The notes under the pieces: model-generated
Seen by the model: the letters and a program-made list of their open reading frames with translations, nothing else
Database searches by the model: none
Told to the model about the DNA's origin: nothing
Assembly: GCA_028703945.1 (NCBI GenBank)
Contig: JAQVLW010000013.1
Coordinates: 1 to 49,594 of the forward strand
Length of the DNA stretch: 49,594 nucleotides
Source: Aliarcobacter sp.
Lineage (GTDB): Bacteria > Campylobacterota > Campylobacteria > Campylobacterales > Arcobacteraceae
Reading direction: 5' to 3'
Made by a program: the position numbers and the translations under genes
Shown here: piece after piece, positions 1 through 49,594 of the stretch
How positions within the stretch are numbered: the first letter of the stretch is position 1
Layout of the letters: each line of letters starts with the position of its first letter

Positions 1-2
1 CT

Positions 3-257
3 CATACTATAAACTTGATACAAGATATTCAAAATGCTTCAAAAGAACAATTACTTGGAATTGAGCAAATAAATGATGCAGTAAATCAATTAGATCAACA
101 AACGCAACAAAATGCAGCAGTTGCATCGCAAACTCATGATGTAGCTGTATTGACAGATCAAATTGCAAAATTAGTAGTAACAAATGCCGATGAAAAAGAA
201 TTCAAAGGCAAAAATGAAGTTAAAGCTAGAAATATAAAATCAGCTGCAATGGGATAG
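3..257 (+). CDS. Methyl-accepting chemotaxis protein, C-terminal end (5' truncated by window)
   Basis: The reading frame is open to the left edge (in-frame codons from base 3), so this is the tail of a longer gene. The visible residues include GIEQINDAVNQLDQQTQQNA, the heptad pattern of the last cytoplasmic coiled-coil segment of chemoreceptors, followed by a short polar tail. Receptors of this family span the inner membrane and signal to CheA/CheW through the cytoplasmic hairpin. The ligand-binding part lies outside the window, so the stimulus cannot be inferred. The tail ends in AAMG and shows no recognisable CheR-docking pentapeptide. Confidence 0.85.
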   Translation, partial: HTINLIQDIQNASKEQLLGIEQINDAVNQLDQQTQQNAAVASQTHDVAVLTDQIAKLVVTNADEKEFKGKNEVKARNIKSAAMG

Positions 258-309
258 TTTTTAAAATAATTTTATAAACTATAAAAAATATAAAAAAAGG
301 TTTTAATTC

Positions 310-2400
310 ATGTTTAGTGAAATGGAAATTGTTTTAGAAAATACTAAAGCAATAGTTTATATAATTGATTTATCTAATTATGAAGTACTCTATGCAAATA
401 AAAAATGTATAGAAGAATTTGGAGAAGTTCTTAATAAAACTTGTTATACAGTATTACAAAAAGATCAAAATTCTCCTTGTAATTTTTGTCCTTTACAACA
501 ACAAAATGAAAATCCATTAACTCTTCCCAATGGAACTTCGTATGAATGGGAAAATAGAAATTCTATAAATAATAACTATTACCTATTTACAGATAAAATT
601 ACACAGTGGAGTGATGGTAGAAAAGTAAAAGTTCAAATAGGTATTGATATTACTAGACAAAAACAATTAGAACAAGAAGTTTTAAAAGAAAAAGATGATT
701 TTATTAATACTTTTGAAATATTAATTGATTCAACTATTGAAGGGCTTATTATTTATGATGAGAATAAATATTGTATCAAAGTAAATGCTGTTGCTCCTAA
801 ATTACTTGGATATACCTCTGAAGAAATGATAGGGAAACATGCTTTAGATTTCATAGCTCCATCTTCACAAGAATTTATAAAAAAAGTTATACTCAACAAT
901 AATCAAGAAATATATGAAGCAGAAATGATAAGAAAAGATGGTTCTATTTTTCCAGTAATTTTAAGAGGTAGAGATTTATTTTTACTTGATAAAAAAATAA
1001 GAGTTTCTGCAATTATAGATGCAAGTGATATAAAAGAAAAAGAAAAAGAAATTTTAAAACTTGCCCAATATGATAACTTAACATCTCTTCCTAATCGTTT
1101 ATTATTAAAAGAACTTTTATCTATGATGATAAAAAGAGTAGAAAGAAATGATTATTTTGGAGCTTTACTTTTTATTGATTTAGATCATTTCAAAACAATT
1201 AATGACTCAAAAGGTCATGATATTGGAGATTTTGTTTTAATAGAAACAGCAAAAAGAATACAAAGCTGTGTAAGACAAAGTGATATCACTTCAAGATTAG
1301 GTGGGGATGAATTTGTAGTGGCATTAGAAATAGAAGAAAATAATCAAAATTTGGCTGTTAATTATATTAATATTATTACTAATAAAATTCTTAAAGAAAT
1401 TAGAAAGCCCTATTTAATAAATAATTTTGATTTCAGATTAACTGCAAGTATAGGAATTGTATTATTCAATAATAATTATAATTCAATAGATGAATTAATG
1501 AAATTTGCAGATGTTGCAATGTACAGTTCTAAAGAAAATGGGAAAAATAGATTTAGTTATTTTGATCCTTTACTACAACAAAAAATAGAACAAAAAGCTA
1601 TTTTAAATCAAGAACTACAAGAATCAATAGAAAAAAAAGATATGTTTCTTCATTATCAACCCCAATTTCTATTTGAAAATAATCAATTAAAAATAATTGG
1701 AGTAGAAGCTCTAGTTAGATGGAATCACTTGAAAAAAGGAGTGATTTCCCCTGCTGATTTTATTTCATTAGCGGAAGAAACAGGTTCAATAATTCCTTTA
1801 GGAATTTTGATTTTAAAAGAAGTAATGCAAAAATTAAAAGAGTGGGAAAAAGATAGTATAAAAAAAGAGTGGCGTATTTCTGTTAATATTAGTTATAAAC
1901 AATTTGAAAAAGAGGATTTTTTAGAAAAACTGAAATTTTTGATAAAAAAATATCAAATTAATTCATCTAAATTAAGATTAGAGTTAACAGAAAATCTATT
2001 AATAAAAAATACTCAAACTGTACTCAAAAAAATAAAAGATATAAATGGTTTAGGGTTAAGCCTTTCTATTGATGATTTTGGAACAGGGTATTCATCTTTA
2101 GCTTATTTAAAACACTTATCAATAGATGAATTAAAAATTGATCAATCATTTGTTCGTGATATATTGCATGATTCAAATGATTCTGCAATTGTAGAAGCTA
2201 TGATTTCAATAGGTAACAAATTTAATTTAGAAGTAATTGCAGAGGGTGTGGAGACAAAAGAACAATATGAAAAATTATTAGAAATGGGTTGCTGTTATTT
2301 TCAAGGTTATTTTTTTGGGAAACCAGTAATTGCTGATTTACTTCAAAAAAATATTTTTTTAGTCAATAACAATTTATCTGCTACAATTGTCACTCAATAA
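310..2400 (+). CDS. PAS-PAS-GGDEF-EAL cyclic-di-GMP turnover protein
   Basis: This 696-residue protein has no obvious membrane segment. An N-terminal PAS-like region (about 1-120) contains a CNFCP motif near residue 60. A second PAS domain (about 130-245) is followed by a GGDEF domain (about 255-415) with the intact motif LGGDEF and an upstream RQSD five residues before it, the usual inhibitory I-site. The EAL domain (about 430-685) retains EALVRW, ELTEN, DDFGTGYSSL and EVIAEGVET, so both synthesis and hydrolysis of c-di-GMP look possible. The ATG is preceded by AAAAAGG at a good distance. The histidine kinase gene starts 11 bases downstream, suggesting co-transcription. Which activity dominates cannot be told from sequence. 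Confidence 0.93.
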   Translation: MFSEMEIVLENTKAIVYIIDLSNYEVLYANKKCIEEFGEVLNKTCYTVLQKDQNSPCNFCPLQQQNENPLTLPNGTSYEWENRNSINNNYYLFTDKITQWSDGRKVKVQIGIDITRQKQLEQEVLKEKDDFINTFEILIDSTIEGLIIYDENKYCIKVNAVAPKLLGYTSEEMIGKHALDFIAPSSQEFIKKVILNNNQEIYEAEMIRKDGSIFPVILRGRDLFLLDKKIRVSAIIDASDIKEKEKEILKLAQYDNLTSLPNRLLLKELLSMMIKRVERNDYFGALLFIDLDHFKTINDSKGHDIGDFVLIETAKRIQSCVRQSDITSRLGGDEFVVALEIEENNQNLAVNYINIITNKILKEIRKPYLINNFDFRLTASIGIVLFNNNYNSIDELMKFADVAMYSSKENGKNRFSYFDPLLQQKIEQKAILNQELQESIEKKDMFLHYQPQFLFENNQLKIIGVEALVRWNHLKKGVISPADFISLAEETGSIIPLGILILKEVMQKLKEWEKDSIKKEWRISVNISYKQFEKEDFLEKLKFLIKKYQINSSKLRLELTENLLIKNTQTVLKKIKDINGLGLSLSIDDFGTGYSSLAYLKHLSIDELKIDQSFVRDILHDSNDSAIVEAMISIGNKFNLEVIAEGVETKEQYEKLLEMGCCYFQGYFFGKPVIADLLQKNIFLVNNNLSATIVTQ

Positions 2401-2411
2401 AAAGGGAATAA

Positions 2412-4322
2412 ATGATATTTGAAAATGAAAAAAAGCTATTAAAAATAATTAAATATGCTCCAACAATTTTTGTTTTGAGTATTACAATTTTTATATTAGC
2501 AATATCTTTTTTTGAGAATAAAAAGAAGTTTGAAAAAGATAAGGAAAAAATTCGTTTTGAATATATTCAAAGAAATGAAGAAATTATCAAACAAAGAGTT
2601 TATGAGGTTTATGATTATATTAAAAGAGAACAAGAATCTACAGAATTAGAATTAAAAAAAACTTTAAAAGAAGCAATTGATACCGCATATAATATAGCAG
2701 ATAATATGTATAAAAATAATCCAGATAAAAATATTGATGAGATTAAAAAATTAGTTGTAGATGCGTTAAGAAATGTACAATTTAATAGTGGTAGAGGATA
2801 TTATTTTATTTATGATAATAGTGGAAAAAATATATTATTGCCCCATAATAAAGAGCTTGAAGGAAATTTTTTTTGGAATCATCAAGATGCAAAAGGTTCA
2901 TATATTATAAAAGACATGACAGCTCTTTTATCAAAAAGTAATGAAGCTTTTTATGAATGGTATTGGTATAATCCAATAAATCCAGATGTTCAAAGAAAAA
3001 AAATTGGTTTGGTTAGAAATCTTGAACAATTTGGTTGGTTTATTGGAACAGGAGAATATTTAGAAGATTTTGAAAAACAGGTTCAAGAAAAAGTTTTAAG
3101 GAATATTAAAGAGATACGATTTGGAAACAATGGATATATATTTATTATTAATTATGACTCGATTTATTTAAGTCATATTAAAAAAGAGTTTATAGGTCAA
3201 AATGCTATTAAAAATAATGATACAGTTGAAATAAGAAAAGTAATAGAAGATTTAATGGAAATATCTAAGAAAGGTGAAGGTTTTTATTCTTATATCCAAA
3301 ATAAAAAACCAGATAATGAACTATCAATTAAAAAAATAAGTTTTGTAAAAGGCTTAGATAATTGGTCATGGATGATAGGAAGTGGATTCTATGAAGATGA
3401 TATGGAAAAAGCTATAAATGATAAAAAGGAGGAATTAAATGAAGAATTTAAAGAATACCTTTTTAAAACAATTATGTTTACCTTTTCTTTAATTATATTC
3501 CTTTTGATTATATCTATATATTTTACAGAAATTCTACAAAGAAAATTCAAAAAATATCAATATGAAAAAAACAAACAACAAAATATAATAGCTCAACAAT
3601 CAAAAATGGCAGCCTTAGGAGAAATGATAGGACATATAGCTCATCAATGGCGTCAGCCTTTGTCATCTATTTCAACATCTTCAACTGGAATGAAACTACA
3701 AAAAGAGATGAATATTTTAGAAGATGATTTTTTGATTAAAGGATTGGAACAAATAAATAAATCAGTACAATATTTATCAACAACTATTGATGATTTTAGA
3801 AATTTTTATAAACCAAATAAAAATAAAAGTGAATTTAAAATTTTAGATATTATAGATAAAGTTATAAATTTAATTGGCTCTCAATTTATCTCTAATGGAA
3901 TAAAAATTGTTAAAAGTGGAGATAACATAAAAATAAATACTTATGAAAATGAATTGATTCAAATAATAATTAATTTATTAAATAATGCAAGAGATGAACT
4001 TGTAAAAAAAGATTTAGATTATGAAAAATTGATTTTTATAAATGTTCTAAAAAAAGAAAAAAATATAATATTAGAAATTAAAGATAATGCGGGAGGAATT
4101 CCTGAAGAAATCAAAGATAAAATATTTAAGGCTTATTTTACTACAAAAAAAGATAATGAGGGAACAGGGTTGGGTCTATACATGAGTAGCCAAATAGTTG
4201 AAAATATGGATGCAAAAATTGAAGTTTCAAATGATAACTATGAATTTGAAGGAAAAAATTACACTGGAGCTCTTTTTAGAATAATTATTCCTCTAGTAAT
4301 AAAAAAAACAAAAGAGAAATAA
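2412..4322 (+). CDS. Double-Cache membrane sensor histidine kinase
   Basis: This 636-residue protein has one membrane segment near residues 15-33 and a second near 347-370, enclosing a large periplasmic region. That region has two Cache-like repeats, each with a GYYF/GYIF-type strand (GRGYYFIYDNSG, NNGYIFIINYDS) and a W-x-x-GTG or WMIGSG end. The cytoplasmic part carries the phospho-acceptor segment HIAHQWRQPLSS, an N-box (NLLNNARDEL), and G-boxes DNAGGIPE and GTGLGLYMS. It lies 11 bases after the GGDEF-EAL gene. HQWRQPL-type kinases with Cache input are abundant in Campylobacterota and usually sense small organic molecules; no partner response regulator is adjacent. Confidence 0.92.
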   Translation: MIFENEKKLLKIIKYAPTIFVLSITIFILAISFFENKKKFEKDKEKIRFEYIQRNEEIIKQRVYEVYDYIKREQESTELELKKTLKEAIDTAYNIADNMYKNNPDKNIDEIKKLVVDALRNVQFNSGRGYYFIYDNSGKNILLPHNKELEGNFFWNHQDAKGSYIIKDMTALLSKSNEAFYEWYWYNPINPDVQRKKIGLVRNLEQFGWFIGTGEYLEDFEKQVQEKVLRNIKEIRFGNNGYIFIINYDSIYLSHIKKEFIGQNAIKNNDTVEIRKVIEDLMEISKKGEGFYSYIQNKKPDNELSIKKISFVKGLDNWSWMIGSGFYEDDMEKAINDKKEELNEEFKEYLFKTIMFTFSLIIFLLIISIYFTEILQRKFKKYQYEKNKQQNIIAQQSKMAALGEMIGHIAHQWRQPLSSISTSSTGMKLQKEMNILEDDFLIKGLEQINKSVQYLSTTIDDFRNFYKPNKNKSEFKILDIIDKVINLIGSQFISNGIKIVKSGDNIKINTYENELIQIIINLLNNARDELVKKDLDYEKLIFINVLKKEKNIILEIKDNAGGIPEEIKDKIFKAYFTTKKDNEGTGLGLYMSSQIVENMDAKIEVSNDNYEFEGKNYTGALFRIIIPLVIKKTKEK

Positions 4323-4346
4323 TTGCAATATATTGTAGATTGCGTA

Positions 4347-4363
4347 CTTTTTAATGCTATAAT
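4347..4363 (+). promoter_or_regulatory. Putative sigma-70 promoter, extended -10, for the PhnD-like/GGDEF pair
   Basis: TGCTATAAT (4355-4363) forms an extended -10 element preceded by a T-run. It lies about 40 bases before the PhnD-like start, in the only sizeable gap between this gene pair and the upstream kinase. The absence of a good -35 and the T-rich upstream stretch fit Campylobacterota promoters. Confidence 0.5.
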
Positions 4364-4402
4364 TAAGAGAATATAAATATAAAACTATTTAGGTTGTTCT
4401 CA

Positions 4403-5212
4403 ATGAAAAGTATTTTATTATCTTTTTTTATTTCTCAGTTAATCTCGTCAAGTTTATATGCTGCGCTTACTTTTGGCGTTGTTCCTCAACAAAGTCCACT
4501 TATTCTTATAAAATCATGGACTCCTGTTATTCAATATCTTGAAAAAGAAACAGGGCAAAAAATTGATTTAAAGATTGAAAGCTCTATTTCAAAATTTGAA
4601 GAAATCCTTTATTCTGGTGGTTACGATATTGCTTATATGAATCCATATCATTATATTGTTGCAAATGAAAAAAAAGGCTATAACTCAAAAATTAGAGATG
4701 AAAAAGATTTGGTAGGTATTTTGGTTGTCAATAAAAATAGTAACTTAAATAGTATTATAGATATTAAGGATAAAAATTTTCTTTTTGCCTCTGCTAATGC
4801 TTTTGCAGCAACACTTCTTACAAAATATGAATTATCTAAAAAATATAATATATATATAGATAAAAATAAAACTTTTACTTATGTTAATTCTCATGACTCT
4901 GTATATAAAGGAATTGCTAGAGGAATTGGAGATGTTGGTGGTGGAATTGAAAGAACATTTAATGCCTTGGATGATATGGAAGTAAAAGAGTCACTAAAAA
5001 TTCTTTATAAAACACAATCTTATCCTAGTCATCCTATTGCATTTAATCCCTCAGTATCAGAAGATATACAAAAGCGGTTTGTTAATGCATTTATGAATAT
5101 TCCAAAAAATTTGCTAGAAGATTTGAACATGATACATATTATTAAAGCAGATGATGCTACGTACGATATAGTAAGAGACATAGCTAAAGAGCTATCTCTA
5201 CCAAAAGAGTAA
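4403..5212 (+). CDS. PhnD-like periplasmic substrate-binding protein
   Basis: From the ATG at 4403 the protein has 269 residues and begins with a signal peptide (MKSILLSFFISQLISSSLYA). I prefer this start over a TTG nine bases upstream because it gives a clean signal sequence. The mature part starts LTFGVVPQQSP and contains YDIAYMNPYHYIVA, the pattern of PhnD-type (phosphate/phosphite/phosphonate) periplasmic binding proteins. No ABC permease or ATPase gene is nearby. The next gene, a membrane GGDEF protein, begins one base after the stop codon, so this protein may act as a sensory partner that presents a ligand to that cyclase rather than as a transport component. The ligand is unknown. Confidence 0.85.
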   Translation: MKSILLSFFISQLISSSLYAALTFGVVPQQSPLILIKSWTPVIQYLEKETGQKIDLKIESSISKFEEILYSGGYDIAYMNPYHYIVANEKKGYNSKIRDEKDLVGILVVNKNSNLNSIIDIKDKNFLFASANAFAATLLTKYELSKKYNIYIDKNKTFTYVNSHDSVYKGIARGIGDVGGGIERTFNALDDMEVKESLKILYKTQSYPSHPIAFNPSVSEDIQKRFVNAFMNIPKNLLEDLNMIHIIKADDATYDIVRDIAKELSLPKE

Positions 5213-5213
5213 A

Positions 5214-7208
5214 ATGAGATTATCTTTTAAATACAAATTTATTTTATCTTTTGTTTTAGTTGAAATAATATTTATTTCGTTAATAATTTTTTATAATTTT
5301 TCATCAATAAAAAGTTTATCTAATTCACTTATTCGAACAAATATAGAATCAAGTAGCAATCTTTTTAGCGAACTTATTAAAACACCTTTAATTATTAATG
5401 ATTTAGCCACAATTGATAATGCAGTGGAAAGTTTTAATAAAATAGAGTATATAGCAGCTGTTAGAATTGTAAACACCAATAATATAGTGATTTCTCACTT
5501 AAATGATAGAAAAACTGAGTATAAAGATATTTTTGATAATAATATAGAGAATATAGAGATTAATGAAAAAATATTTCTCCTTAAATCATTTTTTATTGAG
5601 ATAAATGAAGAAAAATTAGCAAAGGTACAAATTCTTTATGAATTATCTGATATTTATAAAGTTATAAAAGATACTAGAAATAAAACATTCCTTTTAGTAA
5701 TCTTGGAAATTTTATTAAGTACATTTGTTGCTTATTTTATTGGTTATAGATTAACAAAAAGACTCATAAATTTAACTTTATCAGCAGAAGAAATATCAAA
5801 AGATAAACAAGTTATTATTAAAAAAGATAAAAATATAATAGATGAAGTTTCTATTTTGGCAAATACTTTATATATTATGCAAGATAAAATATTTCAAAGA
5901 AACAATGACCTTAAAAAATTGATCGAAAAATTGGAATATTCAACTATTCAATTAAAAAAAGAAAGAGATTTTCAGATCGCTCTAATTAATAATACAAGTA
6001 GTGCCATACTTGTATTAAATAATAAATATGAAGTTTATAATGTAAATGATACTGTTAAGAAATTAACAGGTTATAAAAAATCTGAATTAAAAGGTAAATT
6101 AATTTGGGATATTTTTAAAGACGATAGTTTAAAATCAATTATTATTAATCAAAGTATAAATGATTATCCAAAAGAGTATGAAAATACATTAATATCTAAA
6201 AAGGAATCAAATGCTCTTTATACTTGGTCAAATAGTTTTACTTTTAATGAATATGAAGAAGTAGAATATATAATTTCTGTTGGTATTGATATTTCAACAA
6301 TAAAAGAAGTTCAAAAAAAATTGGAAAAATATATTAGCCTTGTAAATGAAAATATAATAATATCAAGAACAAATTTAGATGGAATAATAACTGATGTTAG
6401 CGAAGCATTTTGTAAAATATCAGGTTTTTCTTCTGAAGAATTAATAGGACAAACTCATGTACTTATGCGTCATGAAGATACTCCATTAGAAGTATATGAT
6501 AATTTATGGAAAACAATAAAAAATGGTAAAATATGGAAAGCTGAAGTAAAAAATAAAACAAAAGATGGAGGCTTCTATTGGACAGATTCAACTATCTATC
6601 CAGATTATGATAATAATGGAAATATTATTGGATATTATGCAATTAGACATGACATTACAAACAAGAAATTTATAGAAAATCTTTCAATTACAGACCCACT
6701 TACAAAACTTTATAATAGACGATATTTTGATGATATATTTTATAAAGAGCTGAATCGAGCTAAAAGAGATAAAACAATTTTTTGTTTACTCTCTTTAGAT
6801 GTGGATTATTTTAAACTCTATAATGATACATATGGGCATCAAGAGGGTGACATTGTATTACAAACAATAAGTAAAATTTTAATGTTAAACTTAAAACGTC
6901 CAAGTGATTTTTCTTTTAGAATGGGTGGTGAAGAATTTAGTGCAATATTTACTATGTCAGAGGACAAAGAAATATATGAGTTCTCAGAATATATAAGAAA
7001 ATCTATAGAAGACACAAAAATTAAACATAAAAAGAATTCTGTATCTCAATTTATAACAGTTTCAATAGGAGTTGTTTTTGTAGATTTTAGTAAAAATCGT
7101 GAGATGAATATTCTTAAAAAAGACTTGTATAAATATTCAGATGAATTGTTATATAAAGCAAAAGCTAGTGGAAGAAATAAGGTTTTTATAGAAGAATGGA
7201 TTGAATAA
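5214..7208 (+). CDS. Membrane diguanylate cyclase with two PAS domains
   Basis: This 664-residue protein has membrane segments near residues 7-28 and 158-180, bracketing a periplasmic domain of about 125 residues. A HAMP-like linker follows, then two PAS domains (about 250-360 and 370-490; the second has GFSSEELIGQ and a WTDSTIYP segment). The C-terminal GGDEF domain (about 500-660) has the active motif MGGEEF and an RPSD I-site five residues upstream, so it should make c-di-GMP and be product-inhibited. The ATG is one base after the stop of the PhnD-like gene. The periplasmic region is a natural docking surface for that binding protein, which is inference. Confidence 0.92.
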   Translation: MRLSFKYKFILSFVLVEIIFISLIIFYNFSSIKSLSNSLIRTNIESSSNLFSELIKTPLIINDLATIDNAVESFNKIEYIAAVRIVNTNNIVISHLNDRKTEYKDIFDNNIENIEINEKIFLLKSFFIEINEEKLAKVQILYELSDIYKVIKDTRNKTFLLVILEILLSTFVAYFIGYRLTKRLINLTLSAEEISKDKQVIIKKDKNIIDEVSILANTLYIMQDKIFQRNNDLKKLIEKLEYSTIQLKKERDFQIALINNTSSAILVLNNKYEVYNVNDTVKKLTGYKKSELKGKLIWDIFKDDSLKSIIINQSINDYPKEYENTLISKKESNALYTWSNSFTFNEYEEVEYIISVGIDISTIKEVQKKLEKYISLVNENIIISRTNLDGIITDVSEAFCKISGFSSEELIGQTHVLMRHEDTPLEVYDNLWKTIKNGKIWKAEVKNKTKDGGFYWTDSTIYPDYDNNGNIIGYYAIRHDITNKKFIENLSITDPLTKLYNRRYFDDIFYKELNRAKRDKTIFCLLSLDVDYFKLYNDTYGHQEGDIVLQTISKILMLNLKRPSDFSFRMGGEEFSAIFTMSEDKEIYEFSEYIRKSIEDTKIKHKKNSVSQFITVSIGVVFVDFSKNREMNILKKDLYKYSDELLYKAKASGRNKVFIEEWIE

Positions 7209-7254
7209 AAAAGTAAGTAGTTATTTGTATTATAAAAATAAATTAAGAATACTT

Positions 7255-7286
7255 TTGTTATTTTCAAGTTACACAATAACTATAAT
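7255..7286 (+). promoter_or_regulatory. Putative promoter of the TsdA-like cytochrome gene
   Basis: TATAAT at 7281-7286 follows a T-rich stretch (TTTTGTTATTTT at about 7253) and lies 34 bases before the ATG. It sits in the gap after the GGDEF gene. The ribosome site TAGGGGG is just before the start. Confidence 0.4.
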
Positions 7287-7320
7287 ATTCTTCTATTCAA
7301 ATAGTAGGGGGAAATTATTT

Positions 7321-8298
7321 ATGAAAAAGATTATTGCTGTAGCTACATTGTCTGCATTGTGTGTTACTTCTTTATTTGCATTTGATGCAAAAGTTTTTAA
7401 AGAACATTCAGATACGGGATATAAATCAGATGAAAAATTGGAATATAAAATTCCAGATGAAAAAAATATTCCGAATAATGAATTTGGAGATTTAGTAAAG
7501 TATGGTAAAGAACTTATAGTTCATACTTCAAAATACATAGGTCCTGAAGTTAAAGACTCAAAAATGAGATATGCTGGTAATAATTTAAATTGCCAAAGTT
7601 GTCACTTAGATGCCGGAACAAAAGCTTATTCTTCATCGTATATCGGAATCTTTGCAGCCTTTCCTCAGTATGGAGCAAGAGGTAATAGTATAGGTACACT
7701 TGCAGATAGAATCAATGGTTGTATGCAAAGAAGTATGAATGGTAAAAAATTACCACTTGATAGTAAAGAAATGAATGCAATGCAAACTTATATGTATTGG
7801 TTGAGTCAAGGTTATCCAGTTGGTGGTGTTGATAAATTAGAAGGTAGAGGTTTAAGCCCTATTGATAGAAAAATGATTAAAACTCAAGCTGCAGATCCAG
7901 TAAAAGGTAAAGTTGTTTATGAACAACAATGTGCTTCATGTCATGGTTCAAACGGTGAAGGTGTAAAAAATGATGGAAAAGCAAATGGATATTTATATCC
8001 ACCTTTATGGGGTAAAGATACATATAATAAAGGTGCTGGAATGTATAGAATTCTAAAAGCATCTGACTTTATAAAAAGTAATATGCCTTTAGGTGCAACA
8101 AAAGAAAATCCAGTTTTAACTGATGAAGAAGCTTACAATGTAGCTGCATTTATTAATATGGATTCAAATTTTAGACCTGATAAAGCTGATAGAATAAAAG
8201 ATTTTCCATTAGAAGATGTAAAAGCTCCTGATGTTTATAGACCAAATATCGAAACAAAAGAGAACCAAGTAGGTCCTTTTGGAAAATTTATAAAATAA
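7321..8298 (+). CDS. TsdA-like dihaem cytochrome c (thiosulfate dehydrogenase / tetrathionate reductase family)
   Basis: The chosen ATG (7321) follows a GGGGG ribosome site and gives a 325-residue protein starting with a signal peptide (MKKIIAVATLSALCVTSLFA). It has two haem-binding motifs, CQSCH (91-95) and CASCH (204-208). Cys134 in RINGCMQRSMNG lies 40 residues after the second Cys of haem 1, the spacing known for the unusual axial Cys of TsdA. Met255 in SNMPLG fits the methionine ligand of haem 2. TsdA enzymes interconvert thiosulfate and tetrathionate in the periplasm; the favoured direction cannot be read from sequence. An open frame extends upstream of 7321, but the residues there resemble no secreted protein start. 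A strong terminator follows, separating this gene from the sensor trio. Confidence 0.85.
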   Translation: MKKIIAVATLSALCVTSLFAFDAKVFKEHSDTGYKSDEKLEYKIPDEKNIPNNEFGDLVKYGKELIVHTSKYIGPEVKDSKMRYAGNNLNCQSCHLDAGTKAYSSSYIGIFAAFPQYGARGNSIGTLADRINGCMQRSMNGKKLPLDSKEMNAMQTYMYWLSQGYPVGGVDKLEGRGLSPIDRKMIKTQAADPVKGKVVYEQQCASCHGSNGEGVKNDGKANGYLYPPLWGKDTYNKGAGMYRILKASDFIKSNMPLGATKENPVLTDEEAYNVAAFINMDSNFRPDKADRIKDFPLEDVKAPDVYRPNIETKENQVGPFGKFIK

Positions 8299-8302
8299 AC
8301 TA

Positions 8303-8338
8303 AAAAAAGAGAATACCTAATGTGTATTCTCTTTTAAT
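8303..8338 (+). terminator. Rho-independent terminator after the cytochrome gene
   Basis: A perfect 12-bp stem, AAAAGAGAATAC (8305-8316) with GTATTCTCTTTT (8324-8335), encloses a 7-base loop. The A and T tracts form the base of the stem, so it could work in either direction. Confidence 0.85.
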
Positions 8339-8353
8339 TAGTTAAAATTACTC

Positions 8354-9292
8354 ATGAATAAAACATACAAAAAATTTATTTTATCCTTTATTATCATTTT
8401 TATCACACTATTATATTTTTTATATAAATACAACAATAAAGTAGAACAAAATCAAGTTGATATTTTGGTTTCAAATAGAGTTGAAATTGTGCAAAATGAA
8501 TTAATAAATCAAAAAAATCATGCTTTATCTTTGGCTATATTATTTTCTAAGAATCAAAATATAATTAGTTTTTTAGAAAAAAATAAACCAAAAGAGTTAA
8601 AAAAAGAGCTTTTAAGTTCCCTTGAAAATATAAAAAATTATACAAATATAAATAATATCCAAATTCAGGTTCACACAAAAGATTTAAAAGTTTTTGTACG
8701 AAGTTGGGAAGATAAAGATACGGGATTGAGTTTAGAGAGTTTTAGAAAAGGCTTAATAAAAGTAAAAGAAACTAAAGAACCTTTTGTATCAAATGAACTT
8801 GGGAAAAGATTTAATATAAAAGCTATTTCTCCTATTTTTAATCAAAAAAATGAATATATAGGAACTCTTGAAATAATTTTTGATTATAGTGATTTAAGAA
8901 ATAGACTAAAATATATGGGAATTGAGATTATTCCACTTTTGAAAAAAGAGTATTTGCCAATTGCAACATCCCATCAAGATAATAGTTTTTTACATGATTT
9001 TGTGATTATTCAAAATGATTATGATAAAAAGTTTTATGATTTACTTTTACAAAATAAAAGTTATTTAACCAATGAAAACTTTTATTATGAGTATAATAAT
9101 AAGATAATTACTCAAATTCCTTTAGGTGATAATGATTTAAAAAGTGTTGGAATTTTAATGATTTCTTTTAATAAAAATGAACAAAATTTCAAATATTTAC
9201 CAAGATATGAGTATTTAGGAGAGATAAATACAAAAGATACAAACTTCAAAAGCAACTTTTTAAAAGAAAAAAAAGAGATTATTATAAAGTGA
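8354..9292 (+). CDS. Membrane-anchored Cache-domain sensor protein without an output domain
   Basis: This 312-residue protein has one N-terminal membrane segment (about 8-26) and a periplasmic region resembling the double-Cache type 3 family: VRSWEDKDTGLSLESFRKG is followed by KAISPIFNQKNEYIGTLEI. Most relatives continue into a chemoreceptor, kinase or cyclase. This one stops soon after the sensory domain, so it cannot signal alone. The response regulator gene starts four bases after its stop and the kinase gene overlaps the regulator, so it probably acts as the sensory subunit of that two-component system. Its position just downstream of the TsdA-like gene suggests sulfur-oxyanion or respiratory sensing, which is speculative. 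Confidence 0.75.
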   Translation: MNKTYKKFILSFIIIFITLLYFLYKYNNKVEQNQVDILVSNRVEIVQNELINQKNHALSLAILFSKNQNIISFLEKNKPKELKKELLSSLENIKNYTNINNIQIQVHTKDLKVFVRSWEDKDTGLSLESFRKGLIKVKETKEPFVSNELGKRFNIKAISPIFNQKNEYIGTLEIIFDYSDLRNRLKYMGIEIIPLLKKEYLPIATSHQDNSFLHDFVIIQNDYDKKFYDLLLQNKSYLTNENFYYEYNNKIITQIPLGDNDLKSVGILMISFNKNEQNFKYLPRYEYLGEINTKDTNFKSNFLKEKKEIIIK

Positions 9293-9296
9293 AAAT

Positions 9297-9956
9297 ATGA
9301 AAATTTTACTACTTGAAGATGATTATTTATACAAAGTATCCATAAAAGAATTTTTGCAAGAGCTGGATTTTATTGTAGATGATTTTGAAAATGGTGATGA
9401 AGCTTTGGATGCTATTTTTTCAAATAGTTATGACTTATTGCTTTTAGATATTAGAGTGCCTGGAATGGATGGTTTTACTTTGCTTGAAACTATACGAAAA
9501 GAGGAACTAAATACTCCAATTATTATTCTTACTTCTTTAACAGATATTACAAATCTTAGCCGAGGTTATGACCTTGGTTGTAATGATTATATTAGAAAAC
9601 CTTTTGATTTGATTGAACTAAAATTTAGAATTGAACAACTTATTAAAAATAGTTGTTTTAAAACTTTTGATGATTTTATACAAATTGCAGTAGATTATGA
9701 GTTTGATGTAAAAAAAAATATTTTATATAAAGAAAAAGAACAAATTGATTTAAGTTTTAAAGAGAGTGAATTAGTCTCTTTTTTAGTTCAAAATAGAGGT
9801 TTCTTTGTCTCTATTGAAACATTACATGAAAGAATTTGGGAAAATAAAGATATTTCATATTCTGATATTAGAATGTGTATAAAAAGAATTAGAGAAAAAA
9901 CTTGTAAAGATTTTATTAAAACCAAAAGATTTGTAGGATATAAAATTGATAAATAA
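9297..9956 (+). CDS. OmpR-family response regulator
   Basis: This 219-residue protein has an N-terminal receiver domain with acidic residues Glu7/Asp8/Asp9, phospho-acceptor Asp51 (LLLLDIRVPGMDG), a TSL switch segment and the conserved KPFD lysine. The C-terminal winged-helix part (about 125-219) ends with the RFVGYKI signature of OmpR/PhoB DNA-binding domains. It starts four bases after the Cache sensor gene and overlaps the start of the histidine kinase by 11 bases, so the three are almost certainly translated from one message. Its target promoters cannot be identified from this sequence. Confidence 0.93.
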   Translation: MKILLLEDDYLYKVSIKEFLQELDFIVDDFENGDEALDAIFSNSYDLLLLDIRVPGMDGFTLLETIRKEELNTPIIILTSLTDITNLSRGYDLGCNDYIRKPFDLIELKFRIEQLIKNSCFKTFDDFIQIAVDYEFDVKKNILYKEKEQIDLSFKESELVSFLVQNRGFFVSIETLHERIWENKDISYSDIRMCIKRIREKTCKDFIKTKRFVGYKIDK

Positions 9957-11085
9957 TAAATATGAGATTAAATATATTTTAATTCAAGTTTTATTGACTT
10001 TATTGATTGCTTTTATTCCAATATATTTTTATTTAGATTCTTCATTTGAAAATCAAAATATAAAAGATAAAATGGATTTAAAAAATCATGCTTATTCTGT
10101 AATTTCAAAAATTGATAGTTTTGAAAAAGAGAATAGTTCAATTTTTTATTATCCTCGTTCAAATATATATTTTTCTGGTATTTTTGATAAAAACAATCAA
10201 ATAATTTTTTCTTTATTAAAGAAAAATAATCTAGATTTTTTTGATGAGTTTCTTATAAGTAAAAATGAAATTTGTTATAAAAACTATTTAAATGAAAATA
10301 TCTTTGAAGCAAAATTTTTGGTTGTTTGCAAAGAAATTGATAACTCACAAGTAATATATAATGCAATTATTTTGATTTTGTCTATTAGTTGTTTTATATT
10401 CTTATCATCATTTTTTATCATTAAACAAAGTATTGAACCATATAAAAGATTAAATCAATACTTAGATGATTTTCTAAAAGATGCAATGCATGAATTAAAA
10501 ACTCCAATTGGAGTTGCCAGAATAAATGTAGATATGCTACAAATGCGACTAAAAAATGATAAATATATCTTGCGAATAAAATCAGCTTTAAAAAATATGA
10601 CAGTTATTTATGAAGATTTAGAATATTATATGCAACAAAATATGGTAAAAGATGAAAAAACTGATATAAACTTTTCACTTTTTTTGGAAAGAAGAATAGA
10701 GTTTTTTAATGATTTAGTAATCTCAAAAAATATCAAATTTACAAAAAATATCCAAAATGATATTCATATAATTTTTAATGAATTAGAACTTTATAGAATC
10801 ATTGATAATAATATTTCTAATGCAATAAAATATTCAAAAGATGGCTCAATCGTTGAAATATCTTTACAAAAAGATAACAATCAAATCAGATTAATATTTA
10901 AAGATGAAGGAATAGGAATAAAAGATAAATCAAAAATCTTTGAGAGATATTACAGAGGTGATAAAATTACCGGTGGTTTTGGAATAGGGCTTAGTATAGT
11001 TAAAAATATTTGTATAAAAAATAAGATTGAAATAAAAGTTGAATCACAAGTAAATAAAGGAACAACCTTTATTTACTTATTTTGA
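9946..11085 (+). CDS. Sensor histidine kinase partner of the OmpR-type regulator
   Basis: This 379-residue kinase begins at a TTG overlapping the end of the regulator gene. No ATG occurs in this frame until about codon 43, which would remove the first membrane segment. Two membrane helices (about 8-27 and 138-158) flank a small periplasmic domain. The dimerisation box is DAMHELKTPIG (His near 182), followed by the N-box DNNISNAIKYS and G-boxes KDEGIGI and GGFGIGLSIVKN. The periplasmic domain is small, so sensing may rely on the separate Cache protein encoded two genes upstream. The 3' end overlaps the convergent lipoprotein gene by nine bases. Confidence 0.92.
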   Translation: MINNKYEIKYILIQVLLTLLIAFIPIYFYLDSSFENQNIKDKMDLKNHAYSVISKIDSFEKENSSIFYYPRSNIYFSGIFDKNNQIIFSLLKKNNLDFFDEFLISKNEICYKNYLNENIFEAKFLVVCKEIDNSQVIYNAIILILSISCFIFLSSFFIIKQSIEPYKRLNQYLDDFLKDAMHELKTPIGVARINVDMLQMRLKNDKYILRIKSALKNMTVIYEDLEYYMQQNMVKDEKTDINFSLFLERRIEFFNDLVISKNIKFTKNIQNDIHIIFNELELYRIIDNNISNAIKYSKDGSIVEISLQKDNNQIRLIFKDEGIGIKDKSKIFERYYRGDKITGGFGIGLSIVKNICIKNKIEIKVESQVNKGTTFIYLF

Positions 11086-11877
11086 CTCAGTAGGTAATTT
11101 TTTTACTAAAACTGAATATCCAGAACAAGTACAAGAGTCATCTATTGCTTCTTCAATTTCTCCAATTTTAGAAATAAGTTGCCAGTTGTTTTTTGTAGCA
11201 TCTTGTAATGTTTTATAACCATTACTTTTTAGGTTTATATCATTACATTTGTTTAAACATGTTTTTTTATTTCCTGAATCTCTCCATGAATCAAAAAATG
11301 TCATATTTCTTTCATCTTTTTTTGTTTGCAAGATTCTACTTTTTTGCTCTCTAGCTATTTCTCTTTTTTGAATCTCTTTTCTTTCTTGTACAGTTTGTTC
11401 TGTACTTTCAATAGCTGGTTTTTCAAATTCAGGCGGTTTTCTATTTAAATAAATTCTTTTTGCAGCATCATCTATACTTACAGAATAATAAAGATTAGAA
11501 TTATCATTTGCTTGATGTATTATAAAGTAAGGTTCTTTATCTACTTCACAAGCATTAGCTAGATTTTTTGAATATGAATTAACATACTGTTTATTAATAT
11601 AATAATTTGTATAAATTAATTTACCATTTTTCTCAGAACAAAATTTTGTAAATTTTGAAACTAAGGCATTTTTTTCTTCTTCTTTTGTTATCGGAGTTAT
11701 TGTTTTATACAATTTCTGATTTACATCATATTCAAATGACTCATTCAAAACATCATCAATAGTTTTAACTTTAGGTTTTTCAACTTTTTTCTCAATTGAT
11801 TTATTTGCACACGCAGTAAAAAAGATTGATGTAGATATAACAAACAATCCTATTTTTAAAATATTTTTTATTTCCAT
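11077..11877 (-). CDS. Predicted lipoprotein of unknown function
   Basis: The chosen ATG at 11877 gives MEIKNILKIGLFVISTSIFF then TAC, a short signal ending in a lipobox-like FTAC. Starting further upstream would put eight charged or aromatic residues before the signal. GGAGAT lies 11 bases before this ATG, and the stop of the upstream diguanylate cyclase gene is seven bases away. The mature part is rich in Lys and Glu, with a coiled-coil-like stretch around residues 155-195 and four cysteines in the last third that could form disulfides. I do not recognise the family. It is probably co-transcribed with the cyclase gene. Confidence 0.65.
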   Translation of the reverse strand: MEIKNILKIGLFVISTSIFFTACANKSIEKKVEKPKVKTIDDVLNESFEYDVNQKLYKTITPITKEEEKNALVSKFTKFCSEKNGKLIYTNYYINKQYVNSYSKNLANACEVDKEPYFIIHQANDNSNLYYSVSIDDAAKRIYLNRKPPEFEKPAIESTEQTVQERKEIQKREIAREQKSRILQTKKDERNMTFFDSWRDSGNKKTCLNKCNDINLKSNGYKTLQDATKNNWQLISKIGEIEEAIDDSCTCSGYSVLVKKLPTESK

Positions 11878-11884
11878 TTTTAGA

Positions 11885-13012
11885 CTAAATCTCCATTCCA
11901 TTTTCTAAAATAATTTTATTTCTTCCATTCTCTTTTGCTTGATATAAAAGCATATCAGCTTTTTGAAGAGTATTTTCATAAGTAGCATAACTGCTTCTGA
12001 TTGCAACTCCTGCTGAAAAAGTAACTTTGATTTTTTTATCTTTATATAAAAAGCTATTTTCTGTAACTATTGTTTTTATTCTTTTTAAGAACTGCAATAA
12101 CTCTCTATTAAGATTGAAGTGAATAATTGCTACAAATTCTTCCCCACCATATCTTCCAACCAAATCATGGTCTCTTATGCTTTTATTTAAAATTTTTCCA
12201 AAAGTAGATAAAACAACATCTCCACACTCATGTCCATAAGTATCATTTAATTTCTTAAAGTGGTCTAAGTCAAAGAAAATAACTGCATATTGAGTTTTAA
12301 TTCTTTCATAAGCACTCTCCACTTTTTTTATTTCATCACTAAAAGCTCTTCTTGTTAATAATCCAGTTAAATGGTCTTTCATATTTTCAGCTTTTGTTCT
12401 GTTTAGCTCAGACTCAAGAGTTTTCACTTTTTCTTCAAGTTCTTGAACTTTTGATTTACCAGTTTGAAGTTTGTTCGTTACTGTATCCATTTCTTTTTCA
12501 ATAGATGATGCAGCATTAATAAGTTCATTTTGTAGTAATGTAAGCGCTTCAAACCCATTATCTTGTAAGTTGATAGATGCAATTTTTTCTTTTATATTAA
12601 GAACATTTTTAGAACCAGAACCATTACTTGAAATAGCTTCATTTAAATATTCTTCCATCAATAAAACAAGTTTAGAAATATCAGAAGTTCTCTCAATTAC
12701 GATTTTTTTATCTCTTTCAAATCTTTTATTTATAAAATCTTCAATTTTATCTTGAATCTCTTGAATAAATAAAAGATTAGGTTCTTTTTCTATTTTTGAA
12801 AATAATTGATCTATTTCATCATCAGTTTGGGGGCAAATAGATGGCAAAACAGATTTTTTTATCAAAATTGCTAATTGTTGAACATTTTGGGGATTAACTC
12901 TCTTTAGTAAAAGAGGAACTAGTTTTTCAGGTAAGTCAAGGTTATTTAATTTTACCTCTTCTCTTTCTTTTTCGCTTAAGTTATTTAAAATATTTTTAAA
13001 CTCATTATTCAT
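11885..13012 (-). CDS. Soluble diguanylate cyclase with N-terminal helical domain
   Basis: This 375-residue protein has no membrane segments. The first 180 residues are largely helical with no recognised domain, followed by a coiled coil (about 165-205) and a C-terminal GGDEF domain from about residue 210 (DHLTGLLTRRAF, FFDLDHFKKLNDTYGH). The active motif is YGGEEF, preceded five residues upstream by the I-site RDHD, so it should synthesise c-di-GMP with feedback inhibition. It lies upstream of the lipoprotein gene on the same strand, seven bases apart from its chosen start. The input signal is not evident. Confidence 0.9.
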   Translation of the reverse strand: MNNEFKNILNNLSEKEREEVKLNNLDLPEKLVPLLLKRVNPQNVQQLAILIKKSVLPSICPQTDDEIDQLFSKIEKEPNLLFIQEIQDKIEDFINKRFERDKKIVIERTSDISKLVLLMEEYLNEAISSNGSGSKNVLNIKEKIASINLQDNGFEALTLLQNELINAASSIEKEMDTVTNKLQTGKSKVQELEEKVKTLESELNRTKAENMKDHLTGLLTRRAFSDEIKKVESAYERIKTQYAVIFFDLDHFKKLNDTYGHECGDVVLSTFGKILNKSIRDHDLVGRYGGEEFVAIIHFNLNRELLQFLKRIKTIVTENSFLYKDKKIKVTFSAGVAIRSSYATYENTLQKADMLLYQAKENGRNKIILENGMEI

Positions 13013-13044
13013 GTAATGTTTCCTAAATCTGATTTTTTCTAAAA

Positions 13045-13488
13045 TTATCCTAAAAGCTTTTTAACCATTTCATTAATTCTTTTTCCATCTGCAACACCTG
13101 CAAATTTTTTAGTTGCCATTCCCATAACTTTTCCTATGTCTTTCATAGATGTAGCTGCTACTTGTGAAATAATCTCTTTCATTCCAGCTTCTAATTCAGC
13201 ATCAGTTACTTGAGTTGGAAGATATAACATAAAAACATCAACTTGTTCTTGTTCTTGTGCCACTAAATCATCTCTTGAAGCTGCTTTATATTGAGAAATA
13301 GATTCTTCTCTTTGTTTGATACCTTTTTGAATTAATTTAATAACATCTTCATCATTTAAATCTTTTCTCTCATCTACTTCAATTTGTTTAATCATAGTAT
13401 TTATAGATCTTATAGAATCTCTTTTTACTACATCTTTATCTCTCATTGCAGTCTTTAAATCTTCTTTTAATTGTTCTTTTAAGTTCAT
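13045..13488 (-). CDS. GatB/YqeY domain protein
   Basis: This 147-residue protein matches the YqeY family along its full length: an N-terminal helical half (LKEQLKEDLKTAMRDKDVVK, RSINTMIKQIEVDERKDL) and a C-terminal half with FMLYLPTQVTDAELE and KDIGKVMGMATKKFAGVADGK. The C-terminal part resembles the tRNA-binding tail of GatB, but YqeY proteins lack the amidotransferase domain and their role is uncertain. It lies between uup and the diguanylate cyclase gene on the same strand. Confidence 0.92.
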   Translation of the reverse strand: MNLKEQLKEDLKTAMRDKDVVKRDSIRSINTMIKQIEVDERKDLNDEDVIKLIQKGIKQREESISQYKAASRDDLVAQEQEQVDVFMLYLPTQVTDAELEAGMKEIISQVAATSMKDIGKVMGMATKKFAGVADGKRINEMVKKLLG

Positions 13489-13531
13489 GAAAATCCTTAT
13501 ATTTAATAATATTTAAGTAAATTATATCTTT

Positions 13532-15481
13532 TTAAGAATTAAAGCTTTCTATTAATTCTTCTAGTTCTAAAAATCTTTCGACTTTTGTTTCATAAATTTC
13601 TTTTGTAGCATCAAGCTCTTGTGACATCGCAACAATGCCTTTTTGTTCATAACATTTTGGGTTCATTAAACAATCATTAATTTCTTCAAGTTTTAATTCT
13701 AAATCTTCAAGTTCTTTTGGTAAATTATCATATTCTCTTTGGTCTTTGTATGAAAGTTTTGTTTGTTTTTTAATAGATGGTGTAACTTTTTCATTACTTG
13801 CTTCTTTTGCTATTTCATTTTCAAGTGCATCTAATTCTCTTAGCTCTTTTTCAATTTCTAAGTATTCACTATATGGTTGGAAACTTTCCATTATATGACC
13901 ATTTCCTTGAAATACAAAAAGTTTTTTTGCTATTTTATCAACAAAATATCTATCGTGAGAAACGAAAATTAAAGCACCTTGGAAGTTTTGTAAATATTCT
14001 TCTAAAATATTAATTGTTGGAATATCTAAGTCATTTGTGGGTTCATCTAAAATCAAACAATCAACTTTTTTTGTAAAAAGTAAGGCAAGAGCAACTCTAT
14101 TTTTTTCTCCACCACTTAAAACACCAACTTTTTTATCAAGATATTCTCTTGGAAATAAGAAGTTTTTTAAGTATCCAAAAACATGCATGTTTCTTCCATC
14201 TTGAAGAACAACTCTATCTCCACCATTTGGACAAAAAGTTTCTAATAAATTTCTTTCATCATCTAAAGATTCTCTTTGTTGATCAAAATATCCAATTTCA
14301 AAATCACCTTTTTTAAACGCTCCACTATCTATTTTCATTTTTTCCATAAAGATTTTTAAAAGAGTTGATTTTCCACTTCCATTTGGTCCAACTATTGCAA
14401 TAGTATCTTTTTGTAAAATCCTAGTTGTAAAATCAATAATTAGCTTTTTATCTCCCAATGCTTTATTTACATCATCAAGTTCATAAAGCATTTTCTTTTT
14501 ATTTTTTTGATTATCATCTGTATTAAATGATTTTTGTTCTCTTTGCAGTTCTAACGACATTTTTCTAATAGCAGCAGGATTTGACCGAGCTTTTTGTTTT
14601 AAATCAAAATACTCTGATTTTCTTCTTTCATTTCTTTTTCTTCTGGCCGTTACACCATGTTGCATCCAATGAGCTTCTCTTTTTACAAGTCTTATTAGAT
14701 TGTCATGTTCTTTTTGCATATTTTCTAAAAGGTGTTCTTTTTGCTCCAAATATGAAGAGTATCCACCATTGAATTTTCTCAAAACTCCACCATCAACTTC
14801 AATAACACTTGTTGCAATATTATCAATAAAGTATCTATCGTGAGAGATAAAAAGTAGGGTAAAATTGTTTTTTAAAAGTAATTGCTCTAAAAATTCAACC
14901 ATATAAACATCAAGGTGATTTGTAGGTTCATCTAAAAGTAAAACATCAGGTTTTTTAAGTAATAATCCAGCAAGACTAACACGTCGTTGTTCCCCACCAC
15001 TTAGAAGATTTACATCTTTAAATTCATACTGTTTTAGTTGGAATTCCACTAAAACTCGCTCAATCATATTGTCCAAATCCCAAGCATCATGAAAGTCAAT
15101 AAAGGTTGCTAATTCACTTTGTCTTCTAATCAAATCTGTATTTTCATAATCAGTTGTAAGACGATTTGTAAGTTCTTCATACTCATTTCTAGCATTTTTT
15201 AATTCAGCTAGTTGATTTTCAATTGCATCTCTTACATTTAGATTATCTTTGAATTTTGGTTGTTGGTCTAGCATCTCAATTTTAAGAGATTTATCAATAG
15301 CCATCTCACCACTATCAGGCTCTGTTTGTTTCATAATTATTTTAAAAAGTGTAGATTTACCTTGTCCATTTTGTCCAATAACAGCAATTCTTTGCCCATG
15401 GTTTAAAGTAAAATTTGCATCTTTTAAAATAACTTTTGTGTCATATTGTTTTGAAATGTTTTGAAGGTCTATTAGTGCCAT
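13532..15481 (-). CDS. uup: ABC-F family ATPase Uup; 5' end is the island insertion site
   Basis: This 649-residue soluble protein has two ATP-binding cassettes: Walker A GQNGQGKST (about 35) and GPNGSGKST (about 365), signatures LSGGEQRR and LSGGEKNR, and Walker B segments followed by DEPTNHLD and DEPTNDLD. The linker between cassettes and a C-terminal coiled coil (about 560-645) match the Uup subgroup of ABC-F proteins, which act on ribosomes or DNA structures rather than in transport. The start ATG lies inside a 29-bp sequence repeated at 25339-25367 and 28001-28029, so the first codons and promoter now in use appear to have come with an inserted island. The coding frame is intact. Confidence 0.93.
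   Translation of the reverse strand: MALIDLQNISKQYDTKVILKDANFTLNHGQRIAVIGQNGQGKSTLFKIIMKQTEPDSGEMAIDKSLKIEMLDQQPKFKDNLNVRDAIENQLAELKNARNEYEELTNRLTTDYENTDLIRRQSELATFIDFHDAWDLDNMIERVLVEFQLKQYEFKDVNLLSGGEQRRVSLAGLLLKKPDVLLLDEPTNHLDVYMVEFLEQLLLKNNFTLLFISHDRYFIDNIATSVIEVDGGVLRKFNGGYSSYLEQKEHLLENMQKEHDNLIRLVKREAHWMQHGVTARRKRNERRKSEYFDLKQKARSNPAAIRKMSLELQREQKSFNTDDNQKNKKKMLYELDDVNKALGDKKLIIDFTTRILQKDTIAIVGPNGSGKSTLLKIFMEKMKIDSGAFKKGDFEIGYFDQQRESLDDERNLLETFCPNGGDRVVLQDGRNMHVFGYLKNFLFPREYLDKKVGVLSGGEKNRVALALLFTKKVDCLILDEPTNDLDIPTINILEEYLQNFQGALIFVSHDRYFVDKIAKKLFVFQGNGHIMESFQPYSEYLEIEKELRELDALENEIAKEASNEKVTPSIKKQTKLSYKDQREYDNLPKELEDLELKLEEINDCLMNPKCYEQKGIVAMSQELDATKEIYETKVERFLELEELIESFNS
15453..15481. 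repeat. Left att-like copy (uup codons 1-10)
   Basis: It matches the middle copy (25339-25367) at 26 of 29 positions and the right copy (28001-28029) at 24 of 29. The identical core AGGTCTATTAGTGCCAT (15465-15481) is shared with the middle copy. Read on the - strand it encodes MALIDLQNIS. Confidence 0.75.
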
Positions 15482-15858
15482 GTATATTTTCTTCTTTCCC
15501 GTATTATAGGCTTTATAGCGTTAAATGTATTGACATGTTTTAGCTTAGTTTTGGATAAAATGTATCCCAATTAACAAAAAAGGTGATACTTGTATCACTT
15601 TTTTAAAAAATGTGTATCCCAAAAAACATGTCTATTACTAAAAATTTATAATTTATTTCTATTTTTGAAGTGGAATACTACTGTAAAATGGGTGTTAAAA
15701 AGCTTAATGCCTATTTTTCGATACATATCAAAACAATGTGATACAAGTTAAATTATGACACATAAAATTTAAACTAAAATATTATTTATTTCCCATTCTT
15801 TTAAGACACCAAAAGCTATAATAAATAATTTTATAAATAACAAGGAATAATCAATAAA
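15482..15858. other. 377-bp non-coding left end of island A, rich in repeated motifs
   Basis: There is no convincing gene. The stretch holds the present uup promoter region (reading left) and the hsdM leader (reading right, with AAGGAA before the ATG). Inverted copies of GACATGTTTT lie at 15531-15541 and 15623-15632. Between them are direct repeats of TGTATCCCAA (15561-15570, 15613-15622) flanking a palindrome. GTGATACAAG recurs at 15738-15747. This arrangement resembles recombinase or regulator binding sites near the end of an integrated element. Confidence 0.5.
15577..15604. terminator. Hairpin with perfect GTGATAC/GTATCAC palindrome (terminator or operator)
   Basis: GTGATAC (15583-15589), TT, then GTATCAC (15592-15598) are flanked by an A-run and a T-run that lengthen the stem. 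It has terminator shape in both directions, but the same half-site recurs nearby, so it may instead be a protein-binding palindrome. Confidence 0.5.
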
Positions 15859-17412
15859 ATGGCAAAACTAAATTTAGAAACACTAGAAAAATGGCTTTGG
15901 GATAGTGCCAACATATTAAGAGGGCATATTGACTCAAGCGATTTTAAGAACTATATTTTTGGTTTAATGTTTTTAAAACGAGCTAGTGACCAATTTTTTG
16001 AAGAAGCAAAAATTGCTGTTGAAAAAGAGGGCATTGATTTAGAAGAAGCCATTGAAGACGAGGATTATCATAGATTTTTTATTCCTAAAAATGCGTGGTG
16101 GAGTGAAATTGCTAAAAAAACTGAAAATATTGGTCAAGCCATAGACCAAGCATTTAGTTCTATTGAAGAATATAACTCTTCTTTAGAGGGAGTTATGACA
16201 GCTGTTCATTTTGGAGATAGTGAGAAACTTCCTGATAGTTTACTTTCAAGACTTTTACAACACTTCAATAAATACTCTTTATCAAATAGCGACCTTGAAA
16301 ATCCTGATATTTTAGGAAACTCTTATGAGTATTTGATTAGACAATTTGCAGACGATAGTGGAAAAAAAGGTGGGGAGTTCTATACTCCAAAAGAGGTAGT
16401 TCAACTACTTGTGCAACTTATCAAGCCAGAGGCTGGAAATAGTATCTACGACCCAACTTGTGGTTCAGGTGGTATGTTAATCGAATCAGCTCACTATATT
16501 GCAAAAAATGGTGGTATGTTAGGTGAATATGTAGATTGTACATTAAAAGGTCAAGAGAAAAATCTAGGAACTTGGGCTGTTTGTAAAATCAATATGATAG
16601 TTCATAACTTCAAAGATAGTGATATAAGAAAGGGCGATACTTTAGGAAGCCCAAAACATATCATAAATGGAGAACTTGAAACATTTGATAGGGTTATTGC
16701 TAATCCTCCATTTTCACTTTCAAACTGGTGGGGAGCTGCTGAAGTTGATATAAAGAATGACGCAAAAGGTAATCCTATAACTCCAAAATACAATGATTTA
16801 GTATCTGACGAATATGGAAGATTTAAGTATGGTATTCCTCCAAGAAGTTATGGAGATTTAGCATTTTTACAACACATGTTAAGTGTGCTTAAGCAAAATG
16901 GAAAAATGGGAATAGTTTTACCCCATGGAGTTTTATTTAGAGGTTCAAGTGAGGGAAAAATTAGAGAAGCACTTTTAAAAGAGGATTTAATAGAAGCTAT
17001 TATTGGACTTCCTGAAAAACTATTTTATAATACAGGAATCCCCGCAAGTATCATAATCATAAATAAATCAAAACCACAAGAACTAAAAAATAAAGTTATG
17101 ATAATAGACGCTTCAAGTGAATACAAAGAGGGTAAAAATCAAAATACTCTAAATCCTGAAAGTATAGATAAAATTGTAAAAGCCTATGAATCAAAACAAG
17201 ATATAGAAAAGTTTATGAGAATAGTTGATTTAGAAGAAATCAAAGAAAACGACTATAACTTAAATATTGCAAGATATATAGATACAAGTAGCGAAGAAGT
17301 AATAATAAATATCGAAAATGTTATAAATAAAATAGCTGATATTGAAGAAAAAGAAAAAGAAATAGATACAAAACTAAATGAATATCTTAAAATTTTAGGG
17401 TTTATTTCATGA
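15859..17412 (+). CDS. hsdM: Type I restriction-modification methyltransferase subunit
   Basis: This 517-residue protein has an N-terminal helical HsdM domain (LEKWLWDSANILRGHIDSSD, FKNYIFGLMFLKRASDQF) and an adenine-N6 methyltransferase domain. AdoMet motif I is DPTCGSGGM (about 197-205) and catalytic motif IV is NPPF (about 282). The target-recognition contact segment GGEFYTPKEVV is also present. It methylates adenine in the recognition sequence and forms the core of the HsdM2S/HsdR complex. The hsdS start overlaps the hsdM stop by four bases (ATGA), so the two are translationally coupled. AAGGAA precedes the ATG. Confidence 0.96.
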   Translation: MAKLNLETLEKWLWDSANILRGHIDSSDFKNYIFGLMFLKRASDQFFEEAKIAVEKEGIDLEEAIEDEDYHRFFIPKNAWWSEIAKKTENIGQAIDQAFSSIEEYNSSLEGVMTAVHFGDSEKLPDSLLSRLLQHFNKYSLSNSDLENPDILGNSYEYLIRQFADDSGKKGGEFYTPKEVVQLLVQLIKPEAGNSIYDPTCGSGGMLIESAHYIAKNGGMLGEYVDCTLKGQEKNLGTWAVCKINMIVHNFKDSDIRKGDTLGSPKHIINGELETFDRVIANPPFSLSNWWGAAEVDIKNDAKGNPITPKYNDLVSDEYGRFKYGIPPRSYGDLAFLQHMLSVLKQNGKMGIVLPHGVLFRGSSEGKIREALLKEDLIEAIIGLPEKLFYNTGIPASIIIINKSKPQELKNKVMIIDASSEYKEGKNQNTLNPESIDKIVKAYESKQDIEKFMRIVDLEEIKENDYNLNIARYIDTSSEEVIINIENVINKIADIEEKEKEIDTKLNEYLKILGFIS

Positions 17413-18662
17413 GTAAGTTGCCTACAGATTGGAAATTCGATACTTTTGAAAATTTAGAAATTCAAATTATTGACGGTGATAGAGGTAATAATTATCCAAA
17501 ACAAAATGAATTTATGCAAGAAGGATATTGTTTATTTTTAAGTGCCAAAAATGTTACTAAACGAGGTTTTGAATTTATTGAAAAGCAATTTATTAGTAAA
17601 GAAAAAGATTCTTTACTTAGAAAAGGAAAATTATCAAAAGGTGATTTAGTATTAACAACAAGAGGAACTGTTGGTAATGTTGCATTTTTTAATGATTCTA
17701 TTAAATATGATAATATTAGAATTAATTCAGGAATGGTTTTGTTAAGAGTAAGGGATAATGTAGATAATCTTTTTTTATATAAAATTATGACTTCTGATTT
17801 TATTCAACAATATATTCAAAATATTGCTTTTGGTAGTGCACAACCACAATTGACAGTAAAAGAAATTAAAAAATTTCAAATTCCTCTTCCTCCCATTGAA
17901 GAACAAAAGAAAATCGCTGACATTTTAAGTACAGTTGATAAAAAAATAGCTTTTGTAGAAGAAAATATAAATGCAACAGAAGAATTAAAAAAAGGTCTAA
18001 TGCAAAAACTTCTCACAGAGGGAATCGGTCATACAGAGTTTAAAGATAGTGAACTTGGTAGAATTCCTGAAAGTTGGGAAATAGTTAAATTAGAAGATTG
18101 TATCATTGGTAAAGGTCAATATGGAATAAATGCAGCCGCAGTTGATTTTAATGAAAAGTTACCTAGATATTTAAGAATTACAGATATTGACGATAGTGGA
18201 AATTTTATTAAAGAAAATTCAAAATCTGTTGATACAACTGAAATTGATACATTTTCATTGAATGAAAATGATATTGTTTTTGCAAGAACTGGAAATACAA
18301 CTGGTAAAACATACCTTTATAATAAAAAGGACGGTGAACTAATATTCGCAGGATTTTTAATTCGATTTACTCCAAATCAAGATATTTTAGATTCAAGATA
18401 TTTAAAATTATATACTGAAACTAGTGATTATTGGAAATGGGTTAAAGTAATGTCAACAAGAACTGGACAACCTGGTATAAATAGTAATGAATATGGAAAA
18501 TTATCTATTAAATTTCCTTCTTTAGAAGAACAAAAACAAATAGCAGAAATTCTTTCAACAGTTGATAATAAACTAGAAAATTTAAAAGAGAAAAAACAAT
18601 ATTTTGAAGAACTAAAAAAAGGTTTAATGCAAAAACTACTTACTGGAGAGGTTAGGGTTTAA
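17409..18662 (+). CDS. hsdS: Type I restriction-modification specificity subunit
   Basis: This 417-residue protein has two target-recognition domains (about 1-150 and 215-370), each followed by a conserved helical spacer. The spacers are near-repeats: EEQKKIADILSTVDKKI ... LKKGLMQKLLTEG and EEQKQIAEILSTVDNKL ... LKKGLMQKLLTGE. This two-TRD layout predicts a bipartite, asymmetric recognition sequence. The repeated spacer DNA (around 17900-18015 and 18520-18645) could allow domain exchange by recombination. It overlaps hsdM by four bases, and fic begins one base after its stop. The target sequence cannot be predicted here. Confidence 0.95.
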   Translation: MSKLPTDWKFDTFENLEIQIIDGDRGNNYPKQNEFMQEGYCLFLSAKNVTKRGFEFIEKQFISKEKDSLLRKGKLSKGDLVLTTRGTVGNVAFFNDSIKYDNIRINSGMVLLRVRDNVDNLFLYKIMTSDFIQQYIQNIAFGSAQPQLTVKEIKKFQIPLPPIEEQKKIADILSTVDKKIAFVEENINATEELKKGLMQKLLTEGIGHTEFKDSELGRIPESWEIVKLEDCIIGKGQYGINAAAVDFNEKLPRYLRITDIDDSGNFIKENSKSVDTTEIDTFSLNENDIVFARTGNTTGKTYLYNKKDGELIFAGFLIRFTPNQDILDSRYLKLYTETSDYWKWVKVMSTRTGQPGINSNEYGKLSIKFPSLEEQKQIAEILSTVDNKLENLKEKKQYFEELKKGLMQKLLTGEVRV

Positions 18663-18663
18663 T

Positions 18664-19728
18664 ATGGAGTTTATATCAAATAATTTACCTTTAGAAATTG
18701 ATATTGAAACAAAAGCAATATTAAAAAAATCAATTTTGGCAAATAAAGCACTTGCAAAATTAAATGGTGTAGCCAAAATCATACCTAATCAAGCTATTTT
18801 AATAAACTCTTTGATTCTACAAGAAGCAAAAGATAGTTCTGAAATTGAAAATATTATAACTACCCATGACGAACTATATCAATCAAATTTGGATATTTCA
18901 AATATTTCCCACGCTACAAAAGAAGTACAAAGTTATAGTAGAGCCTTATTAAAAGGTTTTGATTTGGTAAAAGAAACTTCTTTACTTCTAACTCGACATA
19001 TTGTAGACATTCAACAAGAATTAGAGGGAAATGTTGCAGGTATTAGAAAACAATCAGGAACAGTTCTAAAAAATCAAGCAACGGGTGAAGTAATTCATAC
19101 TCCACCACAAGAAGAATCAACTATACGAAAACTTCTTGATAATCTTGAACAGTATATAAATACAAATGACGGGATAGACCCACTTATTAAAATGGCAGTT
19201 ATTCATTATCAATTTGAAACAATTCACCCATTTTATGACGGTAATGGAAGAACTGGAAGAATTATAAATATTTTGTATTTGGTTTTAAATGAGCTTTTAG
19301 ATTTACCAATTTTGTATTTAAGTAGTTATATTATCAAACATAAAGCTGATTATTACAGACTCTTACAAGAAGTAAGAACCAAAGGAAGTTGGGAAGAGTG
19401 GATTATTTATATGTTAGAGGGAATCGAACAAACAGCAACAAAACAAGTTCAATTAATCAATGATATAAAAAAGTTAATGGATAACACAAAAGAGAAACTA
19501 AAAGCTGAACTTCCAAAGATTTATTCAAAAGACCTTTTAGAAGTATTGTTTATTCACCCTTATACAAAAATTGATATGATAGTAGATAAATTAGAAGTAA
19601 CAAGAAAAACAGCTTCATTATATTTAAATCAATTAGAAGAAATTGGTTTAATGAACGGTGTAAAACTTGGAAAAAGTAAATTTTTTGTAAATGTTAAGCT
19701 TTTTGAATTATTACAAAAAGGTATGTAA
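18664..19728 (+). CDS. Fic-family protein adenylyltransferase with N-terminal self-inhibition
   Basis: This 354-residue protein carries the active motif HPFYDGNGRTGR (188-199), matching HxFx[D/E]GNGRxxR exactly. The inhibitory motif [S/T]xxxE[G/N] is present near the N-terminus as SSEIEN (58-63), so it is a class II Fic protein held off by its own helix. The C-terminal region (about 290-345) looks like a winged helix. Family members transfer AMP to protein hydroxyl groups. It is encoded between hsdS and hsdR, one base after hsdS, a recurrent arrangement in type I loci; whether it modulates the restriction enzyme is not established. Confidence 0.93.
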   Translation: MEFISNNLPLEIDIETKAILKKSILANKALAKLNGVAKIIPNQAILINSLILQEAKDSSEIENIITTHDELYQSNLDISNISHATKEVQSYSRALLKGFDLVKETSLLLTRHIVDIQQELEGNVAGIRKQSGTVLKNQATGEVIHTPPQEESTIRKLLDNLEQYINTNDGIDPLIKMAVIHYQFETIHPFYDGNGRTGRIINILYLVLNELLDLPILYLSSYIIKHKADYYRLLQEVRTKGSWEEWIIYMLEGIEQTATKQVQLINDIKKLMDNTKEKLKAELPKIYSKDLLEVLFIHPYTKIDMIVDKLEVTRKTASLYLNQLEEIGLMNGVKLGKSKFFVNVKLFELLQKGM

Positions 19729-19831
19729 AAAATGAAAAAATTTACCCATGAGAATAAGTATATGTGTAAAAAATGAAAAAAATTACCCATATAAAAAAGA
19801 ATATGTTGAAAAAATAGAATAATTTACCTAT
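19722..19831 (+). repeat. Three degenerate tandem repeats of about 40 bp
   Basis: Three units begin TATGT, run through an A-rich middle and end TTACC(C/T)AT: 19722-19749, 19761-19790 and 19802-19831, with start-to-start spacing of 39 and 41 bases. The first overlaps the fic stop codon. They fill the gap between fic and the DUF3800 gene. Confidence 0.6.
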
Positions 19832-19861
19832 GAAAATATTAGAATAAAGGCTTAGAAAAAT

Positions 19862-20560
19862 ATGAAATTTAATGTATTTTGTGACGAAACATTACCTGAT
19901 TTATTCACAACTTCAAAAGATAGTGATAAAAAATTATTGATTGGTAGTTTATGGATAGAAGCTGAATTAAGAGAAGAAATTAAGCAAGATATTAAAAAAT
20001 TAAGAGTTGAACATAATGTTTGGGGTGAAATTAAATGGTCAAAAGTTTCAGCCTCAAAAGAAGCTTTTTATTTAGATTTAATTGATTTGTTTTTTTCTTA
20101 TGGTATGCAAGTAAGATTTAGGTGTATTGTAGTAAATCCAAAACAAATAAATTGGTCTTATCATGAAAATGATAAAGAACTTGGATTTTATAAATTTTAT
20201 TTTTTTGTTTTAGATAAATGGATTAAAAATTTTAATGAGTATTCAATTTTTTGTGACGCAAAGGTAAATAGAGATTTATCAAGATTGAATAAACTTCAAG
20301 AAATATTGGAAATTTCAAATAGAAATTCAAATATTGAAAGAGTTCAGGCTTTACCTTCAAAAGAAGTAGTTCTTATTCAATTATCAGATTTTTTATTAGG
20401 TGCAACAAGTAGTAGAATCAATAATATTGAACATACAAATAAAGCAAAAATAAATGTTATAAACAGATTGGAAAAACATTTAGCACATAAAATAGAACCT
20501 ACAACTATGGGTGAAAATAAATTTAATGTATTTGCAATACAGCTAAATGGTGGTTGGTAA
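19862..20560 (+). CDS. DUF3800 protein
   Basis: This 232-residue protein opens with MKFNVFCDET, the acidic DE pair typical of DUF3800, followed by an E-x-K-W segment (GEIKWSKVS, about 55-63), FCDAKVN (about 136), and a late QLSDFLLGA helix (about 175-183). DUF3800 proteins are predicted to have an RNase H-like fold and are common in defence islands and prophages, but their biochemical role is not settled. The gene lies between fic and a frameshifted ORF whose ATG overlaps its stop codon by one base (TAATG), suggesting the two were once a translationally coupled pair. Confidence 0.8.
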   Translation: MKFNVFCDETLPDLFTTSKDSDKKLLIGSLWIEAELREEIKQDIKKLRVEHNVWGEIKWSKVSASKEAFYLDLIDLFFSYGMQVRFRCIVVNPKQINWSYHENDKELGFYKFYFFVLDKWIKNFNEYSIFCDAKVNRDLSRLNKLQEILEISNRNSNIERVQALPSKEVVLIQLSDFLLGATSSRINNIEHTNKAKINVINRLEKHLAHKIEPTTMGENKFNVFAIQLNGGW

Positions 20561-20998
20561 TGTTACCTCCTTTTGTAATATAAAAATCATTTTGAAAAAG
20601 TATATTGTAAAACTCCAACATTAACATTTGACGGGATTAAGGTATTTTTCTCAAAAGATAAATTTGAACATGCTTTTTTTGAAAGCACTAAAAGAAATGG
20701 AGTTAAAGATATTTTTTCAGAGGAACGAGCTAAAAGAATTGATTGGATAAAAGCAACTCTGGAAAATCCAAAAGCTGATTTATACCAAGGTTGGGATAAG
20801 GATTCAAAAAGATATTTTCCTCATAGAAGAGTAAGTGTTGTATTTGGTGATTTTGCTGTTATTATTGGATTGAGTTTAAATAAAAATGGTGAATTAAAAG
20901 GAAATTTTATTACTTGTTATGAAGCAAACAGTAGCATAGGTAAAATAAGAACTTCACCAATTTGGGATAAAGAAAAATGTTTGGATTATTTAAAATGA
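20560..20998 (+). pseudogene. Frameshifted nuclease-like ORF coupled to the DUF3800 gene
   Basis: An ATG overlapping the DUF3800 stop begins MLPPFVI and then hits a stop. A second frame, open from 20579 to the TGA at 20996-20998, has no usable start but reads as a real protein (YCKTPTLTFDGIKVFF, KADLYQGWDKDSKKRYFPHR, VVFGDFAVIIGLSLNKNGEL, FITCYEANSSIG). Joining the frames near 20575-20585 gives one protein of about 145 residues. The late segment (E/D-rich start, PHRR, GDFAVI, CYEANS) loosely resembles small RelE/barnase-like nuclease domains found at the ends of phage and toxin proteins; that is a weak guess. It is either a decayed gene or one needing ribosomal frameshifting. Confidence 0.6.
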
Positions 20999-21304
20999 AA
21001 GAATTTCGGTCGCTGATTTGCTACGCTGGCACTGCGACCCAAGCCTCGATAGATTCAACTTTCGATAGATAGTGAATTCAAATTGCATTATAGTTGTATT
21101 AATATTAAAAATCTATTAAACTCTACTCCAGCCAGCTTGAATCAGAGGCAATCCCTACTCATAATCTTCGGGTGATACTGGAGCTTATTATTTTAAGTCG
21201 CCCATAAGGCAGGACGAAATGCCACTTGTAAAAAGTAAATACTTTTTCCTACCCCTATAATATAGCTTTGATAGGTCAAGAGTGAAAGTATTACATATCA
21301 ATAA
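20999..21304 (+). ncRNA. Non-coding, GC-richer, hairpin-rich stretch: candidate structured RNA
   Basis: I see no gene here. The composition is visibly richer in G and C than neighbouring DNA. Potential pairings include GGTCGC (21008-21013) with GCGACC (21034-21039), CTCCAG (21126-21131) with CTGGAG (21178-21183), and GCC...GGC around 21200. A direct repeat TCGATAGAT occurs at 21046 and 21062. A terminator-like hairpin closes the region at 21230-21247. This pattern suggests a transcribed structured RNA or a remnant of foreign DNA. I could not match it to tmRNA, RNase P, SRP or 6S RNA. Confidence 0.35.
21230..21250 (+). terminator. Terminator-like hairpin ending the GC-richer stretch
   Basis: AAAAAGTA (21230-21237) and TACTTTTT (21240-21247) form a perfect palindrome followed by pyrimidines. 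It would work in either direction. Confidence 0.5.
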
Positions 21305-21465
21305 TTAAAGAGTAGTTAAAATAGATTTATAGTGTTCTTTTAGTTCTTCTTTAGTTGTTTTAGAATTTTCAACTTTAATAGAACTATAAACAGCATTTAC
21401 TATCATTTTTTTTTCTTTTTAGCAGTAGAAAAGTATTTATTAGTGTTACTTATGGTTTTCTTCAT
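21305..21465 (-). pseudogene. Small ORF split at an A9 homopolymer
   Basis: On the - strand an ATG at 21465 encodes MKKTISNTNKYFSTAKKKKK and then stops. The stop overlaps (ATGA) another ATG at 21406 that encodes MIVNAVYSSIKVENSKTTKE and 13 more residues, ending at 21305. The junction is a run of nine A's, so one indel would fuse both parts into a basic protein of about 53 residues. Neither part has a strong ribosome site. It could be a phase-variable gene, a decayed gene or chance. It lies divergent to hsdR, whose leader it occupies. Confidence 0.35.
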
Positions 21466-21507
21466 AAAAAACATTGTATATTAAATAGAATCAATAAAGG
21501 ATAAAAT

Positions 21508-24495
21508 TTGAGCCAAACACCTGAATATTTATATAGTGAACTTCCAGCCATTGAGCTTTTTAAAAAACTAGGATTTAATTACTTTGACGGTTCTATTGCA
21601 GATACTAGAGAATCAATTAATGAAGTTATTTTAGAAGATAGATTAAGACAAAGTTTACTAAAAATAAATCCATGGCTTCAAAATAATACTTTAGAAAAAG
21701 TTATCAGAAAACTAAAAAATATTCAAGCTTCAACTCTTATGGAAGCAAACCAAATTGTATTCGATTTTATCACAAAAAAAGATTCTATTACTGAAAAACC
21801 AACTCCTGAAGCTAAACCACAACCTGTTTTTATAATTGATTATGAAAATATTGAAAATAATGATTTTTTAATAGTTAATCAAATGAAATATCAAGGAATT
21901 CATAAAAACTCAATTCCTGATATAGTAGTTTATATAAATGGCTTACCTTTGGCAATTATCGAAGCAAAATCTCCAAAAGTATCTATTACTGACGCTATTA
22001 GTGATATAGGATACTATCAAGAAAATTCTCAAAAGCTTTTTTACTATAATCAAATTTGTATAGGTATGAATAAAGGAAAAGCACTTTATGGAACTATTGG
22101 TTCACAATTTGCCCACTACTCAAAATATAAACTAGAAGATACAAAAGAGCTTGAAGAGTTAGTTGAAAGAACTCCAACAGCTCAAGATATTTTGATTTAC
22201 TCATTGTTTAAAAAAGAAATGTTGCTTGATATTATTAGAAACTTTACAATTTTTGAAATAGACCAAGGAAGAACAATAAAAAAACTTCCAAGATACCAAC
22301 AACTAAGAGCAGTTAATAAAATCATAGATAGATTAAAGACTGAAAATAAAGGTGGTGTTGTTTGGCATACGCAAGGTTCAGGAAAATCTATTACTATGGT
22401 TTACCTAGCTACGAAACTTCGAAGAGAAGAAGCAGGGTTTGATAATCCAACTATTTTAGTTGTAACTGATAGAATAGATTTAGATAATCAAATAAGCTCA
22501 ACTTTTAGAAGAACTGGATTTTCTAATCCAATTCAGGCAGTTAGTATTTCAAACCTAAAAGAGCTTTTAAAAGATTCTTATGGAAAAACTCTTATGACAA
22601 CTATTCATAAGTTTCAAGAGAGAGCTGAAGAGCAAAAAGAAGAGATAGAAATACTAAGTGATAAATCAAATGTATTTGTATTGATTGACGAAGCTCATAG
22701 AAGCCAATATGGCATGACAGCTGCTTATATGAGAAACTCATTACCAAATGCAAAGTTTATTGCATTTACAGGAACACCAATTGATAAAGAACAAAAATCA
22801 ACTCTTAGAACTTTTTATGGTGGAAGTGATTATATTGATAAATATACAATCAAACAATCAGTTGAAGACGGTAATACTTTAGCTATTCGATACCAAACAG
22901 GAATGCCTGAATATTTTATAGAAAAAGATTTAATGAATGAAGTATTTAGCTCTGTTTTTGGTCATGAAAGTGAGGAAAAACAAGCAAAGCTAAAATCAAA
23001 AGCAGCTTCACTTGATACTTTTTTAATGGCAAAAAGAAGAGTAGAAGAAATCGCAAAACATATACTTAAACATTTCCAAGAAAAAATCTATCCAAACAAT
23101 TATAAAGCAATGTTAGTGTGTCACAATAGATACCAAGCAATAGCTTATCAAAAAGCATTTTTAAAACTAAAAGAGCAAGGACTTAACTCTTTTGAATCAA
23201 AAGTTATCATGAGTTTTGATAATAAAAAAGATCCAATTGAATTTAGAGAACTAGCAGTTGAAGAAGATAAGATTAAAAAAGCAATTGAAGAGTTTAAACT
23301 TCCTTTTGGAAATGAAAATGAGAAATCAAAAAGCGGTGAAAAAAGATTTGATAATACAGCTATTTTAATTGTTTCAGATATGCTTTTAACTGGATATGAC
23401 GCTCCAATAGTTCAATGTATGTATATTGATAAACTATTAAAAGAACATACACTTTTACAAGCAATAGCAAGGGTAAATCGTACAAAATCAGGTAAAGAAT
23501 ACGGTTTAGTTGTTGATTATGCAGGCATTACAAACTATTTGACAGAAGCTTTAAAAATCTTTAGTGGTGATTTAGAAGCCCAAGACGTTATGACAGATAT
23601 TGAAAATGAAAAAACTATTTTAGAAAATAGACACTCTAAAATGGTTGCATTCTTTAATGATATAAAAATTGATAGATTTAAAGATAGAGCTAAATTCGTG
23701 GACGAATGTGTTTTATACTTAGAACCTGAAGATTTAAGGGATAAATATATTGATTTAGTAAAACTATTTAATAAATCAATGGATATTGTTTTACCTGATT
23801 CTTTTGCCACAAAGTTTGAATATGATTTAAAACTTTATAATGATATTAAATTAGAAGCTGTAAATACCCATACACCAGAAAAAATGTTTATTACAAGAGA
23901 AGAAACTAAAAAAATTCAAATGATAATAGACGAGCATTTAAGAGCTACTGGAGTTTATTATTTATTACATGAGGCTATTGATATAACAGACCCTGAAGCT
24001 TTTAGAAGAGAGTTAGAAAATAAAAGTGGTAAAACAAAAGAGCTTACAATTGCAAATAGAATAAAACATACTATTCAAGCTAATAAAAAAGAGAATCCAG
24101 ACTTTTACAAAGATATTGCAAAAAGACTTGAAGAGTTAATCAAAGCAAAAGAAGAAGATAGAATCACTCAAGCTCAACTTTTAATAGAGTTTGACAAGCT
24201 TCAAGAAGAGATTAGAAATTCAAAAGAAGAATGGAAAAGATTAGGACTTGCCTCAAAAGAGCAATTCCCAATATTTAAAACCCTTGAAAAAGTTGTTCCA
24301 AACTCAAAAGAGTTTACTATAGCAGTTTTTGAGAAAATTGGTATGTATCTTCAAAAATCAGATTGGAAAGACCATGACGATATAAAAAAAGAGATTAGAA
24401 AAAATATAAAATCACTTTTAAGAAATAATGGTGTTGATAAAGAATTAGTTAATTCATTACCAATTACTATATTAGAGATTTTAGAAAATCAATGA
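21508..24495 (+). CDS. hsdR: Type I restriction enzyme motor/nuclease subunit
   Basis: This 995-residue protein starts at a TTG with AAAGGA six bases upstream. The start residues SQTPEYLYSELPAIELFKKL match the usual HsdR N-terminus. The nuclease domain shows PDIVVYINGLPLAIIEAKS (about 136-155), the PD-(D/E)xK core. The translocase has Walker A HTQGSGKS (about 286-293), DEAH in LIDEAHRS, TGTPID, and a late helicase motif ARVNRTKSG. It cuts unmodified DNA after translocation together with HsdM/HsdS. It is separated from hsdMS by fic, the DUF3800 gene, the broken ORF and a 500-bp non-coding stretch, so it probably has its own promoter. Confidence 0.95.
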   Translation: MSQTPEYLYSELPAIELFKKLGFNYFDGSIADTRESINEVILEDRLRQSLLKINPWLQNNTLEKVIRKLKNIQASTLMEANQIVFDFITKKDSITEKPTPEAKPQPVFIIDYENIENNDFLIVNQMKYQGIHKNSIPDIVVYINGLPLAIIEAKSPKVSITDAISDIGYYQENSQKLFYYNQICIGMNKGKALYGTIGSQFAHYSKYKLEDTKELEELVERTPTAQDILIYSLFKKEMLLDIIRNFTIFEIDQGRTIKKLPRYQQLRAVNKIIDRLKTENKGGVVWHTQGSGKSITMVYLATKLRREEAGFDNPTILVVTDRIDLDNQISSTFRRTGFSNPIQAVSISNLKELLKDSYGKTLMTTIHKFQERAEEQKEEIEILSDKSNVFVLIDEAHRSQYGMTAAYMRNSLPNAKFIAFTGTPIDKEQKSTLRTFYGGSDYIDKYTIKQSVEDGNTLAIRYQTGMPEYFIEKDLMNEVFSSVFGHESEEKQAKLKSKAASLDTFLMAKRRVEEIAKHILKHFQEKIYPNNYKAMLVCHNRYQAIAYQKAFLKLKEQGLNSFESKVIMSFDNKKDPIEFRELAVEEDKIKKAIEEFKLPFGNENEKSKSGEKRFDNTAILIVSDMLLTGYDAPIVQCMYIDKLLKEHTLLQAIARVNRTKSGKEYGLVVDYAGITNYLTEALKIFSGDLEAQDVMTDIENEKTILENRHSKMVAFFNDIKIDRFKDRAKFVDECVLYLEPEDLRDKYIDLVKLFNKSMDIVLPDSFATKFEYDLKLYNDIKLEAVNTHTPEKMFITREETKKIQMIIDEHLRATGVYYLLHEAIDITDPEAFRRELENKSGKTKELTIANRIKHTIQANKKENPDFYKDIAKRLEELIKAKEEDRITQAQLLIEFDKLQEEIRNSKEEWKRLGLASKEQFPIFKTLEKVVPNSKEFTIAVFEKIGMYLQKSDWKDHDDIKKEIRKNIKSLLRNNGVDKELVNSLPITILEILENQ

Positions 24496-25193
24496 TTGAA
24501 TCTATTGATTATGGAACTCAAATAATAGAGTTTGAAGTTCAAAGAAAAAAAGCTTGTAAAAACACATATATTACAGTTGAACGAGATATTGGAGTAGTTG
24601 TAAAAACAAATACAGATATTTCAATTGAAGAGCTTAAAACTCTAGTAAAATCAAAAGCTAAATGGATTTTAAAAAAGTTTGAAGAAATAGGGCAATCAAT
24701 AGATTATGGAAAAATAGTAACTGGTTCAAGACTTTTTTATATGGGTAAAAGCTATTATATAGAGCTTTTAAAAGAGGATAGAATTGATTATAAAATAGAG
24801 TTTATTCACTCAAAATTTATAATAACAACTCCTTTAAATGCTGAACAAACAAAAATAAATGAAACTATTGAAGAGTTTTATAAACAAAAAGCCGAAGATA
24901 AAATCACTAAATTAGTAAATAAATATAGTGATATTATGAAACTATATCCTGTAAAACTATATTTTAAAAACTCTAAAACAAAATGGGCTAGTTGTTCTGC
25001 CTCTAATAAAATATCTTTTAATCCCGAAGTTATGAAGTTAGCCTCTTCACTAATTAAATATGTAGTTATTCATGAATTAGCTCATATCCAATATAAAAAT
25101 CACTCTAAAGATTTTTGGAATCTAATTAAAAAATATATGGGTGATTATCAAAAGAAAGAAGAAATTTTAAGAGGCTTTGAGAAAAAGCTTTAA
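24492..25193 (+). CDS. YgjP-like (DUF45) zinc metallopeptidase linked to hsdR
   Basis: This 233-residue protein has the zinc site HELAHIQYKNHSKDFW (HExxH plus a downstream His) near its C-terminus and the NSKTKWASCSA segment typical of the YgjP/SprT-like DUF45 family. The start overlaps the hsdR stop by four bases (ATGA), so translation is coupled to the restriction subunit. Such peptidases are frequent riders in type I loci, and a role in HsdR turnover has been a natural suggestion, but I know of no proof. A second family member is encoded at 30926-31519, outside the island. Confidence 0.9.
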   Translation: MIESIDYGTQIIEFEVQRKKACKNTYITVERDIGVVVKTNTDISIEELKTLVKSKAKWILKKFEEIGQSIDYGKIVTGSRLFYMGKSYYIELLKEDRIDYKIEFIHSKFIITTPLNAEQTKINETIEEFYKQKAEDKITKLVNKYSDIMKLYPVKLYFKNSKTKWASCSASNKISFNPEVMKLASSLIKYVVIHELAHIQYKNHSKDFWNLIKKYMGDYQKKEEILRGFEKKL

Positions 25194-25199
25194 AATAAA

Positions 25200-25227
25200 A
25201 AAGGCTCAATCAAAAGATTGAACCTTT
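25200..25227 (+). terminator. Terminator after the hsdR/metallopeptidase operon
   Basis: AAAGG-C-TCAATC pairs with GATTGA-A-CCTTT around an AAAA loop, with one internal mismatch. It starts seven bases after the stop codon. Confidence 0.8.
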
Positions 25228-25311
25228 AAAACTACCCGTGTGATACAAAATTTAATTAAATTAGAAAATAGACCTATTTATGTAAAATATTTGAAGCTGT
25301 AAGTTCGATAT

Positions 25312-25367
25312 ACAGGTGTTTAGAGGAATAAATTAATAGACAAGTTTTGTAGGTCTATTAGTGCCAT
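25312..25367. repeat. Middle att-like copy
   Basis: Positions 25339-25367 match uup codons 1-10 (26 of 29). Positions 25312-25338 match the extension of the right copy (26 of 27). On the - strand it encodes MALIDLQNLSIN before a stop. The arms ATAGAC and GTCTAT form an imperfect inverted repeat around the centre. Confidence 0.7.
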
Positions 25368-25915
25368 TTGATTTTATATACTCCCATAGAATGGTGTTTA
25401 ATTTATATAATTAGTAGTTATGTAATTCCTTAAAATTAACTTTTTGATGTCATACTTTTATGGAAAATACTTTTTTGTGTCATATTTTTTAAAATATGTC
25501 ATATTCCCATATCCATACATAATTTCTAATTTTTTTAAGTGAGGATTATATCTAAAATATAGTTACATACTCATTTTAATTTTTTGCTACACACCAGAAG
25601 AAAAACTTACTTTTACTCTTTCCTTTAAAAATTTATGAACACTTTGTTAGTTGGCTTTTTCTTTCATTTCATTCTATTAGATTAATTTACTGATACTAAA
25701 ATTAAATTATCACTAGTTCCAATTTCAATTTTATTCTAAGCAAAAATCTAATCATTACAATCTATAAAAAGCCCGACAACTAATGAAAGTGAAAAATTTT
25801 TGATTAAAGAAAAGAGATAAGTTTTTTTAATCTTCTTAAAAATTAAAAAAGAAGAGATAAAGACAAACCCTCGAATCTTCAAAAATGAAAACTATTTTTT
25901 AAAAGGAAAGAAACA
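25368..25915. other. 548-bp AT-rich non-coding stretch at the left end of island B
   Basis: I see no gene. TGTCATA occurs three times (25448-25454, 25478-25484, 25497-25503) in a T-rich context. A copy in the opposite orientation lies near the left end of island A (15754-15760). Further on, TTAGTTG-GCTTTTT (about 25648-25661) can pair with AAAAAGC..CAACTAA (about 25768-25785). The stretch ends with AAAAGGAAAG, the ribosome site of the J-domain gene. Confidence 0.4.
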
Positions 25916-26380
25916 ATGACAAGAGAACAAATTATAAATGAGTTTAAAGGTGTTGAAGGAATCAATGAAGCTAAAAAGATTTACAAAAATCTTGCTAAAA
26001 AATTACATCCTGATGTTGGTGGAAGAGAAGAAGAATTTAAAATTTTAAATTCTGTATATACTGATTTAATAGAACATAAAATCTATTTTTCAAATGATAT
26101 TAAAATAGATATTGAACTAGAAAAAATCATTAGTTTAATTTTACACTTTGAAAATATAACAATAGAATTAGTTGGCTCATGGGTATGGGTTTCAGGAGAT
26201 ACAAGAGAAATCAAAGAAAAACTTAAAGAAATTGGTTTCAAATGGGCATCTAAAAAGAAAATGTGGTATTTTGGAGAGATGAAATCTAAAAATCCAACTC
26301 CAAAAAGTATGGAAGAAATAAAAAGTAAATACGGAAGTGAAACTTTGAAAACTAAGGAGAAAAAAGAGATAGCAAGTTAA
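25916..26380 (+). CDS. Small J-domain protein with C-terminal mobile-element domain
   Basis: This 154-residue protein has an N-terminal J-like domain with the diagnostic KKLHPDVGG (HPD, about 36-38) in helix II-loop context (EAKKIYKNLAKKLHPD). The C-terminal part, WVWVSGDTREIKEKLKEIGF then KWASKKKMWYF (about 85-120), is a short domain often seen on plasmid and phage proteins. It may recruit Hsp70 (DnaK) for element functions, but no partner is evident. AAAAGGAAAG provides a strong ribosome site. It converges on the GNAT gene across a shared hairpin terminator. Confidence 0.8.
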   Translation: MTREQIINEFKGVEGINEAKKIYKNLAKKLHPDVGGREEEFKILNSVYTDLIEHKIYFSNDIKIDIELEKIISLILHFENITIELVGSWVWVSGDTREIKEKLKEIGFKWASKKKMWYFGEMKSKNPTPKSMEEIKSKYGSETLKTKEKKEIAS

Positions 26381-26393
26381 AAACTTGTTATCT
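26367..26393. terminator. Bidirectional terminator between convergent J-domain and GNAT genes
   Basis: AGATAGCAAGTT (26367-26378) pairs with AACTTGTTATCT (26382-26393) with a single G-U pair and a 3-base loop. It overlaps both stop codons. Confidence 0.8.
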
Positions 26394-26908
26394 TATAGAT
26401 TAAATACCATCCAATCTTCTGCTTCTTTAGAGCCACTTCCTTGAATTGTTTGGAAGCCGTAAGATTTGTAAACTTCTCTTATTTCATCTGTTGCAGGAGT
26501 TAATGCAACGGTATTTATAGCAATTTGATTTTTTATAGTTTCTCCAATAGTTAAAACAACATAATCAATAAGCAAATATTCAGAAAGTTTAATATTTCCA
26601 AGTTCTTGAAAAAGAATTTTTCTATATTCTTTTTCAACAAATAGAAATTCAATATCAATACTTACAATATCATCAATATCTGTAGTAGTTCCAATATTTA
26701 AAAGTGCACAATATTTTTGCTCTTTTACATCAAAACACACATGAATAACATTTGTAAATGAAACATCATCTTGATTGTAACAAAGTTCTAAAGTGCCATT
26801 AAATATTTCTTTAAGTTTTGGATAATCTATATTTGGTTTATATGTTTGAAAGAAAGTTGAGAGTTCAGAACTTTTTATAACTTCGATTTTAAATCTATCA
26901 TTATTCAA
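26393..26908 (-). CDS. GNAT-like N-acetyltransferase, possible toxin of a two-gene module
   Basis: This 171-residue protein starts at a TTG whose TTGA overlaps the stop of the small upstream gene, so translation is coupled. The middle (IDDIVSIDIEFLFVEKEYRK) and the end (TPATDEIREVYKSYGFQTI) follow the GNAT plan: a strand, the acetyl-CoA loop region, then a late helix with Y-x-x-x-GF. The pyrophosphate loop is degenerate. GNAT toxins in other toxin-antitoxin systems acetylate aminoacyl-tRNA. That activity here is only suggested by size, coupling and the small basic partner. Confidence 0.65.
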   Translation of the reverse strand: MNNDRFKIEVIKSSELSTFFQTYKPNIDYPKLKEIFNGTLELCYNQDDVSFTNVIHVCFDVKEQKYCALLNIGTTTDIDDIVSIDIEFLFVEKEYRKILFQELGNIKLSEYLLIDYVVLTIGETIKNQIAINTVALTPATDEIREVYKSYGFQTIQGSGSKEAEDWMVFNL

Positions 26909-27054
26909 GCTACTGAAAACTCTCTTCTTTTTTTAGCTTTTTCAATTATCTCTTTTTGTTTTTGAGTTTGTGTAAAAACAACTTTTCTATCAGATCGAGA
27001 TAAAACTACTTTTTTTGCTTTTTGGATTGTATTATCTTTTATAATATATCCCAT
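26905..27054 (-). CDS. 49-residue basic protein upstream of the GNAT gene (possible antitoxin)
   Basis: Starting at the ATG at 27054, it encodes MGYIIKDNTIQKAKKVVLSR and 29 more residues, very rich in Lys and Arg (QKQKEIIEKAKKRREFSVA at the end). GGAG lies eight bases before the ATG, a good ribosome site, and the stop overlaps the GNAT start as TTGA. It could be a small DNA-binding antitoxin or a leader peptide; it does not look like a ribbon-helix-helix protein of usual length. The promoter upstream lies inside an inverted repeat, suggesting autoregulation. Confidence 0.65.
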   Translation of the reverse strand: MGYIIKDNTIQKAKKVVLSRSDRKVVFTQTQKQKEIIEKAKKRREFSVA

Positions 27055-27075
27055 AGTTTACTCCTTATTGTTTTT

Positions 27076-27106
27076 TGATATGGTAATTATACAATATTTT
27101 ATATCA
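27076..27106 (-). promoter_or_regulatory. Promoter with flanking inverted repeat for the small protein/GNAT pair
   Basis: On the - strand TATAAT (27086-27091) lies about 30 bases before the ATG. TGATAT (27076-27081) and ATATCA (27101-27106) form an inverted repeat around it, an arrangement typical of a repressor operator overlapping the -10. Confidence 0.5.
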
Positions 27107-27131
27107 GAATTTAGAAAAAGTATTTAATTTA

Positions 27132-27977
27132 TCATTTTTTTGAAAAATTAAATATATCCATAATTAATTTTTTATTTATGTCTGAAATATCACTTGCTTT
27201 TTTAATTGAAGATATTGGACCTAAAATATCTTTTATAGTTCGAATTTTAGTAATTGAATCCATTCTATATGTTTTATCTTTAATTTCAATAATAGGATAG
27301 AAATCTTTTTTCTTTTTGCCAGTGATAATTTCAAGTAATGACAGAACTCTTATTATATCTTCCCTAATTCTATCAATAGATTTTTTAGTACAATCTTCTT
27401 TAAAAGTATAACAGTTAATAATTATTTGATCAATAAATTCAGTTTCAATAGTTTCTTTATTATCATGTAAAATTGCATTTAAAACATCTCTAAAAGCATT
27501 ATGCCTTATATTTTCTGTAAATTTTTCAGCTGGTAATTCCTTGTATTTTGCACCATCTTTATAATCATTAATCAATCTATATAATCCATCTTTTATATAC
27601 TCTTTTATTCCTTTTAAATAACCTTTATATAAATTATTTCTAATTTTGTAAACTATACTTTGTCCTGGATTTGGATGCATTGTAGTATCTTGCAAAAATG
27701 CAAACATACCATCTTGTAATAATAAAAAGAAATCTTCAATAAGTTGTATTACACATTTTTTTAAATCTTCTAATTCATTTTTATTAAAATTGATTTTGTT
27801 ACTTTTTTCATCAATTAGATAGATAGGATTAACTTTTTTATTTTTAAAAACACCTATTTCATGAAGAAATTCTGAAATACTTTTTTTATCAATTAATAAA
27901 TCTTTTTTCTCATTTACTTTATTACAGATATTTATATAAATATTTTTTCTTAATTCTTTTTCTAAAGATTTTGACAG
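27132..27977 (-). pseudogene. 5'-truncated gene of unknown function abutting the right att copy
   Basis: An ATG at 27707 gives 191 residues, but the frame stays open upstream to a stop inside the att repeat (28017-28019) and reads like protein throughout (SKSLEKELRKNIYINICNKV, KNKKVNPIYLIDEKSN, NELEDLKKCVIQLIEDFF). There is no ATG, GTG or TTG in that upstream part, only a CTG at 27977. I infer that the gene lost its 5' end at the recombination site. The product is helical and Lys-rich, with no motif I recognise. A shorter protein could still be made from 27707, though no clear ribosome site is seen. Confidence 0.6.
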
Positions 27978-28029
27978 GTGTTTAGAGGAATAGATTAATA
28001 GACATGTTTTGTAGGTCTATCAAAGCCAT
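27974..28029. repeat. Right att-like copy
   Basis: The extension (27974-28000) matches the middle copy at 26 of 27 bases. The core (28001-28029) matches uup codons 1-10 at 24 of 29. On the - strand it reads MALIDLQNMSIN before a stop. The following bases (28030-28055) resemble those just upstream of uup (TATATTTT.TTCTTT), as expected if this is the original uup upstream region. Confidence 0.7.
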
Positions 28030-28143
28030 ATATATATTTTTTCTTTACATTATTAATATACCTAAAAATCGGTTAAGATTTACTTTTGATATATTATGCT
28101 TAATTATATTTTAAAAATAAGATTAATTTAATATTAAGAAATG

Positions 28144-28149
28144 TATAAT
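28144..28149 (+). promoter_or_regulatory. Putative -10 element for the gene at 28175
   Basis: TATAAT preceded by TG lies 25 bases before the ATG, with AAAAGGAG as ribosome site between them. Confidence 0.5.
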
Positions 28150-28174
28150 TTATTATAAATAAAAGGAGTTTCTC

Positions 28175-28771
28175 ATGCAAATTCAAAATAATACAAGCCA
28201 AGCTTTGGATATGTATAAACAAAATACAAGTACAAGCACTAAAACGAAAGAAAAATCAGCTAAAAATGATTCTTTAGAAGAAATAATAAATAATTCAGCT
28301 GCTAGAGTTACTATTTCTATGAATGCTCAGTCTATTCTTTTTGAGATGAATACGGCAAGTATGACAAAAAATAATACTTTAGGACAGTCTGGAACAGAAT
28401 TTAAAAATAATCAGCTTGAAGTTCTAAATTTTCTTGCAGGAAAAGAGACTGATGGTGGAATGAGTCTTAAAAATATTGGATATGAGGGAAAACCAATTCT
28501 TGAATTATCTTCTGATGAAGCAAAAGATTTAGTAAGTGAAGATGGTTTCTTTGGTGTAAAAAATACCTCGGATAGAGTTGCTGGTTTTGTGTTAAATTTT
28601 GCTGGTGATGATTTAGATATTCTTCAAAAAGGAAGAGATGGAGTAGTTCAAGGTTTTGAAGAGGCTAAAAAGATGTTTGGAGGAGAACTTCCTGACATAT
28701 CATATAAAACTCAAGAAAGAACATTAGCTTTGATTGATGAGAAAATGAATAGTTTAAAAGGAAAGTCGTAA
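28175..28771 (+). CDS. Conserved Campylobacterota protein (often annotated hydrogenase-4 component G)
   Basis: This 198-residue soluble protein has a low-complexity Ser/Thr/Lys-rich N-terminus (about 1-35) and a conserved C-terminal half with GFFGVKNTSDRVAGFVLNFA and GRDGVVQGFEEAKKMFGGEL. I recall similar proteins in Arcobacter and Sulfurimonas labelled hydrogenase-4 component G, but nothing in the sequence supports a hydrogenase role and no hydrogenase genes are nearby. The FxxGxDGVxxGxxxA pattern resembles small flagellum-associated or secreted proteins, which is uncertain. It has its own promoter and lies at the probable original chromosome edge of the island. Confidence 0.7.
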   Translation: MQIQNNTSQALDMYKQNTSTSTKTKEKSAKNDSLEEIINNSAARVTISMNAQSILFEMNTASMTKNNTLGQSGTEFKNNQLEVLNFLAGKETDGGMSLKNIGYEGKPILELSSDEAKDLVSEDGFFGVKNTSDRVAGFVLNFAGDDLDILQKGRDGVVQGFEEAKKMFGGELPDISYKTQERTLALIDEKMNSLKGKS

Positions 28772-28785
28772 AGACTTCTCCTTAG

Positions 28786-29673
28786 TTAATGATTTATATC
28801 ATTTCCTTTAAAATCATCATATGGGTCCATATGAATATTTATAATCCAATCTCTTCTTGAATCTAATTTTTTGATTTTATTTTCGATAGAATCACTTGCT
28901 TTATGTGCTTCCATAAGTGTAATTAGACAATTAAAAACTAAATGTACCTCTACAAAAGTTTGATTAGCAGCTTCTCTTGTTTTTAGTAGATGATAAGTAT
29001 TTACTTTGTCATTTTCTTTTATTATTCTTTCTATATTTGATACTACTTCTTCATTAACCGCTCGGTCTAATAAAACTAAAATACCTTCTTGAATTAAAGA
29101 ATATGCAGAATAAATAATATATAAAGCGATTCCACCTCCAACAATTACATCAATTATTTCATAACCAGTAAGGCTTACAAGTATTAAAGAAATCAAAACT
29201 GCACCATTACTAAATACGTCTGTTTTATAGTGAAGAGCATCTGCTTTAATAACCATTGAATTGGTTTTTTTCGCTACATAGTTTAGATAAAGGACTAATG
29301 AAATTGTAATAACTAAAGTTATAAGCATTATAATTATTGAAGTTTCTAATAACTGAGAAACTTCATTACTCATAGCTTTTTTAGCAGCTTGATAAAGTAA
29401 AAAAAGACCAGATATTGTAATAATTGTACCTTCAATTACAGAGGCTAAGGCTTCAGTTTTACCTCTTCCATAATTAAAAGTTTTATCTGCTGGTTTTTCA
29501 GAGTTTGAAATGGCAAAGTAGTTGAATATTGATACAAACATATCTAAAACAGAGTCAATGGCAGATGCAAGAACTGCAACTGAACCACTGGCAAATCCAA
29601 TAACGAGTTTTATTAGTATAAGTACCGCTGCAACACTAGATGAAACAACGGTAGCTTTTTTTTGAGGAGTCAT
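28786..29673 (-). CDS. Cation diffusion facilitator (FieF/CzcD type metal exporter)
   Basis: This 295-residue protein has about six membrane helices in the first 205 residues. The transport site residues are in ASAIDSVLDMF (helix 2, D-x-x-x-D) and DALHYKTDVFSN (helix 5, H-x-x-x-D), the FieF-like pattern for Zn2+/Fe2+. The cytoplasmic C-terminal domain (about 206-290) has VHLVFNCLITLMEAHKASD with His ligands. It exports divalent metal in exchange for protons. The ATG overlaps the stop of the aminotransferase gene by one base (TAATG), so the two are coupled. Confidence 0.93.
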   Translation of the reverse strand: MTPQKKATVVSSSVAAVLILIKLVIGFASGSVAVLASAIDSVLDMFVSIFNYFAISNSEKPADKTFNYGRGKTEALASVIEGTIITISGLFLLYQAAKKAMSNEVSQLLETSIIIMLITLVITISLVLYLNYVAKKTNSMVIKADALHYKTDVFSNGAVLISLILVSLTGYEIIDVIVGGGIALYIIYSAYSLIQEGILVLLDRAVNEEVVSNIERIIKENDKVNTYHLLKTREAANQTFVEVHLVFNCLITLMEAHKASDSIENKIKKLDSRRDWIINIHMDPYDDFKGNDINH

Positions 29674-30842
29674 TATTTGCTTTCTACAAACTCTTTAATT
29701 CTTTTGATACCCTCTTGAATTGTTGCTAAATCAGTAGCAAATGAGAATCTAAAATATCCTTCTGAACCGAATGCAAGTCCTGGAACTAAAGCTACACCTT
29801 TTTGTTCTAATAATTCAGCACAAAATTTCATAGAATCATTTGATACTTCTTTAATATTTACAAAAAGATAAAATGCACCATCTGGATCAATTGTTGATAA
29901 ACCTTTTATTTCATTGAAAGATTTTACAGCAATATTTTTTCTTTTTTCAAATTCAATTCTCATCATTTCAATATCTTTATCTGCTTCACCCTCAAGTGCT
30001 GGGATTGCTGCATATTGAGTCATTGTATTAACATTTGATGTTACTTGACCTTGAAGTTTTGTTAAAGCTTTTGCAAGTGCTACATTTGGAGTTGCAATAT
30101 ATCCAAATCTCCAACCAGTCATTGCTACTGCTTTACTTAAACCATTTATTGTAACTGTTCTATTGTACATATCTTCAGATACTTCTGCTGCTGCTGTGAA
30201 TTTTGTACCATTGTAGATAATTTTTTCATACATTTCATCTGAGAATACTAAAATATCTGTACCTTCTAAAACTTTTCCAAGGGCAGTTAATTCTTCTTTC
30301 GTATAAACAGAACCAGTTGGATTTGAAGGTGTATTTAAAAGTAAAACTTTTGTTTTAGGTGTAATTACAGCTTTTAATTGTTCAGGTGTAATTTTAAATT
30401 CAGTAGAATCATCCGTATCAATAAATACAGGAATTCCATCTGAAAATTTCACTTGTTCTGGATATGTAACCCAATAAGGTGCTGGAATAATAACTTCATC
30501 ACCTTTTTCAATTAAAACTTGAAAAAGATTAAATAATGAGTGTTTTGCACCATTGCTTATTACAATACCATCTAATTTATATTCTAGACCATGGTCTTTT
30601 TTTAATTTGTTAATAATTGCTTGCTTGGTAGCGATAATTCCCTCTACGGCTGTATATTTAGTTTGACCATCATTAATTGCTTTTATAGCAGCATCTTTAA
30701 TAATTTGTGGTGTATCAAAGTCAGGCTCACCTGCACTAAAACTTAGTATATCTTTACCTTGAGCTTTAAGCTCTCTAGCTAAGGCTGTGATTGCCAAAGT
30801 AACTGATGGAGACAGATTTTCCATTCTGTTTGCAATTTTCAT
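29673..30842 (-). CDS. aspC: Aspartate aminotransferase (class I PLP enzyme)
   Basis: From the ATG at 30842 (GAGGAA eight bases upstream) the protein has 389 residues starting MKIANRMENLSPSVTLAITA. Upstream in-frame codons would add a non-conserved hydrophobic tail, so I reject them. It contains SAGEPDFDTP, APYWVTYPEQ, LNTPSNPTGSVY, and the PLP-lysine segment INGLSKAVAMTGWRFGY. It is the I-gamma subgroup that transfers the amino group of aspartate to 2-oxoglutarate. It precedes the cation exporter gene with a one-base overlap. Confidence 0.93.
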   Translation of the reverse strand: MKIANRMENLSPSVTLAITALARELKAQGKDILSFSAGEPDFDTPQIIKDAAIKAINDGQTKYTAVEGIIATKQAIINKLKKDHGLEYKLDGIVISNGAKHSLFNLFQVLIEKGDEVIIPAPYWVTYPEQVKFSDGIPVFIDTDDSTEFKITPEQLKAVITPKTKVLLLNTPSNPTGSVYTKEELTALGKVLEGTDILVFSDEMYEKIIYNGTKFTAAAEVSEDMYNRTVTINGLSKAVAMTGWRFGYIATPNVALAKALTKLQGQVTSNVNTMTQYAAIPALEGEADKDIEMMRIEFEKRKNIAVKSFNEIKGLSTIDPDGAFYLFVNIKEVSNDSMKFCAELLEQKGVALVPGLAFGSEGYFRFSFATDLATIQEGIKRIKEFVESK

Positions 30843-30872
30843 TAACATCTTCCTCAATAAAATTATCATTAT

Positions 30873-30886
30873 ATTTTTGATATAAT
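30873..30886 (+). promoter_or_regulatory. Promoter for the second YgjP-like gene
   Basis: TTTTTGA followed by TATAAT (30881-30886) matches the Campylobacterota extended -10 type and lies 40 bases before the start. It is in the divergent gap next to the aminotransferase gene. Confidence 0.6.
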
Positions 30887-30925
30887 AGTTGTGCGATTTT
30901 AACAAAAAATTACTTAAGGAATAGT

Positions 30926-31519
30926 TTGAGCTTTCAAATTGAAATAAATCAAAGATTAGTAACCGTTCACTTAGAAAAAAGAAGAAATATCAAACATGTT
31001 TATCTTCGAGTTTTAAATCCAAATTTAATTCAAATTAAAACAAATATTTATTACACACTTTTAGATGCAAGAGATTTAATTGAAAAAAAGATGACTTGGA
31101 TTGAAAATACTATTATTAGACTTGAAGAAAAAAATATAAATGATGATGAGTTTTTATATTTAGGAGAAAGAAAAAAAATAGAAGATTTTAAAATCAAAAA
31201 TATTGATAGTTTTTACAAAAAAGAGATTTTAAAATATCTGCCTGATTTAGTGCAAGAGTATTCAATTAAAATGAATCTAATGCCTACTTCGATAAGTTAT
31301 AGAAAAAATAAAAGAACATGGGGATCATGTAACTATAAAAATGGTTTGAATTTTAATATTTTACTTATGAAGTTTCCAATTGAACTTATGGAATATGTAA
31401 TTATTCATGAATTAGCTCATATCCAACATAAAAATCATTCAAAAAAATTTTGGGATTTAGTAGAATTTTATTGTCCAGATTATAAAAAAAGAGAAAAAAT
31501 ATTTAAGAGCTTTTTATAA
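30926..31519 (+). CDS. YgjP-like (DUF45) zinc metallopeptidase, core copy
   Basis: This 197-residue protein begins at a TTG with AAGGA six bases upstream. It shares with the island copy (24492-25193) the segment KRTWGSCNYKNGLNFN and the zinc site HELAHIQHKNHSKKFW. This copy stands alone outside the islands with its own promoter and converges with the gene at 31503-31919, overlapping by 17 bases. The substrate is unknown. Its shorter N-terminal part distinguishes it from the restriction-linked paralogue. Confidence 0.9.
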   Translation: MSFQIEINQRLVTVHLEKRRNIKHVYLRVLNPNLIQIKTNIYYTLLDARDLIEKKMTWIENTIIRLEEKNINDDEFLYLGERKKIEDFKIKNIDSFYKKEILKYLPDLVQEYSIKMNLMPTSISYRKNKRTWGSCNYKNGLNFNILLMKFPIELMEYVIIHELAHIQHKNHSKKFWDLVEFYCPDYKKREKIFKSFL

Positions 31520-31919
31520 TTTCTCTTATTTTTTCAAATCTTTTGAATAAATATTCATCCTTCGCTTTATTTTCAAAAATTCCATAAGATCTCTCTTTAT
31601 AAAGAGGAATAGGGGCTTTTTGTTCTTCTTTTTTTTCAATAACATTTGTTATAAAGAATCCAATATCTTCAACATTTGCAATCTTGAAATTTTTTAATAA
31701 TGATTTTATATCTGCTTTGTTATACTCAAATTCCATTTTATAAACAGGATGGGTTAATACAAAATATAAAGTTTGATTTTTTACATAAGCAAACTTCACT
31801 CCTTTTTTTAATTTTAAAGGAAGAACTTCTATAAACTTTTTAATTAAAAAAGATGTATTAATCTTACTGAATTCAGGATTATTTTTAAGATGACTAAGTA
31901 TTTCATTAATTTTTTTCAT
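31503..31919 (-). CDS. Conserved Campylobacterota protein, DciA/DUF721-like
   Basis: This 138-residue protein has a layout reminiscent of DUF721 (DciA): an N-terminal helix, then strands (FAYVKNQTLYFVLTHPVYKM) followed by a helix with FKIANVEDIGFFIT, and a basic tail. DciA proteins help load the replicative helicase, but the resemblance is weak and I call it tentative. The gene is divergent from the small lipoprotein gene, with the two 5' ends overlapping by 30 bases (31890-31919), and convergent with the YgjP-like gene. Confidence 0.5.
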   Translation of the reverse strand: MKKINEILSHLKNNPEFSKINTSFLIKKFIEVLPLKLKKGVKFAYVKNQTLYFVLTHPVYKMEFEYNKADIKSLLKNFKIANVEDIGFFITNVIEKKEEQKAPIPLYKERSYGIFENKAKDEYLFKRFEKIREIIKSS

Positions 31920-32039
31920 GGGCTAATTATAGCAGGTTTTATATTATCATTTAGTGGTTGTGGTTACAAAGGTGATCCAGTATATATTCAAGAAGATTCT
32001 TCTGTAAAACAAAATAACAACGAAGTTTCACCTCAATGA
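31890..32039 (+). CDS. Small LptM-like lipoprotein
   Basis: Starting at the ATG at 31890 it encodes 49 residues: MTKYFINFFHGLIIAGFILS, then FSGCGYKGDPVYIQE and a polar tail. The SGC lipobox and the CGxKGDPxY pattern match the small outer-membrane lipoprotein family that includes LptM (YifL), which in E. coli assists LptD maturation. The stop overlaps the nadB start by four bases (ATGA), so translation is coupled. Its first 30 bases overlap the start of the divergent gene on the other strand. Confidence 0.75.
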   Translation: MTKYFINFFHGLIIAGFILSFSGCGYKGDPVYIQEDSSVKQNNNEVSPQ

Positions 32040-33487
32040 TATATGATTATATAATAATAGGTACGGGAATTGCAGGACTTAATGCGGCAAGATTGATTCC
32101 CAAAAATAAAAAAGTTTTACTTTTATGTAAAATGTCAACTTGGAATTGCAATACTTTTTGGGCGCAAGGTGGAATCGCAAGTGCAGTTGATGAAGCAGAC
32201 ATTCCCGCTCATATTCAAGATACATTAACAGCAGGTGTTAACTACAATGACAAAAATGCTGTTGAACTTTTAAGTCAAAAATCAGTTACTGCAATTAAAA
32301 ATTTAATATCAGATGGAATGAAATTTGACTTAAGTGAAAATGGTGAATTAGCATATACAAAAGAAGCAGCCCATAGTAGAAATAGAATTTTACACGCAGA
32401 TGGTGATGCAACTGGAAGAATGATTCATATTTTTTTACTTGAACATTGCCCTCATGCAATAATAACTCAAGCTGTGGTTTGTGATTTATTGATAAAAGAT
32501 GACATTTGTTATGGAGTTCAATATTTTACTAATGAAACAAATCAAAAAGTAGTTTATGCTCACAATACAATAATTGCAAGTGGTGGAGTTGGTTCAATTT
32601 ATAGATACCACACAAATTCAACTGCAAATGCTGGTGAAATCCAAGGAATTATTGCTGAAAAAAATCTTCCATTAAAAGATATGGAAATGATGCAATTTCA
32701 TCCAACGGTTATAAGAGGAACTACATTTGCAAGAAAACCTTTATTATCAGAAGCCTTAAGGGGTGAAGGTGCACATATAGTTGATGAAAATGGATACAGA
32801 TTTTTATTTGATTATCATAAAGATGGAGAATTAGCTCCAAGAGATGTGGTAAGTCGGTCTATTTTTGATTACAATAAAAAAACTGGATTAGGTGTGTATT
32901 TATCTTTTGAAACTTTTGAAAAAAAAGCATTTAAAAAGAGATTCCCAAATATTTATTCAAACCTAAAAGAGTTAGGTTATGATTTACCATTTGAGCGAGT
33001 TCCTATAAGTCCAGCGTTCCATTATTCAATGGGTGGAATAGAAACAGCACTTGATGCAAAAGTAAAAGGAATGAAAAATCTATATGCTATTGGAGAAGCT
33101 GCTTGTACAGGTGTTCATGGGGCAAATAGATTAGCTTCAAACTCTTTACTTGAAGGATTAGTTTTTTCACAAATTGCAGTTGAAGAGACATTAAAAAATG
33201 ATTTCAAAATTACAAAAGAAAATTATGATAAACCAATTATAAATTATGTAAGAAATCAAGAAATTGACAAAGATATAAAAGATAATTTAAGAGAGATGAT
33301 GTGGACTCATGCTTCAATTGTGAGAAATCATAAAACTCTTCAAACTACATTAGATAAAATAGAAGGTTATTTAAAATTAAATGTGGGAAGATTACTTTTC
33401 CTAAGATTATTAACTGCAAAATCTATCTTAAAATCAGCACTTGATAGAAAAGAATCTCTTGGAGCACACTATATTGAGGAAAATTAA
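32036..33487 (+). CDS. nadB: L-aspartate oxidase
   Basis: This 483-residue flavoprotein starts with the dinucleotide-binding motif IIGTGIAGLNAARLI and has FWAQGGIASAV, the catalytic-region segment MEMMQFHPTVI, and SPAFHYSMGGIET with the FAD-binding GANRLASNSLLEGL. NadB oxidises aspartate to iminoaspartate for NAD synthesis, using O2 or fumarate as acceptor. Its start overlaps the lipoprotein stop (ATGA) and its stop overlaps the nhaD start by one base, giving a tight three-gene operon. The partner nadA is not in the window. Confidence 0.95.
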   Translation: MIYDYIIIGTGIAGLNAARLIPKNKKVLLLCKMSTWNCNTFWAQGGIASAVDEADIPAHIQDTLTAGVNYNDKNAVELLSQKSVTAIKNLISDGMKFDLSENGELAYTKEAAHSRNRILHADGDATGRMIHIFLLEHCPHAIITQAVVCDLLIKDDICYGVQYFTNETNQKVVYAHNTIIASGGVGSIYRYHTNSTANAGEIQGIIAEKNLPLKDMEMMQFHPTVIRGTTFARKPLLSEALRGEGAHIVDENGYRFLFDYHKDGELAPRDVVSRSIFDYNKKTGLGVYLSFETFEKKAFKKRFPNIYSNLKELGYDLPFERVPISPAFHYSMGGIETALDAKVKGMKNLYAIGEAACTGVHGANRLASNSLLEGLVFSQIAVEETLKNDFKITKENYDKPIINYVRNQEIDKDIKDNLREMMWTHASIVRNHKTLQTTLDKIEGYLKLNVGRLLFLRLLTAKSILKSALDRKESLGAHYIEEN

Positions 33488-34866
33488 TGACTAAAATTTT
33501 AATAGCTTTACTTTTAGGTTCATTATCATTATTTGCATCAACTACAACCACAGAAGCAATTCCTGATATTACTATGACATGGGTTGGATTTACGACATTA
33601 TTTATTTTTTTAGTTGGTTATTATATAGTTGCAGCAGAAGAAAAATATGGAATAGATAAAGCAAAACCTGCTTTATTTATTGGTACTTTTATGTTTATAT
33701 TAGTAGCTATTTATTATGCTTTAAATGGCTTAGATATGAATCTTGTTCATACTCAAGTTCAGCGTTTAATTTTAGAGATTGCAGAGATTTTCTTTTTCTT
33801 ATTTGTTGCGATGACTTATATTGAATCATTGCTTCAAATGGGAGTTTTTGATAGATTAAAATATAACTTAATTTCTAAAGGTTATACATATAGAAAACTA
33901 TTTTGGATAACTGGATTTTTAGCATTTTTTATCTCTCCCGTTGCTGATAATCTTACAACAGCACTTATTTTATCAACAGTATTAATTACAATTGACAAAA
34001 CAAGAAAAGATTTTTTAGTTCCAGGTGCTATTAATATTGTTGTTGCTGCAAATGCTGGTGGTGCTTGGTCTCCATTTGGTGATATTACTACTCTTATGAC
34101 TTGGGCCGCTGGAAAAGGTGATTTTGTAGATTTCTTATTTTTATTTCCATCTGCGATTTTAGGTTATAGTGTAACAGCATTTTTATTATCTCAATTTGTA
34201 CCAAAAGTAGTTCCTGATTTTGATGTTTCAAAAGAGAAAAAACCGCAAATGGCTGAGGGTGCTAAAGTTATTATGGGACTTGGAGTATTTACAATAGTTT
34301 GTGCTGTATTATCTCATCAAGTTTTACATTTACCTGCAATGTGGGGTATGATGTTCGGTTTATCATTATTAAAAGTTTATTCTTATGGGCTTAAAAAGAA
34401 ATATGGGAAAAATCATTTTAATATTTTTGATTCAATGTCAAAAATTGAAAACAATACATTAATGTTTTTCTTTGGTATTTTAGCAGCTGTTGGTGCATTA
34501 TATTTTATTGGATGGTTAGCTTTAGCATCTGTTGTTTATGATCCTTCGGTTTTAGGACCAACTATGTCAAATATAGCTGTTGGATTTTTATCAGCTATTA
34601 TTGATAATGTTCCAGTTATGAGTGCAATTTTAAAAGCAAATCCTGAAATGGGCGTTGATCAATGGATGTTGGTTACTATGACAGCTGGAATTGGTGGTTC
34701 TTTAATCTCTTTTGGTTCGGCTGCTGGTGTTGGTGTTATGGGAAAAATGCATGGTATTTATACTTTTAGTTCTCATATGAAATATGCTTGGACTATTTTA
34801 GTTGGATATGTTGTATCAATTACTGTTTGGTATGTTCAATATCAAATATTAGGAATAGGGCATTAA
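33487..34866 (+). CDS. nhaD: NhaD-family Na+/H+ antiporter
   Basis: This 459-residue membrane protein starts with a signal-like helix (MTKILIALLLGSLSLFA) and has about 12 further helices. Diagnostic segments are SPVADNLTTALI (about 155-166), NAGGAWSPFGDITTLM (about 188-203) and AIIDNVPVMSAI (about 373-384). It exchanges cytoplasmic Na+ for protons. It overlaps the nadB stop by one base and is followed by a strong terminator, so it is the last gene of this operon. Confidence 0.94.
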   Translation: MTKILIALLLGSLSLFASTTTTEAIPDITMTWVGFTTLFIFLVGYYIVAAEEKYGIDKAKPALFIGTFMFILVAIYYALNGLDMNLVHTQVQRLILEIAEIFFFLFVAMTYIESLLQMGVFDRLKYNLISKGYTYRKLFWITGFLAFFISPVADNLTTALILSTVLITIDKTRKDFLVPGAINIVVAANAGGAWSPFGDITTLMTWAAGKGDFVDFLFLFPSAILGYSVTAFLLSQFVPKVVPDFDVSKEKKPQMAEGAKVIMGLGVFTIVCAVLSHQVLHLPAMWGMMFGLSLLKVYSYGLKKKYGKNHFNIFDSMSKIENNTLMFFFGILAAVGALYFIGWLALASVVYDPSVLGPTMSNIAVGFLSAIIDNVPVMSAILKANPEMGVDQWMLVTMTAGIGGSLISFGSAAGVGVMGKMHGIYTFSSHMKYAWTILVGYVVSITVWYVQYQILGIGH

Positions 34867-34888
34867 TTTATATTTTTACTAAAAGTTC

Positions 34889-34928
34889 AAAAGGGCTGTT
34901 GGGATTTCTCCTAATAGCCCTTTTTTTA
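34889..34928 (+). terminator. Rho-independent terminator after nhaD
   Basis: AAAGGGCT (34890-34897) pairs with AGCCCTTT (34916-34923), with further partial pairing in the loop, followed by a T-run. Confidence 0.9.
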
Positions 34929-34948
34929 TTTAACCATTTTTTTACAAC

Positions 34949-34962
34949 TTTTTGGATAAAAT
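34949..34962 (+). promoter_or_regulatory. Promoter for guaA
   Basis: TTTTTGGATAAAAT has the extended -10 form (TAAAAT 34957-34962) and lies 60 bases before the guaA ATG. Confidence 0.55.
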
Positions 34963-35021
34963 ATTAGATTAAAATTTGTAATATTTAAATCTTATGGTTT
35001 GAAATATAAAGGAAACAATAG

Positions 35022-36557
35022 ATGAAACATGTCCCAATCGTTGTATTAGATTTCGGTAGTCAATATACTCAAATCATTGCTAGAAAATTAAGAGAAGCAG
35101 GTGTTTACTCTGAAATAGTACCTTATAGTGAGAGTATTGAAGATATTATGGCAAGAACTCCAAAAGGAATTATTCTTTCAGGTGGTCCAGCTTCTGTTTA
35201 TGCTAAAGATGCTTATCATCCTGATACTACAATCTTTGAATTAGGTCTTCCTATTTTAGGTATTTGTTATGGAATGCAGTTGATTTCTCAACATTTTGGA
35301 GGAAGCGTAGTTCCTGCACATCACCATGAATATGGAAAAGCTAAATTAAAATTTGAAGTTGAAAATCCAATTTTTAAAGATACAACTGATGGTCAAATTG
35401 TTTGGATGTCTCACGGTGATAAAGTAGAAAATATTCCAGCTGGATTTGAAAGAATTGCAACAAGTGAAAACTCTCCATTTGCAGCTATTGCAGATATGGA
35501 TAGAAATATTTATGCATTTCAATTTCACCCAGAAGTTTACCATTCAGATGAAGGAAGTAAACTATTAAAAAACTTTGCAAAACATATTTGTGAATGTGAA
35601 TCAACTTGGAATATGGGTTCTTTTGCAAAAGAGCAAATTAAAAGTATTCAAGATAGAGTTGGAAATAAAAAAGTTCTTTGTGGAGTTTCAGGTGGAGTTG
35701 ATAGCTCAGTTGTAGCAACTCTTTTAGCAGAAGCAATAGGGGATAGAGTTATTCCTGTATTTGTTGATAATGGATTATTAAGAGCAAATGAGAGAGAACA
35801 AGTTGAAGCAATGTTCAAAGCACGTGGTGTAAAACTTATCACTGTTGATGCAAGTGAGCAATTTTTAACAAAACTAGCAGGTGTAACGGATCCTGAAACA
35901 AAAAGAAAAATTATCGGTGAAACATTTATCGAAGTATTTGATAAAGAAGCAAAAAAACACGATGGTATTGAGTTCTTAGCACAAGGTACACTTTATACAG
36001 ACGTTATTGAATCAGTTTCTGTAAAAGGTCCTTCAAAAACTATCAAATCACACCATAATGTTGGTGGATTACCTGATTGGATGAAATTTGAATTAGTTGA
36101 GCCTTTAAGAGAAATCTTCAAAGATGAGGTTAGAGCTTTAGGATTAGAATTAGGACTTCCAGCATCTATGATAGGAAGACATCCATTCCCTGGACCTGGA
36201 CTTGCTATTAGAATCATGGGAGATGTAAATAAACCTGATTTAGAACTATTAAGAAAAGCAGATACTGTAATGTTAGATGTATTACACGCAACTGGTTACT
36301 ATGACAAAACATGGCAAGCATTTACAGTATTATTAAATGTAAAATCTGTTGGAGTTATGGGTGATAATAGAACTTATGACAACACAGTTTGTGTAAGAAT
36401 AGTAGAAGCAACAGATGGAATGACAGCAACGTTTGCACATATCCCACATGAAATATTAGAAACAATCTCAAGAAGAATCATCAATGAAGTTGATGGAATC
36501 AACAGAGTAGTTTATGATATAAGCTCAAAACCACCAGCAACTATCGAGTGGGAATAA
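35022..36557 (+). CDS. guaA: GMP synthase (glutamine-hydrolysing)
   Basis: This 511-residue protein has a class I glutamine amidotransferase domain with nucleophile Cys in GICYGMQ (about 84) and the FQFHPEV His/Glu pair (about 170). The ATP pyrophosphatase domain has the P-loop SGGVDSS (about 222-228), and the dimerisation domain ends KPPATIEWE. It converts XMP to GMP. The gene has its own promoter. The 3' end of guaA is a known integration site in other bacteria, but no duplicated copy of its end is present downstream. Confidence 0.97.
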
Positions 36558-36661
36558 TTTCTAATAATTTTCACGCATCTTTCACCAAAGTTTGGCTCGA
36601 TGTACTTGTAGTACACCTTCGCCAAATTTTGGCAAAATCTACATAAAACTTTTTAGAAATT
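36556..36661. repeat. Nested palindromic element after guaA
   Basis: The outer arms AATTTCTAA (36556-36564) and TTAGAAATT (36653-36661) are perfect. The middle arms CCAAAGTTTGGC (36585-36596) and GCCAAATTTTGG (36621-36632) match at 11 of 12. The inner arms TGTAC (36601-36605) and GTACA (36611-36615) enclose TTGTA. The left outer arm overlaps the guaA stop. It could act as a terminator or be a REP- or MITE-like repeat. Confidence 0.7.
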
Positions 36662-36705
36662 AAAATATCATCAAAATCTTTTTTATTTAAAATGGAGAAA
36701 CTTTA

Positions 36706-37020
36706 ATGGCAAATAATTGGAACATTCCTTCTTCTTTAGAAAAAGAAATTAGAGAACGAGATAAAATTTGTGTTTATTGTGGTGTAGAATTTACTTCAAC
36801 AAAAGTTTCTAAAAAAACTGCTGCAAGTTGGGAACATATAATCAATGATGCCAAAATCATTACTAGAGAAAATATTGCTTTATGTTGCTGTGGTTGTAAT
36901 GCAAGTAAAGGACAAAAGCAACTTTTAATTTGGATTCAATCAAAATATTGTAAAGATAAAAATATTACTCCTGAAAATGTAGCACAAGTTATTAAAGATG
37001 CTATAAAAAATGGGCAATAA
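36706..37020 (+). CDS. Small HNH-type endonuclease domain protein
   Basis: This 104-residue protein has a zinc-finger HNH layout: RERDKICVYCGVEF (CxxC, about 22-25), SWEHIIND with the catalytic His in WEH (about 45-50), and IALCCCGCNASKGQK (CxxC then NxxK). GGAG lies ten bases before the ATG. Stand-alone HNH proteins of this size occur in phages and as chromosomal orphans. The role is unknown and no partner gene is adjacent. Confidence 0.85.
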   Translation: MANNWNIPSSLEKEIRERDKICVYCGVEFTSTKVSKKTAASWEHIINDAKIITRENIALCCCGCNASKGQKQLLIWIQSKYCKDKNITPENVAQVIKDAIKNGQ

Positions 37021-37024
37021 AAGT

Positions 37025-37068
37025 ATTTCCTTCGTTCCCCAACTTCAAGTTGGGAAAGAAGGAAGCTA
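37025..37068. terminator. Bidirectional terminator between HNH and selO genes
   Basis: CCCAACTT (37038-37045) and AAGTTGGG (37047-37054) form the core stem. TTCCTTC (37027-37033) and GAAGGAA (37058-37064) lengthen it. It sits between convergent genes. Confidence 0.75.
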
Positions 37069-37078
37069 AATATCTTCT

Positions 37079-38779
37079 CTACGACGAACAACTAACATGC
37101 GATATCCCAGCTATTCCAAAAAAATCTGAGGGTTTTTTAATATAATATTTTTCTTCTATTTCTTTTGTTTGTTCAGCGTATGGATTTGTCATTATCTCTT
37201 GTAATTCATGAACTGGTTGATAGTTTCCATTTTGTGCTTCTTGATATACTTTAACTAAATGCCATTCTCTTAGAGTGTATTTTGGATTAGTGAGTTTCAT
37301 TTGATTTGAAAGCTTTTGTTTAGACTCTTTATCGTTTATATTTATAAAAGATTTCCATTTTTCTAACCAATTATTCCATCTTAATTTGATATTTTCATTT
37401 TTCAAACTTCCATAAAAACTTTTTTCAAGGCTACTAATATCATCGGGAATATTTGAAAGCTCTCTAAAAAATATAGTATAGTCAACTTTCGTTTCTATCA
37501 TAAGATTGATAAGTTCTTCAAACAACTCAACATCAAATTTACTAATTCCTAGTTTATTAGCCCACATTTTTTCCATTTTTTCTTGCATAACTTTAGCAAA
37601 GTTATTTTCGATTTCTTCTAGTTCTTCTAAAGCCTTTTTATTTGAATTAAGTAATGGTTTTAAAGAACTACAAAATGATTTAAAATTTTTTTGCGCAGCA
37701 AGTGGTTGATTAAAAAATGAAAAGTGCATTCCTCCACTCGTCCAAGGTTGAAATTTTGGGTCAAACATTTCGATAAATCCAAAAGGACCATAATCCAGAG
37801 TAAAACCTCCTGCTGCACAGTTATCACTGTTGAAATTACCTTGACAATATCCAACTCGTATCCAATTAGCTACTAAAGATGTAAGACGGTTTTGAAACTC
37901 ATTTGCTAGTATTATGATTTTTTCTTTCAAGTCTAAGTCTTGGTTTATTACCTCACTATATTCTCTATCTATCAAATGTAAAACAATCATTTCTAACTCT
38001 TTTAAAGCATTTTCATGTTCATTTTTTCTAGCACGTCTTCCAAAAAGTTCAAGTTGTCCAACTCTTATAAACGAAGATGCGACCCTTGTAGTGATTGCAA
38101 CATCCTCTTCAATCATAAGCTCAGGATCTTTTGAGTAAGAATTATCCCTAAACCAAGGTCTATTTACTTGCTCTCTTTGAGAGGTAAATAGAGTTAAAGA
38201 CCTTGATGTTGGAATACCAAGTGCGTGCATATGTTCTTGGGCTAAAAACTCACGAACACTTGACCTTAAAACGGCACGTCCATCTGCACCTCTACAATAT
38301 GGTGTTTTACCAGCGCCTTTTAGTTGGAACTCCCATCTTTTGCCATTTATTAAAGCTTCAAAAATTGAAATTGCTCTACCATCTCCATAACCATTTCCAG
38401 TTTGAAAAGGGCATTGAGCATAGTATTCTGTTCCATAAATAGATAGTGCATATCCCGTCGCCCAACCTTTATTTTGTCTAAGATTAGAAATATTAGATAT
38501 ATCACCTGAAAACATTTTGATAAAATCATCTGATTTTATTAGGTTCTCAGAAAAGCCTAATTCTTTAAAAAAATTAGCACTGTGAGAAATATATATTGGC
38601 TCTTTAATCGTAGTTGGACTTACTGGTACATAATGACCACTAAAAACCTCTCTTGATAATGTATTGTCTGCATTAAATTTTGCGTCAGGGTCACTGTTAA
38701 GTTTTTCTATAAATGAGTAATCACTTAAATTTACAAGTTCTTCAAATGTTTCTATATTTTTGTTAGTATTTTTTTTCAT
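37079..38779 (-). CDS. selO: Protein adenylyltransferase SelO (cysteine form)
   Basis: I choose the ATG at 38779 (GGAAAA about nine bases upstream) over one five codons earlier that lacks a ribosome site, giving 566 residues. Recognisable SelO segments are [40 protein letters not shown], and [20 protein letters not shown]. The product is a pseudokinase-fold enzyme that transfers AMP to protein hydroxyls and is linked to redox stress. The C-terminus is VSCSS with a TGT codon where some relatives have selenocysteine, so this is the ordinary Cys form. It is longer than the E. coli protein (478 residues) because of an N-terminal extension and internal insertions. Confidence 0.93.
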
Positions 38780-38891
38780 AATTATATTTTCCATTAATTT
38801 GTATTTATTAAGATTCTAACATAACTACCTTTGATTCAAAACAAAGCAACTATTAACTAAAATACAAAAAATACCAATAAAAGCGATAATT

Positions 38892-39176
38892 ATGGCAATA
38901 ACAAGACAGATAATATTTTTAGCAAAAAAAGATTGTATTGAAGAACTAAAAGCATTACTTAAATCTACTATTGAAGAGACTAAAAAAGAAGAGGGATGTT
39001 TGATGTATGAGGTTTTTCAAACAAAAAATAATCCTGTTGAATTTATTGTAATTGATTCTTGGGAAAGTGAAGAAGCATTAAATAAACACTATGAAACTCC
39101 ACATTACTCACATTTTATAAATAATTTTAACGAATACAATGCTCATATCGAGCCTTTTGAATTAGATATTTTATAA
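38892..39176 (+). CDS. Antibiotic biosynthesis monooxygenase (ABM) domain protein
   Basis: This 94-residue protein covers a single dimeric ferredoxin-like ABM domain: FLAKKDCIEELKALL, EEGCLMYEVFQTKNNPVEFI, then DSWESEEALNKHYETPHYSH. Small quinol monooxygenases such as YgiN share this shape, but the domain is used for several reactions and the substrate cannot be inferred. It is followed 20 bases later by a small HTH protein gene. Confidence 0.85.
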   Translation: MAITRQIIFLAKKDCIEELKALLKSTIEETKKEEGCLMYEVFQTKNNPVEFIVIDSWESEEALNKHYETPHYSHFINNFNEYNAHIEPFELDIL

Positions 39177-39196
39177 AATCAAAAGACAAAATAATA

Positions 39197-39544
39197 ATGA
39201 AAATCTCTTATCATCGTCGTCGTAAAATCAAAACAAGAAGAATAGCTTTACGGGATTTAATTTTACGAGGTATAAATGAGCCAAAAGATTTAGCAAAAGA
39301 ACTGAAAGTTACACTCCAAACAATAAAAAGAGATTTAGAAGCACTTAAAACCATGAGTGAAGAAGATTTTACTTTTGAAACTAGACAAACTTCTCAAGAA
39401 ATACTTGATAAAAAAGATACTATATTAAAAATGTTAGATGATGAAAATTACTACACAGAAAATGGCGATCTAAATATATCAAAAATAACAAAAGATTTAA
39501 ATACAAGTAGAGCAACAGTTATGTCTGTTTTAAATGGAGAATAA
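39197..39544 (+). CDS. Small two-HTH putative transcriptional regulator
   Basis: This 115-residue protein has a very basic start (KISYHRRRKIKTRRIALRD) and an HTH (about 28-52: EPKDLAKELKVTLQTIKRDL) like the DeoR-type N-terminal helix-turn-helix. A second HTH-like segment (about 92-113: NISKITKDLNTSRATVMSVL) lies at the end. There is no effector domain. It may bind DNA as a dimer; targets are unknown. Confidence 0.65.
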   Translation: MKISYHRRRKIKTRRIALRDLILRGINEPKDLAKELKVTLQTIKRDLEALKTMSEEDFTFETRQTSQEILDKKDTILKMLDDENYYTENGDLNISKITKDLNTSRATVMSVLNGE

Positions 39545-39573
39545 AAAGAAAATTATATTTAAAATCTTTTAGA

Positions 39574-39579
39574 TAAAAT
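39574..39579 (+). promoter_or_regulatory. Putative -10 element for the pseudouridine synthase gene
   Basis: TAAAAT within TTTTAGATAAAATCT lies 48 bases before the ATG. It follows the stop of the HTH gene. Confidence 0.4.
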
Positions 39580-39627
39580 CTAATATTAATAAATCACATA
39601 AATTTTACTTATAAAGGAATGTAGCTA

Positions 39628-40197
39628 ATGAATATAACAACAAACGATTCTCAAATACTCTTAGCCCTTAATAAACCTAAAGGTTATTTAGTCACAAGAT
39701 CCGATGACCTTGGGCGAAAAACCGTTTACAATCTTTTACCTGATAGTCTTTTTCAAGATGGCTGGATGCCTATTGGGCGTCTTGATTTAGAATCAAAAGG
39801 GCTTTTATTATTCACAAGAGATGGAAAAATAAATGATGCTTTAACAAAACCGGGAAATTGCATTAAAATATATGAAGTTTGGGTTAGAGGTTACGTAACA
39901 GATGAACATATTTTAGAGGCAAAAAATGGTGTTGAAAGTATTCATGGAATACTGAAAGCAAAAGTAGAAAAAATAGGAAATGGTGGAGCAAAAACAAAAC
40001 TAAGAGTTGAACTAGAAGAGGGTAAAAACCGCCATATTCGCAGACTTTTTGGAGCATTAAAAGACCCAAAATTTGGAACACCATTAAAAGTTTTGGATTT
40101 GAACCGAGTTAGTATTGGTAGTTTTAAGCCCAATATTGAAATAGGTAAATGGCGTTACTTGACATTGGATGAAGAGAGAATGCTAATTAGAAAGTAG
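39628..40197 (+). CDS. rRNA pseudouridine synthase, RsuA/RluE-like without S4 domain
   Basis: This 189-residue protein lacks an N-terminal S4 domain and starts directly with ALNKPKGYLVTRSD. The catalytic motif is GRLDLESKGLLLFTRDG (Asp in GRLD, about 51-54), and the family end motif is EGKNRHIRRLFGALK (RNRQIRR type). Members isomerise specific uridines in rRNA. Size and the missing S4 domain favour the RluE group. A second synthase with a different composition is encoded at 48479-49105. Confidence 0.88.
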   Translation: MNITTNDSQILLALNKPKGYLVTRSDDLGRKTVYNLLPDSLFQDGWMPIGRLDLESKGLLLFTRDGKINDALTKPGNCIKIYEVWVRGYVTDEHILEAKNGVESIHGILKAKVEKIGNGGAKTKLRVELEEGKNRHIRRLFGALKDPKFGTPLKVLDLNRVSIGSFKPNIEIGKWRYLTLDEERMLIRK

Positions 40198-40245
40198 AAA
40201 AGATTACTTCTCAAATTCTTTATTATTAAATCTAAGGATAATTAG

Positions 40246-41829
40246 ATGAAAACGAAAAACCTTAAAAATTCAAAAGTGTATATTATTGGTAGTGGTATTG
40301 CAGGACTTGCTAGTGCTGTATATTTAATGAAAGATGCGGGTATTAGTGGTGAAAATATTCATATCTTAGAAAAAGATTTAATTGCAGGTGGTGCTACTGA
40401 TGGTGCTGGTAATGCAGAACAAGGATATGTTGTTCGTGGTGGAAGAATGCACGAAATGCACTATGAGTGTTATTGGGAGCTACTTTCACACATCCCTTCA
40501 CTAGAAAATTTTAATGTATCGGTTAGAGATGAATCTTATGAATTTAATGAACGGTTTGTTTCAAATGCACAAGCTCGTTTATTAAAAGATGGAAAAAAAC
40601 TAGATGTAACTTCTTATGGATTATCTTTTGAACAACAAATGGATTTTATTAAACTGACTTATGTTTCAGAGGAATCATTGGGTGATAAAAAAATAGAAGA
40701 TTGGTTTGATGAATCTTTTTTTGATAGCAAATTTTGGTATATTTGGTGTACGATGTTTGCTTTTCAAAAATGGAGCAGTTTAGTTGTTATGAGAAGATAT
40801 ATGAAACGCTTTATACATCTTGTGGATGGTTTACCAAAACTAGGTGGCGTTATGCGAACTAAATATAATCAATATGATTCGGTTATAAGACCTATAAAAA
40901 GATACCTTGAAGAAAAAGGTGTGAATTTTGACATGGGTACAGAAGTGATTGATATTGATTTTAATTTATCTAATGATAAAAAAACAGCTACTATTCTTCA
41001 TCTAAAAAACAAAACTGAAATAATGCTCAACGAAAATGATTTTGTATTTTTCACAAATGGTTCAATAACAGAAAGCACTGATAATGGAACTTGGGATACT
41101 CCAGCTAAATTAAAAGGACTTGAAGAGTCAGGTTCTTGGAAATTGTGGAAGAAAATAGCAGAAAAAGATGACTCTTTTGGTAATCCAAATCCTTTTTGTG
41201 ACAATATTGATTTACAAAAATGGTACTCATTTACAGCAACTATGAAAGATAGTACATTTTTAGATTATATGGAAAATTTCTCTGGAAATGTAGATGGAAC
41301 AGGTGGACTTGTAACATTAACTGATTCAAACTGGCTTATGTCTATTGTAATTGCAAGACAACCGCACTTTCCAAATCAACCTAAAGATGTGAAGATTTTT
41401 TGGGGATATGGACTTTATCCTGATAGAAAAGGAAATTATATAAATAAAACAATGGCTGAATGTACTGGTGCTGAACTGTTAGAAGAACTTTATTATCATT
41501 TAAAAATTCAAGAGTTAATGCAGCCTGTTACAAAAGCTGGAAAAGTGAATTGTATTCCTGTTTCAATGCCATTTATTGATAGTCTTTTTATGCCATATAA
41601 TATTGGTGATAGACCAGATGTTATACCAAAGGGATCAACAAATTTTGCTTTTTTAGGTCAATTTGCCCAAGCACCTAAAGATTGTGTATTTACGGTTGAA
41701 TATTCAGTTCGAACAGCTCAAATGGCAGTTTATGGTTTGTTTGACACAAATAAAAAAGTGCATCCAATGTACGAAGCAACACACAATCCAAAATATTTAT
41801 TTGCAGCACTTAAAGCAATTAATAGATAA
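40246..41829 (+). CDS. Oleate hydratase (FAD-dependent)
   Basis: This 527-residue protein starts with KVYIIGSGIAGLASAVYLMK, an FAD-binding fold, and has GGATDGAGNAEQGYVVRGGR and MHEMHYECYWELLSHIPSL, the signature of the oleate hydratase (myosin-cross-reactive antigen) family. Late segments MPFIDSLFMPYNIGDRP and FAFLGQFAQAPKDCVFTVEY also match. The enzyme adds water to the 9-10 double bond of oleate or related fatty acids to give 10-hydroxy acids, often a detoxification step. The length is slightly below the usual 550-590. Confidence 0.93.
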   Translation: MKTKNLKNSKVYIIGSGIAGLASAVYLMKDAGISGENIHILEKDLIAGGATDGAGNAEQGYVVRGGRMHEMHYECYWELLSHIPSLENFNVSVRDESYEFNERFVSNAQARLLKDGKKLDVTSYGLSFEQQMDFIKLTYVSEESLGDKKIEDWFDESFFDSKFWYIWCTMFAFQKWSSLVVMRRYMKRFIHLVDGLPKLGGVMRTKYNQYDSVIRPIKRYLEEKGVNFDMGTEVIDIDFNLSNDKKTATILHLKNKTEIMLNENDFVFFTNGSITESTDNGTWDTPAKLKGLEESGSWKLWKKIAEKDDSFGNPNPFCDNIDLQKWYSFTATMKDSTFLDYMENFSGNVDGTGGLVTLTDSNWLMSIVIARQPHFPNQPKDVKIFWGYGLYPDRKGNYINKTMAECTGAELLEELYYHLKIQELMQPVTKAGKVNCIPVSMPFIDSLFMPYNIGDRPDVIPKGSTNFAFLGQFAQAPKDCVFTVEYSVRTAQMAVYGLFDTNKKVHPMYEATHNPKYLFAALKAINR

Positions 41830-41858
41830 TAAAATAGTTTTATCAATCATAATTATAA

Positions 41859-41884
41859 ATTCAAGTGATGGCTTTCACTTGAAT
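41859..41884. terminator. Perfect 10-bp hairpin after the oleate hydratase gene
   Basis: ATTCAAGTGA (41859-41868) and TCACTTGAAT (41875-41884) flank a 6-base loop. No T-run follows, so it may be a weak terminator or a binding site. Confidence 0.5.
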
Positions 41885-42031
41885 ATAAGGTTAACATAAG
41901 TCATCTAAGCTCTTTATGTTACAATACTTTTTTAAAAATGATTGTATTAATAGGAGTTTAAAATTAAAATAATAGATGTAATTTCTAATCAAAATAGATT
42001 AAATCTAATTCGAAATTTTTGTGAAGATGAT

Positions 42032-42757
42032 TTGGAAAATCAAGTTGAAACGGTTTTAAAAAATATTTTAGAAAATGGCTCTTATGAATTAAAATTAATG
42101 ATAAAACTTTTTGATTTAATGGATAATTCAAGTAGTGCTGAAAATGATTTACAAACTCCTTATTCAATTGGTAACAGAACAATTGAAGTTATTAACACTT
42201 GTGAACAATTAAAAGAGGCAATGAACACAATTTTATTATCTCCTTTTATAGGTTTTGATAGTGAACAAAAGCCAACATTTAAAAAAGGTCAAGCAGATAA
42301 TGGTGTTTGCCTTATTCAATTAGCTACTAAAGATAAGTGTTATCTTATTCAAATTAAACAAATTAAAAATCTAAAACCACTTATAAACTTTTTGGAAGAT
42401 GATAAAATAATAAAAATAGGCACTGGATTAAAAGGCGATAATATAGCACTTTTTAAACAATTTAATCTAAGACTAAAATCAACAATTGACCTTGAAGATA
42501 TATTCAAAAAACTCTCATCAAAAAATCAAATAGGAGCTAAAAAAGCAGCTTCGATAATCTTAAATGAAAAATTACAAAAATCAAAAAATATATCAAGATC
42601 TAATTGGGAAAATGAAGAGTTAACTTTAGGACAAATCAAATACGCTTCAGAAGACGCAACGGTTGTATATGATGTAATGAATAAAATTTTAGAACAATAC
42701 CCATTTGTAATGAATTTGATGCCAATGTTTTTTCAAGCGCAATATTCTCAAGAATAA
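42032..42757 (+). CDS. RNase D-like 3'-5' exonuclease (DEDD superfamily)
   Basis: The first usual start codon is a TTG at 42032 (241 residues), but the frame is open further left and a strong AGGAG (41952-41956) sits six bases before an ATT at 41963. The true start may be that ATT, adding 23 residues. The exonuclease domain has SPFIGFDSEQKPTF (DxE, about 73-78), KIGTGLKGDNIALF (about 131-144), and YASEDATVVYDV (YxxxD, about 210-214). Members trim RNA or DNA 3' ends. It lies 31 bases upstream of hrpB. Confidence 0.8.
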   Translation: MENQVETVLKNILENGSYELKLMIKLFDLMDNSSSAENDLQTPYSIGNRTIEVINTCEQLKEAMNTILLSPFIGFDSEQKPTFKKGQADNGVCLIQLATKDKCYLIQIKQIKNLKPLINFLEDDKIIKIGTGLKGDNIALFKQFNLRLKSTIDLEDIFKKLSSKNQIGAKKAASIILNEKLQKSKNISRSNWENEELTLGQIKYASEDATVVYDVMNKILEQYPFVMNLMPMFFQAQYSQE

Positions 42758-42788
42758 AATATATTTTAGTTTAAAACATAATCTTTCA

Positions 42789-45311
42789 ATGAAAAACTTA
42801 CCTATTTATGATGTCTTAGATGATATAAAAACTACACTTAATAAAGAATCAACACTTATCCTTCAAGCACCACCAGGTGCAGGAAAAAGTACTGTTGTGC
42901 CTATTTCTTTGCTGGATGAATCTTGGCTTAGAAATAAAATTATCATCATGCTTGAACCTCGCAGAGTTGCTGCTCGAATGGTTGCTGTGCAAATGGCAAA
43001 GTTACTAGGTGAAGAAGTAGGGCAAAGTGTAGGTTATCAAGTGAAAATGGAGAGTTGTTATTCAAAACAAACAAAACTTTTGGTGGTAACAGAAGCAATA
43101 CTTGTGCGTAAACTTCAAAGTGACCAAGCTTTGGAAGATGTAGCAATGGTGATTTTTGATGAATTTCATGAACGAAGTATTCATACTGATTTATCACTTG
43201 CACTTTGTCTTCAAGTGCAAGAACTTTTAAGAGATGATTTAAAACTATTAATTATGTCTGCAACTCTTGATTCCCTTGAGTTAACAAATCTTTTAGGAAA
43301 AATTCCCATTATAAACTCAAAAGGTAAAATATATGATGTTGAAAATATCTATCTTGAAACAAATATAAAACAACCAGATAGTAAAAGCATAAATACACTT
43401 CTTTTAAAAATTACACTTAAATCTATAAAAGAGGATGAGGGTGATATTTTAGTTTTTTTAGCAGGCTCACGTGAGATACAAAAACTTCAATTTTTACTAG
43501 AAGAGAGTTTAAAAGAAAAAAATATTGAAATACTTCCTTTATATTCAACTCTAAGTAAAGAAAAACAAGACAAAGCTATTAGTAAATCAAATAAAAGAAA
43601 AATAATTCTCTCTACAAATATCTCACAAACATCTTTGACTATTGAGGGTGTAAAAGTTGTGATTGATTCAGGCTTAGAAAAAGTATCACGTTACAACTAC
43701 TCAAATGCAATGAACCATTTAGAACTATCATTTATTTCAAATGATTCTGCAACCCAAAGAGCAGGACGAGCAGGACGACTAAGCAATGGAAAGTGTTATA
43801 AGCTTTGGCACAAAAGTAAAATACTGCAAGAGACAAGTAACGCTGAGATATTAAGAACTGATTTAAGTTCATTTTTTTTAGACTTAGCACTTTGGGGTTA
43901 TGAAGATATAAAAGAGTTTAAGTTTTTAGATTATCCTCAAGAAGTGGTACAAAATAGCACAAATTTAGTACTTCAAGAACTTCAAATGCTAAATGAAGAT
44001 AATCAAATAACAAACTTTGGTAAAAAAGCCTTAACTCTTGGTGTTCATCCGCGTTTTGCTTTTATGATATTACGAGCAAATGAGTTAGGCTTTGCCTATG
44101 AAGCTTGTCTTTTGTCTGCCATGTTAAGTGAAAAAGATATATTTAAAAATATGAGTTTTAACTGTGATATATATTCAAGGTTTTTACACTTGTATGAAAA
44201 AGATTTTGATAGTGCATATATAAGTTCACATCTCGCAAAAACTGTTTTAAAACAAGCAGAATTCTTTTATGGAAAATTAAAAAATATTGAAGCTATTAAC
44301 AAAAAAACACAAAAAATAAATGAAGAAATTTTAAGTATTTTACTTCTTTTAGCATATCCAGATAGATTAGCAAAACAAAGAGGAAAAAATGACACTAAAT
44401 ATAAACTAAGCAACGGTAAAGGCGCTATTTTAAACATAGAAGATTCTTTATTTAATGAAGAGTTTTTAGTAATTGCAAATCTAAACGCACATACAAAAGA
44501 CTCATATATAAACCAAGCCCTAAAAATTTCTTTGTCAGTAATAGAAGAAGAATTTAAAACTTATATCCAGAAAAAAGAATCAATCACTTACAACAAAGAA
44601 AATAAAAAATTTGATATAAAAGAGCACTATTATTTTTATGCCCTTGAGTTATATTCAAGAGCAATATCAAATGATGCTAAACACGACTTTTCAAAACTTC
44701 TTTTAGAGTTGATAAAAAAAGAGGGCTTAGAGCTTTTGACATGGAGCAAAAAAGCCATAGAACTACAAAATAGGGTAAATTTTATAAATGAAAATATGAA
44801 TAATGATTTCCCAACATTCACAAACGATATTTTGTTAGAAACACTAGAACTTTGGTTAGACCCATATTTACAAAATATCACAACAGTAAAAGAACTTGAA
44901 GCTTTAGATATTTACACTATTTTACTAGGAATAATCCCTTGGGAAAAACAACAACTTTTAGAAACTCTAGCACCAGATAGTATAAAAGTTCCAAGTGGCT
45001 CAAATATAAATATCGATTATTCAAACCCAAAAAATCCTATCTTAGCAGTAAAAATACAAGAAATATTTGGACTAAGCGTTACTCCAAAAATACTAAATAA
45101 CACCATCGCCTTACAAATACATCTTCTAAGCCCAGCTCTAAGACCAATACAAATAACAAATGATTTAAAAAGCTTTTGGGAAAACTCATATGATGAGGTA
45201 AGAAAAGAGCTGTTTTCAAAATATAAAAGACATTATTGGCCTATGAATCCTTTTGAGGCGATTGCTACTAGTAGGACTAAGAAGCATATGATGAGGGGTG
45301 GATTGCAATAA
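42789..45311 (+). CDS. hrpB: ATP-dependent helicase HrpB
   Basis: This 840-residue DEAH/RHA helicase has Walker A APPGAGKST (about 26-34), EPRRVAARMVA, VIFDEFHERSIHTD (about 121-134), MSATLD, STNISQTSLTI, and QRAGRAGR (about 322-329). The C-terminal HrpB region includes SGSNINIDYSNPKNPILAVK and ends TRTKKHMMRGG, both family hallmarks. The biochemical role of HrpB in most bacteria is not well known; RNA metabolism or envelope control has been suggested. It probably shares a message with the upstream exonuclease gene. Confidence 0.94.
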   Translation: MKNLPIYDVLDDIKTTLNKESTLILQAPPGAGKSTVVPISLLDESWLRNKIIIMLEPRRVAARMVAVQMAKLLGEEVGQSVGYQVKMESCYSKQTKLLVVTEAILVRKLQSDQALEDVAMVIFDEFHERSIHTDLSLALCLQVQELLRDDLKLLIMSATLDSLELTNLLGKIPIINSKGKIYDVENIYLETNIKQPDSKSINTLLLKITLKSIKEDEGDILVFLAGSREIQKLQFLLEESLKEKNIEILPLYSTLSKEKQDKAISKSNKRKIILSTNISQTSLTIEGVKVVIDSGLEKVSRYNYSNAMNHLELSFISNDSATQRAGRAGRLSNGKCYKLWHKSKILQETSNAEILRTDLSSFFLDLALWGYEDIKEFKFLDYPQEVVQNSTNLVLQELQMLNEDNQITNFGKKALTLGVHPRFAFMILRANELGFAYEACLLSAMLSEKDIFKNMSFNCDIYSRFLHLYEKDFDSAYISSHLAKTVLKQAEFFYGKLKNIEAINKKTQKINEEILSILLLLAYPDRLAKQRGKNDTKYKLSNGKGAILNIEDSLFNEEFLVIANLNAHTKDSYINQALKISLSVIEEEFKTYIQKKESITYNKENKKFDIKEHYYFYALELYSRAISNDAKHDFSKLLLELIKKEGLELLTWSKKAIELQNRVNFINENMNNDFPTFTNDILLETLELWLDPYLQNITTVKELEALDIYTILLGIIPWEKQQLLETLAPDSIKVPSGSNINIDYSNPKNPILAVKIQEIFGLSVTPKILNNTIALQIHLLSPALRPIQITNDLKSFWENSYDEVRKELFSKYKRHYWPMNPFEAIATSRTKKHMMRGGLQ

Positions 45312-45372
45312 ATTTACTATTAAATAAATATTTTTAATCTCTTTTAATAATATATTTATATATTAATTTGGA

Positions 45373-45378
45373 TATAAT
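45373..45378 (+). promoter_or_regulatory. Putative -10 element upstream of the methyltransferase gene
   Basis: TATAAT in ATTTGGATATAATTTT has the extended form and lies 128 bases before the ATG, implying a long leader. Confidence 0.4.
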
Positions 45379-45506
45379 TTTCCTTGAAAAATGGTTATAT
45401 ATAAAGAAAAAAATGTTAAAAATTAGAGCAACAGTAAGTTATGTAAACTGTCCCCTAAATTTTTTTGAATAAATTTTTATATACACAATATTAAGGATAT
45501 TAAAAA

Positions 45507-46196
45507 GTGAAATTAGAAAATGTAGTACCTTGGGGAAGAAATTTTGAAGAATACCAAAATATGTTTCAGCTATCAAAAGAAGATTTGCAATCTAAAATAT
45601 TAGGTTGTGGCGATGGTCCATCTAGTTTTAATTTTGAGGTTACAAAAAGGAATGGAGACATAACTTCAATAGACCCAATTTATCAATTTACAAAAGATGA
45701 GATACAAAAAAGAATAGATGAAACATCATCGGTGGTTAGCGAACAACTGGAACAAAATCAAAATGATTATGTTTGGAAAAGTATAAAAAATGTTAATGAA
45801 TTAATAAATATCAGATTAACAGCTATGAAGAATTTTATTAAAGATTACAATAATGGTAAAAATGAAAAAAGATACGTTCATCAAGAACTACCAAAACTAT
45901 CATTTGAAGATAATAGTTTTGATTTAGTATTAAGTTCACACTTTTTATTTTTATACAGTGAACACTTTGATCTACAGTTTCATATTGATTCAATATTAGA
46001 AATGTGTAGAGTTTCAAAAAAAGAAGTGAGAATATTTCCACTTCTTGATTTAAAAAATAAAAAATCAGAATACCTAGCAGTAGTCTTAGCTAGATTAAAA
46101 AATAAAGGTTTTGAAACTAAAATTATTAAAACAAACTATGAATTTCAAAAAGGAGCAAATGAACTACTGATCATTAATGTACATAACAAATTCTAG
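45507..46196 (+). CDS. Class I SAM-dependent methyltransferase-like protein
   Basis: This 229-residue protein has an AdoMet-binding loop ILGCGDGPSSFNFEVTKR (about 31-48) with GCGDGP, then ITSIDPIYQF with the acidic residue ending strand 2, and FEDNSFDLVLSSHFLFLYSE (about 133-152), the motif IV region. An extended linker of about 60 residues between strand 2 and motif IV is unusual. The substrate is unknown. It has a long leader and is flanked by a palindromic element, within a stretch of accessory genes. Confidence 0.8.
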   Translation: MKLENVVPWGRNFEEYQNMFQLSKEDLQSKILGCGDGPSSFNFEVTKRNGDITSIDPIYQFTKDEIQKRIDETSSVVSEQLEQNQNDYVWKSIKNVNELINIRLTAMKNFIKDYNNGKNEKRYVHQELPKLSFEDNSFDLVLSSHFLFLYSEHFDLQFHIDSILEMCRVSKKEVRIFPLLDLKNKKSEYLAVVLARLKNKGFETKIIKTNYEFQKGANELLIINVHNKF

Positions 46197-46235
46197 TAAA
46201 TTCCTAGAGAATGATAGAATAAAGGGATAATCAAG

Positions 46236-46311
46236 TTATTTTCACCTTTATTTTGCGAAGGATTGCTTATCGAAAAAAAAGCCGAGCTCTAAAATAAGTG
46301 AAAATTAATAA
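46236..46311. repeat. Long imperfect palindrome (REP-like)
   Basis: ATTTTCAC (46238-46245) pairs with GTGAAAAT (46298-46305). Inside it TTATTTT (46248-46254) pairs with AAAATAA (46291-46297), leaving a 36-base loop that contains a run of eight A's. It lies between the methyltransferase gene and the orphan gene at 46465. Confidence 0.6.
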
Positions 46312-46464
46312 TTAAATATATCATCCCCAGAATTTATCAACCTTTTGTACTCTAAAGAGTCTTGTATTGCCATTCTGAGACTATTAATGAGTGAATTTGG
46401 ATAATATACTTCAAAAGAAAATCAAAAAAATATTAGCAAATATAAATACTAAGGAAATATTAAA

Positions 46465-47229
46465 ATGGAAACAATTTATTCGAAAAAAAATCATGAAGAA
46501 ATTAACACTAGTGTTATATTTAAATCTTCTGAATTTAAAGAAAGTGTAATGAAGGAATCTGCAGAAAAATTTGCACTTATATCACAGACAACAAGATATA
46601 TGCCCCAGATAGTTCTCAATGGAAATTCTATTAATATAATTTCCTTTTTTGACAAAATGAAAGAATTATATTTTTCTGAGCGTTCTATTAAAAATATAAC
46701 TGATATGTCATCAAGGTCGTCTTTTTTCAACACAGAAGCTCAAGAATTTAACCTTGAGGTGGCAGAAAAAGAGATTAAAAAATCAGATAAGTTTTCAAGC
46801 ATAGAAGATATATTTAAAGCCTGGGAAGAGTATCCTGTAAATCTAGTTTCATTCTTAACTCCTCTTTATCATATGGGTTATTTTTTAGTTTTAGCAGAGA
46901 TTTCAAATAACAAAAATTTAAAAAATAAACTTAAAAACAGAGCTTCAAGTTTTTTAAGATCTTACTTAGAATTAGAAGAATATAAAGCTGTTATTGGTTA
47001 TAAAGTTGATATAAATATAAAATCTTTAACTTTTACAGAGCTAATAGCCCAATGGATGTCTTTTATTAATTCATTTCTAAGTGATTTTTCTGTTTATTTA
47101 ATTAAATCTAAACAAAAAGTGACTTATGAAAATAAAGATAAAGTAGTGTTAAATTTTAAAAATTTAATGAAAGATATTAAACCAAAATCACTTAATATCA
47201 ATGAAGAGATTTTGACTTACTTAAAATAG
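46465..47229 (+). CDS. Protein of unknown function
   Basis: This 254-residue protein has no signal or membrane segment and I recognise no family. The first 100 residues are Ser/Lys/Glu-rich; the middle (EDIFKAWEEYPVNLVSFLTP) and later region (SLTFTELIAQWMSFINSFLS) are amphipathic helices. TAAGGAAAT provides a ribosome site before the ATG. It stands alone between the palindromic element and a toxin-antitoxin pair, so it may belong to the same accessory block. Confidence 0.7.
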   Translation: METIYSKKNHEEINTSVIFKSSEFKESVMKESAEKFALISQTTRYMPQIVLNGNSINIISFFDKMKELYFSERSIKNITDMSSRSSFFNTEAQEFNLEVAEKEIKKSDKFSSIEDIFKAWEEYPVNLVSFLTPLYHMGYFLVLAEISNNKNLKNKLKNRASSFLRSYLELEEYKAVIGYKVDINIKSLTFTELIAQWMSFINSFLSDFSVYLIKSKQKVTYENKDKVVLNFKNLMKDIKPKSLNINEEILTYLK

Positions 47230-47345
47230 AGTTTATGTCAGGTACCTTTATTCTAATAATTTAAAATTTCAGAAATAGCTTATTTAACACCAAATTAAAT
47301 CTAAATTTAGTACAATATATCATCTTAATTAAAAAGGTAGATTTT

Positions 47346-47618
47346 ATGCATTTAAGTCAAGATATAAAACCAATTAGTTACCTAAAAGCAAAAACAGCTG
47401 ATGTGATAAATAGTGTAAATGAAAATCAAAGAACGATAATCATCACACAAAATGGTGAAGCGAAAGCAGTTGTTCAAGATATTAAAAGTTATGAGAATTT
47501 ACAAAACTCTTTAAATTTATTAAAATTGATTGTTCAAAGTGAAAATGATATTGAAAATAATGAAGTTATAGAGCAAGAAAAAATGTTTGAAAATCTTGAA
47601 CAAAAATTATTTGGATAA
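47346..47618 (+). CDS. Phd/YefM-family antitoxin
   Basis: This 90-residue protein starts MHLSQDIKPISYLKAKTADV and contains RTIIITQNGEAKAVVQDIKS, the N-terminal DNA-binding fold of Phd/YefM antitoxins. The acidic C-terminal tail (ENDIENNEVIEQEKMFENL) is the usual toxin-wrapping segment. The toxin gene starts seven bases after its stop. AAAAAGG precedes the ATG. Antitoxins of this kind also repress their own promoter, here probably just upstream. Confidence 0.9.
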   Translation: MHLSQDIKPISYLKAKTADVINSVNENQRTIIITQNGEAKAVVQDIKSYENLQNSLNLLKLIVQSENDIENNEVIEQEKMFENLEQKLFG

Positions 47619-47624
47619 TTTAAA

Positions 47625-47957
47625 ATGAAGCAATTTGAAGTTATTTGGACAAAAAATACTGAATTTGATTTAGAATCAATTATCGAATATATCAAAATAG
47701 ATAGTGTAAATATCGCAAAAAAGATATTTTTTGAAATCAAAAATGAATGTGCTAATTTACACTATTTTCCTGAAAGAAAAAGAGTTGTACCTGAATTACA
47801 ACAAATTGGTATTTTAAAATATAGAGAAATTATCCATGATAGATGGAGAATTATCTTTAAAATTGACAATACAAAAGTTTATATTTTGTTAGTTGTTGAT
47901 TCACGAAGAAATCTTGAAGATATATTATTTCAAAGATTACTTGACAAAAAATCATAA
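47625..47957 (+). CDS. RelE/ParE-family toxin
   Basis: This 110-residue protein has the ParE/RelE pattern: FEVIWTKNTEFDLESIIEYI at the start, LHYFPERKRVVPELQQIG, then YREIIHDRWRIIFKIDNTKV and the final VVDSRRNLEDILFQRL. The sequence is closer to ParE (gyrase inhibitor) than to RelE (mRNA cleavage), but the activity cannot be fixed from sequence. It is encoded directly after the Phd/YefM antitoxin. Confidence 0.9.
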   Translation: MKQFEVIWTKNTEFDLESIIEYIKIDSVNIAKKIFFEIKNECANLHYFPERKRVVPELQQIGILKYREIIHDRWRIIFKIDNTKVYILLVVDSRRNLEDILFQRLLDKKS

Positions 47958-48009
47958 CAACTCGTAACAAATACTGGGACAGAGAATTTCATTTATCTGA
48001 CTAACTTAA

Positions 48010-48354
48010 TTAGTGACAATAAGGGCAAATATAATCTGTATTCTCAGGTTTTTCGGGGTGGATTTTATTATCTATTTTATTTTTATCAAAAGTATGATAA
48101 TTTTTGCACTCTTTCTCAAAAGCACTTTTAGGGCTTGAAGCATAGAAGAATTTAAATCTTTTATATTTACCAATCCAATTTTTAATTTCGTGATTTAAAT
48201 CTGTATCAGAACGACCATAATATTGAACTACAAATAGTCCACTTTTACTTTCAAATCCTAAAGCAAAGTTACCAGCTGATATTTTTGTGATTTCAGAATC
48301 TACACTCTTAGCTATTAAAGCATAAGAACTTTTCATTCCAATAGATCTCTTCAT
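48010..48354 (-). CDS. GIY-YIG-like small protein with C-terminal zinc motif
   Basis: In this 114-residue protein, SGLFVVQYYGRSDTDLNHEI followed later by FKFFYASSPKSAFEKECKNYH resembles a degenerate GIY-YIG nuclease fold: Y-x-GR, then a helix with a conserved Glu and late His. The tail ends DYICPYCH, which could bind zinc with the earlier ECKNYH. Catalysis is uncertain. It is convergent with the toxin gene. Confidence 0.6.
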   Translation of the reverse strand: MKRSIGMKSSYALIAKSVDSEITKISAGNFALGFESKSGLFVVQYYGRSDTDLNHEIKNWIGKYKRFKFFYASSPKSAFEKECKNYHTFDKNKIDNKIHPEKPENTDYICPYCH

Positions 48355-48407
48355 TTATTTTCCTTAGGTTGTTTTTCTTAAATTCAAGGATAGTATACTT
48401 AACTAAT

Positions 48408-48413
48408 TATAAT
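48408..48413 (+). promoter_or_regulatory. Putative -10 element for the pseudouridine synthase gene at 48479
   Basis: TATAAT lies about 66 bases before the chosen ATG, in the divergent gap. Confidence 0.35.
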
Positions 48414-48478
48414 TTAAAATAAAAGGAATATAATTCCACAACAAAAGCCTATATTCAATGGGTTCAAGGATACCTTTA

Positions 48479-49105
48479 ATGTCAACCACTAATCAAACCA
48501 ATCTAATTGAACTCTCTACACCAGAGCAAAATCACCAGCACTTTAAAATATTTAAGCCATATGGTTTTTTAAGTCAGTTTGTACCCGAAACACGAAAGAA
48601 GAAAAAGTTATTAGGTGAGTTATTTCCGTTCCCTGATAAGATTATGGCTATTGGCAGACTTGATCACGACTCAGAAGGGTTGTTGTTACTCACAACTGAC
48701 GGTATGATGAGTTACAAAGTAAGAGATAAAGGTATAGAAAAAGAGTATTACGTACAAGTTGATGGAGAGATTACGCAAGATGCAATATCCCAGCTGCAAA
48801 AGGGTGTTAATATTAGTGTTAATGGGACTAATTATCTAACTCTTCCTTGTAAAGCATTCGTGCTTGAAAATGAGCCCAAACTTCCCGCTCGTGGTCGCAA
48901 TATTCGTAATTCAGATCATGGTCCTACTAGCTGGATTTCTATTACGATTTGCGAAGGGAAGAACCGTCAGATAAGAAAAATGACCGCTGCTGTTGGCTTT
49001 GCCACCTTAAGACTAGTAAGAGTTAGGATTGGTGATATTCATATTGATAGTATGATGGCAGGTGATGTTGTAACTTTAGCTAATTTTGATGAGGCACTTA
49101 ATTGA
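48479..49105 (+). CDS. rRNA pseudouridine synthase, RluE-like, probably acquired from Bacteroidota
   Basis: I choose the ATG at 48479, which has AAGGA eight bases upstream, over one seven codons earlier without a ribosome site; the product is 208 residues. Family motifs are IFKPYGFLSQF, AIGRLDHDSEGLLLLTTDG (catalytic Asp in GRLD) and EGKNRQIRKMTAAVGF. The long conserved segments KKKKLLGELFPFPDK and HGPTSWISITI, and the richer G/C and different codon use, resemble Bacteroidota homologues rather than the neighbours. It is a second copy relative to 39628-40197. Confidence 0.88.
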   Translation: MSTTNQTNLIELSTPEQNHQHFKIFKPYGFLSQFVPETRKKKKLLGELFPFPDKIMAIGRLDHDSEGLLLLTTDGMMSYKVRDKGIEKEYYVQVDGEITQDAISQLQKGVNISVNGTNYLTLPCKAFVLENEPKLPARGRNIRNSDHGPTSWISITICEGKNRQIRKMTAAVGFATLRLVRVRIGDIHIDSMMAGDVVTLANFDEALN

Positions 49106-49152
49106 AGTTAAGTCAAATTCCATTAGAATACGGAAATATTTAAAGGATTTAA

Positions 49153-49594
49153 ATGAAAAAAGAATTTGACAAGTTTAAACAATGGCTTAGTCTTAATTAT
49201 AGTGATGGTTTATTAGATTTAAATCCACCTGCTACAGATGATGAAATAGAAGAACTTATAAATACTCTTGGTGTTAATTTGCCAGACGATTTTATTGATA
49301 TTTTAAAAATACATAATGGTCAAAAAGGTGAATCTGCTTGGCTTTTTGATTCTCAGGAATTTTTATCAACACATCGTATCATTGAAGAGTTTAACACTTG
49401 GAAAAACTTATTGGAAACGCAGCTTCAAGGTAAAGTATCAACTGCTGATGATGGAGTTAAAAATGATTGGTGGAATATAAACTGGATACCATTTACAAGT
49501 GATGGTTGTGGAGATCATTATTGCCTTGATTTAAGTCCAACCGCAACTGGAACAAAAGGTCAAGTTATTACTTTATGGTATGAGTCTGAGCAAA
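49153..49594 (+). CDS. SMI1/KNR4-family protein (3' truncated by window)
   Basis: The ATG at 49153 is preceded by AAAGGA. At least 147 codons run off the right edge. The visible protein has DLNPPATDDEIEELINTLGV, LPDDFIDILKIHNGQKG, NWIPFTSDGCGDHYCLDLSP and a final QVITLWYES, the classic SMI1/KNR4 domain. In bacteria such proteins often act as immunity proteins to polymorphic toxins, but many stand alone. No toxin gene is visible before the edge. Confidence 0.88.
   Translation, partial: MKKEFDKFKQWLSLNYSDGLLDLNPPATDDEIEELINTLGVNLPDDFIDILKIHNGQKGESAWLFDSQEFLSTHRIIEEFNTWKNLLETQLQGKVSTADDGVKNDWWNINWIPFTSDGCGDHYCLDLSPTATGTKGQVITLWYESEQ

Follow-up and report, generated by a model that had tools for sequence, protein, structure and literature searches.

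The repeat block at positions 15530-15747 of the window, by which is meant the whole 49,594-nucleotide (49.6-kb) stretch of Aliarcobacter sp. DNA that was analysed, very probably forms the left arm of an attachment site, attL, belonging to a genomic island that integrates in a site-specific manner, as judged from the sequence and its comparison with related genomes. The island has two ends and a repeated core, the layout of its ends is shared with related islands, short words are common to both ends, a recombinase gene lies beside the right end in relatives, and the word GTATCCC occurs beside homologous recombinases in sister islands at msrA.

The gene to which the island is joined encodes a product whose top NCBIfam model is Uup (1.5e-153, 512 bits, with the curated cut-off of 900 not reached) and whose closest matches, in Aliarcobacter/Arcobacter records, are 94-96% identical, the best being that of Arcobacter caeni RW17-10 (96%), which gives good support to a host from the Arcobacteraceae. 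Since the first uup codons recur at 25340-25367 and 28000-28029, two tandem islands, A and B, are recognised (Table 1), each bounded by copies of the target-site core (starting at 15455, 25340 and 28000), as is a genomic island moved by a tyrosine recombinase. Sequence resembling the region upstream of uup in empty relatives begins, by eye, 3' of 28029, and unoccupied sites exist among relatives in the form of 61 uup upstream loci picked by eye as being without the repeat block.

Table 1. Positions of the features of the uup locus and of islands A and B in the window.
Feature	Position	Strand	Basis or remark
uup (ABC-F ATPase), target gene, whose start codon adjoins the island	13532-15481	-	NCBIfam Uup and Arcobacter caeni RW17-10 match
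attL core AATGTTTTGAAGGTCTATTAGTGCCAT, the first codons of uup	15455-15481	.	Repeated at 25340-25367 and 28000-28029
Left satellite TTGACATGTTTT, a core-like half-site at +76 from the core start	15530-15541	+	Kept at +66 to +76 in relatives
Arm site TGTATCCCAA	15561-15570	+	Word common to msrA islands
Palindrome GTGATACTTGTATCAC, probably an inverted pair of arm sites	15583-15598	.	Motif scores 5.6-6.3, under the 6.5 threshold
Arm site TGTATCCCAA	15613-15622	+	Aligned with TATGTCCCATAA of G001
Inverted satellite half-site, ATAGACATGTTTT on the - strand	15623-15635	-	Kept behind arm sites in relatives
Distal arm site GTGATACAA	15738-15746	-	Motif score 10.2; AATGTGATA aligns with G001 left end
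Cargo of island A: hsdM, hsdS, Fic, DUF3800, hsdR, YgjP-like metallopeptidase	15859-25193	+	
Right-end arm site GTGATACAA	25240-25248	-	Motif score 12.0; aligns with G001 right end
Right satellite half-site TAGACCTAT, 2 mismatches, -74 from core	25269-25277	+	
Core copy, island A right end and island B left end	25340-25367	.	
Island B	25368-27999	.	Left end with three TGTCATA words at 25448, 25478 and 25497
Core copy, island B right end	28000-28029	.	

No match to the relatives' recombinases was found by tblastn in islands A and B, and elsewhere in their own genome there was a single weak one (E 1.8e-4, contig C66); relaxase and conjugation genes are likewise absent from the Pfam matches. With attL and attR kept and no integrase found, the two islands look like integrase-less tandems of the cis-mobilizable element (CIME) kind, a class that, together with tandem accretion, is defined for ICE and IME families (PMC5704250). 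The likeness to that description lies in the retained ends and att sites and in the presence of two islands in one site, and the islands of a relative, G096, are likewise in tandem; the difference is that the recombinase was not found in the genome that carries A and B, and their mobilisation is putative. The right end of island B holds no match to the half-site or to the arm motif described below, and B may on that account be the more decayed of the two; its left end carries the three TGTCATA words as direct repeats (25448-25503).

An earlier note on this DNA had described an ordered set of repeats at the left end of island A; every word that it named was found in its place. The same note took the half-sites to match the att core: an inverted pair of GACATGTTTT is present (15532-15541 and, inverted, 15623-15632), but of the core TAGACA(A/T)GTTTTGTAGGTCTAT the word represents the left half only. 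The word TGTATCCC has two copies in the window, both inside the block, and TGTATCCCAA has nine copies in the 2.33-Mb draft genome, of which the window is contig C14, versus two for a reversed-pattern control, the remaining seven genomic copies being single and, by eye, probably within genes. Perfect palindromes of the grade of GTGATACTTGTATCAC (arms of 7, spacer of up to 4, 3 or more GC) occur at four places in the window, GTGATACTTGTATCAC among them, and comparable inverted pairs were seen by eye in G083, in G425 and in the msrA islands. The direct repeats, the palindrome arms and GTGATACAA look like variants of a single site of ~9 bp; in island A both TGTATCCCAA and both GTGATACAA sites exceed the 6.5-bit threshold of the motif for that site, which the palindrome arms fit weakly.

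Related ends were gathered by a DNA search of 104 family genomes and retrieval of their uup stretches. Islands between two cores at the uup start are present in G001, G083, G055 and G096. Left ends of this type occur in G098, G075 and G090, with a second one in G096, and in G425, from a different family within the order, about 25 kb separates uup from a right-end core. Eleven left ends, islands A and B included, and seven right ends were compared. The half-site TAGACATGT, allowing up to two mismatches here and in its inverted form, stands at +66 to +76 from the core start in 10 of the 11 left ends (G425 is without it), the inverted half-site follows the arm sites in 8 (missing in B, G001 and G090), and a half-site lies 70-83 bp before the core in 5 of the 7 right ends (missing in B and G425). 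Half-site words with up to two mismatches number 38 in 2090 bp of left ends versus 51 in 11,590 bp of empty loci (4.4 per kb). Those 61 loci are a selection made by eye, from which island loci, possible remnants or unclear cases (G054, G002, G068, G067 and G034), repeat fetches and the second uup contig of G041 had been excluded. Across 83 unselected uup loci, repeat fetches included, a half-site with at most one mismatch was found at +65 to +84 in eight, all from genomes with island ends (G096, G083, G090, G098 and G075), and at least two arm sites were likewise found in eight, seven of them island loci from five genomes and the eighth a locus of G053 (L040) that has no half-site; G001 was unclassed in this run because its right-end core scored best. 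Among 36 named uup contigs at least two arm sites occurred in three, again matching G075, G098 and G096.

Both ends of island A resemble those of G001, with 91 of 106 aligned bases identical before the right core and 179 of 274 at the left. The two carry different cargo, and a G001-like element that had its integrase replaced may therefore be the source of island A. The two left ends of G096 lie in tandem at uup (L077 478-5322 and onwards), the second being 83% identical to the left end of G098 over 172 bp. In G041, two contigs with uup starts (L038 and L039) have upstream sequence that is identical for ~140 bp and then diverges, which may reflect gene duplication or a mixture of strains.

The earlier note had likened the repeats to recombinase or regulator sites, a proposal supported by the layout kept in related uup islands and by the presence of GTATCCC at the two ends of msrA islands whose integrases are homologous. 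Of the two readings, 'recombinase' is the better fit, since the sites stand next to the crossover at either end while the neighbouring genes differ. A regulatory account would have a dimeric repressor of the type I restriction operon bind the palindrome and half-sites as its operator. The block does lie upstream of hsdM (15859), the arm motif is nearly palindromic like the operators of dimers, and a possible regulator, a protein with a WYL domain and an HTH match under the threshold, is encoded by the first gene of the G001 island. Such an operator is nonetheless improbable: the layout is unchanged beside other cargo (TOTE-type genes in G001, a HEPN protein in G055 and unknown genes in G083), arm or half-sites also stand at right ends beside the integrase, and no ORF of at least 90 aa lies between the block and hsdM.

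The attachment-site reading is further supported by a motif found de novo. Expectation-maximisation on 10 left blocks, from which the second G096 left end (G096b) was excluded because it is 83% like G098, gave GTATCATAC(A), an arm site of ~9 bp, with a log-likelihood ratio (LLR) of 95.1 compared with a mean of 45.9 (sd 7.5, maximum 67.5) in 60 equal-seed shuffles. In scans at 6.5 bits, with both strands counted in every set and near-palindromes thus counted twice everywhere, matches number 54 in 1650 bp of left ends (32.7 per kb, 10 of 11 ends, all but G096b being training data) and 10 in 805 bp of right ends, which were outside the training set (12.4 per kb, 4 of 7 ends). The corresponding counts are 27 in 9150 bp for the 61 empty uup loci (3.0 per kb) and 137 in 52,500 bp for the interiors of six islands (2.6 per kb). 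At this threshold no match is seen in three right ends (B, G096a and G425) or in one left end (G425). In the seven two-ended elements, the true left-right pairing has the top summed best shared word of the left and right arm regions, to which shared base composition may contribute, beating the other 5039 of 5040 permutations. For G083, G055 and G096a the best shared word is a half-site; for A and G425 it is an arm word, for G001 a word near the core, and for B an AT-rich run. In the pairing, the right ends belonging to A and to B each come third of seven. When 40 random interior segments were taken for each of six elements, none reached its own value in G001, G083, G055 or G096a, two did so in G425 and 11 in island A. 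The recurrence of GTGATACAA at 15738 and 25240 that the earlier note had singled out is real in that both copies are present, but the return of TGTGATACAA at the far end of island A is not significant by itself, given these 11 of 40 interior segments that match equally well.

Beside the right end in relatives, and reading inward, lies a gene for a protein of 676 aa in G001 and 719 aa in G083 (33% identical), which is split in two frames in G096 and is a fragment in G425. Neither the G001 nor the G083 protein has a Pfam or NCBIfam match above a cut-off, and the latter has a sub-threshold match to Phage_int_SAM_4 (0.003). At 1e-10, a search of the family found homologues in 9 of 104 genomes, three at uup (G001, G083 and G096), five at msrA (G012, G013, G015, G065 and G093) and one beside tRNA-like sequence as judged by eye (G023); sister islands, five of the six at msrA, are recognised by homologues of 22-25% identity. 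The active site of tyrosine recombinases is R..K..HxxR..H..Y. In the alignment an R, a K, a second R and GH are common to the members and a Tyr follows, by eye, and the HxxR position reads FHDLR or FHGLR in the msrA group and RSFR or RSLR in the uup group (three uup-type sequences covering it); Phage_integrase is matched by 3 of 10 members. In a model predicted from 10 sequences (mean pLDDT 64.3), the catalytic part agrees at ~3-4 Å with known folds, the 40 best rows of the structure comparison being tyrosine recombinases or type IB topoisomerases. Residues 429-641 align with a Cre-type structure at Z 10.8 and 3.5 Å over 172 residues, on a scale where, according to the aligner, Z values up to ~13 can be background for helical models; the corresponding values are Z 10.2 and 3.2 Å over 152 for the lambda catalytic core and Z 7.0 and 3.0 Å over 85 for the lambda core-binding domain. 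Foldseek returned no match to this model under E 0.001, and an AlphaFold model from two sequences only was unusable (pLDDT 35.6). The predicted catalytic fold indicates that the relatives' protein, intact in G001 and G083, is a divergent tyrosine recombinase. Integrase scans of GTDB contigs and IMG/VR with a two-row alignment found no relative, the peptide patterns missing even the G096 contig within the GTDB set; tblastn in plasmids and phages gave no recombinase match, and samples of 397 and 398 genomes from the phylum and the order yielded only G083 and G425 at 1e-20.

The target of the sister islands is msrA (Pfam PMSR 2e-57 in G012 and 4e-58 in G093). In G012, G013 and G015, counted as one lineage because their integrases are 94-95% identical, each end carries three or four copies of GTATCCC (in shuffles the mean is 0.008-0.020 and the maximum 1 of 500), an inverted GTATCCC/GGGATAC pair is present at the left end, and GGTGTTTA stands at +79 and -64. 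G065 has two GTATCCC at each end, although the contig that holds its left end is unlinked and was assigned by us, and G093 has no GTATCCC and instead carries TGTGACCCA or TGTAACCCA twice at both ends; the GTATCCC repeats are thus found at the ends in four of five msrA-island genomes, three of which are the one lineage. This word lies inside the TGTATCCCAA of the window. The earlier note had proposed comparing the left ends of uup islands for conserved motif order, and there the layout is kept, but the exact word GTATCCC occurs in none of the 10 other uup left ends.

A protein of the Replicase/PriCT type (375-377 aa) is common to the G083 uup island, the msrA islands and the G023 contig, with about 59-74% identity over aligned parts and 61-74% where matches are full-length (L035 11028-12155, L119 7648-8778 and L137 198-1331), which hints at replicating integrative elements or satellites. 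Were this Rep-like protein to bind the direct repeats, the block would be a set of iterons or an origin, a possibility to which the sub-threshold HTH match of the G083 copy would also lend itself. We give it little probability: the G001 island and the window have the sites yet no Rep match, the repeats sit at both ends beside the core, and the words of G083 and G093 differ (GTATCGTA versus TGTGACCCA) despite Rep proteins that are ~73% identical. This difference in words, together with the presence of both sites and integrase in G001, favours the integrase over Rep as the predicted binder of the arms.

The palindrome, with its A and T tails, might alternatively be a bidirectional low-GC terminator between uup and hsdM. 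Its fold on the + strand (-10.4 kcal/mol, z -4.35) is equalled by none of 200 shuffles and that on the - strand (-7.5) by 10 of 200. A consensus scan, which requires GC pairs, finds no terminator there, several relatives have, by eye, direct or widely spaced copies that form no hairpin, and the half-sites and right-end copies would be left unexplained; as an account of the block a terminator is very unlikely, and terminator activity could be a side effect of the palindrome. That the repeats are a chance product of AT-rich DNA is hardly credible even at the 27% GC of the window and with a left-right word in island A that is not significant alone, because motif and layout recur in relatives and the 218-bp block has six GC-containing 8-mer repeat pairs versus a shuffle mean of 0.27, with none of 2000 dinucleotide shuffles reaching six, which upholds the repeats that the earlier note had noticed. 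The palindrome by itself is reached by 14 of 2000 such shuffles, and 3 of 988 218-bp windows along the sequence attain six pairs, none of the three with a palindrome.

If the block is the left arm of attL, a tyrosine recombinase would recombine at the core TAGACATGTTTTGTAGGTCTAT, which overlaps the first uup codons, and integration would rebuild the uup start. In a circular element, further copies of the core's own left half-site would lie ~70-80 bp from the core to either side, and arm sites of ~9 bp, TGTATCCCAA/GTGATAC in the element of island A, would also flank it on both sides. The arms would probably bind the N-terminus of the recombinase, or an excision factor, and fold the DNA into a synaptic complex. 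The exact crossover, the integrase as the protein that binds the arms, the folding and the excision are steps that we infer from the arrangement of the sites. Islands A and B would then be fixed, or movable only by an integrase arriving with a related element.

The attP site of lambda contains core-type and arm-type integrase sites. The uup islands resemble it in that their core is flanked by repeated short words and the relatives' recombinase has predicted core-binding and catalytic parts; they differ in having repeated core-like half-sites in the arms, in arm words that are frequently palindromes, and in a recombinase whose first ~280 residues have no assigned fold. SXT integrates in the 5' end of prfC and restores the gene. 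The uup islands likewise replace first codons, and 5 of the 11 island left ends, as well as 28 of 61 empty loci, contain a uup-promoter-like pattern, which in the islands lies ~200 bp inward; unlike SXT, the targets are uup and msrA, and the pattern was not found in the other six left ends, island A included, so that the idea of a uup promoter behind the arms has partial support only.

An attachment site is ordinary in principle; new to us are the target genes, a recombinase below Pfam cut-offs and the half-site satellites. Judged by listings, nothing relevant was found in the literature on uup as an integration site for genomic islands, integrases or mobile elements, and titles and abstract starts on Arcobacter/Aliarcobacter islands or recombinases contain nothing on uup islands. 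A broader proposal, which we offer tentatively and would sooner doubt than assert, is that an unnamed lineage of tyrosine recombinases (RxxR for HxxR in the uup branch, and a long N-terminus), with repeated core-like half-sites on both sides of the core and arm words changing in step at both ends, targets the 5' ends of housekeeping genes (uup and msrA) and spreads defence cargo on integrase-less islands whose working ends could be moved in trans by a relative's recombinase. The short arm and half-site words would provide a usable signature of island ends even after loss of the integrase, and recombinases under Pfam cut-offs with end words that vary between elements would form a natural series for the coevolution of integrase and arm specificity.

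The arm and half-site words also point, in this group, to the starts of uup and msrA as hot spots where defence-type cargo is inserted. PADLOC gave no match on ten island proteins. Other uup islands carry a WYL protein with genes of the TOTE-conflict-system type (G001, L034 947-6924) and an LA2681-like HEPN protein (G055, L045 10573-12072), on the strength of which uup may be a defence hot spot. Within the cargo of island A, the gap of ~0.95 kb between DUF3800 and hsdR (20561-21507 of the window) contains no ORF of at least 90 aa and may hold gene remnants or RNA.
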